DNA of 64,000 nucleotides from positions 81,257 to 145,256 of the forward strand of contig CAKZLO010000034.1 of the NCBI GenBank assembly GCA_937127125.1. Direction: 5' to 3'. The position numbers and the translations under genes were made by a program. The notes beneath the pieces were generated by a model. The model searched no databases and was not told the DNA's origin. It saw nothing but the letters and a program-made list of their open reading frames with translations. This document shows, piece by piece, positions 1-64,000 of the stretch (positions are counted from its first letter, which is position 1; every line of letters starts with the position of its first letter). The DNA is from an uncultured Ardenticatenia bacterium. GTDB taxonomy: Bacteria > Chloroflexota > Anaerolineae > 4572-78 > NAK82.

Positions 1-2
1 GG

Positions 3-503
3 CTGACCGACTACATCCTGGTTGAGGATCGTCTGACGGTGGAAATCATCCCGGATGGCGTGCACGTGCATCCCCTGTTGGTGGAGAAGACGTTGCGTTG
101 TAAGGGTGTGGAGCGTGTGGCGTTTGTCACGGACAGCGTTCTAGGCGCCGGCAGCCCGCCGGGCATCTATGAGGGGCTGTATGAGGGTGTGCAGGTCGAG
201 GTGACATATGATAGAGGGGTGCGGCGCATTCCCGATGATGGGCTGTCGGGCAGCGCATTGACCCAGCTGCGTTCCTTTCAGCAGGCCGTGCGTACATTTG
301 GCCTTTCTATCCCAGAGGCATCTGCGCTGTGTTCACGTACGCCAGCGAGGGTGCTTGGCCTGCACAATTTGGGTTATCTGGATGTGGGCATGGACGCTGA
401 CATCATCCTGTTAGACCAGGAGCTCAACCTCAGAATGACAATTCTAAAAGGAGAGATCGTTTATCGGGCAGACAGGCCCTCTGTCGAGGAGAACCGTGTA
501 TGA
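3..503 (+). CDS. nagA: N-acetylglucosamine-6-phosphate deacetylase, C-terminal part (cut by window edge)
   Basis: The frame is open to the left edge, so only the last ~166 residues are visible. NagA removes the acetyl group from GlcNAc-6-phosphate in the cytoplasm, giving glucosamine-6-phosphate and acetate. Visible NagA signatures are the EIIPDGVHVHP segment (the His-x-His is a metal/substrate region), FVTDSV with the catalytic-type Asp, LSGSALT, and a C-terminal DADIILLD beta strand typical of the amidohydrolase superfamily. Its stop overlaps the next start as ATGA, so the two are translationally coupled. The active-site Asp and substrate-binding loops are intact here; the N-terminal metal-binding half cannot be judged. 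Confidence 0.9.
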   Translation: MTDYILVEDRLTVEIIPDGVHVHPLLVEKTLRCKGVERVAFVTDSVLGAGSPPGIYEGLYEGVQVEVTYDRGVRRIPDDGLSGSALTQLRSFQQAVRTFGLSIPEASALCSRTPARVLGLHNLGYLDVGMDADIILLDQELNLRMTILKGEIVYRADRPSVEENRV

Positions 504-1612
504 AAGAGCGCATGGCGTCACCTGAGCGCGTCTATTGCGTGCTGGCAGGCGAGCTACCGGATCGCGTGCCGGTGATGGCGCAGAACTTCCAGAACACTGC
601 CTATCTAGCTGGTTTCGCGCTAGACGAGTTTTGCCGTAACCCCCGACTGATTGCAGAAGCTCAGATTGCTGCGTGGGAACGCTTCCGGTACGACATCGTG
701 GACGTCGAGAACGGCACCGTGGCAGCCGCCGGTGCACTGGGTTGTCAGGTCGATTATCCCAAAGACCAGCCACCCCGCTTGGTGGGACCAGCCATTGAAA
801 AGCTGGAGGATGTGAGCAAACTTGAGCCTATTGACCCCACCCGCGATGGGACATTGCCAGCATTGGTAGAGGCAACGCGCCTAATCGCAAAGGCGCTCAA
901 GGGGCGAGCCTGCGTGCTGGGGGAGGCAGATCAGGGGCCGTTCAATCTGGCTGCCATGCTGGTGGGTATGGAGACTTTCCTGCTGGCTACGGTGGACCCT
1001 GAACAGTGGGATGCAGTGCATCGGCTGTTGGAATTCACCACCGAGCAGTGTCGACGGCTGGCGTTGGCGCAGATTGATGCCGGCGCCGACTTCACTCAGA
1101 TTGGTGAGCCGCTGGCCGGGCCAGACCTTTCCTCACCTCGGGTGTACCGCCAATTTGCCTTTCCCTACGAAAAGCGCCTGGTAGAGGAGCTGAAGAAACG
1201 AGGCGCTCCTCTTTGCATTCATGTGTGTGGCAACGCTACACGTATCATGGGAGATCTGGCTGATACGGGTGCTGCCATGTTGCAGACGGATTCGAAAGTG
1301 GACATGGTGCGTTGCCGTGAGGTTACCCAAGGACGCAGCGTGCTGGTTGGCAATGTAGACACTACCCTAATGGCAACGGGCACTCCGGAGGAAGTTATGC
1401 ACGCTGCGCGCGCTGCTATTCAGGCGATGGGACGTCACGGCTGGTTCATTCTCAGTTCTGGTTGCACCCTCGGGGCCACGACACCTGCTGCGAGCACTGA
1501 GGCGTTGGTGGCAGCGGCAAAACTCTATGGGCGTTATGACCAGCACGGCCTGGTGGATGCACCGGAGGAGAGAGCGGACGCCACCGATCAGGCAGATGGG
1601 AACAGCGTTTAG
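500..1612 (+). CDS. Uroporphyrinogen decarboxylase-fold (URO-D/MtaA-like) protein, probable methyltransferase
   Basis: This is a 370-residue protein of the URO-D superfamily. It begins with the usual pattern of an ERV-like helix followed by PDRVPV (about residue 21). It carries His241-x-Cys243-Gly and Cys322, which match the three zinc ligands of MtaA/MtbA/CmuA-type corrinoid:thiol methyltransferases; true HemE lacks them. The more likely role is therefore zinc-dependent methyl transfer, not haem synthesis. No corrinoid protein or MtaB-like partner is in the window. It overlaps nagA by 4 nt and precedes the ceramidase-like gene by 32 nt, so it belongs to the sugar-catabolic cluster. The substrate is unknown. 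Confidence 0.82.
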   Translation: MKERMASPERVYCVLAGELPDRVPVMAQNFQNTAYLAGFALDEFCRNPRLIAEAQIAAWERFRYDIVDVENGTVAAAGALGCQVDYPKDQPPRLVGPAIEKLEDVSKLEPIDPTRDGTLPALVEATRLIAKALKGRACVLGEADQGPFNLAAMLVGMETFLLATVDPEQWDAVHRLLEFTTEQCRRLALAQIDAGADFTQIGEPLAGPDLSSPRVYRQFAFPYEKRLVEELKKRGAPLCIHVCGNATRIMGDLADTGAAMLQTDSKVDMVRCREVTQGRSVLVGNVDTTLMATGTPEEVMHAARAAIQAMGRHGWFILSSGCTLGATTPAASTEALVAAAKLYGRYDQHGLVDAPEERADATDQADGNSV

Positions 1613-1644
1613 TAAAATCCAGCGATCCGAGGAGGTGAGGAAGG

Positions 1645-2964
1645 ATGAACGACGGTTCAGCGTTTCGGGCGGGTGCAGCTAAAATCGATATTACCCCCCC
1701 AGTGGGGTGTTGGCTGGAAGGGATCCCACGGGCGCAACCCTCGAATGCTATTCATGACCCTCTATACGCCCGGGCGTTAGTGGTGGAGCAGAACAATGAG
1801 CGCGTCTGCCTAGTGACGTGCGATCTGATCGGCATGACGAACGAGTATGCGCGCGAATTGCGCGTGCGCATCGCGGAAGCGATCGGCAGCAGTTTCGATC
1901 GGGTGATCATCGCGTGTAGTCACAACCACTCCGGTCCCACAATGCTTGGCTTGTTTGATCCGGTGGACCGGGTGGATAGGAACTACTTACGCGAGCTGTC
2001 CGGCAAACTCGTTCAGATCAGCCGGGAGGCCGCTGGCCGTTTGCAGCCAGCGCTACTAGGTGTTGGCCGCGGTGAGGAAAAGACAATCAGTCAGTACCGT
2101 CGCCTCTGGACACGCGATGGACGCATCGTGATGAACTGGGAGGAGTTTCCGGCGGACCGGATCGTGGGACCGGCAGAGGAAGGTGATCCCGAAGTGGGTG
2201 TGGTGCGGATTGACGCTGTGGCAGGCGGCACGATTGCTGTTCTCTTTAACTATGCTTGTCACCCTAATTCGCTGCCTGGCGACAATTTCACCATTACTGC
2301 CGATTTTCCCGGCTATGCTGCCGATATGATCGAGCGAACGCTGGGCGGTGTAGCTTTGTTCACCAATGGAGCTCAGGGAAGTGTGGATATCGAAGGCTTC
2401 CAGGATCGTGACTTTGTCGGTGTGGAGCGACGTGGACGAGCGTTGGGCAGTGCCGTGTTGCAGGTTTGCGAGAGCATCACTGAAAGGGATTCGCAGCCCG
2501 TTATCCGTGTTGCCCGCCACCTTTTCTTCATGCCATACCGCAAGGTAGCGCCAGAGGTATTGACCTGGGCGCAGGAGATCGTTGCCCGTGGGCCACGTGA
2601 GGCGGTTACGCTGCGCGACGGCATCTCTGATGAGCTGAAAGCAGAGCTCATTTTGAAACATGTGTGCCGCAGCGAAGTAGGTGTCGATTTCGAGCTAGTA
2701 GGCCTGCGGTTGGGCAAGGCAGTCTTTGTTACCATTCCGGGCGAGCCGTTTACAGAGATTGGACGCCGGATGAAGGCGCTTGCGCCCGATTTGCAGCTCT
2801 ATGTCATCGCACTGGCAAATGGCTACCTCGGCTATATCGCGACAGCCAAGGCAAGCGCGGAAGGTGGTTACGCCACTGACGTTGCAACTGGATCGGTCTT
2901 CACTGAAGAGGCTGAGGACCTGATCTGCGAAAATACAAATGTTCTGTTGACACGATTGCGGTAA
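1645..2964 (+). CDS. Neutral/alkaline ceramidase N-terminal-domain family amidase
   Basis: The 439 residues match the catalytic domain of neutral ceramidases, which are zinc amidases that cleave N-acyl bonds. Visible features are a start typical of the family (AKIDITPPVG), SHNHSGP with a zinc His, NYACHPN with a second zinc His, PGEPFTEIGRR with the zinc Glu, and a GYLGYIAT segment carrying the Tyr ligand. It lacks both a signal peptide and the C-terminal immunoglobulin-like domain of secreted ceramidases, so it should be cytoplasmic. Combined with the adjacent sugar importer, this argues against ceramide as the natural substrate; an N-acyl group on an imported sugar derivative is an inference. 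A strong GAGGAGGTGAGG Shine-Dalgarno region precedes the ATG. Confidence 0.85.
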   Translation: MNDGSAFRAGAAKIDITPPVGCWLEGIPRAQPSNAIHDPLYARALVVEQNNERVCLVTCDLIGMTNEYARELRVRIAEAIGSSFDRVIIACSHNHSGPTMLGLFDPVDRVDRNYLRELSGKLVQISREAAGRLQPALLGVGRGEEKTISQYRRLWTRDGRIVMNWEEFPADRIVGPAEEGDPEVGVVRIDAVAGGTIAVLFNYACHPNSLPGDNFTITADFPGYAADMIERTLGGVALFTNGAQGSVDIEGFQDRDFVGVERRGRALGSAVLQVCESITERDSQPVIRVARHLFFMPYRKVAPEVLTWAQEIVARGPREAVTLRDGISDELKAELILKHVCRSEVGVDFELVGLRLGKAVFVTIPGEPFTEIGRRMKALAPDLQLYVIALANGYLGYIATAKASAEGGYATDVATGSVFTEEAEDLICENTNVLLTRLR

Positions 2965-2975
2965 GCTGTTATACT
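2947..2975 (+). promoter_or_regulatory. Near-consensus sigma70 promoter for the sugar-importer operon
   Basis: TTGACA (2947-2952), a 17-bp spacer and TATACT (2970-2975) form an almost ideal vegetative promoter. The -35 lies inside the last codons of the ceramidase-like gene and the -10 lies just after its stop. Transcription would start near 2982, leaving a leader of about 118 nt before the binding-protein ATG at 3100. Confidence 0.75.
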
Positions 2976-3099
2976 GGGAGCAAAATATTTCTTGCAGGGT
3001 GAAAGGAGGTGTTGTCCGCGCTCGTCACATATCTCGTCCTTCTGTAGTTTAGCAATTGAGTGAGTGTTCACTGCGTGTCCAAGGAAGGAGGAAGGGATA

Positions 3100-4452
3100 A
3101 TGAAAACAACAAAAAAGATGAATCGGCGTGAGATGTTGCGCCTGATGGCATTCACAGGTGCTGGGTTGGCTGCCGCCACCTATGTTGCCCCCGCTGCCGC
3201 CTCGCAAACGTTCGCCTTTGAGGCGCCTAATGCAGTTCCGCCAGCTGCCGAGAAGGTCAGCCTGCGTTTGATGGTGATGGACTACGATGAGAATATGAAG
3301 CCGGATACGCAGGCCGTGGTAGATGCTTTTAATGCCAGCCAGGATGAGATCGAGCTGAAGTTGGACGTGGTAAGCTGGGGTCAGGGTCATGACATTCTGG
3401 TGACCCAGATCAGTGGTGGCCAACCACCGGATCTGTGCAACGTCAGTGCGCAGTGGTTGGGCGAATGGGATGCCATTGGCGAGGTGCTGCCGCTAGATGA
3501 TCTTCTGTCCAAGGAATTTCTGGCCAATTTCCAGCCCTCCAGCATTAAGGCGTTCACCAACAAGAAAGGACAGCTGGTAGGCATGCCCTATTTCCTTGAC
3601 CCACGGGCAATGTACTATCGTAAGGACCTGTTCGACGAAAAGGGCTTGAAGGCGCCAGAGACATGGGATGAGGTGATTGCCGCCGGCAAGGCACTTCACA
3701 ACCCGCCTGATATGATTGGCTATGGGCAGACGTTCTCGCTCAAGTCGGATAGCCTGGACTACTGGTGGTACGCCTGGTTCGGTGTGATTGGCGGAGATGG
3801 CAACCTAAGTATCTGGAAGGAGGATGGCCGCTCGCGTCTGGCCGAGCCGGAGGCAATCGAAGCAACCCAATGGTGTGTGGATCTCACGCAGAAATACAAG
3901 ATCACCAATGAGGACTACACCACAGCTGGCCGTGATGAGGAGCTGCAGCCGCTCTTCTATGCTGGTAAGCTCTCGATGCTCATCACCGGCTCCTGGTTCC
4001 CCACGCTGCTGAAGAACAATGCGCCGGACATGGTCTATGGACTTACTATGCCACCAGTGAAGACGGCTGGCATGAAACCTGCAACCGGTTTCTGGCCGGA
4101 TGCTTTGATCATCTTCAAGCAGACGAAGTATCCCAAGCACGCTGCCAAAGTGCTTGAGTTTCTGTTCAGCAAGGAGAATCGCCTGGCCTTTGCCAAGCAG
4201 CGTGGCGTGATCCCCGAGCGCATCGATGTGGGTATGGATCCGGAATACGCGGTGAGCGACGTGGAGAAGTTCTTTGTCAAGTCGCTGGAGACGGCACACA
4301 ATGTCTACGAGACGCCATGGCCAGAGAACTACTACCAGACGCTGAACCTAGGCTTCGAGGTCGAGGTTGCGCGCGCCGTAGCAGGCGAAATCACGGCAGA
4401 AGAGGCCTGTAAGACCAGCGCAGCCATGATCGATGCGGCTAACGGCTTCTAG
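3100..4452 (+). CDS. Sugar ABC transporter substrate-binding protein, Tat-type signal
   Basis: This is an extracellular solute-binding protein of family 1 (MalE/UgpB type), 450 residues. The chosen ATG follows AAGGAAGGAGGAAGG. The N-terminus has a twin-arginine motif (NRREMLRL) and a hydrophobic stretch ending around APAAAS, so export by the Tat route is likely. The mature part has typical SBP_bac_1 features: LRLMVMDYDENM near the start, VDAFNAS, GMPYFLDPRAMYYRKDLFDEKGL, and WFPTLLK in the second lobe. It captures the substrate outside the membrane for the two permeases that follow. A large hairpin separates it from the first permease and would allow higher expression of this gene than of the permeases. 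Confidence 0.93.
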   Translation: MKTTKKMNRREMLRLMAFTGAGLAAATYVAPAAASQTFAFEAPNAVPPAAEKVSLRLMVMDYDENMKPDTQAVVDAFNASQDEIELKLDVVSWGQGHDILVTQISGGQPPDLCNVSAQWLGEWDAIGEVLPLDDLLSKEFLANFQPSSIKAFTNKKGQLVGMPYFLDPRAMYYRKDLFDEKGLKAPETWDEVIAAGKALHNPPDMIGYGQTFSLKSDSLDYWWYAWFGVIGGDGNLSIWKEDGRSRLAEPEAIEATQWCVDLTQKYKITNEDYTTAGRDEELQPLFYAGKLSMLITGSWFPTLLKNNAPDMVYGLTMPPVKTAGMKPATGFWPDALIIFKQTKYPKHAAKVLEFLFSKENRLAFAKQRGVIPERIDVGMDPEYAVSDVEKFFVKSLETAHNVYETPWPENYYQTLNLGFEVEVARAVAGEITAEEACKTSAAMIDAANGF

Positions 4453-4481
4453 GGACCAACGATTCAGGATTGTCTGCCGGG

Positions 4482-4514
4482 ATGAGCGCGGGGACTATTC
4501 GTCTCCGCGCTCAT
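4482..4514 (+). other. Intercistronic hairpin after the binding-protein gene
   Basis: Left arm 4482-4495 and right arm 4501-4514 form a 14-bp stem with a single G-T pair and a TATTC loop. There is no U-tract. It sits 30 nt after the binding-protein stop. The first possible ATG of the permease frame (4513) is inside the stem, which favours the later start at 4558. Confidence 0.75.
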
Positions 4515-4557
4515 GTACTTGGTGCCTTTGGAACTGGAAGGAGCTCGGATTGTTTCA

Positions 4558-5505
4558 ATGACGGCAGTAACAGACATTCTGGCATCTGGTAGAAAGGAAT
4601 CATCACCAGAGACAATCTGGCGACGGCTCACGCGTGAGCTGCGTGAGAACCATTTTCCCTACCTTCTCCTTATTCCCAGCATCTTATGCTTTGCCGCGCT
4701 TGTCATCTATCCGTTGGCGAACACAATCATCGGCGCTTTCGCCAAGACAGACACGGTGGGGCGTGCGGTGGATTTCGGTGGGTTGATCAATTTCCGTGAC
4801 CTGATCCGCGACAAGTATATCCTGAGCATCACCATACAAACAGTTATTTTCGTCTTCGGTTCAGTGGCGCTCACAGTGGTGCTGTCGCTTCCTCTAGCGT
4901 TGATTCTCAACCAGCGCTTTCCGGGAGCAGCGCTTGCCCGTGCGCTCTTGTTGATGCCATGGGCTGCACCACTTGCTATTTCCTCGATGACTTGGCGTTG
5001 GATCTTTCACGATCAGCTGGGTGCGTTAAACTATGTATTGAACTCGCTAAACATCACTCAGGCGCGCACTGCCTGGCTCAGCGATCCTGTGCTGGCCTTT
5101 GCCTGCGTCATATTTGTTGAAGTGTGGTCTTCCATTCCGTTTATGACCATTATGTTCCTGGCCGGATTGCAGTCCATTCCACCACATATTTATGATGCTG
5201 CCAAAATGGACGGTGCCAACAGCTGGCACGAGTTTTGGGACATGACGCTCCCGCAGCTGAAGCGAATCATTATCATTGTAACGCTCCTCTCAGTCATCTG
5301 GGCGTTTCGCTCTTTTAATGTGATCTGGCCGATGACGCAGGGCAACCCCTTCTTCCGTACTGATAACTCGGTCACCTATCTATACAAGCTGGCCTTCAGG
5401 TCGCTGACCTTCGGCAAGGGATATGCGCTGGCGTTTGCCACGTTCGTATTCTTGCTAATCTTCAGCGTGGTATACACTAAGGTGCTGCGCAGCGAGGAGG
5501 GGTGA
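4558..5505 (+). CDS. Sugar ABC transporter permease, MalF/UgpA type
   Basis: This 315-residue integral membrane protein has about six transmembrane helices. The first is near residues 38-60 (LLLIPSILCFAALVIYP). It has the cytoplasmic EAA loop, IYDAAKMDGANSWHEFWDMTLPQL, which docks on the ATPase. The start at 4558 is preferred because it follows GGAAGGAG, while the upstream ATG at 4513 lies inside a hairpin. It forms the translocation pore with the next gene, whose start lies at the end of this one (GTGA overlap). The substrate is presumably a sugar or sugar derivative. Confidence 0.93.
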   Translation: MTAVTDILASGRKESSPETIWRRLTRELRENHFPYLLLIPSILCFAALVIYPLANTIIGAFAKTDTVGRAVDFGGLINFRDLIRDKYILSITIQTVIFVFGSVALTVVLSLPLALILNQRFPGAALARALLLMPWAAPLAISSMTWRWIFHDQLGALNYVLNSLNITQARTAWLSDPVLAFACVIFVEVWSSIPFMTIMFLAGLQSIPPHIYDAAKMDGANSWHEFWDMTLPQLKRIIIIVTLLSVIWAFRSFNVIWPMTQGNPFFRTDNSVTYLYKLAFRSLTFGKGYALAFATFVFLLIFSVVYTKVLRSEEG

Positions 5506-5507
5506 TC

Positions 5508-6338
5508 GTGCAACGCATCCAGTGGTTTAAATGGTTGTCCTTGGTTCTCTATGGCATCCCCATGCTGTTTGTTCTGGTGTTTCCGTTCATTGTGATGGTT
5601 TCTACCTCGTTCAAGACGTTAGAGGAAGTCAGTCAGATACCGCCCACCTTTATCCCACGCAATTTCACCCTGGAGAACTATCGAGCAGTATGGAACATTA
5701 TCCCTCTTGCAGCTCATTTTCGTAACAGCTTTCTCTTGGGTGTAGGGGAGACGTTCTTAATTATGGTGCTAGGCGTCCCGGCGGCCTATGCGCTGGCACG
5801 TTTTCGCTTTGCTGGCCGGCAACCTTATCTGATATTCTTACTGGTGACTCAGATGTTCCCCGCGATCGTGGTAGTACTGGGAGTGTTCCGCGTGGTAGTG
5901 GCTCTGGGGCTGCTCAACAACCTGGCCATAGTAGCGGTGACTACGGCATCGTTCAGCCTGGCCTTTTGCATCTGGCTGCTGGTAGGCTATTTCTCGGCGA
6001 TTCCGCCTGAGATCGAGGAAGCGGCTATGATGGACGGTGACTCGCGCCTGGGTGCTATGATCAAGATGACATTGCCCCTCTCGTGGCCAGGACTGGTTGC
6101 GGTAGGTGTCTTTGCCTTTATGGATGGCTGGAACGAGTTCCTGTTCTCGCTCACCTTCATCAGCAATGACGAAATGATGCCGCTCACGGTGGGTTTGTTC
6201 CGTTTCATCTCGCGCTTCCAAATTCAGTGGCACCATCTGATGGCTGGTTCCCTATTGGCCACCGTTGTGGCCGTGGCGCTTTTTATGGCGGTGCAGGACA
6301 AGCTCACACGGGGCATGTTGGCAATCTCCGAAAAGTGA
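5508..6338 (+). CDS. Sugar ABC transporter permease, MalG/UgpE type
   Basis: This is the second pore subunit, about 276 residues with six predicted membrane helices. The EAA loop reads EIEEAAMMDGDSRLGAMIKMTLP. A possible GTG at 5502 overlaps the upstream stop as GTGA. The GTG at 5508 has better spacing from GAGGAGG (7 nt), so it is taken as the start. The ATPase gene follows 23 nt downstream, giving a standard SBP-MalF-MalG-ATPase order. Confidence 0.92.
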   Translation: MQRIQWFKWLSLVLYGIPMLFVLVFPFIVMVSTSFKTLEEVSQIPPTFIPRNFTLENYRAVWNIIPLAAHFRNSFLLGVGETFLIMVLGVPAAYALARFRFAGRQPYLIFLLVTQMFPAIVVVLGVFRVVVALGLLNNLAIVAVTTASFSLAFCIWLLVGYFSAIPPEIEEAAMMDGDSRLGAMIKMTLPLSWPGLVAVGVFAFMDGWNEFLFSLTFISNDEMMPLTVGLFRFISRFQIQWHHLMAGSLLATVVAVALFMAVQDKLTRGMLAISEK

Positions 6339-6361
6339 CGTAGGAGGGAAGGTCGCGTTTT

Positions 6362-7480
6362 ATGAGCATTGTCGTGTGCAGAGATTTGGTTAAACGCTTT
6401 GGCACAATGGTTGCAGTCGACCACGTCAATGTGGAAATTCAGGATGGCGAGTTCATGGTGTTCGTCGGCCCATCGGGTTGTGGCAAAACCACCACATTGC
6501 GCATGATCGGCGGGCTTGAGACGGTCACTACAGGTGACATTCTAATAGATGGGGTGCGCGTGAACAATCTGGCGCCGCGTCAGCGCGACATCGCCATGGT
6601 GTTCCAAAATTATGCTTTATATCCGCATTATAAAGTGTTTGATAATATCGCCTATCCATTGCGACTGCGCAAGACACCCAAAGCGGAGATTGAAGAACGG
6701 GTCAACGCCGTGGCGCGAATGTTGGGTGTGCAACACTTGCTGGATCGCTGGCCACGTCAGCTTTCGGGCGGTGAACGACAGCGGGTAGCTCTGGGGCGTG
6801 CTATTGTGCGCAATCCCAAGCTATACCTGATGGACGAGCCACTGAGCAATCTGGATGCCAAGCTGCGGGTGCAGATGCGTCGCGAGATTATCCACCTGCA
6901 GCGGAACCTGGGCACGACGACTATCTATGTGACTCATGATCAGGTCGAAGCGATGACAATGGGCGATCGCATTATGGTGATGCGCGCGGGCAAGGTGCAA
7001 CAAATTGGTGCGCCGGAGGTGTTGTACAATCACCCTGCTAATCTATTCGTCGCCCAGTTCATCGGCAGTCCAGCAATGAATGCTTTTAAGGGTCGTCTTG
7101 AGACAGACGACGGCAAAATTGTGGTGGCTACCGAATTTGGTCGTTTGCCGATTAGTGACCAGCTGCTGGCGCGTTTGAAGCCCGACAGGTCGCCGACGCT
7201 AGGAGCTCGCGAAGTTATCTGTGGAGTGCGTCCGGAGGATATTGCGTTGGACGATGCCCCAGTCACGCCAGCGAGCCCGGAGGCACAGGTAGATCTGGTA
7301 GAGGGGTTGGGTGCTGATGCCTATGTCAGCCTTACAGTGGGTAGCATTACCCTGATCGCCAGGACACCAGCTGACTGCCCCCCTGCCGAAAACCAGCGCG
7401 TCACGATGCATCTGAATCCTAACAAACTCCATTTGTTCGATCCGGTTACTGAGGAGACTCTTCTCGAGCTCCCCAAATAG
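6362..7480 (+). CDS. Sugar ABC transporter ATP-binding protein, MsmK/UgpC/MalK type
   Basis: This is a 372-residue ATPase that powers the importer from the cytoplasmic face. It has Walker A GPSGCGKTT (about residues 37-45), the Q-loop VFQNYALYP, the signature LSGGERQRVALGRA, Walker B LYLMDEPLSNLDAKLR and the switch His in VTHDQ. A C-terminal regulatory TOBE-like domain follows (CGVRPEDI). It is the only importer ATPase in the window, so it may also serve the second sugar importer at 40-43 kb, which has none; MsmK-type ATPases are known to be shared. The start is ATG after GTAGGAGGGAAGG. Confidence 0.95.
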   Translation: MSIVVCRDLVKRFGTMVAVDHVNVEIQDGEFMVFVGPSGCGKTTTLRMIGGLETVTTGDILIDGVRVNNLAPRQRDIAMVFQNYALYPHYKVFDNIAYPLRLRKTPKAEIEERVNAVARMLGVQHLLDRWPRQLSGGERQRVALGRAIVRNPKLYLMDEPLSNLDAKLRVQMRREIIHLQRNLGTTTIYVTHDQVEAMTMGDRIMVMRAGKVQQIGAPEVLYNHPANLFVAQFIGSPAMNAFKGRLETDDGKIVVATEFGRLPISDQLLARLKPDRSPTLGAREVICGVRPEDIALDDAPVTPASPEAQVDLVEGLGADAYVSLTVGSITLIARTPADCPPAENQRVTMHLNPNKLHLFDPVTEETLLELPK

Positions 7481-7493
7481 GCAGGAGTTGCTT

Positions 7494-8588
7494 GTGCGTT
7501 CCGTCTGGATCGGCATGAACGCAATGGACATAGATACCCCAGCGCTATGCCTGGACATCGAGGCCGTGGAAAGCAATGTTATGCGCATGGCCGAATTCGC
7601 CCGGCGGACGGGTGTGAATCTGCGTCCGCATGCGAAGACGCATAAGAGTCCTATGTTGGCCCATATGCAGCTGGCAGCGGGCGCCATCGGGATCACTTGT
7701 GCCAAGCTGAGCGAAGCGGAGGTGCTGGCGGCCAGTGGCATCAAGGACATCTTGATTGCCAATCAGATCGTTGGGGCCCACAAAATTGCACGGCTGGTCA
7801 ACCTCGCGGCGCACAGTGAGGTCATGGTCGCGGTAGACGATGTGGACAATGTGGCTGAGCTGAATGCTGCTGCTCAGACGAAGGGTGTCCAGCTGCGTGT
7901 GGTGATCGAGATTGACATCGGTATGGGACGGTGCGGGGTCGCGCCGGGTCAGGCGGTACTGGATCTGGCACGGCAGATTATTGTCTCCCCGGGACTGCGT
8001 TTCGAAGGCGTGATGGGCTACGAGGGACACGTCATTTTCACACCCGATCCTGAAGAACGAAAAGCCAAGACGGAAGCCAGCCTCAAACCAATGATGGAAA
8101 GCGTTGATCTGCTGCGCCGATCTGGCATCCCGGTTAATATTGTCAGCAGTGGTGGCACTGGCACTTACTTTATTACTGGCTGCTATCCCGGCATCACCGA
8201 GCTGCAGGTCGGATCGTACATCACAATGGACAGTCAGTATCGCGAGGTGGTGGGCATAGATTTCGCCTACGCTCTGACCGTGCTGGCAACCGTGATCCGC
8301 GTCCACGGAGAAAAGCGAGCCATTGTGGACGCTGGGCTGAAGGCTATGACGCGCGATTTTGGCATGCCGTATGTCCTGGATCCGCCCGGGTGGAAGGTGA
8401 CGGCACTGGCCGAAGAACACGGTTTTCTGGAACGTGTGGATGGCGCGCCACTCAAGCGTGGTGACAAGGTGAAAATCGTTCCCAATCACGGCTGCACGAC
8501 GATCAATTTGCACGACTACTACTACGTCGTTCGGCGCGGTGTGCTGGAAGCGATCTGGCCCATTGCCGCGCGTGGCAAGACGTACTAA
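7494..8588 (+). CDS. D-serine dehydratase/D-threonine aldolase-like PLP enzyme (alanine racemase fold)
   Basis: A fold-type III PLP enzyme of about 364 residues. It begins with DIDTPALCLD and has RPHAKTHKSP, whose Lys (about residue 48) is the PLP Lys of the family. The C-terminal metal site reads PNHGC. A His-x-Cys pair matches zinc-dependent D-serine dehydratases, whereas D-threonine aldolases use His-x-Asp. D-serine or beta-hydroxy-D-amino-acid cleavage is therefore the best guess; the substrate is not proven. The GTG at 7494 is chosen because AGGAG lies 6 nt upstream; a TTG at 7488 is in frame. It is tightly placed behind the transporter ATPase and 8 nt before the GH172 gene. Confidence 0.82.
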   Translation: MRSVWIGMNAMDIDTPALCLDIEAVESNVMRMAEFARRTGVNLRPHAKTHKSPMLAHMQLAAGAIGITCAKLSEAEVLAASGIKDILIANQIVGAHKIARLVNLAAHSEVMVAVDDVDNVAELNAAAQTKGVQLRVVIEIDIGMGRCGVAPGQAVLDLARQIIVSPGLRFEGVMGYEGHVIFTPDPEERKAKTEASLKPMMESVDLLRRSGIPVNIVSSGGTGTYFITGCYPGITELQVGSYITMDSQYREVVGIDFAYALTVLATVIRVHGEKRAIVDAGLKAMTRDFGMPYVLDPPGWKVTALAEEHGFLERVDGAPLKRGDKVKIVPNHGCTTINLHDYYYVVRRGVLEAIWPIAARGKTY

Positions 8589-8596
8589 ATCTCAAG

Positions 8597-9691
8597 ATGA
8601 CCTCTCTTGACAGTTTCGTATCCGGTCTGAGCAATCTGATCTTCCTGTCAGATATCGAGTCGCGCGCGATAAGCGCTGAGAATCCTTCTGGCGCTAGAGG
8701 GCAAGGTGGAATGGCAATAGACGGTACCGCGGCCTACCTGGCGCGTGATCTCGGAAGAGGGTGGAAGATCTCCCCTTCTCTGCGTGTGCCACCACGAGCG
8801 AGCGTCACACTGGCGGACATCGAGGGTGCAGGAGTCATTCGACATATGTGGATAACGGTTGAGAACCCGCTCACCTGGCGTCAGCTCGTGTTGCGCTGTT
8901 ACTGGGATGATGAGAGTACACCCTCCGTGGAGGTGCCGTTAGGGGATTTCTTCTGCAACGGCTGGTGCGTACCCTGTCTCGTCAACTCGCTGCCCGTCGT
9001 GGTTAATCCGCGGGGTGGCTTTAATTGTTATTGGCCTATGCCCTTCTATCGGCGTGCCTTTGTTATGATTGAGAATTTGGCTCCTCTTGAGGTGGAGAAG
9101 GGTATCTACTACCAGATTGACTATGCGCTCTTGGATTTGCCAGACGGGATTGCGTGTTTCCACGCCCAATGGCGGCGCAGCAACCCTGTTCCATATGGAC
9201 GGGTACACACACTGCTGGATAATGTGTGCGGAGAGGGCCAGTATGTTGGCACGTACTTCGCTTGGGGCGTGCATAACGACTTGTGGTGGAGCGAAGGTGA
9301 GGTCAAGTTTTATCTGGATGGTGATCAGGAGTGGCCTACAATTTGCGGCACTGGTCTGGAGGATTACGTCGGTGGCGCATGGACATTCGAGCAACCTGGT
9401 GGTGAGTATGGTACCTATTCCACCCCTTTTATGGGAATGCCGCAAGCACTGCGTGCGACGGGCACACCGCTGGCGCGCCGGCGGTTTGGAATGTATCGCT
9501 GGCACGTTCTAGATCCGATCCGTTTCCGGTGTGATATTCGCGTGACGGTACAGTCGCTCGGTTTGCTGGAGAACAACTCACCACGTTATCTGCCGACGCA
9601 GGATGTGGCGACCACCGCCTTCTGGTATCAGCGAGAACCGCACGTATCATTTCCGGCGCTTCCTGATCCGTCCGAACTCGCGCCGGGGTGA
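8597..9691 (+). CDS. GH172 (DUF2961) family protein
   Basis: This is a 364-residue protein of the DUF2961 family, now classed as glycoside hydrolase family 172, whose characterised members act on fructofuranosides and D-arabinofuranosides. Visible family features are SRAISAENPSGARGQGG near the start, IRHMWITV, the WDDESTPSVEVPLGDFF block, CYWPMPFYRRA, and GTGLEDYVGGAW with conserved acidic residues. There is no signal peptide, so it would act on imported oligosaccharide. It belongs to the importer operon. Family membership is clear; the sugar specificity is not. Confidence 0.88.
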   Translation: MTSLDSFVSGLSNLIFLSDIESRAISAENPSGARGQGGMAIDGTAAYLARDLGRGWKISPSLRVPPRASVTLADIEGAGVIRHMWITVENPLTWRQLVLRCYWDDESTPSVEVPLGDFFCNGWCVPCLVNSLPVVVNPRGGFNCYWPMPFYRRAFVMIENLAPLEVEKGIYYQIDYALLDLPDGIACFHAQWRRSNPVPYGRVHTLLDNVCGEGQYVGTYFAWGVHNDLWWSEGEVKFYLDGDQEWPTICGTGLEDYVGGAWTFEQPGGEYGTYSTPFMGMPQALRATGTPLARRRFGMYRWHVLDPIRFRCDIRVTVQSLGLLENNSPRYLPTQDVATTAFWYQREPHVSFPALPDPSELAPG

Positions 9692-9730
9692 TTTCTAAGA
9701 AAACCAAAGCCTGACTCGTAGGAGGGTTCT

Positions 9731-10486
9731 ATGCGACGCTTTGAGAACAAGAGAGTCTTAATCACGGGAGGAAGTCTGGGAATTGGGAAGGCGACGGCTG
9801 AGCGCTTTGCCTCTGAAGGGGCACGCGTGCTCATTACAGCGCGACGCGCTGAACCCTTGGAAGCCACCGCACGCGAGCTCAGAGAGAAATATGGGGGTGA
9901 GGTGTTGACATTTCAGATGGACGTCTCCAAGAAAGCCGATGTAGACAGGATGATGGCCTTCGTGATGGAAAAGTGGGGTGGGGTCGATGTGCTGATCAAT
10001 AACGCTGGCATCGCCTATACAGAACCGTTCCTGGAAATCACCGAAGAACGCTGGGACGAGGTTATCAACATCAATCTCAAGGGGCAGTTCCTGGTGGGTC
10101 AGGCAGTGGCGCGGGAGATGGCCAAGGCCAAGTCAGGGGTCATCGTCAATATGGGTGCTACCAATGGCCTGGTCGGCGAGCTGGGTTATGCGCATTATAA
10201 CGCTAGCAAGGGTGGCATCACGTTGTTGACCAAGTCTATGGCGTTAGACCTAGCACCCTACGGGATCCGTGTCAACTGCGTCGCACCCGGTTACATTGTC
10301 ACGCCGCTCTCATCAGGTATGGATTCTGAAGAGTTTGTGAAAGAATATATTGAGAAGTTCATTCCCCTTGGACGCACGGGCGACCCAGAAGAGGTGGCCT
10401 CGGTCTATGCATTCTTGGCCAGCGACGATGCCTCATTCATTACGGGTGAAGTGATCGTGGTGGATGGCGGACAGCTCGCTTTCTGA
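9731..10486 (+). CDS. SDR family NAD(P)-dependent oxidoreductase
   Basis: A classical short-chain dehydrogenase, 251 residues. The Rossmann motif is TGGSLGIGKAT near residue 12, followed by NNAG, a catalytic Ser-Tyr-Lys set with Y-N-A-S-K, and the PG-containing VNCVAPGYIVTP stretch. The C-terminus FITGEVIVVDGG is typical of sugar-alcohol, gluconate and 3-oxoacyl dehydrogenases. Given its neighbours, oxidation or reduction of a sugar intermediate is likely. The Shine-Dalgarno TAGGAGG precedes the ATG. Confidence 0.93.
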   Translation: MRRFENKRVLITGGSLGIGKATAERFASEGARVLITARRAEPLEATARELREKYGGEVLTFQMDVSKKADVDRMMAFVMEKWGGVDVLINNAGIAYTEPFLEITEERWDEVININLKGQFLVGQAVAREMAKAKSGVIVNMGATNGLVGELGYAHYNASKGGITLLTKSMALDLAPYGIRVNCVAPGYIVTPLSSGMDSEEFVKEYIEKFIPLGRTGDPEEVASVYAFLASDDASFITGEVIVVDGGQLAF

Positions 10487-10561
10487 GATATTGGCTCTCT
10501 TAACGTATTAGTGTACCTTATTGATGAGAGTTCGACATATCCTGATCTAGGTGGCACAAGC

Positions 10562-11470
10562 ATGTCAGAGTCCTCGGCTGATCGCAGGGATGGCTTGCAG
10601 CAGATCGCTCCCGGAATCTACATTCATACAGGCTACGAAGGCGCGAACGTTGGGTGTATCGTTACAGACGTGGGTGCCATTGTGGTAGATACTCCGCTGA
10701 TCCCAACAGAGGGAAAGGCGTGGGCAGCAGAGGTTCTGCGCCTGGCAAGACGGGTGCTTTACGTGTTTAATACTGACCATCACCGCGCGCACATTATGGG
10801 CAATCAGTACTTTGATGCGCCCGTGGTCGCCCATGAATTGGCGTGGAAGGAGATGTCCAGCTACAAAGACGCCTTCATTGAACGTACCAAGAACCTTTTC
10901 AAGCGTCAGCCAGAGATTGCTGCCCAGTTCGATGAGGTGGTTATCAAGAAACCTGAGATCACTTTCACTGGGCGACTCGTCATCAAAAAGGGAGGGCGTG
11001 AGATACATTTTATCCGCTTGGGAGGTCATACAGCGGCTACCTCTGGTGTTTGGTTGCCTCGGGAGAGAATCCTTTTCACGGGGGATGTTGTAGTTGTCGG
11101 TGAACACCCTTCTTTAGGACAAAGCAATAGTAAGGAGTGGCTGGAAACGTTAGCCCGATTGCGTAGAATGTCGTTGGTCGCTATCGTACCCGGCCACGGA
11201 CCGCTCTGCAACGTCGAAGCGACACAACCCATCTCGGACTATATCCGCCTGATGCGTTTAAAAGTGCGCCACCAGATCAAAGCGGGGCGTAGCAAGTCAG
11301 AGGCAGCCACTGTGGTCACTCAAATGATCGATTTCTTCCCGTATCGACCCGGCGACAGGTCGTTCATAGAAAAGCGCATTCGTGCAGGTGTCAACCGAAT
11401 CTACGACGAAATAAAAGCGAGCTACGGTGAGGAAAAGGAAGGCGTCAGCGAAGAGGAGACACTTTCGTAG
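10562..11470 (+). CDS. Metallo-beta-lactamase-fold protein with altered metal motif
   Basis: A 302-residue protein with the MBL fold: a beta-rich start (IAPGIYIHTGYEGANVGCIV), an active-site loop, then GGHTAATSG, LFTGDVVV and VPGHGP, which supply the later His, Asp and His ligands. The usual T-H-x-H-x-D-H motif reads T-D-H-H-R-A-H here (residues 71-77), so the first His and the Asp are replaced. It may bind a single metal or have lost hydrolysis. The ATG at 10562 is preferred over a GTG at 10511. It follows the SDR gene in the same direction and precedes thyA by 16 nt. Confidence 0.8.
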   Translation: MSESSADRRDGLQQIAPGIYIHTGYEGANVGCIVTDVGAIVVDTPLIPTEGKAWAAEVLRLARRVLYVFNTDHHRAHIMGNQYFDAPVVAHELAWKEMSSYKDAFIERTKNLFKRQPEIAAQFDEVVIKKPEITFTGRLVIKKGGREIHFIRLGGHTAATSGVWLPRERILFTGDVVVVGEHPSLGQSNSKEWLETLARLRRMSLVAIVPGHGPLCNVEATQPISDYIRLMRLKVRHQIKAGRSKSEAATVVTQMIDFFPYRPGDRSFIEKRIRAGVNRIYDEIKASYGEEKEGVSEEETLS

Positions 11471-11486
11471 ACAGTCGTGGTGAACT

Positions 11487-12281
11487 ATGCAGCAATATTT
11501 GGCGCTACTGCGTCACGTGATCACTAACGGCAAGCGCAAAGCTGACCGTACTGGCGTGGGTACGTTGAGCGTCTTTGGCACTCAACTGCGCTTCGATCTG
11601 GCAGCTGGTTTTCCCCTAGTGACCACTAAGCAGATGTTTTGGCGAGGCATTGTCTACGAGCTGCTGTGGTTTCTGCGCGGTGACACCAACATCCGCTGGC
11701 TGAATGAGCACGGTGTACATATCTGGGACGAATGGGCTGACCATGAAGGTAATCTGGGCCCTGTGTATGGTTATCAGTGGCGTTCGTGGCCGACTCCGGA
11801 TGGTCGACACATTGACCAGATCAGCTGGGTGGTTGAGGAGATCAAACGTAATCCGGACTCGCGCCGGCTGGTGGTCAGTGCCTGGAACGTGGCTGATTTG
11901 GAGAAAATGGCGCTGCAGCCCTGTCACGTGTTGTTCCAATTCTACGTCGCAGAGGGTCGTCTCTCGTGCCAGCTGTATCAGCGTAGCGCGGATTTGTTCC
12001 TCGGTGTACCTTTTAACATTGCTTCTTACGCACTGCTAACAATAATGGTAGCGCACGTGACCGGCCTTCAACCGGGTGAATTCATCCATGTGCTAGGTGA
12101 TGCCCATGTATATTTGAACCACCTCGAACAGGTGCGGCTGCAACTGACGCGCACACCGTATCCCTTGCCGCGTGTAACGCTAAATCCAGCGGTTTCTTCT
12201 TTATTCGATTTTAAGTATGAGGACATTCATCTGACAAATTATCGTTGTCATCCCCCAATCAAAGCACCCGTCGCAGTTTAG
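11487..12281 (+). CDS. thyA: Thymidylate synthase
   Basis: ThyA methylates dUMP to dTMP using 5,10-methylenetetrahydrofolate. The protein has exactly the 264 residues of the E. coli enzyme and aligns without gaps in memory-level comparison. It has DRTGVGTLS near the start, the nucleophile Cys146 in [12 protein letters not shown], the phosphate-binding SRR motif, [20 protein letters not shown] and the terminal IKAPVAV. One usual Cys in RSCD is Ala here, which is not essential. No dihydrofolate reductase gene follows. It starts 16 nt after the MBL-fold gene and may be co-transcribed with it. Confidence 0.98.
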
Positions 12282-12348
12282 ATCGCTTGCGAAGCTTCCT
12301 CGGGTCTGTAAATCGGGTCTCCAGAAGTAACCCTGGCTCGAGATGATC

Positions 12349-13470
12349 TCATCCCATCAGTTCTAGTGCCAGCCGCCGTTTGAGAGCGCTCATACGGGTC
12401 GAGGCACGCTGTTCTAGGCTGACGCCGAAGATCTCAATCACGCTATCCAAACTGTACCCGACCAGGAACATGCTGAAAGGTGTCACCTTTTCCGCACCAG
12501 TGGTAAATGCCAGTGCGAAGAAACCCATCAAAGCCATCAGCAGCTTAAAGAGGATGTAGCCGAAGCGTGCATTAATCCAGAGTAGAGCATCCTCTACGGC
12601 GATGATGGGCGGGCGCCCCCCTTGCAGCTGGACTTGCTTAGTGGTGCTGATTCCAATGTGAACTACCACACCGATTAATACAGCGGCCCAGCCCACCAGC
12701 AGGGTGCCAATGCGCGTCGGGGGCAATGGCCAGTCCGGGAGCGACAGGTGACAAGCGGCTACGATTAATGCTGAGGCGACCACAAAAGCTATGGCCACGC
12801 CCGCGGCAGTAAGATAGCGATGTACCGCGTTGTGCGAATAACGGTAGATTAATCCCAGCTCGACGTTTACCAAACCTTCGGTGAGGACTCTGGGTGCCCA
12901 AGCTAGATAGTTGAGCACTTTGACTCGCTCATCAAAGTCTGGCAGTTCATCTGCAAAGACATCGTGGAAGGGTAGATAGTAACCCGGGCGTGCCAATCGG
13001 AGCCATTCGTTGACGCGCTCCGGTATAGTGATCAAGCCGATCTGAAACACGAGTTTTCGGCACAGCACCTCTACCACGTTCAGCTGACGCAAGTATTCCT
13101 GTATATTGAGCGTGTCATAAGGGTTATGTACCAAAGGGGTAGCTTCGATTTGCGCCCATAAGCCGGCCACCCGACGAACTGGTTCTGCGCCGGGAATGAT
13201 GCGCAACAGGTTGCCGACCTCATCGCGGGTTCGCTCCACATAGCTGGCGAGCTCGGCAGGAGTGATGTCACCAGTACGCGCGCTGGACAAGACGGCGCGC
13301 AAGTCTAGCACCCTGTCTCGCACTTCGCGCAGCCGCTGATTACGTTCTTCTCCGTCACCCTTCTGCTCATCACGTGCTCCGCCGGGTGGAGCCATCTGGG
13401 TGTTAAGTGGCGACGCACAGGCGAGTTGTGGCGCTGCTGCAACCTCAGTGCCAAACGACGCGTCTGTCAT
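12349..13470 (-). CDS. Unknown membrane protein with cytoplasmic N-terminal half
   Basis: I do not recognise this 373-residue protein. Residues 1-50 are low-complexity and charged. Residues 50-220 are predicted helical and soluble, rich in Arg/Glu/Leu. Three or four hydrophobic helices follow: about 220-245, 255-275, 305-325 and 330-350. The tail (ASTRMSALKRRLALELMG) is basic. The arrangement suggests a cytoplasmic helical domain anchored in the membrane; no catalytic motif is visible. GGGAGGT lies upstream of the ATG. It is convergent with thyA and has its own good promoter. Confidence 0.75.
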   Translation of the reverse strand: MTDASFGTEVAAAPQLACASPLNTQMAPPGGARDEQKGDGEERNQRLREVRDRVLDLRAVLSSARTGDITPAELASYVERTRDEVGNLLRIIPGAEPVRRVAGLWAQIEATPLVHNPYDTLNIQEYLRQLNVVEVLCRKLVFQIGLITIPERVNEWLRLARPGYYLPFHDVFADELPDFDERVKVLNYLAWAPRVLTEGLVNVELGLIYRYSHNAVHRYLTAAGVAIAFVVASALIVAACHLSLPDWPLPPTRIGTLLVGWAAVLIGVVVHIGISTTKQVQLQGGRPPIIAVEDALLWINARFGYILFKLLMALMGFFALAFTTGAEKVTPFSMFLVGYSLDSVIEIFGVSLEQRASTRMSALKRRLALELMG

Positions 13471-13553
13471 ATGCAGAGTACCTCCCGTGCAAAGCTTATG
13501 GTCTGGCCTTCTACGAAAGGATTGACGTCAGGACGCCAGATAAGAATGCATTC

Positions 13554-13590
13554 ATGACATAAGTATATGACATAATAATACAAACGTCAA
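13554..13590 (-). promoter_or_regulatory. Promoter of the unknown membrane protein gene, flanked by direct repeats
   Basis: On the minus strand TTGACG (13585-13590), a 17-bp spacer and TATACT (13562-13567) form a good vegetative promoter. Two copies of ATGACATAA (13554-13562 and 13567-13575, plus-strand reading) flank the -10, 13 bp apart. This is about 1.3 turns, so they may bind a regulator on neighbouring faces. Confidence 0.65.
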
Positions 13591-13663
13591 GATACAAAGG
13601 TGGTTATGATCGGCAGACTTTTCTAACATCCCATAATTGTCATTTAATAAGGTTCGACAAGTG

Positions 13664-13672
13664 TGGTATAAT
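13664..13672 (+). promoter_or_regulatory. Extended -10 promoter for the PCD gene
   Basis: TGGTATAAT (13664-13672) is an extended -10 element (TGN-TATAAT). No good -35 is found 16-18 bp upstream, as is common for extended -10 promoters. It lies 37 nt before the PCD start. Confidence 0.55.
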
Positions 13673-13708
13673 TGGTCAGGAGTTAAAGATCTTTTTGAGG
13701 TGTGAGCT

Positions 13709-14053
13709 ATGGTTACTCTATATCAGCTGAAGTGTACTGCTTGCCGAGGTGATGAGCCACCTGTCAGCGATGAGGAGATCCCGCCATTGCATCAGCAGGT
13801 GCCAGATTGGCGGATAGTTGAGCGTGATGGTATCAAACGTCTGGAACGTGTGTTCAAATTCAAGAATTTTGCCCAAGCGCTCCATTTTACTAATCAGGTG
13901 GGCAGCCTTGCAGAGGAGGAAGGACATCATCCGACAATCTTAACCGAGTGGGGACGTGTCACGGTGACCTGGTGGACCCATAAGATCAAGGGTCTCCATC
14001 AGAATGACTTTATTATGGCGGCAAAAACCGACCGTTTGTACCAAGCAGGGTAG
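13709..14053 (+). CDS. 4a-hydroxytetrahydrobiopterin dehydratase (PCD/DCoH family)
   Basis: A 114-residue pterin-4a-carbinolamine dehydratase. The family signature is present: EGHHPTI with the catalytic His pair, then [17 protein letters not shown] with the third His, followed by the D-F-I-M-A-A helix. The enzyme dehydrates 4a-hydroxy-tetrahydropterin formed by aromatic amino-acid hydroxylases. No hydroxylase gene is nearby, so a role in other pterin chemistry is possible. The N-terminus contains C-x-x-C ([11 protein letters not shown]), as in many bacterial members. It stands alone with its own promoter. Confidence 0.93.
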
Positions 14054-14167
14054 AACGCGTTTCTTCTCCGGCATAGCTTTTGTTGGCCTGGCGGACACTG
14101 CCGGCTCGAATTAAGACATAGGTACCACTAAAATATTGGCACTTTGCTTACGTGAAAGGGGGCAGCT

Positions 14168-15079
14168 ATGCGGGTCATCATTACAGGGGGTAGTGGCTTG
14201 ATCGGGCGCAAGCTAACTTCCGAGCTGGCAGAAGCCGGATATGAGGTGATTGTGCTGAGTCGTCGTCCCCAAGAGGCGCTATCCGCGTTACCTGCAGGGG
14301 TGCAGGTAGTTACATGGGATGGTCGTTCCGCTGAAGGTTGGGCTGCGTTTGCAGATGGCGCACATGCCATCGTCAACTTGGCAGGATCTAACATTGCGGA
14401 AGGTCGCTGGACCCCTGAGCGCAAGCAGATTATTCTTCAGAGTCGCCTGAGCGCTGGCTATGCCGTGGCACAGGCAGTGCAACAGGCTGTGCACAAGCCC
14501 CACGTTGTGATTCAGGCATCCGCTACTGGCTACTATGGCTCGCGTGGGGATGAGCTCGTTTCGGAAGAGACCCCAGCAGGCTCCGATTTTCTCGCGCGGG
14601 TGTGTGTTGAGTGGGAACGTTCTTCAGCCAAAGTGGGTGAGATGGGCGTGCGGTATGTGATAATTCGCACCGGAATGGTATTGAGCAAGGAGGGAGGGGC
14701 TTTTCCTAAAATCGTGGCACCATTCCGGTTCTTCGTCGGTGGGCCGCTGGGAGATGGCCGACAGTGGTTCCCGTGGATCCATATAGCAGACGAAGTGAGC
14801 GCCGTACGCTACTTGCTCGAGTCTGAGCAGTCAATTGGTGCTTTCAATCTTGTTGCGCCTTCGCCCGTCACAGCGCGCGACTTCGCCCGTGCCATTGGAC
14901 AGGTGATGAAGCGGCCAGCCTCAATGCCTGTGCCCTCCGTCCTGATGTGGTTGGTGTTTGGTGAGATGGCCACAATTTTGTTGCACGGTCAGCGTGCCAT
15001 CCCACAACGCTTGCTTGATCTGGGCTTTCGTTTTCGCTACTCGCAGCTGGAGGATGCACTTCGGGACTTGTTGGCGTAG
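14168..15079 (+). CDS. TIGR01777 family (YfcH-like) NAD(P)-dependent epimerase
   Basis: A 303-residue extended short-chain dehydrogenase. The glycine-rich motif GGSGLIGRKL is near residue 8, AHAIVNLAGSNIAEGRWTPERK is characteristic of the TIGR01777 family, and the YYGSRGD block carries the Tyr of the active site. The C-terminus ends with LRDLLA, typical of the DUF1731 tail domain. The substrate is unknown for the family; older annotation as a cell-division inhibitor is not supported. The Shine-Dalgarno AAAGGGGG precedes the ATG. A 123-nt gap with nothing recognised separates it from the tRNA genes. Confidence 0.92.
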   Translation: MRVIITGGSGLIGRKLTSELAEAGYEVIVLSRRPQEALSALPAGVQVVTWDGRSAEGWAAFADGAHAIVNLAGSNIAEGRWTPERKQIILQSRLSAGYAVAQAVQQAVHKPHVVIQASATGYYGSRGDELVSEETPAGSDFLARVCVEWERSSAKVGEMGVRYVIIRTGMVLSKEGGAFPKIVAPFRFFVGGPLGDGRQWFPWIHIADEVSAVRYLLESEQSIGAFNLVAPSPVTARDFARAIGQVMKRPASMPVPSVLMWLVFGEMATILLHGQRAIPQRLLDLGFRFRYSQLEDALRDLLA

Positions 15080-15202
15080 AGCTCATTATCAATTCTTACG
15101 TGATAGAATGCGAATTGACAATCGCTGCGTCTCCCAGTATACTGCACATTGCAGACGGCCTGCCAGCCATGCACATCACGTGACGTGTGGGTGGCGTGGT
15201 GT

Positions 15203-15289
15203 GGAGGGATGGCAGAGTGGACGATTGCGGCGGTCTTGAAAACCGCTGAGGCCGTAAGGTCTCCGGGGGTTCGAATCCCTCTCCCTCCG
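15203..15289 (+). tRNA. tRNA-Ser (anticodon UGA)
   Basis: Acceptor GGAGGGA (15203-15209) pairs with TCCCTCC (15282-15288), with G as discriminator. The anticodon stem GCGGT/ACCGC encloses CTTGAAA, giving anticodon TGA. A long type-II variable arm and a T-loop GTTCGAAT are present. The 3' CCA is not encoded. Confidence 0.96.
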
Positions 15290-15321
15290 CCTCCGCCGGT
15301 GGTGTTAGGGCAGCTGCTTTT

Positions 15322-15411
15322 GGGGAGGTGCCAGAGTGGACGATTGGGGCCGCCTGCTAAGTGGTTGTGGGGTGAATAACTCCACCGAGGGTTCGAATCC
15401 CTCCCTCCCCG
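15322..15411 (+). tRNA. tRNA-Ser (anticodon GCU)
   Basis: Acceptor GGGGAGG (15322-15328) pairs with CCTCCCC (15404-15410), with discriminator G. The anticodon loop CTGCTAA gives GCT; its stem has two G-U pairs. A long variable arm (GTGG...CCAC) and a GAGGG/CCCTC T-stem with TTCGAAT loop are visible. It lies 32 nt after the other serine tRNA, so the two are probably one transcript. Confidence 0.95.
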
Positions 15412-15451
15412 CTTAGTGCCGGGTCATCATGAAGTGCGATGGCTCGGCTCT

Positions 15452-18355
15452 ATGTTTTCTGCGCATCTTTCGCGAGCATATGGCGAGAACGCTGCAGTGA
15501 CGCATTCTTACGACGCTCATCCCGCTCTGCCTGAAACAAGTTCCCCTGATCACGCCATTGGCTGGCGCATCACTTTTCACCTGCGCAGCGTGTGGTGGGG
15601 TTACATTGCTGTGTTAACGCTCTACATGGCTGTGGCAGTGTTGCTTACTTGGCCCACTGCGGTTCATCTAAATACCCATCTACCCGGGGATGGTGGAGAT
15701 GATCCCGCTATCGCTTGGAATCTTTGGTGGGTTAAGCACGCATTGCTCACGCTGAAAACTTCGCCGCTTTACAGCGATTTCCTGTTCTACCCCATCGGGA
15801 TCAATCTGGCTTTTTATACCCTTACTGTGCTCAATGCGCTTACCGCTTTGCCTCTGACGCTAAACGTAGGCGTGGTGGCGGCCAGTAATTTGCATACGTG
15901 GTTCACGATGGTTGTTGGTGGCTTCGGTGTCTTCCTATTGGTGCGTCAGCTGCAAGCGAGAATTGCGGTTACTCCTGCCGTAGGAGTTGCATCTCGGGGC
16001 GTTGATCGTTCATGGGGTCCGGCTATCTTTGCTGGCATCTGTTATGCTTTCTGCAGTAGTCAGCTGTTTTACCTGGCATTGGGTCAGTTCAACATTGCCA
16101 GCAGTCACTGGGTGCCCTTCGTTGTGCTGTGTGTCTATCGGTCGCACTGGGCGCTGCGCTCGTTGCGCTGGCCACTTATGGCGGCAATCTTTCTCATCAT
16201 GCAGCTTTGGGCTGAAATGACTTACGCCTCATTCAGTGTGGTGTTCATTGCGTTGTATCTGTTTTATGAGGTGGGAGTGACTCTGGTCAGCGCTGTGTCC
16301 TCGGGACGTCAACGCGTACGCAAGGGTAAATGGTGGGGAGACGTTTATCTTGCCCTCCGCAACGTGCTGGTAGCTGGCTTGCTATTTATCGTTGGTGCCG
16401 CACCACTGCTAGCTGCTATGTTGCCTGATCTGATGGAAGAGGGCGACTTCTGGGTTCAGGGCAGCGGCTTCGCCGAGACTTTCTCGGCCGATCTGCTGGG
16501 ATTTCTAGTGCCCACCGTGCATCATCCCTTGTTCGGAGAGCTAATTCATCGTACGACAATTGCTGCCTTCGACAAAGGACAACACGTTTATGTGGGGCTG
16601 ACACTACTTGCACTGGCAATAGTGGGCATCTTGTGGGGAGGTCAGCGACGCACCGTTCTATTCTGGGCAATTGCAACATTCTTCTTTGCCTGGCTGACAC
16701 TAGGGGCCGTGGTCCACATCAACGGCATATCCACTGGTATCAGTGGCCCGTTTGCCGTTTTGCAGACGCTCCCCTTTTTCAAGGGCAATCGTTATCCGAG
16801 CCGTTACAGCGTGCTATTGATGTTGTCGCTGTCGGTGTTGGCAGCGTTAGGTGTCAGCGCCGTATCCAGATGGTGGGCGCGCCGAGGCCGCTATACAACC
16901 GGTGCAAGAAGCAGCAACGTGGTCAGCTTGATCGTGGTGTGTATGTTTCTAATCGAACACCTTTCGCTGCCGTTACCCCAGTCAGATATGCGTGTGCCAG
17001 AGATCTATCGATCGTTGAGTCACACGGGAACAGGAACTCTGTTGGACATTCCATTCGCCTGGCGCAATGGTTTTCGCATCACTGGCCCTATTGATCCTGG
17101 CTTTATGTTTGGCCAGTTCTATCAGACGGTGCACAATCGGCGGCTGCTTCAGGGTAACACCAGTCGTAACCCTGCCTTCAAGTTTCAGTATTTCACCGAA
17201 GCCCCTGTTCTCAATTCGTTATTAGCGCTTGAGACCGGCCACACGTTACCACCGGAGCGGTGGGAAGCTGATCGTGTTCTGGCCAGTGATGTGTTACGTT
17301 TCTTTGGCGTTCAGCACATTGTGATTCGACGTGCGTACGCTGGTACGGACAACCCGTCAGTCACTCCTGAAGCCACCATACCCTATATCGAAGCTGTACT
17401 TCCTGTCGAGCGCATCCACGCTGGAGATGGTTTGCACGTGTACCGTGTGCTTCTGTCCCCCCTGCCGCAGACGATCGAAGTGATAGCTTCCGAGCCGCTG
17501 GCACGTTTGTATCTAGGGGAAGGTTGGGGACCGTTGCCTGACCGGCAGATCGGCAGTGAAGATCTACTATGGGCACAGCGGACACAGGTGCGCTTGCTGA
17601 TCCCTCTCCGAGGCGGCGATGCTCGCTTGACAATGCGTCTTTACGTGCCGGGCGAGGGGCAACGTGTCGCTGTGCAAGCAGGCAACTGGTGTTCTGAGTG
17701 GCTCGCTCTCACACCGGGCTGGAACGAACATATGATGCAGCTGCCAGCGGAGCACGTCCAAGCTGGACTCAATGAAATATGGCTGCGCTTTGAGCGGTTG
17801 TACACCGTGGAGAACCTTGTTGCATTGGAACAGCTGTCGAGTTCAGAGCTCCATCGCTTGTGGTATGCCCGCTACGGTATCCCGATTGTCGTGCAAAGCG
17901 CTGGAGAGGAAGTGGGCGATTTTGCGCACATCTACATTGGTGGTCGTGACGTGGCCGTAAACGAGCGCGGGTATAACGTGGCTGTGTTGGAGCAGACGGG
18001 CAATGTGACCAGCGTTGCTTTTGACACCCATCTGGATGCCACAGCTGCATATCGACTGGCGCAATTCCTAGCTGGCGTGCCTGAGGACGCGTTGGTAGCG
18101 GTAGCAGTAGCGGATGAGGCTTCGATGCGCCTGGATGAGGCAGGTGTGGCTGCATTGCGTGCTCTGGGTGCGACAGGTGATTTGCGCAACCGCTTTCGTT
18201 GGAGTCATGCTATGATTGGAGTGAAAGGAGGCGCGGCAGGCTCTGCGCTGGAAGCGTTTGATGGCCTGCGCCCGGTGACGATAGCACTGGGCGCAGCTGT
18301 CTCCCGAACGACAGTGGCAGCAGGTGTTGCTTGGTTGCGATTTGAAAGTGACTGA
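15452..18355 (+). CDS. Large multi-spanning membrane protein with C-terminal extracytoplasmic domain (glycosyltransferase-like, unassigned)
   Basis: About 967 residues. The first half has some ten or more hydrophobic helices starting near VWWGYIAVLTLYMAVAVLL. An early acidic segment (LPGDGGDDPAIAWNLWW) resembles the first luminal loop of GT-C glycosyltransferases and related polyprenol-sugar-dependent membrane proteins. The second half (from about residue 560) is soluble and outside, with beta-rich segments and LLDIPFAWRNG. I cannot name a substrate. A GTG at 15416 is in frame but lies only 5 nt after the tRNA, so the ATG at 15452 is preferred. A small membrane protein gene follows 42 nt later. 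Confidence 0.7.
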   Translation: MFSAHLSRAYGENAAVTHSYDAHPALPETSSPDHAIGWRITFHLRSVWWGYIAVLTLYMAVAVLLTWPTAVHLNTHLPGDGGDDPAIAWNLWWVKHALLTLKTSPLYSDFLFYPIGINLAFYTLTVLNALTALPLTLNVGVVAASNLHTWFTMVVGGFGVFLLVRQLQARIAVTPAVGVASRGVDRSWGPAIFAGICYAFCSSQLFYLALGQFNIASSHWVPFVVLCVYRSHWALRSLRWPLMAAIFLIMQLWAEMTYASFSVVFIALYLFYEVGVTLVSAVSSGRQRVRKGKWWGDVYLALRNVLVAGLLFIVGAAPLLAAMLPDLMEEGDFWVQGSGFAETFSADLLGFLVPTVHHPLFGELIHRTTIAAFDKGQHVYVGLTLLALAIVGILWGGQRRTVLFWAIATFFFAWLTLGAVVHINGISTGISGPFAVLQTLPFFKGNRYPSRYSVLLMLSLSVLAALGVSAVSRWWARRGRYTTGARSSNVVSLIVVCMFLIEHLSLPLPQSDMRVPEIYRSLSHTGTGTLLDIPFAWRNGFRITGPIDPGFMFGQFYQTVHNRRLLQGNTSRNPAFKFQYFTEAPVLNSLLALETGHTLPPERWEADRVLASDVLRFFGVQHIVIRRAYAGTDNPSVTPEATIPYIEAVLPVERIHAGDGLHVYRVLLSPLPQTIEVIASEPLARLYLGEGWGPLPDRQIGSEDLLWAQRTQVRLLIPLRGGDARLTMRLYVPGEGQRVAVQAGNWCSEWLALTPGWNEHMMQLPAEHVQAGLNEIWLRFERLYTVENLVALEQLSSSELHRLWYARYGIPIVVQSAGEEVGDFAHIYIGGRDVAVNERGYNVAVLEQTGNVTSVAFDTHLDATAAYRLAQFLAGVPEDALVAVAVADEASMRLDEAGVAALRALGATGDLRNRFRWSHAMIGVKGGAAGSALEAFDGLRPVTIALGAAVSRTTVAAGVAWLRFESD

Positions 18356-18397
18356 GATTGCTCAAAGCCTCACGAGGGGGTTGAAACAACTTTCTGC

Positions 18398-18757
18398 ATG
18401 TCTGAGGATGTACATCTGACCCGCATATCCACCCTGCATTTTATATTGGGAGTGCTTAATTTTGCCGCTTTTCCACTGATCTTTCTATTGTCTCTCTATA
18501 TCTCGCCCGACGAGCTTTGGGGAGGCACAGTGACTCTAGCTGGTTTCCTCTTCCTCTTCGTTCTATCTGTCGCTCTAATGGCATCCAGTCGGGCCGTTGA
18601 GACGCGCAAATGGCGCGTCTTTTCACTGATCTGCGGAGCACTAGCATTATTGCTTTTCCCAGTGGGTACTATAATTGGGATATACACCCTTGTCGTGCTC
18701 ATGCGTCGCGAGGTAGGCGCCATCTACGCGCAGGGTGGGCGGTACTGGCACGGATAA
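18398..18757 (+). CDS. Small unknown membrane protein
   Basis: A 119-residue protein with three to four hydrophobic helices (about 15-33, 42-62, 72-95). There is a short charged N-terminus and a C-terminus with RREVGAIYAQGGRYW. No family is recognised. It lies in the same direction behind the large membrane protein and is convergent with mreB 57 nt away. Confidence 0.6.
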   Translation: MSEDVHLTRISTLHFILGVLNFAAFPLIFLLSLYISPDELWGGTVTLAGFLFLFVLSVALMASSRAVETRKWRVFSLICGALALLLFPVGTIIGIYTLVVLMRREVGAIYAQGGRYWHG

Positions 18758-18814
18758 GTCAAGTGGGAGTTGAAGGCTACACGTGGGAATACGGTCTGGC
18801 GGCAACAGCTGCCA

Positions 18815-19819
18815 TTACCATGTCGCCAAGCTACGACGGATGGCATCGTAGAAATCAATCGCACGGCCGGCGCCCAGTGCTACGCACGCGATGGGGTTGT
18901 CAGCCACGTAGCATGGTACGTTGGTGTGTTGTGCCAAAAGGCGATCTATGTTGCGCAGCAATGCGCCTCCTCCAGTTAACATAATACCACGATCAATAAT
19001 GTCAGAAGCCAATTCTGGAGGAGTTTGCTCCAACACGTTCTTGACCACTCCAACAACTGCGCTGAGGGGTTCAGTTAACGCTTCGGTGATCTCGTGCGAT
19101 GTGATGCGAATCGTGCGTGGCAGACCCGCTACTTGGTCGCGCCCACGTACTTCCATCTTAGGATTATCATCCAACGGCAACGCGCTGCCAATGGAGATCT
19201 TGATTTCCTCAGCTGTCTGTTCTCCAATGACCAGATTATATTTGCGTCGCAGGTAGGAGCTGATTGCTTCGTCGAACTTCAAGCCACCTACACGCACCGA
19301 GCTGGATACTACGATACCATACATAGATACGACAGCCGCTTCGCTGGTACCACCGCCGATGTCCACCACCATGCTGCCGATTGGTGTATCGATGGGCAGG
19401 CCAGCGCCGATGGCCGCTGCCAATGGCTCGGGAATTACAAAAGCTTCCCGACCGGCGGCCTGGCGTGCTGCGTCGCGCACGGCACGTTCCTCTACGCTAG
19501 TTACCCCAACGGGCACACTAACCATAACGATGGGACGAACTAGTCGGAGTCGACCGGCAATACGCTCGATAAAGTACCGTAGCAGTGCTTCGGTGACGAC
19601 GTAATCAGCAATTACGCCCTCCCGTAACGGGTGTAACACTTCGATCGCCTCAGGCACACGACCCAGCATCGTGCGTGCTTCTTCACCCACTGCCACGATC
19701 TTGTTGTCGTTGATCGAGACTGCTACGATGGATGGCTCCTGAATGACGATGCCGCGCCCTTTCACATACACGAGCACGTTTGAAGTGCCCAGGTCGATGC
19801 CAATCTTTTTCTCAAACAT
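18815..19819 (-). CDS. mreB: Rod-shape-determining actin homologue MreB
   Basis: The 334-residue bacterial actin polymerises under the membrane and guides cell-wall synthesis. It starts [14 protein letters not shown] (phosphate-1 loop), has [15 protein letters not shown] (phosphate-2), and [15 protein letters not shown] (adenosine loop) near the C-terminus. The frame stays open another 77 codons upstream, but that extension runs through atpC and carries no MreB homology; the ATG at 19819 is correct. It lies 16 nt after atpC and is probably the last gene of the ATP synthase transcript. No mreC or mreD follows. Confidence 0.96.
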
Positions 19820-19835
19820 GGATGATATTTTACCA

Positions 19836-20288
19836 CTATTCCGTAGATTGGGGATATTGCGAGGATGGACCAGATTTCTGCCGTCTTCTTTGCGCCTGCG
19901 CAACCTTGATGCGCACCATAGAGCGGCGCAAAGCCGCCTGGGCTCTAGCGAGTTCCTCGGCACCCTTTGAACGGTCGCGCAATCGCTCCTCGGCGCGCCG
20001 CCGTGCTGCCTCGGCACGTTCCAGGTCGATTTCTTCGGCACGTTCTGCACTGTCGGCCATCACAGTCACCTGGTAGGGTAGCACTTCCATGAAGCCGCCG
20101 CCAATGGCGAAATACATTATCTCGTCGCCGCGCCTTACATGCAGCTCACCGTAGGAGAGCGTGGTCATAAGTGGAGCGTGGCGTGGTAGGATGCCTAATT
20201 CGCCATCGCTCCCCGGCGCGACTACCATGTCGACATCCCCGGAGAATACTACCCCTTCCGCGGTCACAATATCCAATCTCAGCGGCAT
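19836..20288 (-). CDS. atpC: ATP synthase epsilon subunit
   Basis: The 150-residue epsilon subunit joins the central stalk and can inhibit ATP hydrolysis. An N-terminal beta-sandwich ([34 protein letters not shown]) is followed by a helical hairpin rich in Ala/Glu/Arg. It has a longer basic tail than usual, ending [10 protein letters not shown]. It is the last subunit gene of the operon. Confidence 0.97.
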
Positions 20289-20325
20289 AGCAATGCACTT
20301 ACCCCCTGTTCGATCGCCAGAGCTC

Positions 20326-21744
<1,419 letters not shown>

Positions 21745-21777
21745 CTATTTTCCCTCCTACATGCCTGGGGCTTTCCA

Positions 21778-22707
21778 TCATCCTACCGCAGCAGATTGCA
21801 TACTTTTGCGCAGTGCTTCAGCCCCACCGGCAATGTCCAACATTTCCTTGGTGATCGCTTCCTGGCGTGCACGATTGTAACTGAGCGTCAGGTGCTCCAG
21901 TAATGCGTTCGCGTTGTCGGTAGCATTACGCATTGCTACCATACGGGCGCTATGTTCGCTGGCAAGCGCCTCGAGAATAGCCTGGTAGATTTGCAGCTCG
22001 GTGAAACGGGGCAACATTTGTCCCAGGATCGCTGCAGCATCCGGCTCGTAAATATATTCACCGGTAATGCGGGTGACCTCCGGTGAAAGGTATTTCGCCA
22101 TCACCGAGTCCATCTCGAGCTCAAACGGGCGGATGGGCAACAGGGGACGCACGATCGGCCGCTGGCTCAGCGTGTTAAGGAACTCAGTGTAGATCAAATA
22201 CACCTCATCATATCGGCCACTCTGGAAATCGTCCATAACAGTTCGTGCGATGGGCGCTACATCCAGGGGGGTAGGGCGCGGAGGCAAGGTCTCTGAAAAG
22301 TCAGCTACGAGGTGTCCACCGTGACGCAGCATAAAATCCCTGCCGCGACGTCCGACCGTGATCAGCATCGCCGGATGACCCAGCCCAGACATAAAATGCA
22401 CGGCGGTGCGCAAGATGTTAGTGTTATAAGCGCCACACAATCCCTTGTCCGAGGTGATAAGAAGGATGCCAGTATGACGTATCGGCGTGCGACGTGCTAA
22501 CAATGGATGGAGCAGCTCAATATTGATACTCTGGGATGCCAAGTGAGTCAGAATTTGCCACGACTTGGCGGCATAAGGGCGTGTGGCAAGTGCTTGCTCC
22601 TGAGCACGTCGCATCTTGCTGGTTGCAACCATCTGCATCGCACGTGTCACCTGAGCGATGTTCTTAACGCTTCTGATGCGACGTTTCAGCTCACGAACTC
22701 GTGCCAT
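21778..22707 (-). CDS. atpG: ATP synthase gamma subunit
   Basis: The 309-residue rotor shaft of F1. It starts with ELKRRIRSVKNIAQVTRAMQMVA, ITSDKGLCGAYN is the conserved middle segment, and the C-terminal helix reads NRARQEAITKEMLDIAGGAEAL. The N- and C-terminal helices form the coiled coil inside the alpha3beta3 ring. Confidence 0.97.
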   Translation of the reverse strand: MARVRELKRRIRSVKNIAQVTRAMQMVATSKMRRAQEQALATRPYAAKSWQILTHLASQSINIELLHPLLARRTPIRHTGILLITSDKGLCGAYNTNILRTAVHFMSGLGHPAMLITVGRRGRDFMLRHGGHLVADFSETLPPRPTPLDVAPIARTVMDDFQSGRYDEVYLIYTEFLNTLSQRPIVRPLLPIRPFELEMDSVMAKYLSPEVTRITGEYIYEPDAAAILGQMLPRFTELQIYQAILEALASEHSARMVAMRNATDNANALLEHLTLSYNRARQEAITKEMLDIAGGAEALRKSMQSAAVG

Positions 22708-22787
22708 AGCGTCCCAAGTCCTAGGAGGGGCATAGATACACAGAGATTTTTGAGATCAAAGAGATCCCAAGGATATCGCCATTTCAT

Positions 22788-24296
22788 TTAGAAATGCACC
22801 GTTTGTTTGTACTCCTGAATGGCGGTCTTGAGTTGCTCGACCAGGGGCTCGGTGAGATCTTTCAGGGTCATGATAGACTGCCCAATCTCTGGGTGAGCCG
22901 TGCGCATGTATTGCAGCAGACCTGCCTCGAAATCATGCATCTTGGTTACCGGCACATCGTCGGCAAAACCGTTCGTGACGGCAAAGATAATAATCACTTG
23001 TTCATCAAGCGGTACCGGAGCGTATTGGGGTTGCTTCAATATCTCAGTCAGGCGCTGACCGCGTTCCAGCTGAGCACGGGTCGCCTTGTCGAGATCGGAA
23101 CCGAACTGGGCAAAAGCAGCTAGTTCGCGGTAAGAAGCCAGCTCCAATCGCAGCTTACCAGCAACTTTCTTCATTGCCTTGGTCTGAGCGTCACCACCGA
23201 CGCGTGACACTGACAGACCAGCATTAACCGCCGGACGTATACCAGCGTAGAAAAGATCGCTTTCCAAGTAGATCTGACCATCCGTGATGGAGATCACGTT
23301 GGTGGGAATGTATGCGCTTACGTCTCCAGCTTGTGTCTCGATAATTGGCAAGGCGGTTAGCGAGCCACCCCCGTGGTCGTTGTGCATACGCGCAGCGCGT
23401 TCTAGTAAACGCGAATGGAGGTAAAAGATGTCGCCCGGATAGGCTTCACGACCGGGTGGCCGTCGTAGCAGCAACGAGATCTGTCGGTAGGCCCAAGCGT
23501 GTTTAGAAAGATCGTCGTATACCACCAAGGCATCTCGTCCTTGGTGCATGAAATACTCTCCCATCGCACAACCGGCATAGGGGGCAATATATTGCAGCGC
23601 AGCGGGCTCGGAGGCACTTGCCACAACTATGATGGTGTGCTGCATGGCACCGTAACGCTCCAGCGTTGCCACGACTTGCGCTACTTGCGAGAGCTTTTGT
23701 CCAATCGCGACGTAAATACAAACGAGATCTTTGTCCTTCTGATTGATAATGGTGTCAATGGCCAACGCGGTTTTGCCTGTCTGGCGGTCGCCAATGATCA
23801 GCTCGCGCTGGCCACGTCCGATCGGGATCATTGAGTCGATAGCTTTGATCCCAGTCTGCACCGGGGTGTCTACGTTTTGGCGATAGATTACACCTGGAGC
23901 GATATGTTCAATCGGATAATACTGATCTGCTTGTAATGGCCCTTTGCCATCCACTGGTTGCCCGAGTGCATTAAGCACTCGCCCGATCAGCTGCTCTCCT
24001 ACTGGGACAGAGGCGATGCGACCCGTGCCGCGTACGATATCGCCTTCTTGGATATGAGAGTATTCCCCCATGATTATGGCGCCCACGTTATCCTTCTCAA
24101 GGTTGAGCGCCATTCCCATCACTCCGCCGGGAAACTCGAGCAACTCGTTTGCCATTACACCAGCAAGGCCACTCAAACGTGCAATTCCATCACCTACCTC
24201 TAGCACGTAACCGATGTCAACCGCTTCGACAGGAGCTTCGAAGGCCTCGATTTCGCGCCGAATGCGTGCGGTTATCTCTTCCAGCTCCAATGCCAT
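22788..24296 (-). CDS. atpA: ATP synthase alpha subunit
   Basis: The 502-residue regulatory nucleotide-binding subunit of F1. Walker A is GDRQTGKT (residues 169-176), followed by [14 protein letters not shown], the arginine-finger region ISVSRVGG-like ([11 protein letters not shown]) and a helical C-terminal domain. It lies 68 nt after atpH. Confidence 0.98.
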
Positions 24297-24364
24297 ACTT
24301 CTGACTCCTCGTCACTGACTACACGTGAAAAACCAAGGGTGCACACGCGAGATGTGTTGGACAC

Positions 24365-24898
24365 TCACCGGGCTGCCACCAACCGGTCGCGGAGTGCCTG
24401 GAGTTTCCCAACAATACTGCCATCTATGACCTTATCGCCTACTTGCACCACCACGCCTCCTAGGATGCTCGTGTCTACACGAAATTCAATGTCCACGCGG
24501 TCGCCATATGCTGCGCGGATGCGCTCCCGAAAGGCCTCTTGTTCCTCCACAGTAAGCGGAACTGTGGTGGTGACGCGTGCGACCAGCACTTCCGGTCCGT
24601 ATTCGCTTATACGTGCCAGCTCGGTGACGATCCCTTCCATCAGGTTCAGGTGACCGTCTTTGAGCAGTGCGTAGAGGAAGTTGCGCACATCATCTCGGAT
24701 GTCAGGTGGCAGCAGCTTGTCCAACTGTGCTTTGCGGGTGGAGAAAGGATTGCTGGTGTCACACAATGTAGTCAGCACACCTGGTTCAGCTAATCGTTCT
24801 GATACTTGGCGCAGATTGTCCAGCCATCCTTCGGTGATGTGCTGATAAGCTGCACGCGCATACTGACGTGCGAGATTCTCAACCTTGGGCACCACCAT
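24365..24898 (-). CDS. atpH: ATP synthase delta subunit
   Basis: The 177-residue subunit links F1 to the peripheral stalk. It has the N-terminal helical domain (LARQYARAAYQ) and the C-terminal segment VLVARVTTTVPLTVEEQEAF, then VDTSILGGVVVQVGDKVIDGSI, which is the family signature. Its ATG overlaps the atpF stop (TAATG), so translation is coupled. Confidence 0.96.
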   Translation of the reverse strand: MVVPKVENLARQYARAAYQHITEGWLDNLRQVSERLAEPGVLTTLCDTSNPFSTRKAQLDKLLPPDIRDDVRNFLYALLKDGHLNLMEGIVTELARISEYGPEVLVARVTTTVPLTVEEQEAFRERIRAAYGDRVDIEFRVDTSILGGVVVQVGDKVIDGSIVGKLQALRDRLVAAR

Positions 24899-25407
24899 TA
24901 TGAAAACTTCCCCGCTTCTTGCAGGAATTGTCGAATCAATTGACGCTGCGCTTGTTCATCCAGCGTAACCGTCTGTCCGATCACCTTGCGCGCAACTTCG
25001 ATCGCCAGTTCCGCCACCTGACGTTGCAGCTCGGAGGCCGCCTGTTGGCGTTCCAGCTCGATCTGCTGGCGCGCTTGTGCCTTGATCATCTCAGCTTCAC
25101 GTTGGGCTGCTTCGATAATGGAAGCGCGCATCTTCTCCGTCTCCTGAGCGATACGGTTAGCTACCTCTTGGGAGCTGCGACGCGCCTCTTCCAGCTCGCG
25201 CTGAAACTCAGCACGCTGGATTTCGGCTTCCTGGCGCACTTTGTCTGCCTGAGCTAAGGACTCCTGAATCTTGCGTCGGCGTTCCTCCAGCATAGTCAAT
25301 ACAGGCTTGTAAAGGAATAGCCGCAGCAGGAACAGTAGTAGGATGAAGTTGATAAGGTAAGCGGCTAACAAAGCAGGATCAATGCCCAAAGGTCGCAAGG
25401 CATCCAA
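24898..25407 (-). CDS. atpF: ATP synthase b subunit
   Basis: The 169-residue peripheral-stalk protein. A single N-terminal membrane helix (LINFILLLFLLRLFLYKPVL) is followed by a long charged coiled coil rich in Glu/Gln/Ala/Arg. Only one b gene is present, so the stalk should be a b2 homodimer. It shares one base with atpH. Confidence 0.97.
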   Translation of the reverse strand: MDALRPLGIDPALLAAYLINFILLLFLLRLFLYKPVLTMLEERRRKIQESLAQADKVRQEAEIQRAEFQRELEEARRSSQEVANRIAQETEKMRASIIEAAQREAEMIKAQARQQIELERQQAASELQRQVAELAIEVARKVIGQTVTLDEQAQRQLIRQFLQEAGKFS

Positions 25408-25450
25408 TCTCTAATCCTCCCCTGGGTAGGGAAACCCTAGTGTGATACAC

Positions 25451-26835
<1,385 letters not shown>

Positions 26836-26946
26836 CGTATTGGTTTGCTCCCTCTCCTGCTGACGATCTGGCTGTATCGCTATGCTGAGACCCCCATCAC
26901 CGACTTACCCTGACGGGATGGGATGGTGGCCACTTGATCTTTTAAC

Positions 26947-26976
26947 ATTATAGCACGAGCTGCTCGGGTCGACCAA
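26947..26976 (-). promoter_or_regulatory. Promoter of the ATP synthase operon
   Basis: On the minus strand TTGGTC (26971-26976), an 18-bp spacer and TATAAT (26947-26952) preceded by TG form a good extended -10 promoter. It is about 110 nt upstream of atpB and after the fabF stop. Confidence 0.65.
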
Positions 26977-27038
26977 AACATGGCGAGTGCAACCGAGAAG
27001 CACTCCATTGGTGCCTGTTATACTGTTCTGACGGCTGA

Positions 27039-28280
27039 TCATCCCTCGTAACGTCTCATCGCCACAACCACGTTTTGTCCGCCAAACCCGAAGGCATTGA
27101 TGATCGCCACCTTGACGTTCGCCTGTCGTGCTCGATTCGGCACATAATCTAGATCACACTCTGGATCCGGAGTCTCGTAGTTAATGGTGGGAGGAATGAT
27201 CCCGTGTTTCAGGCACAAAGCAGCAGCTACCGCCGATATGCTGCCTGCCCCTCCCATAATGTGACCGACCATAGATTTGGTGGCGGTGACAGCCAGTTTG
27301 TAAGCGTGTTCGCCGAAAACTTGCTTGATCGCCTTTGTCTCCGTCACATCGTTCAAGGGGGTACTGGTGCCGTGGGCAAACACCACGTCCACATCAGTAG
27401 GTTGCAATCCACTAACGTCGAGTGCTCCGCGCATTGCACGCACAGCACCATCCCCATTGGGATCAGGCGCCGTGACATGATAGGCATCGCCGGTCAGTCG
27501 TCCTCCGAGCACCTCGGCATAGATGTTTTTTGCGCCTCGTGCGCGCGCGTGTTCTTCACTCTCCAGAATCAACACTGTGGCCCCTTCGCCGTAGACAAAC
27601 CCGTCGCGGTTCTTGTCAAAGGGTCGGCTGGCATGTTGAGGATCATCATTTCGGCACGATAGAGCCCCCATGCGTGCCAACGAAGCAAAAGCTAGCTTGG
27701 TGTTCACCGATTCACATCCACCAGCGATCACAAAATCTGCTTCGCCACGCTGGATGAAATGGTATGCCTCGATCAGAGCGTAGCTGCCACTGGCACAGGC
27801 CAGCGTACTGGTCAGAACAGGGCCTCGGGCACCTGTCTCAATCGAAACCAAGCAAGAAACTGCATTGGGCATAATGATGGGAAGCAATAGGGGATTAATA
27901 GCCCGGGGACCTTTCTCCATGAGCGTGAGAGTTGCTTCTTCCATCATCCCGATACCGCCGCCGCCAGTCGCGATGACCACTCCTACTCGTTCGGCATTGT
28001 TCCCGTCCACGCTCAGACCGGCATCCTCCAAAGCTTGCCGACTGGCAGCGATGGCATATTGCGTCACCGTAGCAGTACGCTTGATAGTTTTAAAATCCAT
28101 CCACCTAGATGGATCAAAGCCCTTTACTTCGCAAGCAATGCGCACTGGAAAATCGCTGGCGTCGAATGCGGTAATATAATCCGCTCCTGACACCCCATTC
28201 ACCAAGTTATTCCAGAAGGTGGGTACATCATTGCCAATGGGCGTGATTGCTCCCAGGCCGGTGACAAAGACTCGAGCCAC
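27039..28280 (-). CDS. fabF: 3-oxoacyl-ACP synthase II
   Basis: FabF condenses malonyl-ACP with acyl-ACP in fatty-acid elongation. The 413-residue protein has the catalytic Cys162 in STLACASGS, His303 in FAHGTSTPLND, Lys335 and His340 in MVGHIMGGAG, and the C-terminal NAFGFGGQNVVVA. The catalytic triad is complete. No other fab gene adjoins it. It has a separate promoter-like sequence upstream. Confidence 0.97.
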   Translation of the reverse strand: MARVFVTGLGAITPIGNDVPTFWNNLVNGVSGADYITAFDASDFPVRIACEVKGFDPSRWMDFKTIKRTATVTQYAIAASRQALEDAGLSVDGNNAERVGVVIATGGGGIGMMEEATLTLMEKGPRAINPLLLPIIMPNAVSCLVSIETGARGPVLTSTLACASGSYALIEAYHFIQRGEADFVIAGGCESVNTKLAFASLARMGALSCRNDDPQHASRPFDKNRDGFVYGEGATVLILESEEHARARGAKNIYAEVLGGRLTGDAYHVTAPDPNGDGAVRAMRGALDVSGLQPTDVDVVFAHGTSTPLNDVTETKAIKQVFGEHAYKLAVTATKSMVGHIMGGAGSISAVAAALCLKHGIIPPTINYETPDPECDLDYVPNRARQANVKVAIINAFGFGGQNVVVAMRRYEG

Positions 28281-28327
28281 GTGCGAAACCTCCTGAATCG
28301 GGAGAATAGGCGTTAATGTAACACGCC

Positions 28328-28355
28328 AGTATATTCACAATTAATGAGATGGCAA
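28328..28355 (-). promoter_or_regulatory. Probable fabF promoter
   Basis: On the minus strand TTGCCA (28350-28355), a 16-bp spacer and TATACT (28328-28333) give a plausible vegetative promoter within the 143-nt gap between the glycosyltransferase and fabF. Confidence 0.5.
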
Positions 28356-28423
28356 GTTATTCGGGAGAGGAGAGTCAAGGTACAGGGCCAGTCTGGGATG
28401 GGCATCGGTCGCTTGAACAATGC

Positions 28424-29110
28424 TCAGCTCTGGCGATACCGCGTTTGCCACACCAAACGTAAGAAATGTACTACATGACGGAGAGCTCGTATGTGGCTTG
28501 GCTGGCCTGCATATATGGTGCGCACTGGTACCCACTCCAGACGGTAGCCTTTGCGCACAGCGATTACGATCATATCCACTTCAAACTCAAAGCCGCGCTC
28601 TGGGCTGGCCAGCATAGCTTCCATTAGCCGTGAGGTCACAAGGCGATAACCAGACTGATTGTCAACCACATAGCAACCCAGCGCCCAAGAAAAGAGCGCG
28701 CGTCCCAACGTATTGGACATGCGACGTACAAGCGGCATTTTGGCGAAGTCGCGCGCACCAATGATTAGATCGGCACCGGTGGCTGCATAGCAGCTTAGAA
28801 AACGGGGAATCTCGAGAGGATCGTGCTGACCATCCCCGTCCAGCGTTATCACCAATCTATAGCCCTGTTGCAATGCCCAGCGGAAACCGGTTTGCAAGGC
28901 AGCCCCCTTGCCTTGATTAGGTGATTGTTGGAGCACCAGCGCACCGTGTTTCAGAGCCTCGTTTGCAGTAGCATCTGTTGAGCCATCATCGACCACCAAC
29001 ACAGGCACACTGAGCCGTGCACCTGCAACCACTGGCCCAATGCGTCCCACCTCGTTATGGGCAGGTATGAGTGCCAGGACCCCTGTTGTCTCGATTGGGG
29101 ACTCTCTCAT
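28424..29110 (-). CDS. Family 2 glycosyltransferase (polyprenyl-phosphate sugar synthase type)
   Basis: A 228-residue GT-A enzyme without membrane helices. LALIPAHNE and VLVVDDGSTDAT form the nucleotide-sugar pocket, and TLDGDGQHDP is the DxD-type metal site. NQSGYRLV is typical of dolichol/undecaprenyl-phosphate mannose and glucose synthases. It probably charges a lipid carrier for later glycosylation, perhaps for the GT-C-like membrane protein at 15-18 kb (inference). Its ATG overlaps the stop of the AlkD-like gene (TAATG). Confidence 0.9.
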   Translation of the reverse strand: MRESPIETTGVLALIPAHNEVGRIGPVVAGARLSVPVLVVDDGSTDATANEALKHGALVLQQSPNQGKGAALQTGFRWALQQGYRLVITLDGDGQHDPLEIPRFLSCYAATGADLIIGARDFAKMPLVRRMSNTLGRALFSWALGCYVVDNQSGYRLVTSRLMEAMLASPERGFEFEVDMIVIAVRKGYRLEWVPVRTIYAGQPSHIRALRHVVHFLRLVWQTRYRQS

Positions 29111-29799
29111 TAGATAGAATCTCGCACACCAATTCGCCGCTGAACCGCTGCACTACGCAGTTCCCGCAATGCATCCGCCGCAATCCACCTAGCTGGCGGG
29201 GAGTCCATCTGGCGCAACTGCGAAGCAGTCTGACTAGCTGCAACGTTGAGCGCTTGGCTGCGTTTGCCGATCTGCCGCAGAGCCCAACTAATTGCTTTCT
29301 TGACCATTTTACGGCCATCCGTTGCCTCACGCTGAATGACAGGCAGAAATTCCAGGAAGCGCGCATCAGAGCTCGTTTTGTCGCCAACTGCCAGGGATGC
29401 CATCAACACAAAACCTGCTCGTTTCACGTATTCCTCTGCGCGGGCGCTCCATTCGATTGCCTTCTGCCACGCGTAAACCGTCTTGCGGAAGAGGTTGTTG
29501 CAGCATTGATCACACAGATCCCATGAGTTGAAATCTCTGACCCATTGTTCCATTTGTTCCTCGGTCAATAGGTGTGGATCGGCTACTATGCTGGCAAGGA
29601 TACGTGCCTCGTGGATGCGCGAGCTCCACAGCTGTAATGCCATGTTGTGGTCCCGGCCGACACGTCTGGCAATGGCACGCAGCGTTGGGATGGAAATGCC
29701 ATAAGCGTGCACAGTGGTAATCCCAAAGCGTGCCATACCATCTAGCGCCTCAGGATTGCGCAACTGTTCCAATGTCTGTAACACCTCTTCATAGGTCAT
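29110..29799 (-). CDS. DNA alkylation repair protein, AlkD-like HEAT-repeat fold
   Basis: A 229-residue all-helical protein with the AlkD family pattern. Its N-terminus has GMARFGI-like and GISIPTLRAIAR segments, WDLCDQCCNNLF carries the conserved Asp, and KAISWALRQIG is the helix with the phosphate-contacting Arg. AlkD excises bulky cationic N3/N7-alkyl purines from DNA. It is in one transcript with the glycosyltransferase, which has no obvious functional link. Members of the family without activity exist, so activity is inferred. Confidence 0.9.
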   Translation of the reverse strand: MTYEEVLQTLEQLRNPEALDGMARFGITTVHAYGISIPTLRAIARRVGRDHNMALQLWSSRIHEARILASIVADPHLLTEEQMEQWVRDFNSWDLCDQCCNNLFRKTVYAWQKAIEWSARAEEYVKRAGFVLMASLAVGDKTSSDARFLEFLPVIQREATDGRKMVKKAISWALRQIGKRSQALNVAASQTASQLRQMDSPPARWIAADALRELRSAAVQRRIGVRDSI

Positions 29800-29889
29800 T
29801 TCTGGATCTCCTTCGTCTCATAGCTGTAGGAAACCCTCAGGGGTAGACTCCTCTGACCTGCCTTGTGAAATAAGATAGGTAATCACAAT

Positions 29890-29919
29890 ATAATAACATG
29901 CCTTGGTTGCTGTAGCAAC
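29890..29919 (-). promoter_or_regulatory. Promoter of the alkD-like/GT2 pair with overlapping palindrome
   Basis: On the minus strand TTGCTA (29913-29918), 17 bp and TATTAT (29890-29895) form a promoter. The interrupted palindrome GTTGCT-gt-AGCAAC (29906-29919) covers the -35 and could be an operator. Confidence 0.5.
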
Positions 29920-29975
29920 ATGTTTTTCGAAAGGGGGCGCGCTAAAATTTTAAGACTTTTGACCCCTTTAACCCC

Positions 29976-30004
29976 TTGACATCTCAGTTGTTTCATGTTA
30001 AACT
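29976..30004 (+). promoter_or_regulatory. Promoter upstream of the aldose epimerase leader
   Basis: TTGACA (29976-29981), a 17-bp spacer and TAAACT (29999-30004). Transcription from here would give a leader of about 410 nt before the epimerase ATG. Confidence 0.6.
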
Positions 30005-30013
30005 GTTTACGGT

Positions 30014-30041
30014 AACGGGAACGATAACGGTAACGCTAACG
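30014..30041 (+). repeat. Period-6 array of five AACG units
   Basis: AACG occurs at 30014, 30020, 30026, 30032 and 30038, each exactly 6 bp apart; four of the five units are preceded by T. The array starts about 10 bp after the -10 and so lies at the start of the transcript. It may be a regulator site or an element of the leader RNA. Confidence 0.6.
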
Positions 30042-30422
30042 CTATTACAGCTAAAGCAAGCGATAACCTCTTTTCCCTCTGCTTGGCTTAAAGAAGGTGG
30101 TCCGGTCACAGGCAAGTGAACAGGAGGTCCTGAAAAAGCCGAAATTTGACAGGGTCTCGGCGCAGCACCTTCTCTCTTTGTAGTCTCCATCGTGTCTCCG
30201 CTCTGCTGCTCTGTGAAAGAACATCATGTCCACCAAACGCGTGCGGCGACCTACCAGTTATAACCGGAAGTAGGTAAGTAGGCGAGTAGATAGCATTGTA
30301 GAAGCCAGGTTCAAATCGGAACGTCAGATGGCCCTTTGCCCGTAGGAGGGCGCTGTCCTGCCGGGCGCTGATTGCCGCGGCAATAACCCAATCGTAGTTC
30401 AGTATCTAAGGAGGGATAACAA
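30042..30422 (+). other. Long leader without gene (381 nt)
   Basis: No supported coding frame is seen. It holds short possible stems (CAGGAggTCCTG near 30120, ACCTAC/GTAGGT near 30250) and a perfect 14-bp palindrome ATTGCCGCGGCAAT at 30371-30384, close to the start of the epimerase gene. No riboswitch class was recognised. AAGGAGGG precedes the ATG. Confidence 0.45.
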
Positions 30423-31583
30423 ATGAAAGGGGTCAGTCTCATCGTTTCAGTAGCTGTTCTGGTGGCTCTGGCGTTGAGCATGGTGCTACCTGCACCAATG
30501 GCTGTCAGGGCGGAGGGTAAGATTGAGAAGAAGCCATACGGCACCACAGCCGACGGTCTCGCCGTGGATGAGTATACGCTCACCAACGCCAACGGTATGG
30601 AGGTTAAGGTCATCACCTACGGCGGCATCATCACCTCGATCATGGTTCCGGACCGCTTCGGCAACATGGCAAATGTCGCGCTGGGGTTCAACAACCTCAA
30701 GGACTATGAAACCAAGAACCCCTATTTCGGCTGCATCACAGGGCGCTATGCCAACCGCATTGCCAAGGGCAAGTTTACGCTGGACGGTGTGGAATACACC
30801 CTGGCCATCAACAACCCGCCTAATGCATTGCATGGTGGCCTAAAGGGGTTCGATAAGCAGGTCTGGAAGGCCAAGGAGATCACCGGCCCGGAGGGTGTCG
30901 GTCTGGAGCTCAGTTACCTGAGCCCGGATGGCGAAGAGGGATACCCAGGCAACCTGGATGTGAAGGTGGTGTACTTACTAACCGACAAGAACGAGATCCG
31001 CATGGACTACACGGCAACCACCGACAAGCCGACCGTGGTGAACCTGACGAACCACACCTACTTCAACCTGAGCGGTGAAGGCACTGGCACCATTTACGAC
31101 CATATCCTGATGATCAACGCTGACAGGTACACGCCGGATGACGAGACGCTGATCCCCACTGGCGAACTGGCACCTGTCGAGGGCACACCCTTTGACTTCC
31201 GCATGCCCAAGGCTATTGGTCCTGGCCAGCGCTCGAATCATCCGCAGATCGTCATCGGTCGCGGTTATGATCACAACTGGGTACTGAGTCGGCCCTCTTT
31301 CGAGGACAAGTCAATGATGATGGCCGCACGCCTTTACGACCCAGCCTCCGGCCGCGTGCTCGAGGTGTGGACCACTGAGCCAGGCATCCAGTTCTATGCT
31401 GGCAACTTCCTGGACGGCACATTGTATGGGACGTCTGGACGCGCCTATCGCCAGAGCGATGGGCTCTGCCTGGAGACTCAGCACTTCCCCGACTCGCCTA
31501 ACAAGCCCGATTTCCCGTCCACCGTGTTGCGGCCGGGCGAGACCTATCAAACGACCACTATCTTCAAGTTCGCCACAGAGTGA
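30423..31583 (+). CDS. Exported aldose 1-epimerase (mutarotase)
   Basis: A 386-residue galactose-mutarotase-family enzyme that interconverts alpha and beta anomers of aldoses. Residues 1-29 form a Sec signal peptide ending near AVRA, so it should act outside the cytoplasmic membrane. Family motifs present: [29 protein letters not shown] with a substrate His, [14 protein letters not shown] with the catalytic His, GYDHNWVL, and [12 protein letters not shown] with the catalytic Glu. It is a single-gene transcript with a long leader and a strong terminator. External mutarotation could feed the sugar importers in this window. Confidence 0.95.
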
Positions 31584-31603
31584 CCTGCTGCTCCTATGAC
31601 GCG

Positions 31604-31640
31604 ACAGGGGGTGCACCATCAGTGCACCCCCTGTTCTTTG
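31604..31640 (+). terminator. Rho-independent terminator of the aldose epimerase gene
   Basis: A perfect 13-bp stem (31604-31616 with 31622-31634) and a CATCA loop, followed by TCTTTG. It lies 20 nt after the epimerase stop. Confidence 0.85.
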
Positions 31641-31684
31641 TGATTATACAGCAAATATCTCAATAGAGTGGACGTTGTAGTTGA

Positions 31685-32140
31685 TTAAGACACATCTGGT
31701 TGGCGTTCAACTGGACACTTCCACAACGCTATCCCCATGGCGATCGCTGAGCCTGCTGCATCGATTGCAAGATCGAGTAAACTTGCATCCCGTCCTGGGA
31801 CCGAGCTTTGGTGTATTTCATCAAACGCAGCATAGAGAAAGGCGCCGAAAAATGCCAGCGCTGCAGCCGCTCGTCTGTCCTGAATGTTCCGCCTGGTGAC
31901 ACGCCACCACAACAACGCCAAGATGGCATATCCGCCAAAGTGGCCAGCATGCTTGAGCATCCAATCCAGCCAAGTAATAGTCAGTCCAGGTAATTGCGAT
32001 TGTGCAGATAGCCAGTAGATGAGAGCCATCCACAACAGCGGTGGCAGCCACAGCGTGCTAAATCCTTGGAAGGAAAACGTTCTCTTTTGATGGAGATGGC
32101 TGATCCTGGTGTTCCTGTGGAGCGCGGGAGGCTTCAGCAT
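31685..32140 (-). CDS. VanZ-family membrane protein
   Basis: A 151-residue VanZ-like protein. The start at 32140 follows GGAAGGAAAATAAA; the longer open frame upstream overlaps the glycosyltransferase and is not supported. After a hydrophobic helix (LWLPPLLWMALIYWLS) come HAGHFGGYAILALLWW, then AAFDEIHQSSVPGRDAS and DLAIDAAGS, which are the family signature. VanZ proteins affect teicoplanin resistance in some hosts; the general function is unknown. It follows the GT4 gene by 40 nt. Confidence 0.88.
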   Translation of the reverse strand: MLKPPALHRNTRISHLHQKRTFSFQGFSTLWLPPLLWMALIYWLSAQSQLPGLTITWLDWMLKHAGHFGGYAILALLWWRVTRRNIQDRRAAAALAFFGAFLYAAFDEIHQSSVPGRDASLLDLAIDAAGSAIAMGIALWKCPVERQPDVS

Positions 32141-32180
32141 TTTATTTTCCTTCCATATTACTTGCGACGAGATCTGCTCT

Positions 32181-33383
32181 TCACCGTTTGCTGACGTCTG
32201 TCGTGTAGGCGCGCTCGACGGCAGTAACAAGGTGAGGCCACTCAAAGTGTTCATGCATGTATTGTGCTGCCGCTTCTCCAATTCGCGCACGCAAAGGCTC
32301 ATTTTGCAACAGGGACAACACAGCATCCCCAAACGCGTGATCATCCTCTGGTTGCACCAACAGCCCAGTCTTCCCATCCAAGATGTACTCAGAGTTCTGT
32401 CCCACTGCGTCTGCTACGACGGGGACTCCTGCTGCTAGCAATTCCGCGAGCTTCACCGAACACTTTGTGCGGTTCACAAGTGTGTTATCGAAGGGAAACA
32501 GTGCTACATCTGCGGCGACGAAATAATTCACCAAGTTATCATGCGGTACCCAGCCAGCGAAAGTCACCCGATCGATCAAGCCAGCTCCTCGAAGCAAACC
32601 CGCCAGCTCATTCTCCTCCCCGCGCAAGCCTTTGCCTACCACGAGGAGGTGGACTGCGGGATGATGCGCGAGGACGTGCTGAAAGATTCTCACGATGCGT
32701 TCTAGCCGAAATTCCAAGAAGCGACTGTATAATAGCAAGGTTCGAATGCCTTTTGTCTGCCTCTCACGTGCGGTGGCACGTCGCATAACAGCCTCTGAAA
32801 ACGCACCCGGCCACACGCCGTTGGGTACGTAAAACATGCGAATTCCTGGGACACCTGTTTGCGCAACCATGTGAATCAGCTCTCGGCTAGCTACTGTCAC
32901 AGCATCTGCGTGACGCAGTCCCCATACTTCTTGCCAGGCGAAAAAGCGCTTCTGGATGAGTGAGTAAGGCTCAATTTGGTTCCACGCCTGCTCCCAATCA
33001 TCTTCGTCCACGACCAACCGCAGGCCTCGATATGTCAGGCCAGTAAGCCGCAACCACCAAAGCGTAAAGTGGGTCAGCCCTGCATATGCTTTTGGTTTAA
33101 AACAGTGCACGACATCCACTGGCAACGCCATAGCTTGCTGCACCAGACGGATGGTCAGCCAGATGTGAAAAAAGCCAGGCATTCGAGGCGGAAGATTCAC
33201 ATTGACAACTTGCACCCCATTTTCCGTCCACGTGCGGCCAGAGTCGTGCGCGCTGTCCCACGGTGGGATTAGCAGGCGCACTGTGTGTCCGCGTGCTGCC
33301 AACGCACGGGCAAGTGGCAAAGCACGTGCTCGCATAGTGCCCTTGCGGTGCAAGCCGAACGCGCCAACTAGTGCTACCCTCAT
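32181..33383 (-). CDS. Family 4-type glycosyltransferase
   Basis: A 400-residue GT-B enzyme. The N-terminal domain opens with RVALVGAFG and a small Gly-rich turn. The C-terminal donor-binding domain has LLVVGKGLRG, FAGWVPHDNLVNYF and AELLAAGVPVVADAVGQNSEYI, which contains the E-x7-E-type motif of retaining transferases. The acceptor is unknown; cell-surface polysaccharide or glycolipid is likely. It is between the PIG-L deacetylase and VanZ genes in one apparent operon. Confidence 0.92.
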   Translation of the reverse strand: MRVALVGAFGLHRKGTMRARALPLARALAARGHTVRLLIPPWDSAHDSGRTWTENGVQVVNVNLPPRMPGFFHIWLTIRLVQQAMALPVDVVHCFKPKAYAGLTHFTLWWLRLTGLTYRGLRLVVDEDDWEQAWNQIEPYSLIQKRFFAWQEVWGLRHADAVTVASRELIHMVAQTGVPGIRMFYVPNGVWPGAFSEAVMRRATARERQTKGIRTLLLYSRFLEFRLERIVRIFQHVLAHHPAVHLLVVGKGLRGEENELAGLLRGAGLIDRVTFAGWVPHDNLVNYFVAADVALFPFDNTLVNRTKCSVKLAELLAAGVPVVADAVGQNSEYILDGKTGLLVQPEDDHAFGDAVLSLLQNEPLRARIGEAAAQYMHEHFEWPHLVTAVERAYTTDVSKR

Positions 33384-33414
33384 GAAAGTCCCTCTATTTT
33401 ACGGGATCTCTCTT

Positions 33415-34125
33415 CTAACGAATGTAGAGGTAGTGGAAGGCTTCGCGATAGACTTGACGACCATACGAGTCGGTGTCCAGTGCGCGTTGACGTACTCGAT
33501 CCAATACCTCCAAGTCGCTAATCTGGCTGGCGTGCGCCTTAATCGCTTCAATCTTGAGATCGATTGTGTCGCTGATGTCCACCCAGCGGTTGGGCTGTGC
33601 GCTGCCGGCCAGGTAGATTTCGTGCACCGCATGAGGCTCGAGCCCTTCTTCCAACAACTCCGGATGATACATTCGGTTGCGCGCTGCTGGAAATATTGCT
33701 TCCAACGCCACCACACCCGCCATACGATGATCAGGGTGATTGATGTAACTGGTGTCGAAATAGTAAACAGCTGGGTCCGGGCATATTACGATGTCAGGCC
33801 GGTAGCGGCGAATCTCGCGCACCACCCGCTGGCGCAGCTGCAAGCTGGCCTGTAATTCCCCATCTGGCTCGTCTAAGAAGACGACCTCCTTGACACCGAG
33901 AATACGAGCTGCCGTCTGTTGCTCTATTCTGCGTATGGATGCCAGATGCTCCGGCGTTACCGTTGGGTCACTGCTGCCTTTGTTGCCGTTGGTCAGGATG
34001 AGGTAGCCAACTTCCATCCCTTCGCGCGACCAACGCGCCACTGTCCCGCCGCAATAGAATTCTGGATCATCTGGATGAGCCACAATGACCATAACGCGCT
34101 TTTTTTGTTCCATAATTCCTTGCAT
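33415..34125 (-). CDS. PIG-L family N-acetylglucosaminyl deacetylase
   Basis: A 236-residue zinc-dependent deacetylase of the PIG-L/MshB/BshB family. AHPDDPEFYCGGT carries the first zinc ligands and the general-base Asp, and HPDHRMAG carries the third His. Family members deacetylate GlcNAc-linked lipids or thiol precursors. With a GT4 gene directly behind it, lipid-linked sugar or low-molecular-weight thiol synthesis (BshA/BshB style) are both possible; BshC is not in the window. An alternative ATG is 12 nt downstream. Confidence 0.92.
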   Translation of the reverse strand: MQGIMEQKKRVMVIVAHPDDPEFYCGGTVARWSREGMEVGYLILTNGNKGSSDPTVTPEHLASIRRIEQQTAARILGVKEVVFLDEPDGELQASLQLRQRVVREIRRYRPDIVICPDPAVYYFDTSYINHPDHRMAGVVALEAIFPAARNRMYHPELLEEGLEPHAVHEIYLAGSAQPNRWVDISDTIDLKIEAIKAHASQISDLEVLDRVRQRALDTDSYGRQVYREAFHYLYIR

Positions 34126-34157
34126 TCAACCCTTTGCGTTTGTAGTACATTCGAGTA

Positions 34158-34197
34158 GGCAAAATAATGGGCGGCGTCGCTGTGCCTGACACCGCCC
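34158..34197 (-). terminator. Possible terminator after the ferredoxin gene
   Basis: A 10-bp stem with one mismatch (34169-34178 with 34188-34197) is followed on the minus strand by ATTATTTTGCC. It lies about 50 nt after the ferredoxin stop. Confidence 0.5.
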
Positions 34198-34249
34198 CTC
34201 CCGGACACTCGTTCTATTATACGTTGGTGCTGGAGCAAGATCGGTAGCT

Positions 34250-34549
34250 TTAACGTGGACGTCGCTGCTCCTCTAAGTTGAAGTCCCAGTAGCCTGGCCC
34301 TTCTCGGAAGTACCTGGCGTTCATCTCTGCATCTGCTTCGTGACCGGGAGGCAGCTCCTCCAGTGGGAAGATCGCTTGAGGTGGGCAAACTGGTACGCAA
34401 GCACCACAGTCTATACAAGTGTCCGGATCAATGTAGAAGTACTTTCCCCAGACTGGGTCGTTCTTGTCCCCTGGCACGATACAGTCAACCGGACAAACTT
34501 CGACACAGTCACCTTCACGAGTGCAGAGCGTAGAAATAACGTGTGGCAT
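34250..34549 (-). CDS. Seven/eight-iron ferredoxin
   Basis: A 99-residue electron carrier with two cluster motifs. The first reads C-x5-C-x3-C-P-x2-C (CTREGDCVEVCPVDC) and the second is the standard C-x2-C-x2-C-x3-C-P (CIDCGACVPVCP). The first is characteristic of 7Fe ferredoxins with a [3Fe-4S] and a [4Fe-4S] cluster. An acidic C-terminal extension follows. It is a single gene with its own promoter. The redox partner is not evident from the neighbours. Confidence 0.94.
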   Translation of the reverse strand: MPHVISTLCTREGDCVEVCPVDCIVPGDKNDPVWGKYFYIDPDTCIDCGACVPVCPPQAIFPLEELPPGHEADAEMNARYFREGPGYWDFNLEEQRRPR

Positions 34550-34647
34550 ACGGACTTCCTCCTCTCAATGCTCACCTATACCGGAAATGTAAACCATCGA
34601 TGAAACTACCTGCAACGAGACTGCTTGAAAGAGTATTTTCATTATTT

Positions 34648-34676
34648 ATTCTAGCACAATAGATGCCCTGTGACAA
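34648..34676 (-). promoter_or_regulatory. Ferredoxin promoter
   Basis: On the minus strand TTGTCA (34671-34676), 17 bp and TAGAAT (34648-34653) with a TGC extended -10 element, about 100 nt upstream of the ferredoxin ATG. Confidence 0.6.
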
Positions 34677-34791
34677 GGAGATTCTTGACTAAATCTCGTA
34701 AAATAACCTCCTCGATGTTGGCTTGATCAGCCACTTTTGTCAACGACCCGATGATGTGAAAGGTTGTCCAACACCTTCACAGGCGCATCCG

Positions 34792-34820
34792 TTGCGTGCA
34801 CACCCGCCCTGTACTATACT
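34792..34820 (+). promoter_or_regulatory. Promoter of the modE-like/moeA operon
   Basis: TTGCGT (34792-34797), 17 bp and TATACT (34815-34820), divergent from the ferredoxin promoter and about 109 nt before the modE-like start. The gap between 34677 and 34791 shows nothing else recognisable. Confidence 0.6.
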
Positions 34821-34928
34821 CGCGCTATGGGGTTTGCGGCTAAAAACAGGGACTGGAGAGAGAGTCTAGAGGTATTATTATCCGTCTGACTGTGCGCGGC
34901 GCCAGAAATGCCTCAAGAGGAGAACGGC

Positions 34929-35282
34929 ATGCAGGTCAGAGCGAATGTATGGATCGAGCGTGACGGACAAGTCGTGCTGAGCCGTTGGCGTGTTGCGCTG
35001 TTATTGGCAGTACAAGAGACAGGCTCTATCTCCGCTGCCGCTCAACACTTGGGTATCCCTTATCATCGTGCCTGGGACAAGATCCGCGAGTGCGAAAAGC
35101 GGCTTGGGGTCACTTTGCTGACTACGCAAACGGGCGGCGTAGGAGGCGGTGGCGCACATCTTACGCCAGCCGCAGTGGATTACATCCAGCGCTTTAAACA
35201 GCTCGAGTGTGGCTTGGATGAGCTGATCCAGGAACGCTTTCAGGTCACTTTCGGCGACCTGGTCGAGAAATCCGGCCAGTAA
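34929..35282 (+). CDS. ModE N-terminal-domain-like winged-helix regulator
   Basis: A 117-residue LysR/ModE-type winged helix-turn-helix protein. The helix-turn-helix reads ETGSISAAAQHLGIPYHRAWDKI, followed by E...LG..LL and a GGGGAHLTPAA segment, as in the DNA-binding domain of ModE. The C-terminal molybdate-binding (TOBE/DiMop) domains are missing, so it cannot sense molybdate in the usual way. The ATG at 34929 follows AGAGGAGAA and is chosen over one 21 nt earlier. It lies 20 nt before moeA, supporting a molybdenum-related role. Confidence 0.88.
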   Translation: MQVRANVWIERDGQVVLSRWRVALLLAVQETGSISAAAQHLGIPYHRAWDKIRECEKRLGVTLLTTQTGGVGGGGAHLTPAAVDYIQRFKQLECGLDELIQERFQVTFGDLVEKSGQ

Positions 35283-35302
35283 CCTGTTTCCAGGAGGCGT
35301 GT

Positions 35303-36547
35303 GTGTGTGAATCATCCTACCCCATGATCTCGGTGGAAAAAGCTATTGAGATCATTTTGCACCACGTGCGTCCCCTTGCACCAGTAGCACTGGACTTTAT
35401 GAATGCTTTGGGCTTTGTACTGGCCGAAGACATATATGCTTCAGAGCCGATGCCCCCTTTTGCGGCCTCTGCTGTAGACGGCTATGCTGTGATTGCTGCC
35501 GATGAGGAGCCTACGCGTCATCTCATCGGTGAGCAGCCAGCCGGCACGATGGGCCCGTTCACCGTTGTCCCCGGCAGCGCCGTGCGGGTGATGACCGGCG
35601 CACCGATCCCAACTGGTGCTGATGCAGTGGTGATGGTGGAGCACACAAGCCTGGAAGACAATGGTCGCGTGCGTTTGCACATCCAGCCGGTTGCGGGTGA
35701 TAACATCCGACCGGTGGGCCAGGACCTCGCTGCCGGTCAGTTGGTGCTTCCGCGCGGTATATCGTTGGGCGCCCCAGAAATCGGGTTGCTAGCGACTATC
35801 GGCCGGACGTGCGTCTCTGTGTATCCGCGTCCACGGGTAGCCGTCCTTTCCACCGGTGATGAGCTGGTGGATCCTCGCGACCAACCTGGGCCGGGACAGA
35901 TCCGTGATGCCAACCGTTATAGCTTGTTGAGCGCTGTGCGTGAAGCGGGTGGACAGCCGCTCGACTGGGGACGCATCCCTGATCGCCCGGAAGCAGTGCG
36001 AGAGGCGTTGGAAAGCGCGCTGCGCCAAGCTGACGCCGTGCTGACGTCAGGCGGGGTCAGTATGGGAGATCTAGATCTGATCAAGCCCTATCTGGCCGCA
36101 CGGGGCACCGTTCACTTTGGTCGTGTACGCGCCCGACCGGGCAAACCGGTTACATTTGCTACTGTGGATGGCGTCCCTGTATTTGCCATGCCAGGCTTTC
36201 CGGTCAGTGCGCTGGTGAGCTTCGAGATCTATGTGCGACCGGCATTGCTCAAGATGGCTGGGCATACACATCTGCACCGTCCGCGCCGGCGAGTCATCAT
36301 CGAGCATACCATCCGGCACGAACCCGACCGTACCGAGTTTCAACGCGCCGTGGTAACGCGACGCGTCGATGGACGTTACACTGCACGCACCACCGGCTAT
36401 CAGGGCTCTGGCCGACTCCTGTCCATGGTGGGGGCCAATGCATTAATTGTGTTGCCGGCCGAACAAGAGACATTCCTTGCCGGTAGCGAGCTGGAAGCTT
36501 GGCTTATCGCGCCTGTGTATGACGAGACAACTCCCGCGGGTAGCTAA
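35303..36547 (+). CDS. moeA: Molybdopterin molybdenumtransferase MoeA
   Basis: MoeA inserts molybdate into adenylylated molybdopterin, the last step of molybdenum cofactor synthesis. The 414-residue protein shows ALGFVLAEDIYA, MPPFAASAVDGYAV, VMTGAPIPTGADAVVMVE, VAVLSTGDELVD (the MogA-like fold), TSGGVSMGDLDL and the C-terminal domain IV. The GTG at 35303 is 5 nt from AGGAGG; an ATG at 35324 is an alternative. No other moa/mob gene is in the window. Confidence 0.96.
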   Translation: MCESSYPMISVEKAIEIILHHVRPLAPVALDFMNALGFVLAEDIYASEPMPPFAASAVDGYAVIAADEEPTRHLIGEQPAGTMGPFTVVPGSAVRVMTGAPIPTGADAVVMVEHTSLEDNGRVRLHIQPVAGDNIRPVGQDLAAGQLVLPRGISLGAPEIGLLATIGRTCVSVYPRPRVAVLSTGDELVDPRDQPGPGQIRDANRYSLLSAVREAGGQPLDWGRIPDRPEAVREALESALRQADAVLTSGGVSMGDLDLIKPYLAARGTVHFGRVRARPGKPVTFATVDGVPVFAMPGFPVSALVSFEIYVRPALLKMAGHTHLHRPRRRVIIEHTIRHEPDRTEFQRAVVTRRVDGRYTARTTGYQGSGRLLSMVGANALIVLPAEQETFLAGSELEAWLIAPVYDETTPAGS

Positions 36548-36578
36548 GGGGCTCGTTAGGAAGCGGAAAAAAACTGCG

Positions 36579-38093
36579 GTGGACTACTTGCTTGGCATCG
36601 ACGTCGGGACATCCAACACCAAGGCAGTGCTGATTGACGAAGCAGGTCATATCATCGCCAGCGCGACACAGAGCCATCCTACTATAGCTCCTGCGCCAGG
36701 TTACCAAGAACAAAACCCCGAGGATTGGTGGCGCGGGGTGTGCCACACAGTGCGCCGAAGCCTGGAGGAGGGAGGCGTCCATCCTGCGCAGGTGGCAGGT
36801 ATTAGCTTCAGTGCCCAGGGCTGTGCGTGCCAACCTGTGGATGTGCATGGAGGGCTGCTTGGTAACGCGCTTATCTGGACTGACACCCGTGCTACAATGC
36901 AACAGGCGCATATTCGTCAGCTGTTTGGTGAGGATCTTGGTCGCATAACCGGCAACAACATTTATGATCAGCCGGAACCACGTATGATGTGGATCCGTGA
37001 TCACGAGCCTGAACGTTATGCGCGCACGCATAAGTTTCTCACGACGTTGAGCTATCTGATCTATCGTTTTGCTGGGACCTTCGCGGCTACCACGTCTGAC
37101 TGGGGTTTTCATCTCTCGTTCGACCGGAGAAGACGTTCGTGGAATAGCGAGTTTGTGCGCGCCATTGGCCTTGACGAGGAGAAGTTTCCTGCCTTATGCG
37201 AGTCACACGAGGTTGTTGGGCGGGTGACCAAGCTCACAGCGCAGGACACGGGTCTGCTTGAGGGTACTCCAGTTGTTGCAGGTGCTCAGGACTCGGTGGT
37301 GGTAGCGCTGGCGGTAGGTGCACTCGATGTGGAGCAGTCGGTAGTGATGCGTGGCACAACCGAGCTGCTCTGTTTTTCTACCGCTGAGGGTGAGTATCAT
37401 CCCGACCTCTACACCACATGCTCGGTCATACCGGGCATGTTTGTGCGTTATGATATGCGCGAAGTCGTTGCTTCTGGCGGTAGCTATCGCTGGCTGGCGA
37501 TAATGCTTTTCGGTAAGGCGAGCAGTGCAGAATTCACGCAAATGAACGAGCTAGCTGCCACTTCTCCAGCTGGGTCAAATGGCTTGCTGTACCTTCCCTA
37601 TTTACTCATCTCCACCAATCCTGATCCCGATCAGCGACGCGCTGGATGTTATTTCGGCCTTTCCGTTACTACAGCGCGTGGCGATCTGTGTCGTGCCGTG
37701 ATGGAGGGCACCGCATATGCATTGCGCGAGACGATCGCGCGCTTGAACCAGATAGGGATAACCATCCAAGAGTTGCGTCTGACTGGCGGTCCAGCAGAGA
37801 GTGCGCTATGGAACCAAATTACAGCAGATGTGACTGGTCTGCCGGTGTTGGTGCCGGAGGTGGGCAGTGCAGCAGCAGCTTATGGCGCTGCGCTCCTGGC
37901 TGGGGTGGGATGCGGATTGATCCCAATGGACGACAATTGCGCGACCTTGCGCCGCATGATCCAGCTGCGCCAGCGCTATGAGCCGCAGCCAGCGCACCGA
38001 GCAGTGTACGAGCGTTTCTATGTGGAATTTTGCCGCCTAACCACTAGAACGCTCGGTATCGCGGCACGACTAAGGCTACAAGAAACGGAATGA
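36579..38093 (+). CDS. FGGY-family carbohydrate kinase (xylulokinase-like)
   Basis: A 504-residue sugar kinase with two actin-like domains. The phosphate loop is GIDVGTSNTKAVLID. Further features are ISFSAQGCACQPVD, ALIWTDTRA, GAQDSVVVALAVGA with the catalytic-type Asp, RGTTELL, and LTGGPAESALWNQITADVTGLPV in the second domain. It phosphorylates a pentulose, hexulose or polyol in the cytoplasm. The frame is open back into moeA, but a GTG at 36579 is the first start after the moeA stop; an ATG at 36519 would overlap. Xylulokinase or ribulokinase activity would fit the GH127 locus next to it. Confidence 0.9.
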   Translation: MDYLLGIDVGTSNTKAVLIDEAGHIIASATQSHPTIAPAPGYQEQNPEDWWRGVCHTVRRSLEEGGVHPAQVAGISFSAQGCACQPVDVHGGLLGNALIWTDTRATMQQAHIRQLFGEDLGRITGNNIYDQPEPRMMWIRDHEPERYARTHKFLTTLSYLIYRFAGTFAATTSDWGFHLSFDRRRRSWNSEFVRAIGLDEEKFPALCESHEVVGRVTKLTAQDTGLLEGTPVVAGAQDSVVVALAVGALDVEQSVVMRGTTELLCFSTAEGEYHPDLYTTCSVIPGMFVRYDMREVVASGGSYRWLAIMLFGKASSAEFTQMNELAATSPAGSNGLLYLPYLLISTNPDPDQRRAGCYFGLSVTTARGDLCRAVMEGTAYALRETIARLNQIGITIQELRLTGGPAESALWNQITADVTGLPVLVPEVGSAAAAYGAALLAGVGCGLIPMDDNCATLRRMIQLRQRYEPQPAHRAVYERFYVEFCRLTTRTLGIAARLRLQETE

Positions 38094-38161
38094 GCAAGCG
38101 CTTCTGTTCTAAGGCCATAAGCCTAATGGATGCACTTCAGAAGGGGCTCGGCAACTGGCCG

Positions 38162-40114
38162 CTACGTCGCTGGGATCCACACCCGCATGCTGCCAATGCC
38201 GCGGTTGGCCCATGCATAGTAAGGGACAGCTCTCAGACGCAGCGCCCGGCGGGTAGTGTGGGGAGCGTTCCCAAGTGGCTGATACAGTGTGCCCTGCCAA
38301 GGTTGCGGGTCGGCCAAATATCCTGCGGCTTCCACGATCATCAGACCGCCCAGCAGATCATCGCGCCAAACTGTATGCAGCGGTTGGTTCACGTCAATCT
38401 GCACGTCGAGCAGATTGTCTGGCGTTTCCTGGTCACAACTTTCCAAACAATAAACAATGGGGCCGCGCTGGATCGCTACACAGCCCCGAATCGCATCCAC
38501 GCGTGGATGCGGTGTGACCAGGAAGGGTGCCATCGCCATGTTCAGCTCTACTGTGTCTCCTGGCTGCCAGTTTCGCTTTAGCAGAAGATAACCTTTTTCG
38601 ACTCTAGGATTCTGCACGCGGTGGCCATTCAAATCCAAGTCGAAAGATTTGCACCATTCTGGCAAGCGTAGACTCAACTCCCAAGCGTTTGATCCAGTTT
38701 CCTGCGCTGTGATTTGGATGTATCCCTGCCATGGATAGTCCGTCTTGACAGACAGGACTATCTTCTGACCATCAGATATCTGTGCACTGATCTTGAGTGT
38801 CCCATATAGGTGAATTTGCAGTCCGGCAACGCTGGCGGTGACGAAGTAGTGCCCCAGTGAGGAGAGCAAGCGCATCACATTTGGGGGGCAGCAGGCCACA
38901 CTATGCCATGCCGGGCGCCCTGCGAGGGTCTCCCCTTGAGGAGAATTGCTGGAGAGTCGCACGTAACGGCCACTGCGTAGCATAAGCGGATTGACGTAGA
39001 AGTAATGCCTGCCGTCCAGGCTCGGACTACTCAGAATACCATTATACAATGTACGTTCGATCAAGTCGGCATAGCAGCTTTCCCCACTCAGGAGCAACAG
39101 ACGCCAGTTCCACATCAGGCTTCCAATACTGGCGCACGTTTCACAGTAACACTGGTCAGGGGGCAGCTCATAGGCTTCGCCGAATGCCTCGCCGTCGTAG
39201 CGCGAACCTATCCCGCCGGTAATGTACATCTTGGTCGTGGTCATATCATGCCACAGCCGCTGAATAGCTTCTAGCAATGCCCTCTCACCAGTTTCCAAAT
39301 AGAGATCTGTTGCGCCAGCAAGCAGGTACATCTGGCGCACGGCGTGGCCAGCCACTTCTTGGGCCTCTCGCACTGGCACGTGGTCCTGATGGTACTCTGG
39401 CCCGTTGGCACCCAGCCCACGCATCCTCCTTTTTCCACGCTGGTCTATGAAAAACTGGGCGAGTTTCAGGCACGTTTCGTTCCTCGTCGCGCGATAGAGC
39501 TCTACCAGCGCCATCTCGACTTCTGGATGCCCACATGCCCCTTCTCTCTTTCCCGGTCCGAAAATAGAGGCGATGTGGTCGACCAGCCGTTGGGAAGTTC
39601 GCAATAGGCGGTGGTCACCCAATGCTCGTTTGAAGGCTATAGCTGCCTGAAAAAGGTGACCAGCACAGTACAGTTCGTGGCCAAAGTCCAAATCAGTCCA
39701 TTTTCGATGCGGTTCAACGACCTGATAGTAGCTGTTCAGATATCCATCTGGTTGTTGAGCAGAGCTGACTAAGTCGATCACCTCATCAGCCAGCTGTTGT
39801 AGTTCGTCATCTGGCGCATTACCTAGCTCCCAGGCAATTGCTTCAAGCCACTTATACACATTTTCGTCAGCAAAATGCATGCCCCTATAGAGCCCAGTTG
39901 CCCTTCCGGCGGCCAGTCTGAGATTGTGGAAGTTACCAGCCTTTTCGAGCATCTCATAGCCATGTCTCAGGCTCTCTTTGCGATTTGTCTCCTGGCGTAC
40001 AGCCCAGAATCCACCCGTGATCCGTACCGAACCAAAGGGCAGGGTTCTGAGTATGGCATAGGGGCTACGAGAGTTGTCGACAGGTCCTGCCTCAGGTTGT
40101 GATGATCTTTCCAC
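38162..40114 (-). CDS. GH127 family beta-L-arabinofuranosidase-like enzyme
   Basis: A 650-residue protein with an (alpha/alpha)6 barrel and beta-sandwich, DUF1680/GH127 family. Residues matching the HypBA1 zinc site are present: Glu325 and Cys327 in CYCETC, and Cys408-Cys409 in SVACCPPN, plus the probable acid/base Glu309. Other landmarks are NLRLAAG, GYLNSYYQ, GHELYCAGHL and ITGGIGS. The enzyme would release beta-linked L-arabinofuranose from imported oligosaccharides; there is no signal peptide. The GTG start follows GGGAAGA. It ends the LacI-controlled operon, 16 nt after the permease stop. Confidence 0.93.
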   Translation of the reverse strand: MERSSQPEAGPVDNSRSPYAILRTLPFGSVRITGGFWAVRQETNRKESLRHGYEMLEKAGNFHNLRLAAGRATGLYRGMHFADENVYKWLEAIAWELGNAPDDELQQLADEVIDLVSSAQQPDGYLNSYYQVVEPHRKWTDLDFGHELYCAGHLFQAAIAFKRALGDHRLLRTSQRLVDHIASIFGPGKREGACGHPEVEMALVELYRATRNETCLKLAQFFIDQRGKRRMRGLGANGPEYHQDHVPVREAQEVAGHAVRQMYLLAGATDLYLETGERALLEAIQRLWHDMTTTKMYITGGIGSRYDGEAFGEAYELPPDQCYCETCASIGSLMWNWRLLLLSGESCYADLIERTLYNGILSSPSLDGRHYFYVNPLMLRSGRYVRLSSNSPQGETLAGRPAWHSVACCPPNVMRLLSSLGHYFVTASVAGLQIHLYGTLKISAQISDGQKIVLSVKTDYPWQGYIQITAQETGSNAWELSLRLPEWCKSFDLDLNGHRVQNPRVEKGYLLLKRNWQPGDTVELNMAMAPFLVTPHPRVDAIRGCVAIQRGPIVYCLESCDQETPDNLLDVQIDVNQPLHTVWRDDLLGGLMIVEAAGYLADPQPWQGTLYQPLGNAPHTTRRALRLRAVPYYAWANRGIGSMRVWIPAT

Positions 40115-40129
40115 AAGAGGTCTTCCCTT

Positions 40130-40990
40130 CTACTTGATTGCTCCGCCGGTGAGACCGCGCACAATCGCCCTCTGGGAGAAGAGAACTAGAATAACTACCG
40201 GAATAGTCATGGTCACGCCAACGGCCATGATCAGTTCCCACGGCTTTCCCCACGGCGAGTAGCCGGCGAACACCTCAGTGATGGACACGCTAAGGGTCTT
40301 GGAGGAGGGTGATGTGGTGAAGGACAACGGATACAGCAAGTTGTTCCAGGCGTTGATAAAATTGATCAACCCCATAGTCACCAAAGCAGGCCTGGTGACC
40401 GGTACCAAAATGCGCACGAAGATCTGCAGCAATGAGGCTCCATCAATGATGGCTGCTTCCTCAATCTCATAGGGCACTTGCTTGATGAAAGAGACCAACA
40501 CCCAAACCGTGAAAGGCGCGAGAGCACTGCTCAACACCAATGTGATGCCGGCAATCGTGTCCAGCAAGCGCAAGCTGGAGAGGATGCGGTATAATGGTAC
40601 GATGGTGCCAACATCTGGCAAGGCCATCGACAATACCAACGTCCACATAATAATGCCACTGCCTGGAAACCGGATACGGGCAAAGGCATATGCGGCCAGA
40701 AAACTGACGACCAGCGTCACAAGTGTGGTCGCCAATGCGAAGACAACTGAATTGCGCACGTAATCCAAGAAGGGCACCTGTTCGATCAGTGTAACGAAGT
40801 TGCGCAGAGTAGGCGCGGGGAAATAGACCAGTGGGACCTTGATCAGATCAGCTGCAGGGGCTAGCGACGACCGAACCATCCAGTAAACCGGCAACAACAC
40901 AACAAAGGTGAAGAATAAGAAACTGACATATACAGCGCCACTGCTCCACCTGCGATTCCAGGGTCTGACTACGCGTGCATCGTTCACCAT
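40130..40990 (-). CDS. Sugar ABC transporter permease, MalG type
   Basis: A 286-residue membrane protein with six helices and the EAA loop EIEEAAIIDGASLLQIFVRILVP. The ATG at 40990 follows GGAGAGA and comes 20 nt after the stop of the partner permease; the longer frame upstream overlaps it and is not supported. It pairs with the MalF-type permease for uptake of an oligosaccharide. Confidence 0.92.
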   Translation of the reverse strand: MVNDARVVRPWNRRWSSGAVYVSFLFFTFVVLLPVYWMVRSSLAPAADLIKVPLVYFPAPTLRNFVTLIEQVPFLDYVRNSVVFALATTLVTLVVSFLAAYAFARIRFPGSGIIMWTLVLSMALPDVGTIVPLYRILSSLRLLDTIAGITLVLSSALAPFTVWVLVSFIKQVPYEIEEAAIIDGASLLQIFVRILVPVTRPALVTMGLINFINAWNNLLYPLSFTTSPSSKTLSVSITEVFAGYSPWGKPWELIMAVGVTMTIPVVILVLFSQRAIVRGLTGGAIK

Positions 40991-41010
40991 TCGTCTCTCC
41001 GTTACCAATA

Positions 41011-41952
41011 TCAGTAAGAAACCTCGGATCTTCGGAATAGCCACAGCCCGATGGCGCCGACGATAGCTACCACCAGGAGCAAGACCACACTAATGGCAGA
41101 AGCAAAGCCAAACTTGAAGAACATGATACCCTCTCGAAACACTTGCAAAGCTAGTACTGAGGTCGCCACTCCTGGTCCACCTTGAGTCAGGCCGTACACC
41201 AGATCGAAACTCCCCAGCGACCACACCACCCGGAACAAACCCATAGTAATTGTAAGCGGCATCACCAGTGGCAGGGTGATATGCCAAAACCGATGCCAGG
41301 CATTCGCCCCATCGACTCTAGCCGCTTCATACAGGTCGAGCGGGACGCCCTGCAGACCAGCCAGGAAAATGAAAGCCATGAACGGTGCATCTTTCCATAC
41401 ATGCACTAAGATCACAGCTATCCGGGCGGAAACAGGGTCAATAAAGGCCACCATACGAGCGCCACTTATCAAGTTCACCCAGTAAGGGATTAGTCCGAAC
41501 TGGTCGTCCAGCAGCCAGCGAAAGGCGTAACCAGCCACGATCGTGGGAATAGCCCATGGGATCAGGTTGATCGTGCGTGCAAAGCCCCTCCCAAAAAATG
41601 CAGCGTTAAGCAACAGTGCAACCAGCATCCCCACGATTAGCTCGAGTACGGTGGAGCTCACTACCAGCATAATCGTGAAGGATAACGCCTCTCGGACGCC
41701 GTAATCGTTGAATACTGCCGGATAGTTTTGCAGGCCAATGAAGTCATTGGTGTTCCTGAGGAGATTAAGATTGGTGAAGCTCAGGTAAATGGTTTGCAGG
41801 ATCGGATACGCAGCAGTGGTGATCCGCAGCAGGAATGCCGGCGCGATCAGTAACAGGAAGAGCACATACCGCCGTTGGATGGCTTTCGATAAGGCTAAGA
41901 GGATGGGTTGGCCCTTTGCGCGGACAACACCTGATGCATAGGCCTGGTGCAC
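41011..41952 (-). CDS. Sugar ABC transporter permease, MalF type
   Basis: A 313-residue membrane protein with an N-terminal cytoplasmic stretch, about six helices and the EAA loop LYEAARVDGANAWHRFWHITLP. It lies 181 nt after the binding-protein gene; the gap contains a strong hairpin. No ATPase gene is in this locus, so the ATPase must come from elsewhere, possibly the MsmK-type protein at 6.4-7.5 kb. Confidence 0.92.
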   Translation of the reverse strand: MHQAYASGVVRAKGQPILLALSKAIQRRYVLFLLLIAPAFLLRITTAAYPILQTIYLSFTNLNLLRNTNDFIGLQNYPAVFNDYGVREALSFTIMLVVSSTVLELIVGMLVALLLNAAFFGRGFARTINLIPWAIPTIVAGYAFRWLLDDQFGLIPYWVNLISGARMVAFIDPVSARIAVILVHVWKDAPFMAFIFLAGLQGVPLDLYEAARVDGANAWHRFWHITLPLVMPLTITMGLFRVVWSLGSFDLVYGLTQGGPGVATSVLALQVFREGIMFFKFGFASAISVVLLLVVAIVGAIGLWLFRRSEVSY

Positions 41953-42074
41953 AGTCTACCTCCTCTCCTGTTCTGCAGAGAACTCCTGGACCGTTACTTT
42001 GCTCGGAACGTTAGCTGCAGCGCACGGCTTCAGGCTGAAGCGGCAAGTGTCGCCTGAGACTATAGCGCTTGGGT

Positions 42075-42110
42075 CTTGCCTGGGCGGGTCAAGTACCTCG
42101 CCCAGGCAAG
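42075..42110 (-). other. Hairpin downstream of the binding-protein gene
   Basis: A perfect 12-bp stem (42075-42086 with 42099-42110) around a 12-nt loop that can pair further (GGT/ACC). It starts about 24 nt after the binding-protein stop on the minus strand and has no U-tract. The rest of the 181-nt gap shows nothing else. Confidence 0.75.
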
Positions 42111-42133
42111 CAGATAGTACTGCTCGATGGCAT

Positions 42134-43459
42134 CTATGCAAGTTGCGCCAGCCGATCTTTGGCTTGTTTCAGCGACTCGTCGAGGCTGATCTGATTGGTG
42201 AGATACGCCGCTGCCGTATCCTCGAGAATAGTGAGTGCTTCCACAAACCTGGGATGGAAGGGGCGCACGCCGATGACGCCTGCGTCGGTGTACATTTTCA
42301 GCTGCTTTACCAGCCAGTTGTCCTGTGGAGCAGCTGCCAGGACAGACTTGCGAGCACTCAGGAACCAGAAGCCGACCTTCATGGCCTCCACTGCTATCTC
42401 TTTGGAGATGAGGAACTTCAAAAGCTCCTTGGCTTCTGCCAAGTTGGGGGAGGTCTTCACGATACCAAACCCCCAAGCTGCCGCATAGGTGGAGCCCGCT
42501 TTGCCGCCCGGTCCGGCTGGTGGCAAGGCGACTGCCACTTTGTCCTCACTGAACCAGTCCTTGTTATCGGGACTACGGGCAACGTCGCCGAAGAAGGGCC
42601 ACTGGCGCATGAAAGCCACTTTGTCGGCAATATAGTCTGCATTCTGCTGGTTGTAGTCCTTCTGGAGCGAGGCAGGGTTGAGCACCTTGCTAGTGTACAT
42701 GAGGTCGTAGATGTATTCAAGGGCCATCTTGTACTCGGGGCCGACGTCGAACGGGTTGCCGCCGGCCTGCAGTGTGATCCAGGCCAGATAGACGTTCAGG
42801 AAAGCCCCTTTGATCAACCCATCCTCAGAGGCCCACACGCCCTTGCTCTCGTCCGTGAAGACCTTGCCCAGAGGCTTAACCTCCTCCCATGTCGTGGGCA
42901 CGGGAATTCCTCTGGCATCAAACCAGTCCTTGCGGTACCACCAGTAGGGCATCTCCCAGTTGTGGATGATCCGGAAGGTCTCGCCTTTATAGGTGCTCCA
43001 TGTCTTACTATAGGCGATCATCTCTGGCGGAAAGTCATCCCAGAAGTCGGCGGGCAAGAGATCATCCAGACCAATCACATAGCCGGCCTGCGAGAATGAG
43101 GTAGTCAGCTCGTCTTCAAAGTCGATTACGTCGTAGGGGCTGGTGCCGGCCTGAACAGCACTGGCCAGGCGGGTGAGCTCGGTCTCCTTGGTGTCCGTTC
43201 GCAGCACCACCTCGACCTCAATACCAGTGTCCTTGGTGAAGTTAGTCTTTGCCAGCAGGTCTTTCATGTTCTGCTCGGCCCAACCGCCTACTGCTATGCG
43301 AACTTTACGCGGCGTGAGCACTGCCGGGGCCTTTTTGCGTGCTGTCGGGGCTGCCTTTGCGGCCAGTGGTATTGCCGGAGTGCTTGCTGCCAACACACTA
43401 CCAGCCGCGGCGGCGCCAGCCAGCTGCAGGAACTCACGTCTTGAGTAAGTCTTTTTCAT
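42134..43459 (-). CDS. Sugar ABC transporter substrate-binding protein with Tat-like signal
   Basis: A 441-residue family 1 solute-binding protein. The N-terminus MKKTYSRREFLQLAG has a twin-arginine motif and a hydrophobic Ala-rich core, so Tat export is likely. The mature part has VRIAVGGWAEQNM, TDTKETELTRLASAVQAGTSPYDVIDFED and WFDARGIPVPTTWEEV, as in MalE/UgpB types. It is the first transporter gene after the LacI regulator (154-nt gap, with no operator copy seen there), and the substrate is probably the arabinose-containing oligosaccharide cut by the GH127 enzyme. Confidence 0.93.
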   Translation of the reverse strand: MKKTYSRREFLQLAGAAAAGSVLAASTPAIPLAAKAAPTARKKAPAVLTPRKVRIAVGGWAEQNMKDLLAKTNFTKDTGIEVEVVLRTDTKETELTRLASAVQAGTSPYDVIDFEDELTTSFSQAGYVIGLDDLLPADFWDDFPPEMIAYSKTWSTYKGETFRIIHNWEMPYWWYRKDWFDARGIPVPTTWEEVKPLGKVFTDESKGVWASEDGLIKGAFLNVYLAWITLQAGGNPFDVGPEYKMALEYIYDLMYTSKVLNPASLQKDYNQQNADYIADKVAFMRQWPFFGDVARSPDNKDWFSEDKVAVALPPAGPGGKAGSTYAAAWGFGIVKTSPNLAEAKELLKFLISKEIAVEAMKVGFWFLSARKSVLAAAPQDNWLVKQLKMYTDAGVIGVRPFHPRFVEALTILEDTAAAYLTNQISLDESLKQAKDRLAQLA

Positions 43460-43613
43460 TTTGCACCTCCTTCACTGTGGGAAAAACTGGGATCAAGTGT
43501 CCAAATCTCATGCGATCGAGTTAGCGGTCGACAAGATTATGCGGGAGCACCAACCTCCTTTCATGCTGAAATGGGCTATGGTCCAGCAATAGAGCCCTAA
43601 TAGAGGGGGTTAT

Positions 43614-44693
43614 TCATCCTTCTGGCTGCTTGTTCAACAACACCCTTCTGAAGGCTGTTCGAGGATTGATCTCCTCTCTGGCCTTAGAAGCATCATCCGC
43701 GCCGCAGGTGTCACGGATGATCAGCTCACCTCGCACTTTGATCTCTTCCGTCTCACCACCTCCTTCCGCGATCTGTGCCAACAGCGATTCCGTGGCGACC
43801 CGTCCCATCTCATAGACAGGCATCACCACTGTGGTCAGCCGCGGGCGCACGATTTTAGCGAAGTCACGGTTGTCATAGCCGACGATAGCGATATCCCCAG
43901 GCACATGGAGACCAGAGTCCTGAATGGCGTAGATTGCGCCCAGGGCCATTAGATCGTTGGCAGCGAAGATCGCTGTGGGTCGATCCTGAAGCCTAAGCAG
44001 ATTCTGAGCCGCTTTGTATCCGCTCTCTATCTCCCAGTCACCGGGCTGAACCAGTTCGGGATCAAACTGGATGTTATGGTTCTCCAGTTCGTCTTTATAA
44101 CCAACATACCGCGCCCGCGAGTTATGCCAGTTCTCCGGCCCGTTGATGTACCCAGTGCGCCGATGTCCCAACGAGATAAGATGCCGAACGGCCAGCGTGG
44201 CTCCGTAATGATCATCCGGCACGACAGAGTTCCTTATCGGCGATCCGAAGATGCGATGGACGAACATGTGTGGCTTGTTGGATTGCTCTAGAATCTCGCT
44301 GCGCACGCGGTGGGAGTATTCTACGAAGATGATGCCGTCGACAGGGCGGCTGATCAGTGTTCTGATGGCTTCCTGTTCCTGATCGGGGTCCCAGTCGGAG
44401 TTGACAATGAGGCTTAGGAACCCATTCTCGTGCAGACAGTCCTGAATGCCTCGCACGATAGGAGGCACAAAGGGGCTCATAATGTCATCGACAATGATCC
44501 CTATCGTGTTTGTCCGGCTGCTGCGCAGGCTGCGCGCAGCGATGTTGGGCTTATAGCCCATTGACTGTGCAACTTGCAACACCTTCTCACGCACGGACGG
44601 GCTGACTGGATAGTCACTTCCGGCCAAAACGCGAGACACGGTGGCAATGGAAAAACCTGTCGCCTTGGCAATGTCCTCCAGCTTTACCGACAT
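43614..44693 (-). CDS. LacI-family transcriptional regulator
   Basis: A regulator of 359 residues. The N-terminal helix-turn-helix is VKLEDIAKATGFSIATVSRVLAG, followed by the hinge-helix segment NIAARSLRSSRTNTIGIIV and a periplasmic-binding-protein-like sugar-sensing domain (AIFAANDLMALGAIYAIQD, IAIVGYDNRDFAKI). It should repress the importer/GH127 operon and itself until sugar is present. Two operators of its type overlap its promoter. A GTG at 44705 is an alternative start; neither has a strong Shine-Dalgarno. Confidence 0.95.
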   Translation of the reverse strand: MSVKLEDIAKATGFSIATVSRVLAGSDYPVSPSVREKVLQVAQSMGYKPNIAARSLRSSRTNTIGIIVDDIMSPFVPPIVRGIQDCLHENGFLSLIVNSDWDPDQEQEAIRTLISRPVDGIIFVEYSHRVRSEILEQSNKPHMFVHRIFGSPIRNSVVPDDHYGATLAVRHLISLGHRRTGYINGPENWHNSRARYVGYKDELENHNIQFDPELVQPGDWEIESGYKAAQNLLRLQDRPTAIFAANDLMALGAIYAIQDSGLHVPGDIAIVGYDNRDFAKIVRPRLTTVVMPVYEMGRVATESLLAQIAEGGGETEEIKVRGELIIRDTCGADDASKAREEINPRTAFRRVLLNKQPEG

Positions 44694-44762
44694 ACACCCT
44701 ATCACTCAAGAGAATGTGGTAATGAAGATTCCACCCTTGCTTATCTAAGAATATTCTCTCTC

Positions 44763-44776
44763 AGAAAACGTTTTCT
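44763..44776 (-). promoter_or_regulatory. LacI-type operator 1
   Basis: The perfect 14-bp palindrome AGAAAACGTTTTCT has the central CG of LacI-family operators. It lies just downstream of the -10, over the expected transcription start. Confidence 0.85.
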
Positions 44777-44782
44777 AAACCT

Positions 44783-44811
44783 AGTATATCAGAAAACGTT
44801 TTCTATGTCAA
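44783..44811 (-). promoter_or_regulatory. Promoter of the lacI-like gene and operon
   Basis: On the minus strand TTGACA (44806-44811), exactly 17 bp and TATACT (44783-44788). Operator 2 lies wholly in the spacer and -35 edge. Confidence 0.85.
44791..44804 (-). promoter_or_regulatory. LacI-type operator 2
   Basis: A second identical AGAAAACGTTTTCT palindrome, 28 bp centre-to-centre from operator 1 and inside the -10/-35 spacer. Binding would directly exclude RNA polymerase. Confidence 0.85.
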
Positions 44812-44937
44812 TAGGGTTTTCATTAAATTTTATCCAGCTAGGAGAAACGTCTCATTGGCAAGGTAGCTGGGCAGTGGGCTGAAGCAGGGCAGGCGGCTGG
44901 TGCTGCATCAGCTTACATATCCCCTGCCTGAATGAGA

Positions 44938-44966
44938 CAGAAAAGAGAGGGGGTCACCCTCTCTTG
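44938..44966 (-). terminator. Terminator of the formamidase/Dpp operon
   Basis: A 9-bp stem AAGAGAGGG/CCCTCTCTT (44943-44951 with 44957-44965) with loop GGTCA. On the minus strand it is followed by TTCTGTC. It lies 134 nt after the formamidase stop. The gap from 44967 to 45099 shows nothing recognised. Confidence 0.7.
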
Positions 44967-45099
44967 GTTCGAAGGCATATGGCGTGTTTGGGTACATCGC
45001 TTGCCAAGCCCTCGCGGGCGTTGGCTATGTCAGTTGCAAAGGGGGAACGAAATATAGAAGGGCTACAAATGCGTTCTGCCAACCTTCTCAGGTGTACTC

Positions 45100-46029
45100 T
45101 CAGACAAAGATGCTCAAAGGCAAGTAGGCCGACACCATCCAGTTCGGGGTGTCCACAATCTGGCTGATCTTGAGATCCAACACCACCCCGCACAAGCAGT
45201 AAGCTTCCTCGCGCGTCAGACCATACTCCTTCGTCATATACTCGATCATGTAACGAGTAGCCTGCTGTGCATTCTTGAAAAGGTCGGGGCCTGCCGCTGT
45301 CGTGACGTAGTACCCTCCTTCGCCAACCCTAGTGAGATTCTTGCCCGGTGGTGTTTTGAAGCGCAACTCAGGCAGGTTATCCCCCTTGTGCAGCTGGAAA
45401 CGTAATGTCACCGTCGCTGGCATCTCGATGGCAGTCCCATTGACCTCGCCGTCACCCTGGGCAGCGTGGCAGTCGCCGCAGGAGAAGAGAGCTCCAGGCA
45501 CCAATACCGGAAGGAACACGCGTGTGCCAGGTGTGAGATGGCGGATGTCCAGGTTGCCGCCATTGCGACGCGGTGGCAACGTGCCGAAACGGCCCGGCTC
45601 GGCCGGCGCTACCCCCATTGTGCCGCAGAAGGGTTCATAAGGGATGCGGATGTGCGGGTTGAACCAGCACCAATCCCCTTCCAGTCGGAAGAGGTGGAGG
45701 TAGGGTTCCTTAAAGTCTTCTGCCAGAAGGCCGAAGTCGGGTATCACCGCTCCCCACCCCCAACCTTTGTGCTCCAGACTAATGACCTCAACCTCCAGCG
45801 TATCACCAGGCTCAGCACCCTCTACATACACTGGCCCGGTCAACGGGGCGATTGGGTCGAAACTGAGCGTCTTGAGTGCTTCAACAGTAGAGTTAGGACC
45901 GATCTGGTTGGCCGAGGCTTCCAGCACTTCGAACACCACAGTGTCGCCTGGCTTGATCCTCAGCCGCGGCGGGTGTGAGTTGTCCCAGAAAGCGTGGGGT
46001 TGGCTGTCATCCAAGTGGTAGGTGGCCAT
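45100..46029 (-). CDS. Acetamidase/formamidase family protein
   Basis: A 309-residue FmdA/AmdA-family enzyme that hydrolyses short-chain amides to acid and ammonia in the cytoplasm. Typical features are the early FWDNSHPP, IKPGDTVVFEVLEA, DPIAPLTGPVYVEGAEPGDTL, PYEPFCGTMGVAP, and SCGDCHAAQGDGEVNGTAIE, which is the family signature with metal-binding residues. It lies 18 nt behind the DppB-type permease gene, so its substrate or product is probably what the importer carries. Confidence 0.92.
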   Translation of the reverse strand: MATYHLDDSQPHAFWDNSHPPRLRIKPGDTVVFEVLEASANQIGPNSTVEALKTLSFDPIAPLTGPVYVEGAEPGDTLEVEVISLEHKGWGWGAVIPDFGLLAEDFKEPYLHLFRLEGDWCWFNPHIRIPYEPFCGTMGVAPAEPGRFGTLPPRRNGGNLDIRHLTPGTRVFLPVLVPGALFSCGDCHAAQGDGEVNGTAIEMPATVTLRFQLHKGDNLPELRFKTPPGKNLTRVGEGGYYVTTAAGPDLFKNAQQATRYMIEYMTKEYGLTREEAYCLCGVVLDLKISQIVDTPNWMVSAYLPLSIFV

Positions 46030-46047
46030 AGTGCTGTGTATCCTCCA

Positions 46048-46989
46048 TCAGTGAGCAGTCTCGGAACGTACGAAATGGCGAATACGCGGGTCGACAATGC
46101 TTTGCACAACATCGATCAGGATGCCGCTGATCACCACCATAACTGCTGTGAAGATGACCGTGCCCAAGATGAGGGGCACATCCACCGTTTCGATCGCCTC
46201 CACAGCCATGCGTCCCACCCCGGGCCAGTTGAACACACGCTCCACCAGCACCACACCCCCAATAAACCATGGGATGTCCATACCAGCCATCGTGATGATC
46301 GGGTTAAGAGCATTAGGAAGCACATGGCGTACGATCACCAGGCGTTCACGCGCTCCCTTGCCACGCGCTGTACGCACATAGTCGTTGGCCAGGACATCAA
46401 GCATGCTAGAGCGCATCATACGCGCGTACCAGGCTGCTCCGCCCAGTCCGGCTGCCAACGCCGGCAGCACCAGGTGGGCTGGGCTGGCTGCGCCCCCCAG
46501 CGGGAAGATAGGGATCAGGTAGCCAAACCAGTACAGCAGAAGCAATCCCAGCCAGAATGGCGGTGTCGAGACACCTAACAGAGCGATGAACATGCCCAGC
46601 CGATCCATCCAGCGGCCGCGTCCGACGGCCGAGGCGATACCCACTGTGAGGCCGATCACCAGCTCAACCAAGATGCCGGCACCGATGAGCGCCAGTGTGT
46701 AGGGGAGACGATTTAAGATAAGCGTGGTCACAGCGATCTGCTTGCGGTAAGAAAACCCTAGATCACCTTGCAGCAGGCGTCCCACATAGCGGAAATACTG
46801 CACCCAAAAAGGTTGATCCAGGCCAAGTTCGTGGCGGATGCGTTCCACCGTCTCAGCGCGGGCGCTCGGCCCAGCGTACATGCGCGCTGGGTCCGCAGGC
46901 AGATAGTAGATCAACACAAATGTGAGCAGAGAGATGCCAATCAGAACAGGGATGGCCTGGATCAAACGGCGTGCTATGAAAGCACCCAT
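46048..46989 (-). CDS. Dipeptide/nickel-type ABC permease, DppB family
   Basis: A 313-residue permease. It begins FIARRLIQAIPVLIGISLLTFVLIYYLP, the usual DppB start, has a periplasmic PADPARMYAG loop and the EAA-like loop DYVRTARGKGARERLVIVRHVLPNAL. It follows the DppC-type gene by 3 nt. No DppD/DppF ATPase gene is present. Confidence 0.94.
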   Translation of the reverse strand: MGAFIARRLIQAIPVLIGISLLTFVLIYYLPADPARMYAGPSARAETVERIRHELGLDQPFWVQYFRYVGRLLQGDLGFSYRKQIAVTTLILNRLPYTLALIGAGILVELVIGLTVGIASAVGRGRWMDRLGMFIALLGVSTPPFWLGLLLLYWFGYLIPIFPLGGAASPAHLVLPALAAGLGGAAWYARMMRSSMLDVLANDYVRTARGKGARERLVIVRHVLPNALNPIITMAGMDIPWFIGGVVLVERVFNWPGVGRMAVEAIETVDVPLILGTVIFTAVMVVISGILIDVVQSIVDPRIRHFVRSETAH

Positions 46990-46992
46990 CGC

Positions 46993-47967
46993 TCACAGCC
47001 TCCCTTTCTGGCTGGGATCCAGTGCATCGCGCAGCCCGTCGCCCAACAGGTTGAAGGCAAAGATGGTCACCATGATGGCTAGGCCGGGGAAGATCACCAG
47101 CCATGGCGCGGTGCGATAGAACGATTGGCCCTGCTGGATGATGCCGCCCCAGCTGGGTGTAGGCGGCTGCACACCGATGCCCAGATAGCTCAGGCTGGCT
47201 TCGAGCATGACATTGGTGGCAATACCCAGTGTGCCCCACACAATAATGGTGGGCACCAGCTGGGGCAGGATGTGACGCGTCAGGGTGTAGCTGCGTGGCG
47301 AACCGAGTGCGCGCGAGGCCACCACGAAATCGCGCTCACGCAATGCAACTACCTGGCCGTAAATCACCCGCGCGATCCATGTCCAGTACACCAACCCGAT
47401 GACGAGGATGATAATCCACATGCTGGGCTTCAGGATAGCCACCAGAGTCATCGCCAGCAGCAGCGTGGGGAAAGCCATCATAATATCGGTAAAACGCATC
47501 AGGATCGTTTCTAGCGGATTGCCGAAAAAGCCGGCTACGGAGCCAATGAAGGTACCAATAGCAACAGCCAGCGCGTTAGCCAACACACCTACTATCAGGC
47601 TGACGCGCGCGCCGTATAAGATGCGACTGAGGAGATCGCGTCCATTGGGATCGGTGCCGAGCGGGAAGCGCAAGCTCCCATCTGTTACGAGGGTACTTGG
47701 CACTGGCTGCCCCCCCTTGGTCAGGCCGTCACGATATTGCTTGGTGGGGTCGTGCGGTGACAGCACCGGCGCAAAGATAGCTGCCAGCACGATCAAACCA
47801 ATCAACACGGCGCCCAACATTGCGGCACGGTCGCGACGCAACCGTCGCCATGTCATTGTCAGGTAGCTGTCGCTGACGACGATGTGTTCAGCAACGCGTG
47901 CATCGATCGCGCACGTTGTCGGCTTAGCCGATTCTCGTTCCTGCAAGTCCGATGAAGCGACTGCCAA
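46993..47967 (-). CDS. Dipeptide-type ABC permease, DppC family
   Basis: A 324-residue permease with a longer N-terminal cytoplasmic region. It has RDRAAMLGAVLIGLIVLAAIFAP, HDPTKQYRDGLT, the LGTDPNGRDLLSRILYGARVSL signature, the EAA loop DFVVASRALGSPRSYTLTRHILP, and a C-terminal [18 protein letters not shown] tail typical of DppC. It is the first permease gene after the binding-protein gene. Confidence 0.95.
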   Translation of the reverse strand: MAVASSDLQERESAKPTTCAIDARVAEHIVVSDSYLTMTWRRLRRDRAAMLGAVLIGLIVLAAIFAPVLSPHDPTKQYRDGLTKGGQPVPSTLVTDGSLRFPLGTDPNGRDLLSRILYGARVSLIVGVLANALAVAIGTFIGSVAGFFGNPLETILMRFTDIMMAFPTLLLAMTLVAILKPSMWIIILVIGLVYWTWIARVIYGQVVALRERDFVVASRALGSPRSYTLTRHILPQLVPTIIVWGTLGIATNVMLEASLSYLGIGVQPPTPSWGGIIQQGQSFYRTAPWLVIFPGLAIMVTIFAFNLLGDGLRDALDPSQKGRL

Positions 47968-47998
47968 GTGCTCTTAAACCTCCGACCTGCCCTGGGGT

Positions 47999-48041
47999 AT
48001 CCTCACCCTCCTCTCACCAGATACAGGAGGAGGGCGAGGAT
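47999..48041 (-). other. Hairpin downstream of the Dpp binding-protein gene
   Basis: A 15-bp stem with one mismatch (47999-48013 with 48027-48041) around a 13-nt loop, between the binding-protein stop (48098) and the DppC start (47967). No U-tract follows. Confidence 0.7.
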
Positions 48042-48097
48042 GAACAGTTCTACCAGAGAGCGCATTCGGGAAAGAAGCTTATCCTTGCCTGATCAGC

Positions 48098-49706
48098 TCA
48101 CTGTTCCAGCCACATTGTTTCGTACCGCAGCGAGTGCTCCGGGTGAGTAAGTGTCGCCTCGCCACGCAGTTTCTCAGAGTGCGCCACTGTGTACACGCCG
48201 TTGAAGATGGGTACCCAAACGGCATCATCCATAAGCGCCCGGAACAGCTCTTTGTACCCCTGCAGGCGCTTCTCGCGGTCAGTGATGGTCAACAGCTCCA
48301 TCGCCTTGGCATGCAGTTCCTTATTGCAATAACGCGACCAGTTCCAGCCGCCGGGCACATTGGAGTCACAACCCAGTATCGGGCCATAGAAATCGTCCGG
48401 ATCGGGGTAGTCCTGGATCCAGGCCAACCCGCCCGACCAAGTGAGCGGTGTACGACCGTTGCCTGCATCATCAATCACGTTGGGCGCAGCCAGCGTGTTG
48501 ATCGTGAGCTTGATCCCAATCTGCGCCAGATCTTCCTGGAACGACTCGCACAATTTGGGCTGCGGCTCGACAGCGATGCATTCGATGCTGGTCTCAAAGC
48601 CATCGGGGTAGCCAGCTTCGGCCAGCAACGCCTTGGCCTTCTCCGGGTTGTAGTCATAGCCCTTGTAATCTGGGTCGTATCCTGGCATCAGCGGAGGCAG
48701 TATCTGGTTAGCCACCGTGCCACGGCCATTCAGCAGCTGGATAATACGCTCTTTGTCGATGGCGTGGTTGAGGGCACGGCGCACCAACACATTGTCGAAA
48801 GGAGGCCACGTCACGTTGATGGCGATATAGATGGTGCTGACTTGCGGCTGGATCTCGATGCGGTCTTGCCACGCCGGGTCATTAGAGATGCGTGTCCACT
48901 CAGCACCGGGTGGAGGATCGCCCATCAAGTGGATCTCGCCCGTCTCCAGGCGCAGCAGTGCCACATCCGGTTCGACGCCTACCTCAATCTTGACCTGATC
49001 CAGGTAAGGGAGACCTTCATAAGAAGTACTCGGGATTACGCTCAAAGATTAGGTACTGACCGGGCTGCCACTCCTTGAAGAAGAAGGGGCCGGTTCCCAC
49101 CGGATTGTGCCCGAAGTTGGCAGGGTCTTTTTCCACTTCTTCCTTGGGCACAACGTAGGCGAAGTTGAGAGCAATCTTGTTCAGGAAGGTAACATCCGGC
49201 TGGGTCAGTGTGAACTGAACGGTGTACTTATCCAATGCCTTGATGCCTTCCACTGTGGTCGCCTTGCCGTCAATGAACTCCTGCGCCCCCTTAATACCCA
49301 GGTAGAAACCAGCACCAGGGCTGGTGGTCTTGGGGTCCAGGACACGGGTGAGGGTGTATACCACATCATCGGCGGTGAGCTCGCGACCATTGTGGAACTT
49401 GACACCTTGGCGCAGTTTGAAGGTGTACACTGTGCCATCGGCGCTCACTTCGGGCATCGCTTCGGCCAGCCGTGGCAGCAGGTTGGTGGTATCGTCGTAG
49501 TCGAGCAGGCCATCAAAGACCATTTTGACTGCTGGCCAGTTGGTCCAGTCATATGCAATCGCTGGGTCAAGCGTGGCCAAGTCGTCCTTGTACGCCACCA
49601 CGATCGCGCCGCCGCGCTGTGGCTCAGCCGCTTGGGCCGGGCCCGGCCAGGCGGTGATCAGCAAGGCCAGAATGATCAGCAGACTGAAGAAAGATAGCTT
49701 GCGCAT
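48098..49706 (-). pseudogene. Family 5 (Dpp/Opp-type) substrate-binding protein gene, single-base frameshift
   Basis: Two adjoining frames make one family 5 binding protein. The N-terminal part (49017-49706) has a signal peptide ending PAQA, RGGAIVVAYKDDLATLDPAIAYDWTNW and VKFHNGRELTADDVVYTL, and breaks off at NPEYFL. The C-terminal part (48098 to about 49017) continues with EGLPYLDQVKIEVG through YNPEKAKALLAEAGYPDGF. Removing one T in the run near 49021 restores EYFYEGLPYLD and a complete protein of about 536 residues. Both halves look well conserved, so this is either a recent mutation or a sequence error. It would capture peptide- or amide-like substrates for the adjoining permeases. Confidence 0.88.
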
Positions 49707-50054
49707 AGTGCATTCCCTTCCTGTGAGTGTAGTTGAAATGAATATTGGGATCAGTCTCAGCTATTGCAGCTGCTACCTGCCACGATGTTGCGCTTTCCTG
49801 CAGCTTCACGACCCGGGCACTCGCGTCACGCAAGATGCAATTACGTTGAACTTCGCCAGTCAAGCGGTAACCTTCGCCGTACAAACCTGTGCGATGCCGA
49901 CCCAATTGGTGCGCCACGACGCACATTGTTCCACCGCGTCTGGCATACGGATTATAAAAAGCTATTATAGTCTGGAATGATTGGACGGCAAATCTATTGT
50001 TTTCTCCAATGACTGTTCAGTGTTGTGCAGAAGTACAACCCTGTAGCACACCGA
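49707..50054. other. Intergenic region (348 nt)
   Basis: It lies upstream of the binding-protein gene and downstream of the alkyltransferase-like gene. Apart from the promoter at 49964-49991 I see no gene or conserved element. Confidence 0.5.
49964..49991 (-). promoter_or_regulatory. Promoter of the Dpp/formamidase operon
   Basis: On the minus strand TTGCCG (49986-49991), a 16-bp spacer and TATAAT (49964-49969). It is about 260 nt from the start codon of the binding-protein gene, a long leader. Confidence 0.5.
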
Positions 50055-50378
50055 TCAAACCAGCTCGGGACCATCCCAGCCAACGGCGGCGAAGTCCACA
50101 CGTCCTTCGTGATCGAACTGGATGCCCTCCTCTTGTAGCAGCTGACGCTGCAGAGCGCTGCCTGCGCCACCGCTGCGAGGGCTTACCTTGCCATGTCGGT
50201 TGATCACGCGCTGCCATGGGACGTCACTGTCGAATGGCAAGGCAGCCAAGGCGTAGCCAACCATACGTGCTGTGCATCCTCCCACGAGGGCGGCTATCTG
50301 GCCATAAGTAGCCACCTTACCCGGCGGAATCTGGCGCACTATGGCATAGATACGTTCGTAAAGCGGGGTGTCCTGCAC
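50055..50378 (-). CDS. Alkyltransferase-like protein (ATL), MGMT family without catalytic Cys
   Basis: A 107-residue protein of the O6-alkylguanine-DNA alkyltransferase fold. It has VRQIPPGKVATYGQIAALVG and MVGYALAALP with the arginine-finger-type helix region, and then PWQRVINRHGKV. The usual PCHR nucleophile motif reads P-W-Q-R (Trp55), so it cannot transfer alkyl groups. ATL proteins bind O6-alkylguanine and hand the lesion to nucleotide excision repair. The length is that of the DNA-binding domain alone. Together with the AlkD-like gene at 29 kb it suggests alkylation exposure. Confidence 0.93.
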   Translation of the reverse strand: MQDTPLYERIYAIVRQIPPGKVATYGQIAALVGGCTARMVGYALAALPFDSDVPWQRVINRHGKVSPRSGGAGSALQRQLLQEEGIQFDHEGRVDFAAVGWDGPELV

Positions 50379-50516
50379 CGCGATAGCTCAGTGCCTCCCA
50401 AGGAGAGGTCTGCCAGAGAATTTCCACTCCTGCACACTGTTTGCGAGAACGCCCTGCAGATGCACAGGCTTTCTATCGTCCGCTCGCTCAGTCAGCCGGT
50501 TCCAGGCCTGCAAATC

Positions 50517-50738
50517 TCATTTGCGGATGATCGGCAGGTAGATCGTGGCGCCGACATGGCTACTATACCATGTGCCGATGATGCTGTCCAGCTCCAATAC
50601 ACCTTGGACCTCGTGTCCACCGCCTCCGGCCAGCACGCTCCAGTCGACTGTCAGCGGCCCGGCAGCCACGCCTGCTCCGGCTAATACCAGCCCGACCAAG
50701 GTCGCGGTGATCACACTCGTCAAAGCCAGTTGTTTCAT
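50517..50738 (-). CDS. Small secreted protein with YLPxhxK tail
   Basis: A 73-residue protein with a signal peptide (LALTSVITATLVGLVLAGAGVAAG) and a mature part of about 48 residues containing GGGGHEVQGVLELDSIIGTW and ending ATIYLPIIRK. It resembles a minimal form of Chloroflexota secreted proteins with a VLAGGGG-type segment and a YLP-Arg/Lys terminus. The function is unknown. It lies 12 nt downstream of the large fibre-like protein gene in the same direction. Confidence 0.6.
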   Translation of the reverse strand: MKQLALTSVITATLVGLVLAGAGVAAGPLTVDWSVLAGGGGHEVQGVLELDSIIGTWYSSHVGATIYLPIIRK

Positions 50739-50750
50739 TGCGTTGTCCTC

Positions 50751-52295
50751 TCAGCGCAACATGACCAGCATGGTGATGTCACCCTTTCCTGCCTCCAGGC
50801 TGCCCAGTGCCTTGCCGATTATCGTGCCGACGGGCGGGGCGTCGCCGGCACGCATAGCGTGACCAGGGGTATTGGACGCCACCAGCAGGTCGCCCGGCTG
50901 GATAGCACCATTTTCGGCGCTGGCCTTGACCGGCACCATGCCGACCAGCGCCAGCAGCGGGCGCGTGTCAGAGCGCTCACCGTCGTCGTTGTCGGCCAAG
51001 TCGTTATTGTTCATAGTAATCGCAGGGTTTGTGGAAATAACACCCGCCACCAGTGGCGAGAACGCCTCGCGGCTCAACCGGAAGGCACCCGGATCGTCTG
51101 GGTCGATGATCACTACGTCGCCCGGCTCGAGTGCGTCGCGGCTGTCGATGCGCTCAGCGACATCCGCGCCGGCCCCCGTGTTGAAACAGCTTGCACCCAA
51201 GCCACAGTTGTACGAGCCGTCGGCATACACGTAGCCATCATTGGTGATGTGGAAACGCCGATTGCTGGAAGGGGCAGTATCGTACAGCTCCATCAGTGTG
51301 CTCTGGCCTTCCCCGCGAAAGGCGGTGCCGGTAGTCACAGAGGCAAATACTCCAACCGTGCCACCTTCGCCACGCACTCCGTAATTGCCCTGAGACCTGC
51401 CATACACGCCCACGTTGTCGCGGCTGGAGCCCCACACACCAGCACGGGTTGTGCTCAGGCCGACCACACCCACCGGTCCACTCGGTGTGGATGTGCCGGT
51501 GCTGCTGCCGCCGACGGCGCGGATGGCATTGTTGTTCGTGCTGGTGGCGTAAATACCATAACCCCAGTTGGCACTGAAGTTACCGCCGTGATGATAGTGG
51601 GTGCTGCTGCTCGTCGTCGCCCAGATGCCGTGACCACCTTCGCTGGTGAAGTAGCCTCCGGTGCCTTGGATCGAGCTGCCGCGCACGGCGTAGGTGGTAT
51701 CGCTGGTGGCGTAGACACCCATGCCCATGCTTGAGGCACGCACTGCGCTGCTGGTAGCAGTGTGCACATAGATGCCGTTCGTTGTGCCCAACCAGGACCC
51801 GGCCGTATTCTCGACATTGACGATAGCGTTGCCCAACGTCGTGCCAGAGGTGGCGCCGCGCACATAAGCTTGCGGCCGCAGGCTCAGCGCGTAAGGCACT
51901 GGCAGTATCTCCTGACATGCCATCGGCGTGCCCTCTACGTCCAATCGGAGCCATACGCCATCACCCATGAACATGTGGAGTGGCACACTGATCGCAACGC
52001 TGAAGCGGCCGTCTGTCACCGGCACCGAACCGAGTGGGATGCTGTCCAGCGGTGCACTACAGCTGACATCTGAGTACAGACGCACTGTCATAACTCGGCT
52101 GCCGGTGACGGGTACGCCACCCTCGCGCAATTCACCTTGATAGTTGATCTTGCTGGCAACTGCGGCGGCGCCAGAGATATCAGCTTCGCCTTCGGGTGCC
52201 TGCGCCAGCGCCATCCTGACTGCCCACGTGACCAATAACAGCACAAGAGTGGCAATCATTGAGGCTGACCATGCACGTAATGCTGCGAGTCCCAT
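50751..52295 (-). CDS. Secreted fibre-like repeat protein of unknown function
   Basis: A 514-residue protein. The ATG at 52295 has an ideal AAGGAGGG Shine-Dalgarno 6 nt upstream; the longer frame to 52325 has none. A signal peptide (residues 1-31) is followed by KINYQGELREGGVPVTGSRVMTVRLY, and residues 160-360 are Gly/Ser/Thr/Tyr-rich repeats resembling short beta-helix or tail-fibre turns (GVYATS, GIYATS, GVWGSS, GVYGRS). The C-terminal domain has DVAERIDSRDALEPGDVV, SPLVAGVIS, VPVKASAENGAIQPGDLLVASNTPGHAMRA and GTIIGKALG. I cannot name a function; a surface fibre is the best description. Confidence 0.72.
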   Translation of the reverse strand: MGLAALRAWSASMIATLVLLLVTWAVRMALAQAPEGEADISGAAAVASKINYQGELREGGVPVTGSRVMTVRLYSDVSCSAPLDSIPLGSVPVTDGRFSVAISVPLHMFMGDGVWLRLDVEGTPMACQEILPVPYALSLRPQAYVRGATSGTTLGNAIVNVENTAGSWLGTTNGIYVHTATSSAVRASSMGMGVYATSDTTYAVRGSSIQGTGGYFTSEGGHGIWATTSSSTHYHHGGNFSANWGYGIYATSTNNNAIRAVGGSSTGTSTPSGPVGVVGLSTTRAGVWGSSRDNVGVYGRSQGNYGVRGEGGTVGVFASVTTGTAFRGEGQSTLMELYDTAPSSNRRFHITNDGYVYADGSYNCGLGASCFNTGAGADVAERIDSRDALEPGDVVIIDPDDPGAFRLSREAFSPLVAGVISTNPAITMNNNDLADNDDGERSDTRPLLALVGMVPVKASAENGAIQPGDLLVASNTPGHAMRAGDAPPVGTIIGKALGSLEAGKGDITMLVMLR

Positions 52296-52470
52296 CTTGT
52301 CCCTCCTTATTCTGTATGTGGGCACCTATTCTGCCAAGATCATGACCCGACATCGCTCCCCATCGGGAGCCGATAGTGAACAGAGACTAACCTGCATCAG
52401 TTGGACTCACGATTCATAATGCTGCTGCACCGAGCTGGCCAGAAGAGACTGTTTTATCCCTCACCCCCTA

Positions 52471-54345
52471 TCAGTATCCCCAGCGCAGCGCCTGGCGCCA
52501 CGCCCATGCCGCACCATCCTCGTTGCCTTGCGCCTCGTACGCCCGAGCTAGGTGGTAGAAGGCCACACCGTCGGTGGCATCAAGGTCAACTGCTCGCTCA
52601 AGGGCCACAATGCCCTCCGCCAAACGACCCTGCCGGAGCAATACGATCCCCAGTGCGCGATGTGTAAGACCAATCGTGGGTGCCAGTTCCAGTGCGCGCC
52701 GGTAAGCTGCCTCGGCAGGTGCAAGGTAACCGTGATGTGCAAGAAGGTCGCCTTGCAGTGCCCAGACCACGGCATCTGTCGGCTCCAGTGCGGCTGCGGT
52801 TGCCAGCTGCCGTTCGGCAGCAGCTACATCCCCCAGCGCCAGGAGCTGGCCGGCGAGCAGTCGACGGTATTCACCCGACACCGGCCACAGAGCGACCGCA
52901 CGCTCGGCTGCCGCCGGTCGTTCGTTCGCTGCCAAGCTGCCATTCAAAGCCTGCCAGGCAGCCACGTCGGCCAGCAGTGGACGAGCGCAGAGCAGACCGA
53001 TCAGCACAACCGTGACCGATGCTGGCACAACCACTGGCAGCCACCCTTTGATACGACCAGTTAGCTCGTGTCCGGTTTCCCCGGCATCTGGTATTGGGGC
53101 ATCTTGGCAGCTCTGCATGTAAGTCCCCCAAGCTGGCAGCAATCCGCGCCCAAGCGCTGCCACCAGGCCGAGCAACAACCAGGCTACCGTCGTGCTCGTA
53201 ACCGTCTCCACTCCGGCCTGCATATCGACGAAATGGCCGCTCAGCGCGGCCGCTAGCGTTGCCCAAGTCAGCTGCACAGTTTGATCGCCTGTGCGCACGT
53301 TGCGCCACACCAGCCAACCGCTCGTGACCCATAACCCACCCAAGGCCATTACGCCCGCAATGCCTGATGTCAGCGCTGTGTCGAGCCACATGTTGTGTAA
53401 CCGGTCGACGACCACGCCACGCCCTTGATAATAGACCAGTTGGGGTGGATAGGCAGGGGCGAAGACGGCACGCGTGGTCTCCGGACCGTAGCCCAGCCAA
53501 GGACGCCGCAAGATCAGGGGCAAGCTGGCGCGCCATATAGTCCAGCGTGCGCTGACGGATCCCTCATCGGCACGCGCCAGCACGACCCCGGTGGCAACGG
53601 CCGTCGCTGCCACGGTCGTCGCGGCAATGCCCAGCGCCAGGGACGTGCGGTTTGCGCTAATTAGCCGGATGACAATGAAAACCAACCCTGCAATGACCAG
53701 ACCGGCCCAGGCACTGCGCACACCCGTGAGAGCCAGACAAGCCAGCTGACCGCTCAAAAGCAGCCCATATTGCCAGTGCCAGGCTGTCCTCAGCAGGCAT
53801 CTCAGTGTCACCGGAATGATTATCACCAGGTAAGAGGCCAGAAAGTTGGGGCGCCCCAATGTCGAGAGGACGGACGAGATGGCGTCGGATTGCCATTGCA
53901 GCGGGTCCGGGCCCACCGCCTGCCATAGGCCGTAGAGCGTGACGGGTGCGCCGCCCCAGGCCAGCACGTTCAGCAGTCGCTCAGCCTGCGTATGGGTGTG
54001 CAGTCCAAATGCCACCGCCATGAACAGTCCCAAGACGGCCAGCTGGATGAGCAATCCCTGTTGGCGCGCGTGACCGCCCCAGAAACTGAGCGTTGGGTTG
54101 ATGGAGAAGAAGGTGGCTAGAACGAGCGTCGCACCAAAACCCAGCACAGGCCAGATAAGCGGCGAGGGCACACTGGACGGAGCGATAGGAGTGGAAGGCC
54201 TGCTGGTTCGCCTCAGCGCCATAGGTCCTGCCAGCAGCGCCAGCATTAGTACAAGTGCTGCCTTGGGCAAATCAAAGGCACTGCTCCCCCACGGATTGAG
54301 AACCAACGGCACCAGAAACGCAGCCAACAACCAGACAAGCTCCAC
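52471..54345 (-). CDS. O-antigen ligase-type (Wzy_C) membrane protein fused to TPR repeats
   Basis: A 624-residue protein with about ten membrane helices. The Wzy_C region has RPNFLASYLVIIIPV and WLGYGPETTRAVFAP with RLHNMWLDTALTSGI, which are conserved in O-antigen ligases and polymerases. Residues 500-620 carry tetratricopeptide repeats (AEAAYRRALELAPTIGLTHRALGIVLLRQG, then AIVALERAVDLDATDGVAFYHLARAYEAQG). It probably acts in surface polysaccharide ligation or polymerisation or as a glycoprotein O-oligosaccharyltransferase. An extended -10 element (TGATATAAT, minus strand, 54454-54462) lies upstream. Confidence 0.9.
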   Translation of the reverse strand: MELVWLLAAFLVPLVLNPWGSSAFDLPKAALVLMLALLAGPMALRRTSRPSTPIAPSSVPSPLIWPVLGFGATLVLATFFSINPTLSFWGGHARQQGLLIQLAVLGLFMAVAFGLHTHTQAERLLNVLAWGGAPVTLYGLWQAVGPDPLQWQSDAISSVLSTLGRPNFLASYLVIIIPVTLRCLLRTAWHWQYGLLLSGQLACLALTGVRSAWAGLVIAGLVFIVIRLISANRTSLALGIAATTVAATAVATGVVLARADEGSVSARWTIWRASLPLILRRPWLGYGPETTRAVFAPAYPPQLVYYQGRGVVVDRLHNMWLDTALTSGIAGVMALGGLWVTSGWLVWRNVRTGDQTVQLTWATLAAALSGHFVDMQAGVETVTSTTVAWLLLGLVAALGRGLLPAWGTYMQSCQDAPIPDAGETGHELTGRIKGWLPVVVPASVTVVLIGLLCARPLLADVAAWQALNGSLAANERPAAAERAVALWPVSGEYRRLLAGQLLALGDVAAAERQLATAAALEPTDAVVWALQGDLLAHHGYLAPAEAAYRRALELAPTIGLTHRALGIVLLRQGRLAEGIVALERAVDLDATDGVAFYHLARAYEAQGNEDGAAWAWRQALRWGY

Positions 54346-54887
54346 AGCGTCACTCCTATGGACTGGTAATGAGCGACTGGGTTGGATACAGCCTGTGGCC
54401 GCCTTTGGCTGGGAGGGGGCAATTGTGGGGGCGGTCAGATGGTAATTTTAATTATTATATCACAGATTGGGAGTAAAGGTTACCCCTTTTTCCGAGAATG
54501 GCAGTGGGCCGTGTATGACCAGAGGACATACTATCGGACGGCTTTGCCGACAAGGCATAGTCCAACCGCACGCACAATACGTTTTCCCGCGGTGGCAGCT
54601 CTCTGGCTATTCATGGGCACCCTGCTAAGTGGAATTTGGTAGGTCTCGCGATGAATGCGTTCGTCAGACGAGGGGTGGGCAGCGGAATCGGTTCAGCCGG
54701 ATGGGAACAAATTGCCTGTCACCAGCGTCTGTAATAAGATAAGGTATGTATCTGGGTAACAGGTCTAATGTCCCTGAGATCGGGGCGATGGAACTTGTTT
54801 GTATAAGCATCCTGTCTTCCCACGCGGTCTGCAGCGGGGAAGAAAACCGAGTTTAAGCGCTATTCTGGTTGAGGAGGATCTCTTACC
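54346..54887. other. Intergenic region (542 nt)
   Basis: It separates the divergent Wzy_C gene and the secreted protein gene. It has the extended -10 element for the Wzy_C gene around 54454-54462. I see no gene, repeat or RNA signature in the remainder. Confidence 0.5.
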
Positions 54888-56120
54888 ATGGCACAGCGTA
54901 CCGTCATAACGCGGAGTGGACGATTCGGGGTAGTATTTGGGCTGCTGGTCTGCGTTGCTCTTTTATTTGGGTTGTTGCCCGGTGCGGGGGTTTCACTCCC
55001 GGCCTGGGCGCAGGAATCGGATGTCTCGGCAAGTGCAATCACGCAGAATGTGTCCGCCAGCGTGAGCATAGACAACTCCTACACTTTCACGGGTACCCGA
55101 ACTTTCACCATTATTTCTCGGAATGTCACTGTCTCGCTTAATGTGATAGTCAGGTGTTGGAATCCGTTCACCATTAATGCGACAAGCAATCTCTCCGGAA
55201 ACGTCCCGGTTACAGTCACCTATGCTTTCCCCCGCCGAGAGGTGTCCATGAGCATAGCTATGTCAGGAAGTGGTGGTGGATCACAGTCGCTTGGATGTCC
55301 TCTTGGAGGAGGTACGTTCATCTGGCCTGTTTCGTTCACCGTGCCAGTCAGTGGTCAGATTACGCTCACCACTCAGGGCACTGAAACTGGTGCCTTTGTG
55401 CGGGGGAGCGGCACGCTGTCGGGCCAAGCTGTTATTTGGGTGACAGGAAGCGCTATCTTGGTTACATTCACCTACCTCCCGGCGATTGCCAAGGACGCCG
55501 GAGCGGCTGGTGTCTACTGGTCCGACGACTTCAGCAGTGATAAAGGGTGGGTGAACTACAAGTGCACGGACCCAGAGAACGATCTGGTGGATTGTGACTG
55601 TAAAATGGAGCGCACAGATGGGCGGCTGCGGATCACCTTGAGAGATGAGAACATGCGATGTTTTGTTGCCCCGCCTGCAAGTGTGCAGCTCAAAGAGGGC
55701 ACCTTTAGTGTCGAAGCGCGCAGGCGCACTGACAACAACAAGGTGTGGTATGGTCTGTTGTTCAACGTCAGCACTCAGCTGCACAAGCAGCGCTGGGCGC
55801 TGGAAGTGCGACCGCGCGGTGGCAGCGGATGCGACAGCGACAAAGGGTTGGTATGGCTCAGCTATATCACCAACGGTCCAGGTACAGGTGAGCTGTGGGC
55901 GAAGTGTTCCGATTCTGTGGAGCTGGGCAAAGAGGAGTGGAACAAACTGACAGCCACACGTCGTGGTGATAATGTGAAGGTATTCATCAACAATAAGGGC
56001 CCCATTATCGAGAAAGACAGGAGCCGCCTGAAGGACAATCCTTTCTTCAACCTGGAAGTGATGTCAGAGGATCAAGTGCCGGTAGTGGTGGAGTTCGACA
56101 ACTTTGTTATCCAGTACTGA
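54888..56120 (+). CDS. Secreted protein of unknown function with lectin-like C-terminal domain
   Basis: A 410-residue protein with a signal peptide ending near LPAWAQ (about residue 42). The first mature part is rich in Ser/Thr/Val with repeated ITQNVSASVSI, FTIISRNVTVSL and similar beta strands. At about residue 196 stands the YLPAIAK motif. The C-terminal 200 residues (WSDDFSSDKGWVNY onward, six or more Cys, then VEFDNFVIQY) look like a concanavalin/DUF1080-type beta-sandwich that often binds glycans. The function is unknown. TGAGGAGGATC precedes the ATG. Confidence 0.72.
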   Translation: MAQRTVITRSGRFGVVFGLLVCVALLFGLLPGAGVSLPAWAQESDVSASAITQNVSASVSIDNSYTFTGTRTFTIISRNVTVSLNVIVRCWNPFTINATSNLSGNVPVTVTYAFPRREVSMSIAMSGSGGGSQSLGCPLGGGTFIWPVSFTVPVSGQITLTTQGTETGAFVRGSGTLSGQAVIWVTGSAILVTFTYLPAIAKDAGAAGVYWSDDFSSDKGWVNYKCTDPENDLVDCDCKMERTDGRLRITLRDENMRCFVAPPASVQLKEGTFSVEARRRTDNNKVWYGLLFNVSTQLHKQRWALEVRPRGGSGCDSDKGLVWLSYITNGPGTGELWAKCSDSVELGKEEWNKLTATRRGDNVKVFINNKGPIIEKDRSRLKDNPFFNLEVMSEDQVPVVVEFDNFVIQY

Positions 56121-56171
56121 GGTGGACTGGCAAAAGGGTGACCATAAGTTGCTGCTGCTTCGACATCTTTT

Positions 56172-56200
56172 CAGAAGCCGGGTACACAACCCGGCTTCTG
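56172..56200. other. Perfect hairpin between two secreted-protein genes
   Basis: A 12-bp perfect stem (56172-56183 with 56189-56200) and an ACACA loop, 52 nt after the previous stop. No U-tract follows on either strand, so it may be a weak terminator or an RNA-stabilising stem. Confidence 0.5.
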
Positions 56201-56253
56201 GGTAAGGTGCGGATGGTGTGGGTAAAGCAGGGGTGTGAGCCGAGGAGCTGAGG

Positions 56254-57564
56254 ATGTATTGGGGACAGCTGTTAAGCTTCCGTACATGCGGAGCGTGTGC
56301 TGTCGCGGTAGGGGTTTTACTATTGTGGCTGACTGCGGGTGCGGCACCTGCCGTTCGCAGCGCCCCTGTCGCTATGGCGCTGCAGCCCGCAATGGAGAGC
56401 CCACTGCCCACGCCTGCACGCATCACCCCAACTACGCCCCCTGTCGCGTCGCCTGTGGCCACTGTCACACCAACGCGTGCCACACCCGCCGCAGTGGACG
56501 TTTGCGAACTGTGCCAGCCGCCAATCGCGACGGCTATGTTGGACCTGAACGTGCGTAGCGGGCCTGGCATCGGCTATCCTATCTTGGGTGCCCTGCGCGC
56601 TGGCCAATCCGCTGAGGTGAGCGGCATCAGCGCCGATGGCAACTGGCTGCAGATCGCCTATGCGCGCGTTCCACAGGGCAGCGGTTGGGTGGCGCGCCGT
56701 TATGTCCTCGTCAGTGGCGATCTGAGCGTCGTGCCGGTGTTGCCTGCGCCACCTCTTCCCACGGCCACGCCGACGCCCACAGCGACTATCACGCCGACTC
56801 CGCTGCCCACACCCCAAGTTGTTACGGCATGGCGTGGCGAGTACTTCGATAACTTCTCCCTCCAGGGGCCGCCAGTGCTGGTGCGCGATGATGAGGAGGT
56901 GGATTTCAACTGGGCCGACCGCGCGCCGGCGCCCGGCCTGCCTGCCGACGATTTCTCGGTGCGCTGGACGCGCACAGTGGAGCTGCGCGGTGGGAAATAC
57001 ATCTTCACCCTTGAGGCGGATGATGGCGTGCGCCTGTGGGTGGACGACCGCTTGGTCATCGACGAATGGCATGACACGCGTCCCACTACCTACCGTGCCG
57101 AGATTGAGCTGGGTGCTGGGCCGCACCAGCTGCGCGTCGAGTATTATGAGCATCTGGCCAACGCGATGATACATCTCACTTGGCATCGGCCGGAGGACTG
57201 GAAGGCTCGTTACTACGACAATCGCAGACTAAGGGGCGACCCAGTCTTGGAGCGCTGGGAGGAGGAGCTCAACCACGACTGGGGCACCAGTGCGCCGCAT
57301 CCGGTCGTGCCGGCGGACAACTTCTCAGCACGCTACACTTGCCAAGTCAACTTTGAAGACGATCTCTACGTGTTCACCGTTGAGATGGATGACGGGGCAC
57401 GCCTGTGGGTGGATGGTGAGCTGCTCATTGACAGCTGGCAGGACGGTGTGCGCACGCGGCGCGCGGAGAAACGATTCAGCTCCGAAGGAGAACGCCAGGT
57501 GCGCGTCGAATATTACGAGCGTTGGGGTAATGCGCGCATCCGGGTGTACTGGGAGCGGCGCTGA
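56254..57564 (+). CDS. Secreted SH3b-PA14-PA14 protein
   Basis: A 436-residue surface protein. A signal peptide (about 1-32) is followed by a Pro/Thr-rich linker, an SH3b domain (about 88-155; LNVRSGPGIGYPILGALRAGQ with WLQIAY and GWVARRYV), a second Pro/Thr linker, and two PA14 domains (about 190-310 and 310-436), each with an F-S-x-R-(W/Y)-T and a DDG-x-R-L-W-V-D motif. PA14 domains bind carbohydrate; SH3b domains bind peptidoglycan or peptides. It may hold polysaccharide at the cell surface; there is no catalytic domain. Confidence 0.92.
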   Translation: MYWGQLLSFRTCGACAVAVGVLLLWLTAGAAPAVRSAPVAMALQPAMESPLPTPARITPTTPPVASPVATVTPTRATPAAVDVCELCQPPIATAMLDLNVRSGPGIGYPILGALRAGQSAEVSGISADGNWLQIAYARVPQGSGWVARRYVLVSGDLSVVPVLPAPPLPTATPTPTATITPTPLPTPQVVTAWRGEYFDNFSLQGPPVLVRDDEEVDFNWADRAPAPGLPADDFSVRWTRTVELRGGKYIFTLEADDGVRLWVDDRLVIDEWHDTRPTTYRAEIELGAGPHQLRVEYYEHLANAMIHLTWHRPEDWKARYYDNRRLRGDPVLERWEEELNHDWGTSAPHPVVPADNFSARYTCQVNFEDDLYVFTVEMDDGARLWVDGELLIDSWQDGVRTRRAEKRFSSEGERQVRVEYYERWGNARIRVYWERR

Positions 57565-57734
57565 GCAGGAAGCAATCTATACCACCCGTGCTGCGACCGT
57601 CAGGGAAAGTCTCTCACGTTTGAGCTCGCGTTAACGCCACCAGTTGACGCGAGGCCCGCATGGGTTGGCGAGGGCATCCCTTCTGCGTCCCACACCTGTG
57701 TGTCCTTACGAGTTTCATTCACTCTGTCCAACCG

Positions 57735-58817
57735 TCAGAGGATTGGGACGGCAGGCACCTGGGTGAGCACTTCCGCGCCCTCCTCCCACAGCACTACCAT
57801 GTCCTCGATGCGCACACCGCCCCAGCCAGGCAGGTAAATGCCTGGTTCGACGCTCACTACGGCGCCGCGAGGCAGGCTGTGTGGCCAGTTGTCGCGCAGG
57901 CGAGGCTCTTCGTGTGCGGCGAGCCCGATGCCGTGGCCCAGTCCATGGCCGAAGTGTTCGCCGTAACCGGCCGCGGCGATCACGTCGCGCGCCAGCTTGT
58001 CCGCCTCAGCGCCACTGATGCCGGCTTTCAGGCCGCGTAGTGCGGTCTCCTGCGCGCGTCGCACCAGCTGCCAAAGCTGCAGGTATCGCTCGTCCAACGG
58101 CCGACCCAGGCAAATGGTGCGCGTGATATCGCTGCAGTAGCCATCTACGATGCAGCCGAAGTCGATCACAATCGGCTCGCCAGACTGGATGGGTCGGCTG
58201 GAGGCGGCCGCGTGCGGTAATGCGCCATTGGGGCCGGCAGCTACGATGGGCGGGAAGGCAACGGCTTCGGCACCCAGCGCGCGCATGCTGCTCTCCAGCT
58301 GCCAGGCGACCTCATGTTCATTCAAGCCGGGGCGCAACTTTTCCAGCAGCTGCGACCATGCCGCTTCAGCAACTGCTATGGCACGACGTATAGCCTGCAG
58401 TTCCCCATCATCCTTGACCTGTCGCAGCTGTTCCACCAGTCCCAATGTCTCGACCAGTGTGATATTGCTGCCCAACACAGCACTCCAGCGTCGCCACGTC
58501 TCCACCGATACGTGGGCTGCCTCAAAACCCACTGCACCATCATGCACGTCTAACGCGCGCAACACCTCGGCCAGATGACCTGCGAAGTCATAACCTACCT
58601 GGAACAGTTCCCACTCAGGGCATTGCCTGCGCACTTGTTCGTAGTAGCGGAAGTCGGTGGCGATGCCTTGTCGCTCTGGAGTGATCAGCAACACACCGGC
58701 CGAGCCAGTGAAGCCGGACAGGTAACGTTGATTGTGCGCCTCAGAAATCAAGAGCGCTGCCAGCCCGTGTTGTTGCATCAGCTGGCGCAGGTGTTGTAAT
58801 CGGATTGCTGTGCTCAT
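57735..58817 (-). CDS. M24 family aminopeptidase (Xaa-Pro type)
   Basis: A 360-residue metal-dependent peptidase that removes residues before proline. The creatinase N-terminal domain opens with RLQHLRQLMQQHGLAALLI. The catalytic domain has all five dinuclear metal ligands: Asp in VIDFGCIVDG, Asp in YCSDITRT, His in HGLGHGIG, and the Glu residues in SVEPGIY and RIEDMV. It sits at the end of the Dpp-type importer locus, where cleavage of imported peptides is a sensible role. Confidence 0.95.
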   Translation of the reverse strand: MSTAIRLQHLRQLMQQHGLAALLISEAHNQRYLSGFTGSAGVLLITPERQGIATDFRYYEQVRRQCPEWELFQVGYDFAGHLAEVLRALDVHDGAVGFEAAHVSVETWRRWSAVLGSNITLVETLGLVEQLRQVKDDGELQAIRRAIAVAEAAWSQLLEKLRPGLNEHEVAWQLESSMRALGAEAVAFPPIVAAGPNGALPHAAASSRPIQSGEPIVIDFGCIVDGYCSDITRTICLGRPLDERYLQLWQLVRRAQETALRGLKAGISGAEADKLARDVIAAAGYGEHFGHGLGHGIGLAAHEEPRLRDNWPHSLPRGAVVSVEPGIYLPGWGGVRIEDMVVLWEEGAEVLTQVPAVPIL

Positions 58818-58894
58818 CTCAGTTTGTGCTCACACCGATTTACGAACACAACCAACATTCAGAGGGCCCATCTCAGATAGTGGTTGGGTGTGGC

Positions 58895-59815
58895 TCATAG
58901 CCATCGGCCCAAAAACGCTATCACCTTGGCGCGCATGGCTGCGGTCTCGAAGTGGCCGATGTCGTAGCGGTGCAGTTGCCATGCCTCGGCCGCACCCAGC
59001 TCGGCATACACCTGCTTCAGCTCGGCGTCGATGCGTTCCAACCCGGCCGGCGGGGTGAGCGGATCATAGTTGCCTGCCAGGCTTAGATGTGGCCGAGGGG
59101 CAATCAAGGCGTTGATCTGCGCAGTGGTGAAGTGTTTGAGCAGTCCGGGCACGTAATAGTAGATGCCGTGACCATCCAGCCCGCGTGTTTCAATCAGGGC
59201 CTGATAATCGGTGAGGCAACATATGTCCACGCACACCTTAACGCGTTCATCCAATGCGGCAACCCACCATGCCATGGTGCTCCCCATCGATATGCCGAGC
59301 GTGGCAATGCGGTGTGCGTCCACGTCCGCGCGAGAGGTCATATAGTCGAGCGCGCGCAAGCTGTCGTAAACCATCATGCCCCACATCACCTGTCCGTGCC
59401 AGAGCATCTGTTTGAAGATCTCCGATTCGGTGCGTCCACGCCGTTCTCCAAAGGCCCAGTGATCGATGCACAGCGCGGCGTAGCCGTGCCGCGTCAGTTC
59501 CACGGCGTAAGGCGGCGTGTACAGGAAAGTGCGACCTGTTAGCAGTTCCTCCTTGCCGATGTGGTACTCGCCCCCATGGGCGTGGTTGTAGAGCACGGCT
59601 GGCCATGGACTTTCTCCTCGCAACGGTCGCACAAAATAAGCCGGCACCGCCTCGATGCCGTTCAAGTTGAGCACCAGGCGCTCCAGAACATAGCCTGGTT
59701 GTTCTTCGACACCAATACATGTTGCACGGATGGGGCGCTGGCGGTCAGGCAGGTCGCCTAAGATCTTGTAGAGATCTTCTCGCTGTGCATCTGGGTTCGT
59801 GCTTCTGCTGGTCAA
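58895..59815 (-). CDS. Alpha/beta hydrolase of the acetyl-esterase/dienelactone-hydrolase type
   Basis: A 306-residue cytoplasmic hydrolase with nucleophile Ser in GISMGS, Asp in GNYDPLTP and His in [18 protein letters not shown], with an oxyanion-type segment, and [13 protein letters not shown] support the acetyl-xylan-esterase-like subfamily. The TTG at 59815 is chosen because AGGAGG lies about 8 nt upstream; the frame is open to 59893. It probably deacylates a small substrate. It lies 95 nt after the DppC-type gene and 77 nt before the M24 peptidase gene. Confidence 0.85.
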
Positions 59816-59910
59816 CCTCGGAACCTCCTGTAGAACTGTGAAACGAATACCGCCAGGCGTGCATGCGCTTGGCAGAGAAAGGGATCTGCCCATATGGACC
59901 GGAGAAAGGT

Positions 59911-60966
59911 TTATTTCACCCAGGGGTCCAGCGCATCCCGCAGGCCGTCACCGATGAGATAGATCGACAGAGTGGTCAGAAAAATGAACAGTCCGGGCGC
60001 CAGTACGAGCCATGGCGCATCAGTGAAATTGCCCAACGATCCTTGCATCATGTTGCCCCAGCTGGGCAGAGGTGGGCCGATGCCCACACCCAGGTAGCTT
60101 AATCCAGCTTCTGCGATAATAGCACCCGCGACATTAAACACCCCCACAACAATCACGATGGAAGAAACATTTGGCAATATGTGGCGGAACATGATGCGCC
60201 AGATGGAAGCTCCGATCGCGCGGCTGGCAAGGATGTACTCGCGCTCGCGAATGGAGAATATCTGGCCACGTATCAGACGTGAGACACCCATCCACCCGAA
60301 AATGCCGATCAGGAAAGAGAGACCTTCTGGGCCGGGTTGAAAAATGCGCGAGAGGATGATCAGCAGAAATAGGAGCGGAATGCTGCCCAGCGTCTGAATC
60401 ACTGCATTAATGATGTCGTCTATGAAGGTGGCGGCGTAGTAACCGCTGATCAAACCTAGCACCACGCCCAAGGTCATAGAGATACTGGCCACGTAGAGGC
60501 CAATGCGCAAGGAGATGCGCCCTCCGTATAGACCACGGCTCAGCACATCGCGGCCGGCTTGATCGGTGCCCATCCAGTGGCAGGTACCACGCGGGGCAGC
60601 CAGGCATTCCCGCAAACCGGCCCATGAGGCGGAGAGAATGCGACCCCACAACGACCAGCGACACGTGCTCACCCCACCCTCCTGACACGTTTGGGTGAAC
60701 TCCTGAAAAATGGGCCAAGCAGTCGCTGCCCATGTAGGGGGTGCGTTGCGATTGATGAGATTGGTTGAGGTCGGGTCGAACCCGAGCACCTGATCGCTAA
60801 TCCAGGCCGCGGCGACTGAGAGGGTCACTATCACAGCCAGGCCGAACATTGCCGCCAGAGTCAGCTTGTCGCGGATCAGCTTGGCAAGCACAGCTTGCCA
60901 GTAGGTCTGCTCTCTTATGCCGCGGATGCGAGGGATTGAAGTGCGCCTAATCGCTTGTGCGTCCAA
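59911..60966 (-). CDS. Dipeptide-type ABC permease, DppC family
   Basis: A 351-residue permease with a long N-terminal cytoplasmic region, six helices and a large periplasmic loop after helix 1 with two Cys ([16 protein letters not shown]). It has the usual [21 protein letters not shown] motif, [25 protein letters not shown], and a [15 protein letters not shown] tail. The loop insertion makes it longer than most DppC proteins. Confidence 0.94.
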
Positions 60967-61012
60967 TGCGAAGCCTCAGCTGATGCCTACTAACGAGCTG
61001 TTGTTGGTGTTT

Positions 61013-62065
61013 TCACAGCTCGTACTTGACCCGTGGATCCACGAAGCTGTACAGGATGTCCACCATAAGGACGCCCATAATGCCCAGGAAGGAGCTGATG
61101 ACGAACAAGCCCATCATCACTGGATAGTCGCGACTGTTGATGGCAATTACAGCCAGTCTGCCCATTCCGGGCCACGAGAAGACCAGCTCAAAGAGGATTG
61201 AGCCGGAGAGGAATAACAGGAAGATGCCACTCAAGCCCGTGACGAAGGGCAGGATGGCATTGCGCAGCACATGGCGCAGGATAACTAGATGCTCTGGAAG
61301 ACCCTTGGCGCGCGCAGTGCGCACGTAGTCCTGATTGAGCACTTCGAGCATCTCGAAGCGCATAATGCGTGAGATGCTGATCCACCCGCTGATGGCGCTT
61401 ACCACGGCTGGCAGGGCGAGGTGGTGCAGCCGGTCTGGCAGCGAGCCATCACCGATGGTTTCCATTCCGCCCAGCGGCACAATGCGCAGATAGCCTCCCA
61501 AGATGATCAATAGCAGTAGTCCAATCCACCATTCGGGCACCGTGTTAACCAACACTGTAGTAACCCGAATGATGTGGTCAGGCAGTCGTCCACGATTCAA
61601 CGCTGCATAAATGCCAGAGGGAATACCCACCGCCACGCTGATGACTAGGCTGGAAAACCCCAAGATGAATGTAGCCGGGATGCGCTCGACAATCAGATCG
61701 ATAACGTTTGAGCCTTTGAAGTAAAAAGAGCGACCAAAGTCGAAGCGCAGGATACCACGCCCGCACCGCTCGGCATTGTTGCGACACTGCCCGCTTTGCC
61801 ATGCTGTACCGCCGGGGAGCAAAACAAGCCAGTCCTCTCCAGTCAACCATACCAAATACTGGACCAATATTGGACGGTCCAATCCATACAATGCGCTCAG
61901 ACGATTGAAATCCGCCGCGGTACGTTTGGGGTCATCGTCCAGAAATTGTAGGGGGCCTCCTGGTGCCAGCTGGTAGATGGTGAAGCCGATCAGCGTGGCG
62001 ATCCACACCAGAAAGAGTGACTGGAGCCCGCGGCGGATAATATAGCGAGCAAGCCCCTGCCTCAC
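61013..62065 (-). CDS. Dipeptide-type ABC permease, DppB family
   Basis: A 350-residue permease with YIIRRGLQSLFLVWIATLIGFTIYQLAPGG at the start and the EAA-like loop DYVRTARAKGLPEHLVILRHVLRN. A polar periplasmic insertion around 95-125 carries two Cys (CRNNAERCGRG). It overlaps the binding-protein gene by 4 nt. Confidence 0.95.
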   Translation of the reverse strand: MRQGLARYIIRRGLQSLFLVWIATLIGFTIYQLAPGGPLQFLDDDPKRTAADFNRLSALYGLDRPILVQYLVWLTGEDWLVLLPGGTAWQSGQCRNNAERCGRGILRFDFGRSFYFKGSNVIDLIVERIPATFILGFSSLVISVAVGIPSGIYAALNRGRLPDHIIRVTTVLVNTVPEWWIGLLLLIILGGYLRIVPLGGMETIGDGSLPDRLHHLALPAVVSAISGWISISRIMRFEMLEVLNQDYVRTARAKGLPEHLVILRHVLRNAILPFVTGLSGIFLLFLSGSILFELVFSWPGMGRLAVIAINSRDYPVMMGLFVISSFLGIMGVLMVDILYSFVDPRVKYEL

Positions 62066-63909
62066 GGCGTTGGCGCCTCCTCGATATACCAGTCCTCCAT
62101 ATTCCAGCCAATGCCCAGCGCGGTGGGAATGATCCCCTTAATGCGCTTGTTTTGACCGCTCCACGACTTGTTGTAGAAGAGGAAGATGTACGGTGCATCC
62201 TCCGCGATAATTTTTTGAATCTGCTGGTATTTCTGTTTGCGAAACTCGAAATCGCAGTTTGCACCCGCTTCTTCGAACAGCTTCTCCACTTCCTTGTTGA
62301 TGTAGGCGACGGAGTTGAGCTCTGGGATGTTCTCCTCAGCCCAGATCGTGTACATGATGTGCGGCTCGATGGTAGCCTGCCATGCGCCGATGTACACATC
62401 CCAGTCCGGTTCCTTGGAGTGGAGCGCTTCCAGGAAGGTGGACCACTCCATGGCCTGAATATTGGCTTCTACTCCGATGCGGCGCCAGTAGTCCTGGAGC
62501 GTCACAGCAATCAGTTCACGCGTCTTGCTGGTATTTGGGCCAAAGACCAGCTTCAGCCGCAGCTGCTTGCCATTTTGATCCAGCATCTTGCCGTCCTGGA
62601 ATGAATAACCTGCTTGCTTGAACTCCTCGATAGCCTTCTCTGGATTGTAATCGTAGCAGGGTACATCCGGATTGTAGACCCACGAGGTCTCCGGATAAAC
62701 GGAGCACAAGCGTTTGGCCTGCCCTTGCATTACCTGCTCTGTCAACAGGTCTTTATCAATGGCGTAAGCGAGCCCGCGACGCACGTGGAGGTCGTGTGTC
62801 GGGAATCCCGGGCGCATATTGAGGCCGACATAGCTCCACAGCGCTGCTGCCGGCCACCACTCGTAGACGGTGATGTTGGGCAGTTGGCGTGCCTCCTTCA
62901 GCTTGTCGGGGGTGATGGGGCCTGTGTCAGTTTCACCTGTTTTCATCTTCTGGTAGGCAACGTCCTGATCGGGTACGATCTCAATCACATAGCGGCTAAT
63001 ATTCGGGGCGCCGTGATACCAGTAGTTTTCGTTGGCCTCGAAGATGGCATACTGATCCCGCTTCCATTCCACCAGCTTGTATGGTCCTGAGACAACCGAA
63101 GGCTTATTCATCTCCGGGTTCTTCTCCGGATCATTCCATGGCAGCTTCTCCCAGACGTGTTTCGGCAGGGGTGTGATCAATCCGGACATCTGGCCCAGAC
63201 TCGGGCAATACACCTTCTCAATCTTGATTTCCAGAGTGTAATCGTCCAGCGCTTTATAGGACTTTATGAACTCAAGTTGTGACAGATAGGGAAACTCGTT
63301 CGCTGGATTCGTGACTTGCTGGTAAGTCCACTCAAAGTCTCGCGCAGTGATAGGCTGACCATCGCTCCAGAGCATACCTTTGCGCAGCCGAAACGTAAAG
63401 GTAAGCCCGTCCTCCGATATAGAATAGCTCTCTGCCATATTGGGGATGTACTGCAACGTGTTCTCGTCAAGACGCAGCAATCCTCCCGTGTAGACCATCC
63501 CTTGGTAGCTGCTCGACGCGGTATCGGTGGTTAGATAGGGGTGGAGGCTGACCGCGTCGGAGGTGGCGACGTCCTTATATTCGCCACCGCGCTTGGTACG
63601 CGGGCTGGTGACCTCTTCATCGCTCACGACAGTGATTCCCTTCTTGGGTTCACGAGCTTTGGCCGCTTCGGACTCCTCAACCACTTGAGTGATGACCTGC
63701 TGTGACACCTCCAGAGTGGCGGCAACAGTTGGTACCTCTCCTGTGGCCGGTGCGACTATCTCAGTGGGAGAAGGCGCAGTGGTCGCTGTGGCTGGCGGCG
63801 TAATCTGCGCTTCAGGAGAGGGTGTTGCAGGCGGTGCACATTGTGTCGTGCCCAACGTAAACGCCACAATAATCATCAACCAATACAATGGATTCTTGCC
63901 TCTTTTCAT
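62062..63909 (-). CDS. Family 5 (Dpp/Opp-type) substrate-binding lipoprotein
   Basis: A 615-residue peptide-type binding protein. The ATG at 63909 follows AGGGGGAT; the frame is open 18 nt further. A lipoprotein signal with TTQC at the cleavage site is followed by a Pro/Thr/Ala linker. The body has VSLHPYLTTDTASSSYQGMVYTGGLLRLDENT, AESYSISEDGLTFTFRLRKGM, YNPEKAIEEFKQAGYSFQDG and the second lobe to the C-terminus. It is anchored outside the membrane and feeds the two permeases that follow. Here the permease overlaps directly, without the hairpin seen at the other three importer loci. Confidence 0.94.
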   Translation of the reverse strand: MKRGKNPLYWLMIIVAFTLGTTQCAPPATPSPEAQITPPATATTAPSPTEIVAPATGEVPTVAATLEVSQQVITQVVEESEAAKAREPKKGITVVSDEEVTSPRTKRGGEYKDVATSDAVSLHPYLTTDTASSSYQGMVYTGGLLRLDENTLQYIPNMAESYSISEDGLTFTFRLRKGMLWSDGQPITARDFEWTYQQVTNPANEFPYLSQLEFIKSYKALDDYTLEIKIEKVYCPSLGQMSGLITPLPKHVWEKLPWNDPEKNPEMNKPSVVSGPYKLVEWKRDQYAIFEANENYWYHGAPNISRYVIEIVPDQDVAYQKMKTGETDTGPITPDKLKEARQLPNITVYEWWPAAALWSYVGLNMRPGFPTHDLHVRRGLAYAIDKDLLTEQVMQGQAKRLCSVYPETSWVYNPDVPCYDYNPEKAIEEFKQAGYSFQDGKMLDQNGKQLRLKLVFGPNTSKTRELIAVTLQDYWRRIGVEANIQAMEWSTFLEALHSKEPDWDVYIGAWQATIEPHIMYTIWAEENIPELNSVAYINKEVEKLFEEAGANCDFEFRKQKYQQIQKIIAEDAPYIFLFYNKSWSGQNKRIKGIIPTALGIGWNMEDWYIEEAPTP

Positions 63910-64000
63910 AGTACATCCCCCTGACATAACAGATCAGATGTATTTTCAACCGGCAGGTCGTAACGATGTCACCTTAAGATATAGTATAGCATACTTTATC

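Follow-up and report, generated by a model that had tools for sequence, protein, structure and literature searches.

The locus examined here, in an uncultured Ardenticatenia bacterium, raises the question of whether a palindrome, AGAAAACGTTTTCT, that occurs twice in one predicted promoter acts as a pair of operators, and whether the LacI-family regulator encoded directly behind it thereby controls both itself and a downstream GH127 operon. An earlier note on the window (the whole stretch of 64,000 nucleotides analyzed) had described two identical operators in one promoter, one in the 17-bp spacer between TTGACA and TATACT and the other over the start site, 28 bp apart. This description is confirmed: both 14-mers are exact, their starts are 28 bp apart, and they occupy the spacer and the predicted start region, respectively (Table 1). 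The spacer itself, TAGAAAACGTTTTCTGA (17 nt, 44805-44789, minus strand), can be read by eye again at 44777-44761, and because a preceding T and a following GA are common to both copies, the full repeat is 17 bp rather than 14. In a promoter scan, TTGACA-17-TATACT matches the consensus at 11 of 12 positions; judged from its -10 box, transcription would start at about 44776, seven bases past the box and on the first base of the O2 copy. AGAAAACGTTTTCT is an even palindrome with a central CG, the form of a LacI-family operator, and two such predicted operator sequences thus lie within the promoter of the regulator's own gene, in a putative tandem arrangement.

The 14-mer is also rare. Allowing up to three mismatches, the window holds four matches against 1.1 expected from shuffles, the other two with 2 and 3 mismatches; since 5 of 100 shuffles also reach four matches, only the two perfect copies carry weight. 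The genome scan that the earlier note had suggested, run over 3.73 Mb in 85 contigs (95% complete) with at most one mismatch, returns the two promoter copies alone, and none for the reversed control. A genome-wide search for a wider regulon with the 12-base core at 2 mismatches found no clear excess (149 matches against 135 in the control); further genomic targets were accordingly dropped as candidates, and we claim no regulon beyond the operon.

Table 1. Predicted promoter elements, operators and genes of the regulator-GH127 locus (window positions).
Feature	Position	Strand	Basis
-35 hexamer TTGACA	44806..44811	-	window sequence and promoter scan
Predicted operator O1, AGAAAACGTTTTCT, fills the -35/-10 spacer	44791..44804	-	exact copy; relatives
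-10 hexamer TATACT, 17-bp spacing	44783..44788	-	window sequence and promoter scan
Predicted operator O2, AGAAAACGTTTTCT, over the predicted start	44763..44776	-	exact copy; relatives
LacI-family regulator, ATG start preferred	43614..44693	-	Pfam PF00356, PF13377, PF00532
Gap without operator; weak promoter-like match at 43564-43536	43460..43613	-	mismatch search and promoter scan
ABC solute-binding protein SBP_bac_1	42134..43459	-	Pfam
ABC permease BPD_transp_1	41011..41952	-	Pfam
ABC permease BPD_transp_1	40130..41044	-	Pfam
GH127 beta-L-arabinofuranosidase-type enzyme	38162..40114	-	PF07944, PF20736, PF20737; 4qjy E 1.6e-153

The regulator combines an N-terminal LacI helix-turn-helix (PF00356, 48.9 bits against a cut-off of 27) with a periplasmic-binding-protein-like core (PF13377, 130.9 bits against 26.5), as expected of the LacI family. 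Its start codon is more likely the ATG at 44693 (359 aa) than the listed GTG at 44705, since L043/L078, L044 and L079 carry an ATG at the same place. At the far end of the gene series, the GH127 protein has the catalytic, middle and C-terminal domains of that family (PF07944, PF20736 and PF20737), and its ETCAS and CCPPN stretches, which we take to be the cysteine-bearing active-site stretches of GH127, align with the solved enzyme 4qjy. The GH127 gene is our one basis for naming L-arabinose as a candidate inducer. Two features of the window stand apart from this argument. The regulator ends in an FRRVLLNKQPE-like tail (window 43614-43660) beyond the usual LacI core, which is kept in L078, L079, L044, L080 and L045 and is not obvious in remoter orthologues. 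At 48098-49706 on the minus strand, an oligopeptide-type binding protein recognized by eye is split into two overlapping frames (48098-49045 and 49017-49706), so that its gene looks frame-shifted or misread.

We searched for the regulator in 7 family genomes, 396 genomes of the class and the contigs of named genomes. At E <=1e-85 it is present in 14 of the 396 class genomes at 15 places, which together with L044 and L045 from named contigs give 17 regulator loci, the window counted in; L043 was dropped as the same stretch as L078 (G006). Twin sites are found at 15 of the 17 loci, the window included (14 by script and L087a by reading). L084 (G174) has a single site, over the start by eye, and at L045, whose regulator is without its N-terminus, no operator was found at the regulator. 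Five genomes (the window's, G006, G108, that of L044, and G249) share the gene order regulator, binding protein, two permeases, GH127, and a GH127 gene lies behind the regulator at 13 of the 17 loci (the window by Pfam, ten by tblastn, L081 and L082 by Pfam). None was seen behind L045 and two L087 regulators in the stretches examined; the L086 sequence ends about 800 bases behind its regulator, and its operon is beyond view in this count.

The promoter layout extends well past these orthologues. A loose pattern, TTGACA with a pair of AACGTT cores separated by 16 to 38 bp, has 106 matches in 95 of the 396 class genomes against 7 in the reversed control. A TANNNT box follows 15-19 bases past TTGACA in 97 of the 106, leaving 9 without a -10 box, and in 83 of the 97 the core begins five bases after TTGACA within a 17-bp spacer, as in the window. 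Leaving out two matches in G094, one in G168 and one in G150 (AACGTT repeats), as well as one in G264 that overlaps a counted match, gives 101 places, at 82 of which a profile search finds a LacI-type helix-turn-helix gene within 800 nt downstream; earlier regular expressions, superseded by the profile, had put a regulator at 63 and 57 of the 101. Such a gene is missing within 800 nt at 14 of the 95 places with a -10 box (L114, L127, L142, L145, L149, L150, L151, L152, L156, L162, L171, L185, L186 and L194), with less than 450 bases downstream to search at L127, L142, L185 and L186. By eye, the frames behind the twin-core promoters of L150-L152 look like a GH4-type enzyme and that of L162 like a solute-binding protein. 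Because L150, L151, L152 and L162 are without a LacI-type gene in that range, target operons, too, may use the twin-core layout. Among 151 genomes drawn from the phylum, 133 are from outside the class, and 5 of these, all of one genus, have a match. The window's own genome has nine LacI-type genes, one more of which shows the twin layout: its spacer contains CCAAAACGTTTTGG, and an imperfect second copy lies 32 bp further along. The paralogues L091 and L096 of the same genome have overlapping palindromes behind the predicted -10 box, and the 13 bp between those of L091 resemble the 13-bp class in PMC4052901. Since the same layout recurs across the class, the window promoter is one case of a common design: it is ordinary in kind, its 28-bp distance being less usual, and it is a real, conserved, doubly operated promoter of a probably autoregulated LacI-type regulator.

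More than one site precedes about 20% of regulated operons in the LacI family, and 72% of the regulators studied are autoregulated, according to Ravcheev et al. 2014 (PMC4052901). The tandem sites described there are, like those of the window, even palindromes with a central CG; they differ in that the window pair, at 28 bp, is off the 13-, 22- and 32-bp peaks, and section 9 of that paper makes no mention of an operator that fills the -35/-10 spacer as in the window. A similar layout is hand-built in synthetic biology: the engineered lacO promoters described in PMC5754348 have an operator between -35 and -10, like O1, and further operators at or downstream of +1 tighten their repression. Those promoters are man-made, whereas that of the window is natural and has the regulator's own gene first behind it. 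Our literature search, with subscription papers mostly outside its reach, found no paper on palindromic LacI operators in Anaerolineae and none on LacI-family operators in a promoter spacer.

The spacing bears on whether the two sites act together. At the 82 LacI-adjacent places, the core-to-core distance is most often 32 bp (41 places) or 33 bp (21), followed by 31 (9), 34 (5), 30 (3) and 28 (3); thus 71 of the 82 fall at 31-33 bp, about three helical turns, and the three at 28 bp are the window, G006 and G081. Pair distances in the LacI family show maxima at 13, 22 and 32 bp, and PMC4052901 takes those of 22 and 32 bp as cooperative. Both the class-wide preference and this published reading favor the idea that two touching regulator dimers bind the sites cooperatively, as proposed for 22- and 32-bp pairs, yet for the window we consider it doubtful. 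The window and G006 lie at 28 bp and so on neither cooperative peak, the peaks being a tendency and not a requirement. At 10.5 bp per turn, 28 bp corresponds to 2.67 turns, or a twist of about 240 degrees, which would put the two dimers on different faces of the helix and make close contact less likely than in relatives with 31-33 bp. The protein tree argues in the same direction: the window and G006 regulators pair with support of 100/99, their sister pair has spacings of 32 and 31 bp (the four rows group at 99/95), and the next branch, more weakly supported at 88/90, has 31 bp. Nested in this way within lineages at 31-32 bp, the 28-bp distance looks derived, most simply by a shortening after the -10 box. 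In the clade as a whole, 31-33 bp is found at 10 of the 15 twin loci, while the spacing is 27 and 26 bp at the two G211 regulators and 22 bp in G029; since the spacing spans 22 to 33 bp, no strict geometry appears to be required and phasing is not kept throughout. As a long shot, many LacI-type regulators of the class might share a fixed design, with a first operator that exactly spans the 17-bp spacer and a second one three helical turns on, over the start, and in the window's genus a shortening of 3-4 bp after the -10 box might have put the second site out of phase. If true, this genus would have given up cooperative for independent binding, perhaps alongside changes in the regulator.

How far transcription from this promoter extends depends on the 154-nt gap between the regulator and binding-protein genes. 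The earlier note had seen no operator copy there and had concluded that the regulator probably controls itself and the GH127 operon as one transcript. The gap is indeed free of AGAAAACGTTTTCT matches at up to 3 mismatches, as are the regulator-to-binding-protein gaps of all five gene-order genomes, and in the window's gap the scan finds no terminator on the minus strand. An alternative that we consider unlikely is that the twin operators control the regulator gene alone and that the genes from binding protein to GH127 use their own promoter in the gap, which would have to escape the regulator, given that none of the five gaps has a site within 3 mismatches. A weak promoter-like match in the window's gap (ATGAAA-17-CATAAT, 9 of 12) and the longer gaps of L044, L079 and L080, roughly 200 to 360 nt, keep such a promoter in play at low probability; against it, the -10-like half of the match is not conserved in L078 of the same genus, where most of the -35-like half is kept (alignment, by eye), and the gene order is conserved. 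No firm sign of a shared promoter or hairpin emerged when five gaps were aligned and folded as single sequences. All five (window, L078, L079, L044 and L080) have a ribosome-binding-like GGAGGT in mid-gap (GGGGGTG in L080), with 89 to 289 nt left to the end of the examined stretch; it is possibly a leader peptide or relic. For an independent promoter carrying all operon transcription, the result that the earlier note had named as refuting its view, the gap offers one weak match. A single transcript covering the regulator and the GH127 operon is plausible, in keeping with the gene order in five genomes, the operator-free gaps and the missing terminator, and in our judgement it is considerably more probable than an independent promoter. 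That the two sites are operators of the adjacent regulator, built into its promoter, is supported by the twin sites at 15 of 17 loci, by paired change and by an association between operator arms and regulator residues.

Within the clade the operator varies between lineages, and the two copies at one locus stay alike: both copies read AGAAAACGATTTCT in L082, GGAAAACGTTTTCC in L083, GGCAAACGTTTGCC in L086 and AGTAAACGTTTTCT in L090, with lower agreement in L081 (12/14) and L087b (11/14) than at other loci. On average, O1 and O2 of the same locus agree at 13.43 of 14 positions, a value that drops to 11.63 when copies are shuffled across 14 loci and is reached by 0 of 5000 shuffles; the second site was taken as the best match within its locus, and the shuffles drew on these same choices. 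The first copy in L080 is imperfect, and its exact reverse complement forms the second; one copy might have templated the other. The operator also tracks the regulator across genomes. Of the 396 class genomes, 19 have TTGACA with the operator at up to 2 mismatches, compared with 1 for the reversed control; the 19 comprise 11 of the 14 genomes with the regulator and 8 of the 382 without it, and 10 of those 11 matches sit at the regulator, that of G169 lying elsewhere (Fisher p = 3.6e-12, slightly conservative because it was entered as 9/382 and the actual count is 8). Finally, among 57 places whose recognition stretch was read by regular expression, the second specificity residue is Thr in 36 of 37 cases with an operator arm starting in CC and in 3 of 20 with other arms (Fisher 1.4e-10, kinship ignored), where the recognition-helix positions read are presumed, from LacI work, to be specificity residues. 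The lone case with a CC arm but another residue, L156, was probably misread, because the profile finds no LacI-type gene there; the AGAA arm of the window accompanies Ile-Ala in its regulator. These patterns support the view that the two predicted operators in the promoter are those of the adjacent LacI-type regulator. That they instead belong to another regulator, for instance a global CcpA-like protein, is highly improbable: CcpA proteins (3oqo and others, over residues 5-309) score best among the solved relatives of the regulator and the operator, as we take it, resembles cre sites, yet operator presence tracks the adjacent regulator, a further genomic copy is missing at up to one mismatch, and matches to the core with 2 mismatches stay near their control (149 against 135). 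CcpA acts globally, at many sites, whereas the window regulator has one twin site in the genome at up to one mismatch.

We regard as likely an autorepressed operon that begins with its regulator gene and whose promoter is blocked at two sites: the regulator would occupy O1 and O2, and transcription would read through to GH127. The promoter at 44811-44783 would drive the regulator gene and then, by read-through, those for the binding protein, the two permeases and the GH127 enzyme. Without inducer, a regulator dimer on O1 in the spacer would bar RNA polymerase from the -35 and -10 hexamers, and a second dimer on O2 would block the start region. Both sites would be freed by a sugar formed from the imported substrate, and the operon and its repressor would therefore rise together. 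That the regulator binds and represses here, that a sugar acts as inducer and that one transcript spans the operon is what we infer, whereas the paired sites, the promoter match, their occurrence and paired change with the regulator and the conserved gene order are observed.

This reading predicts a control site for a GH127 operon in a poorly studied phylum. Beyond the window, the class offers a natural series of promoters with spacings of 22 to 34 bp and many operator sequences, most of them beside a LacI-type gene, and this series could serve to test helical phasing and the operator code of the LacI family.
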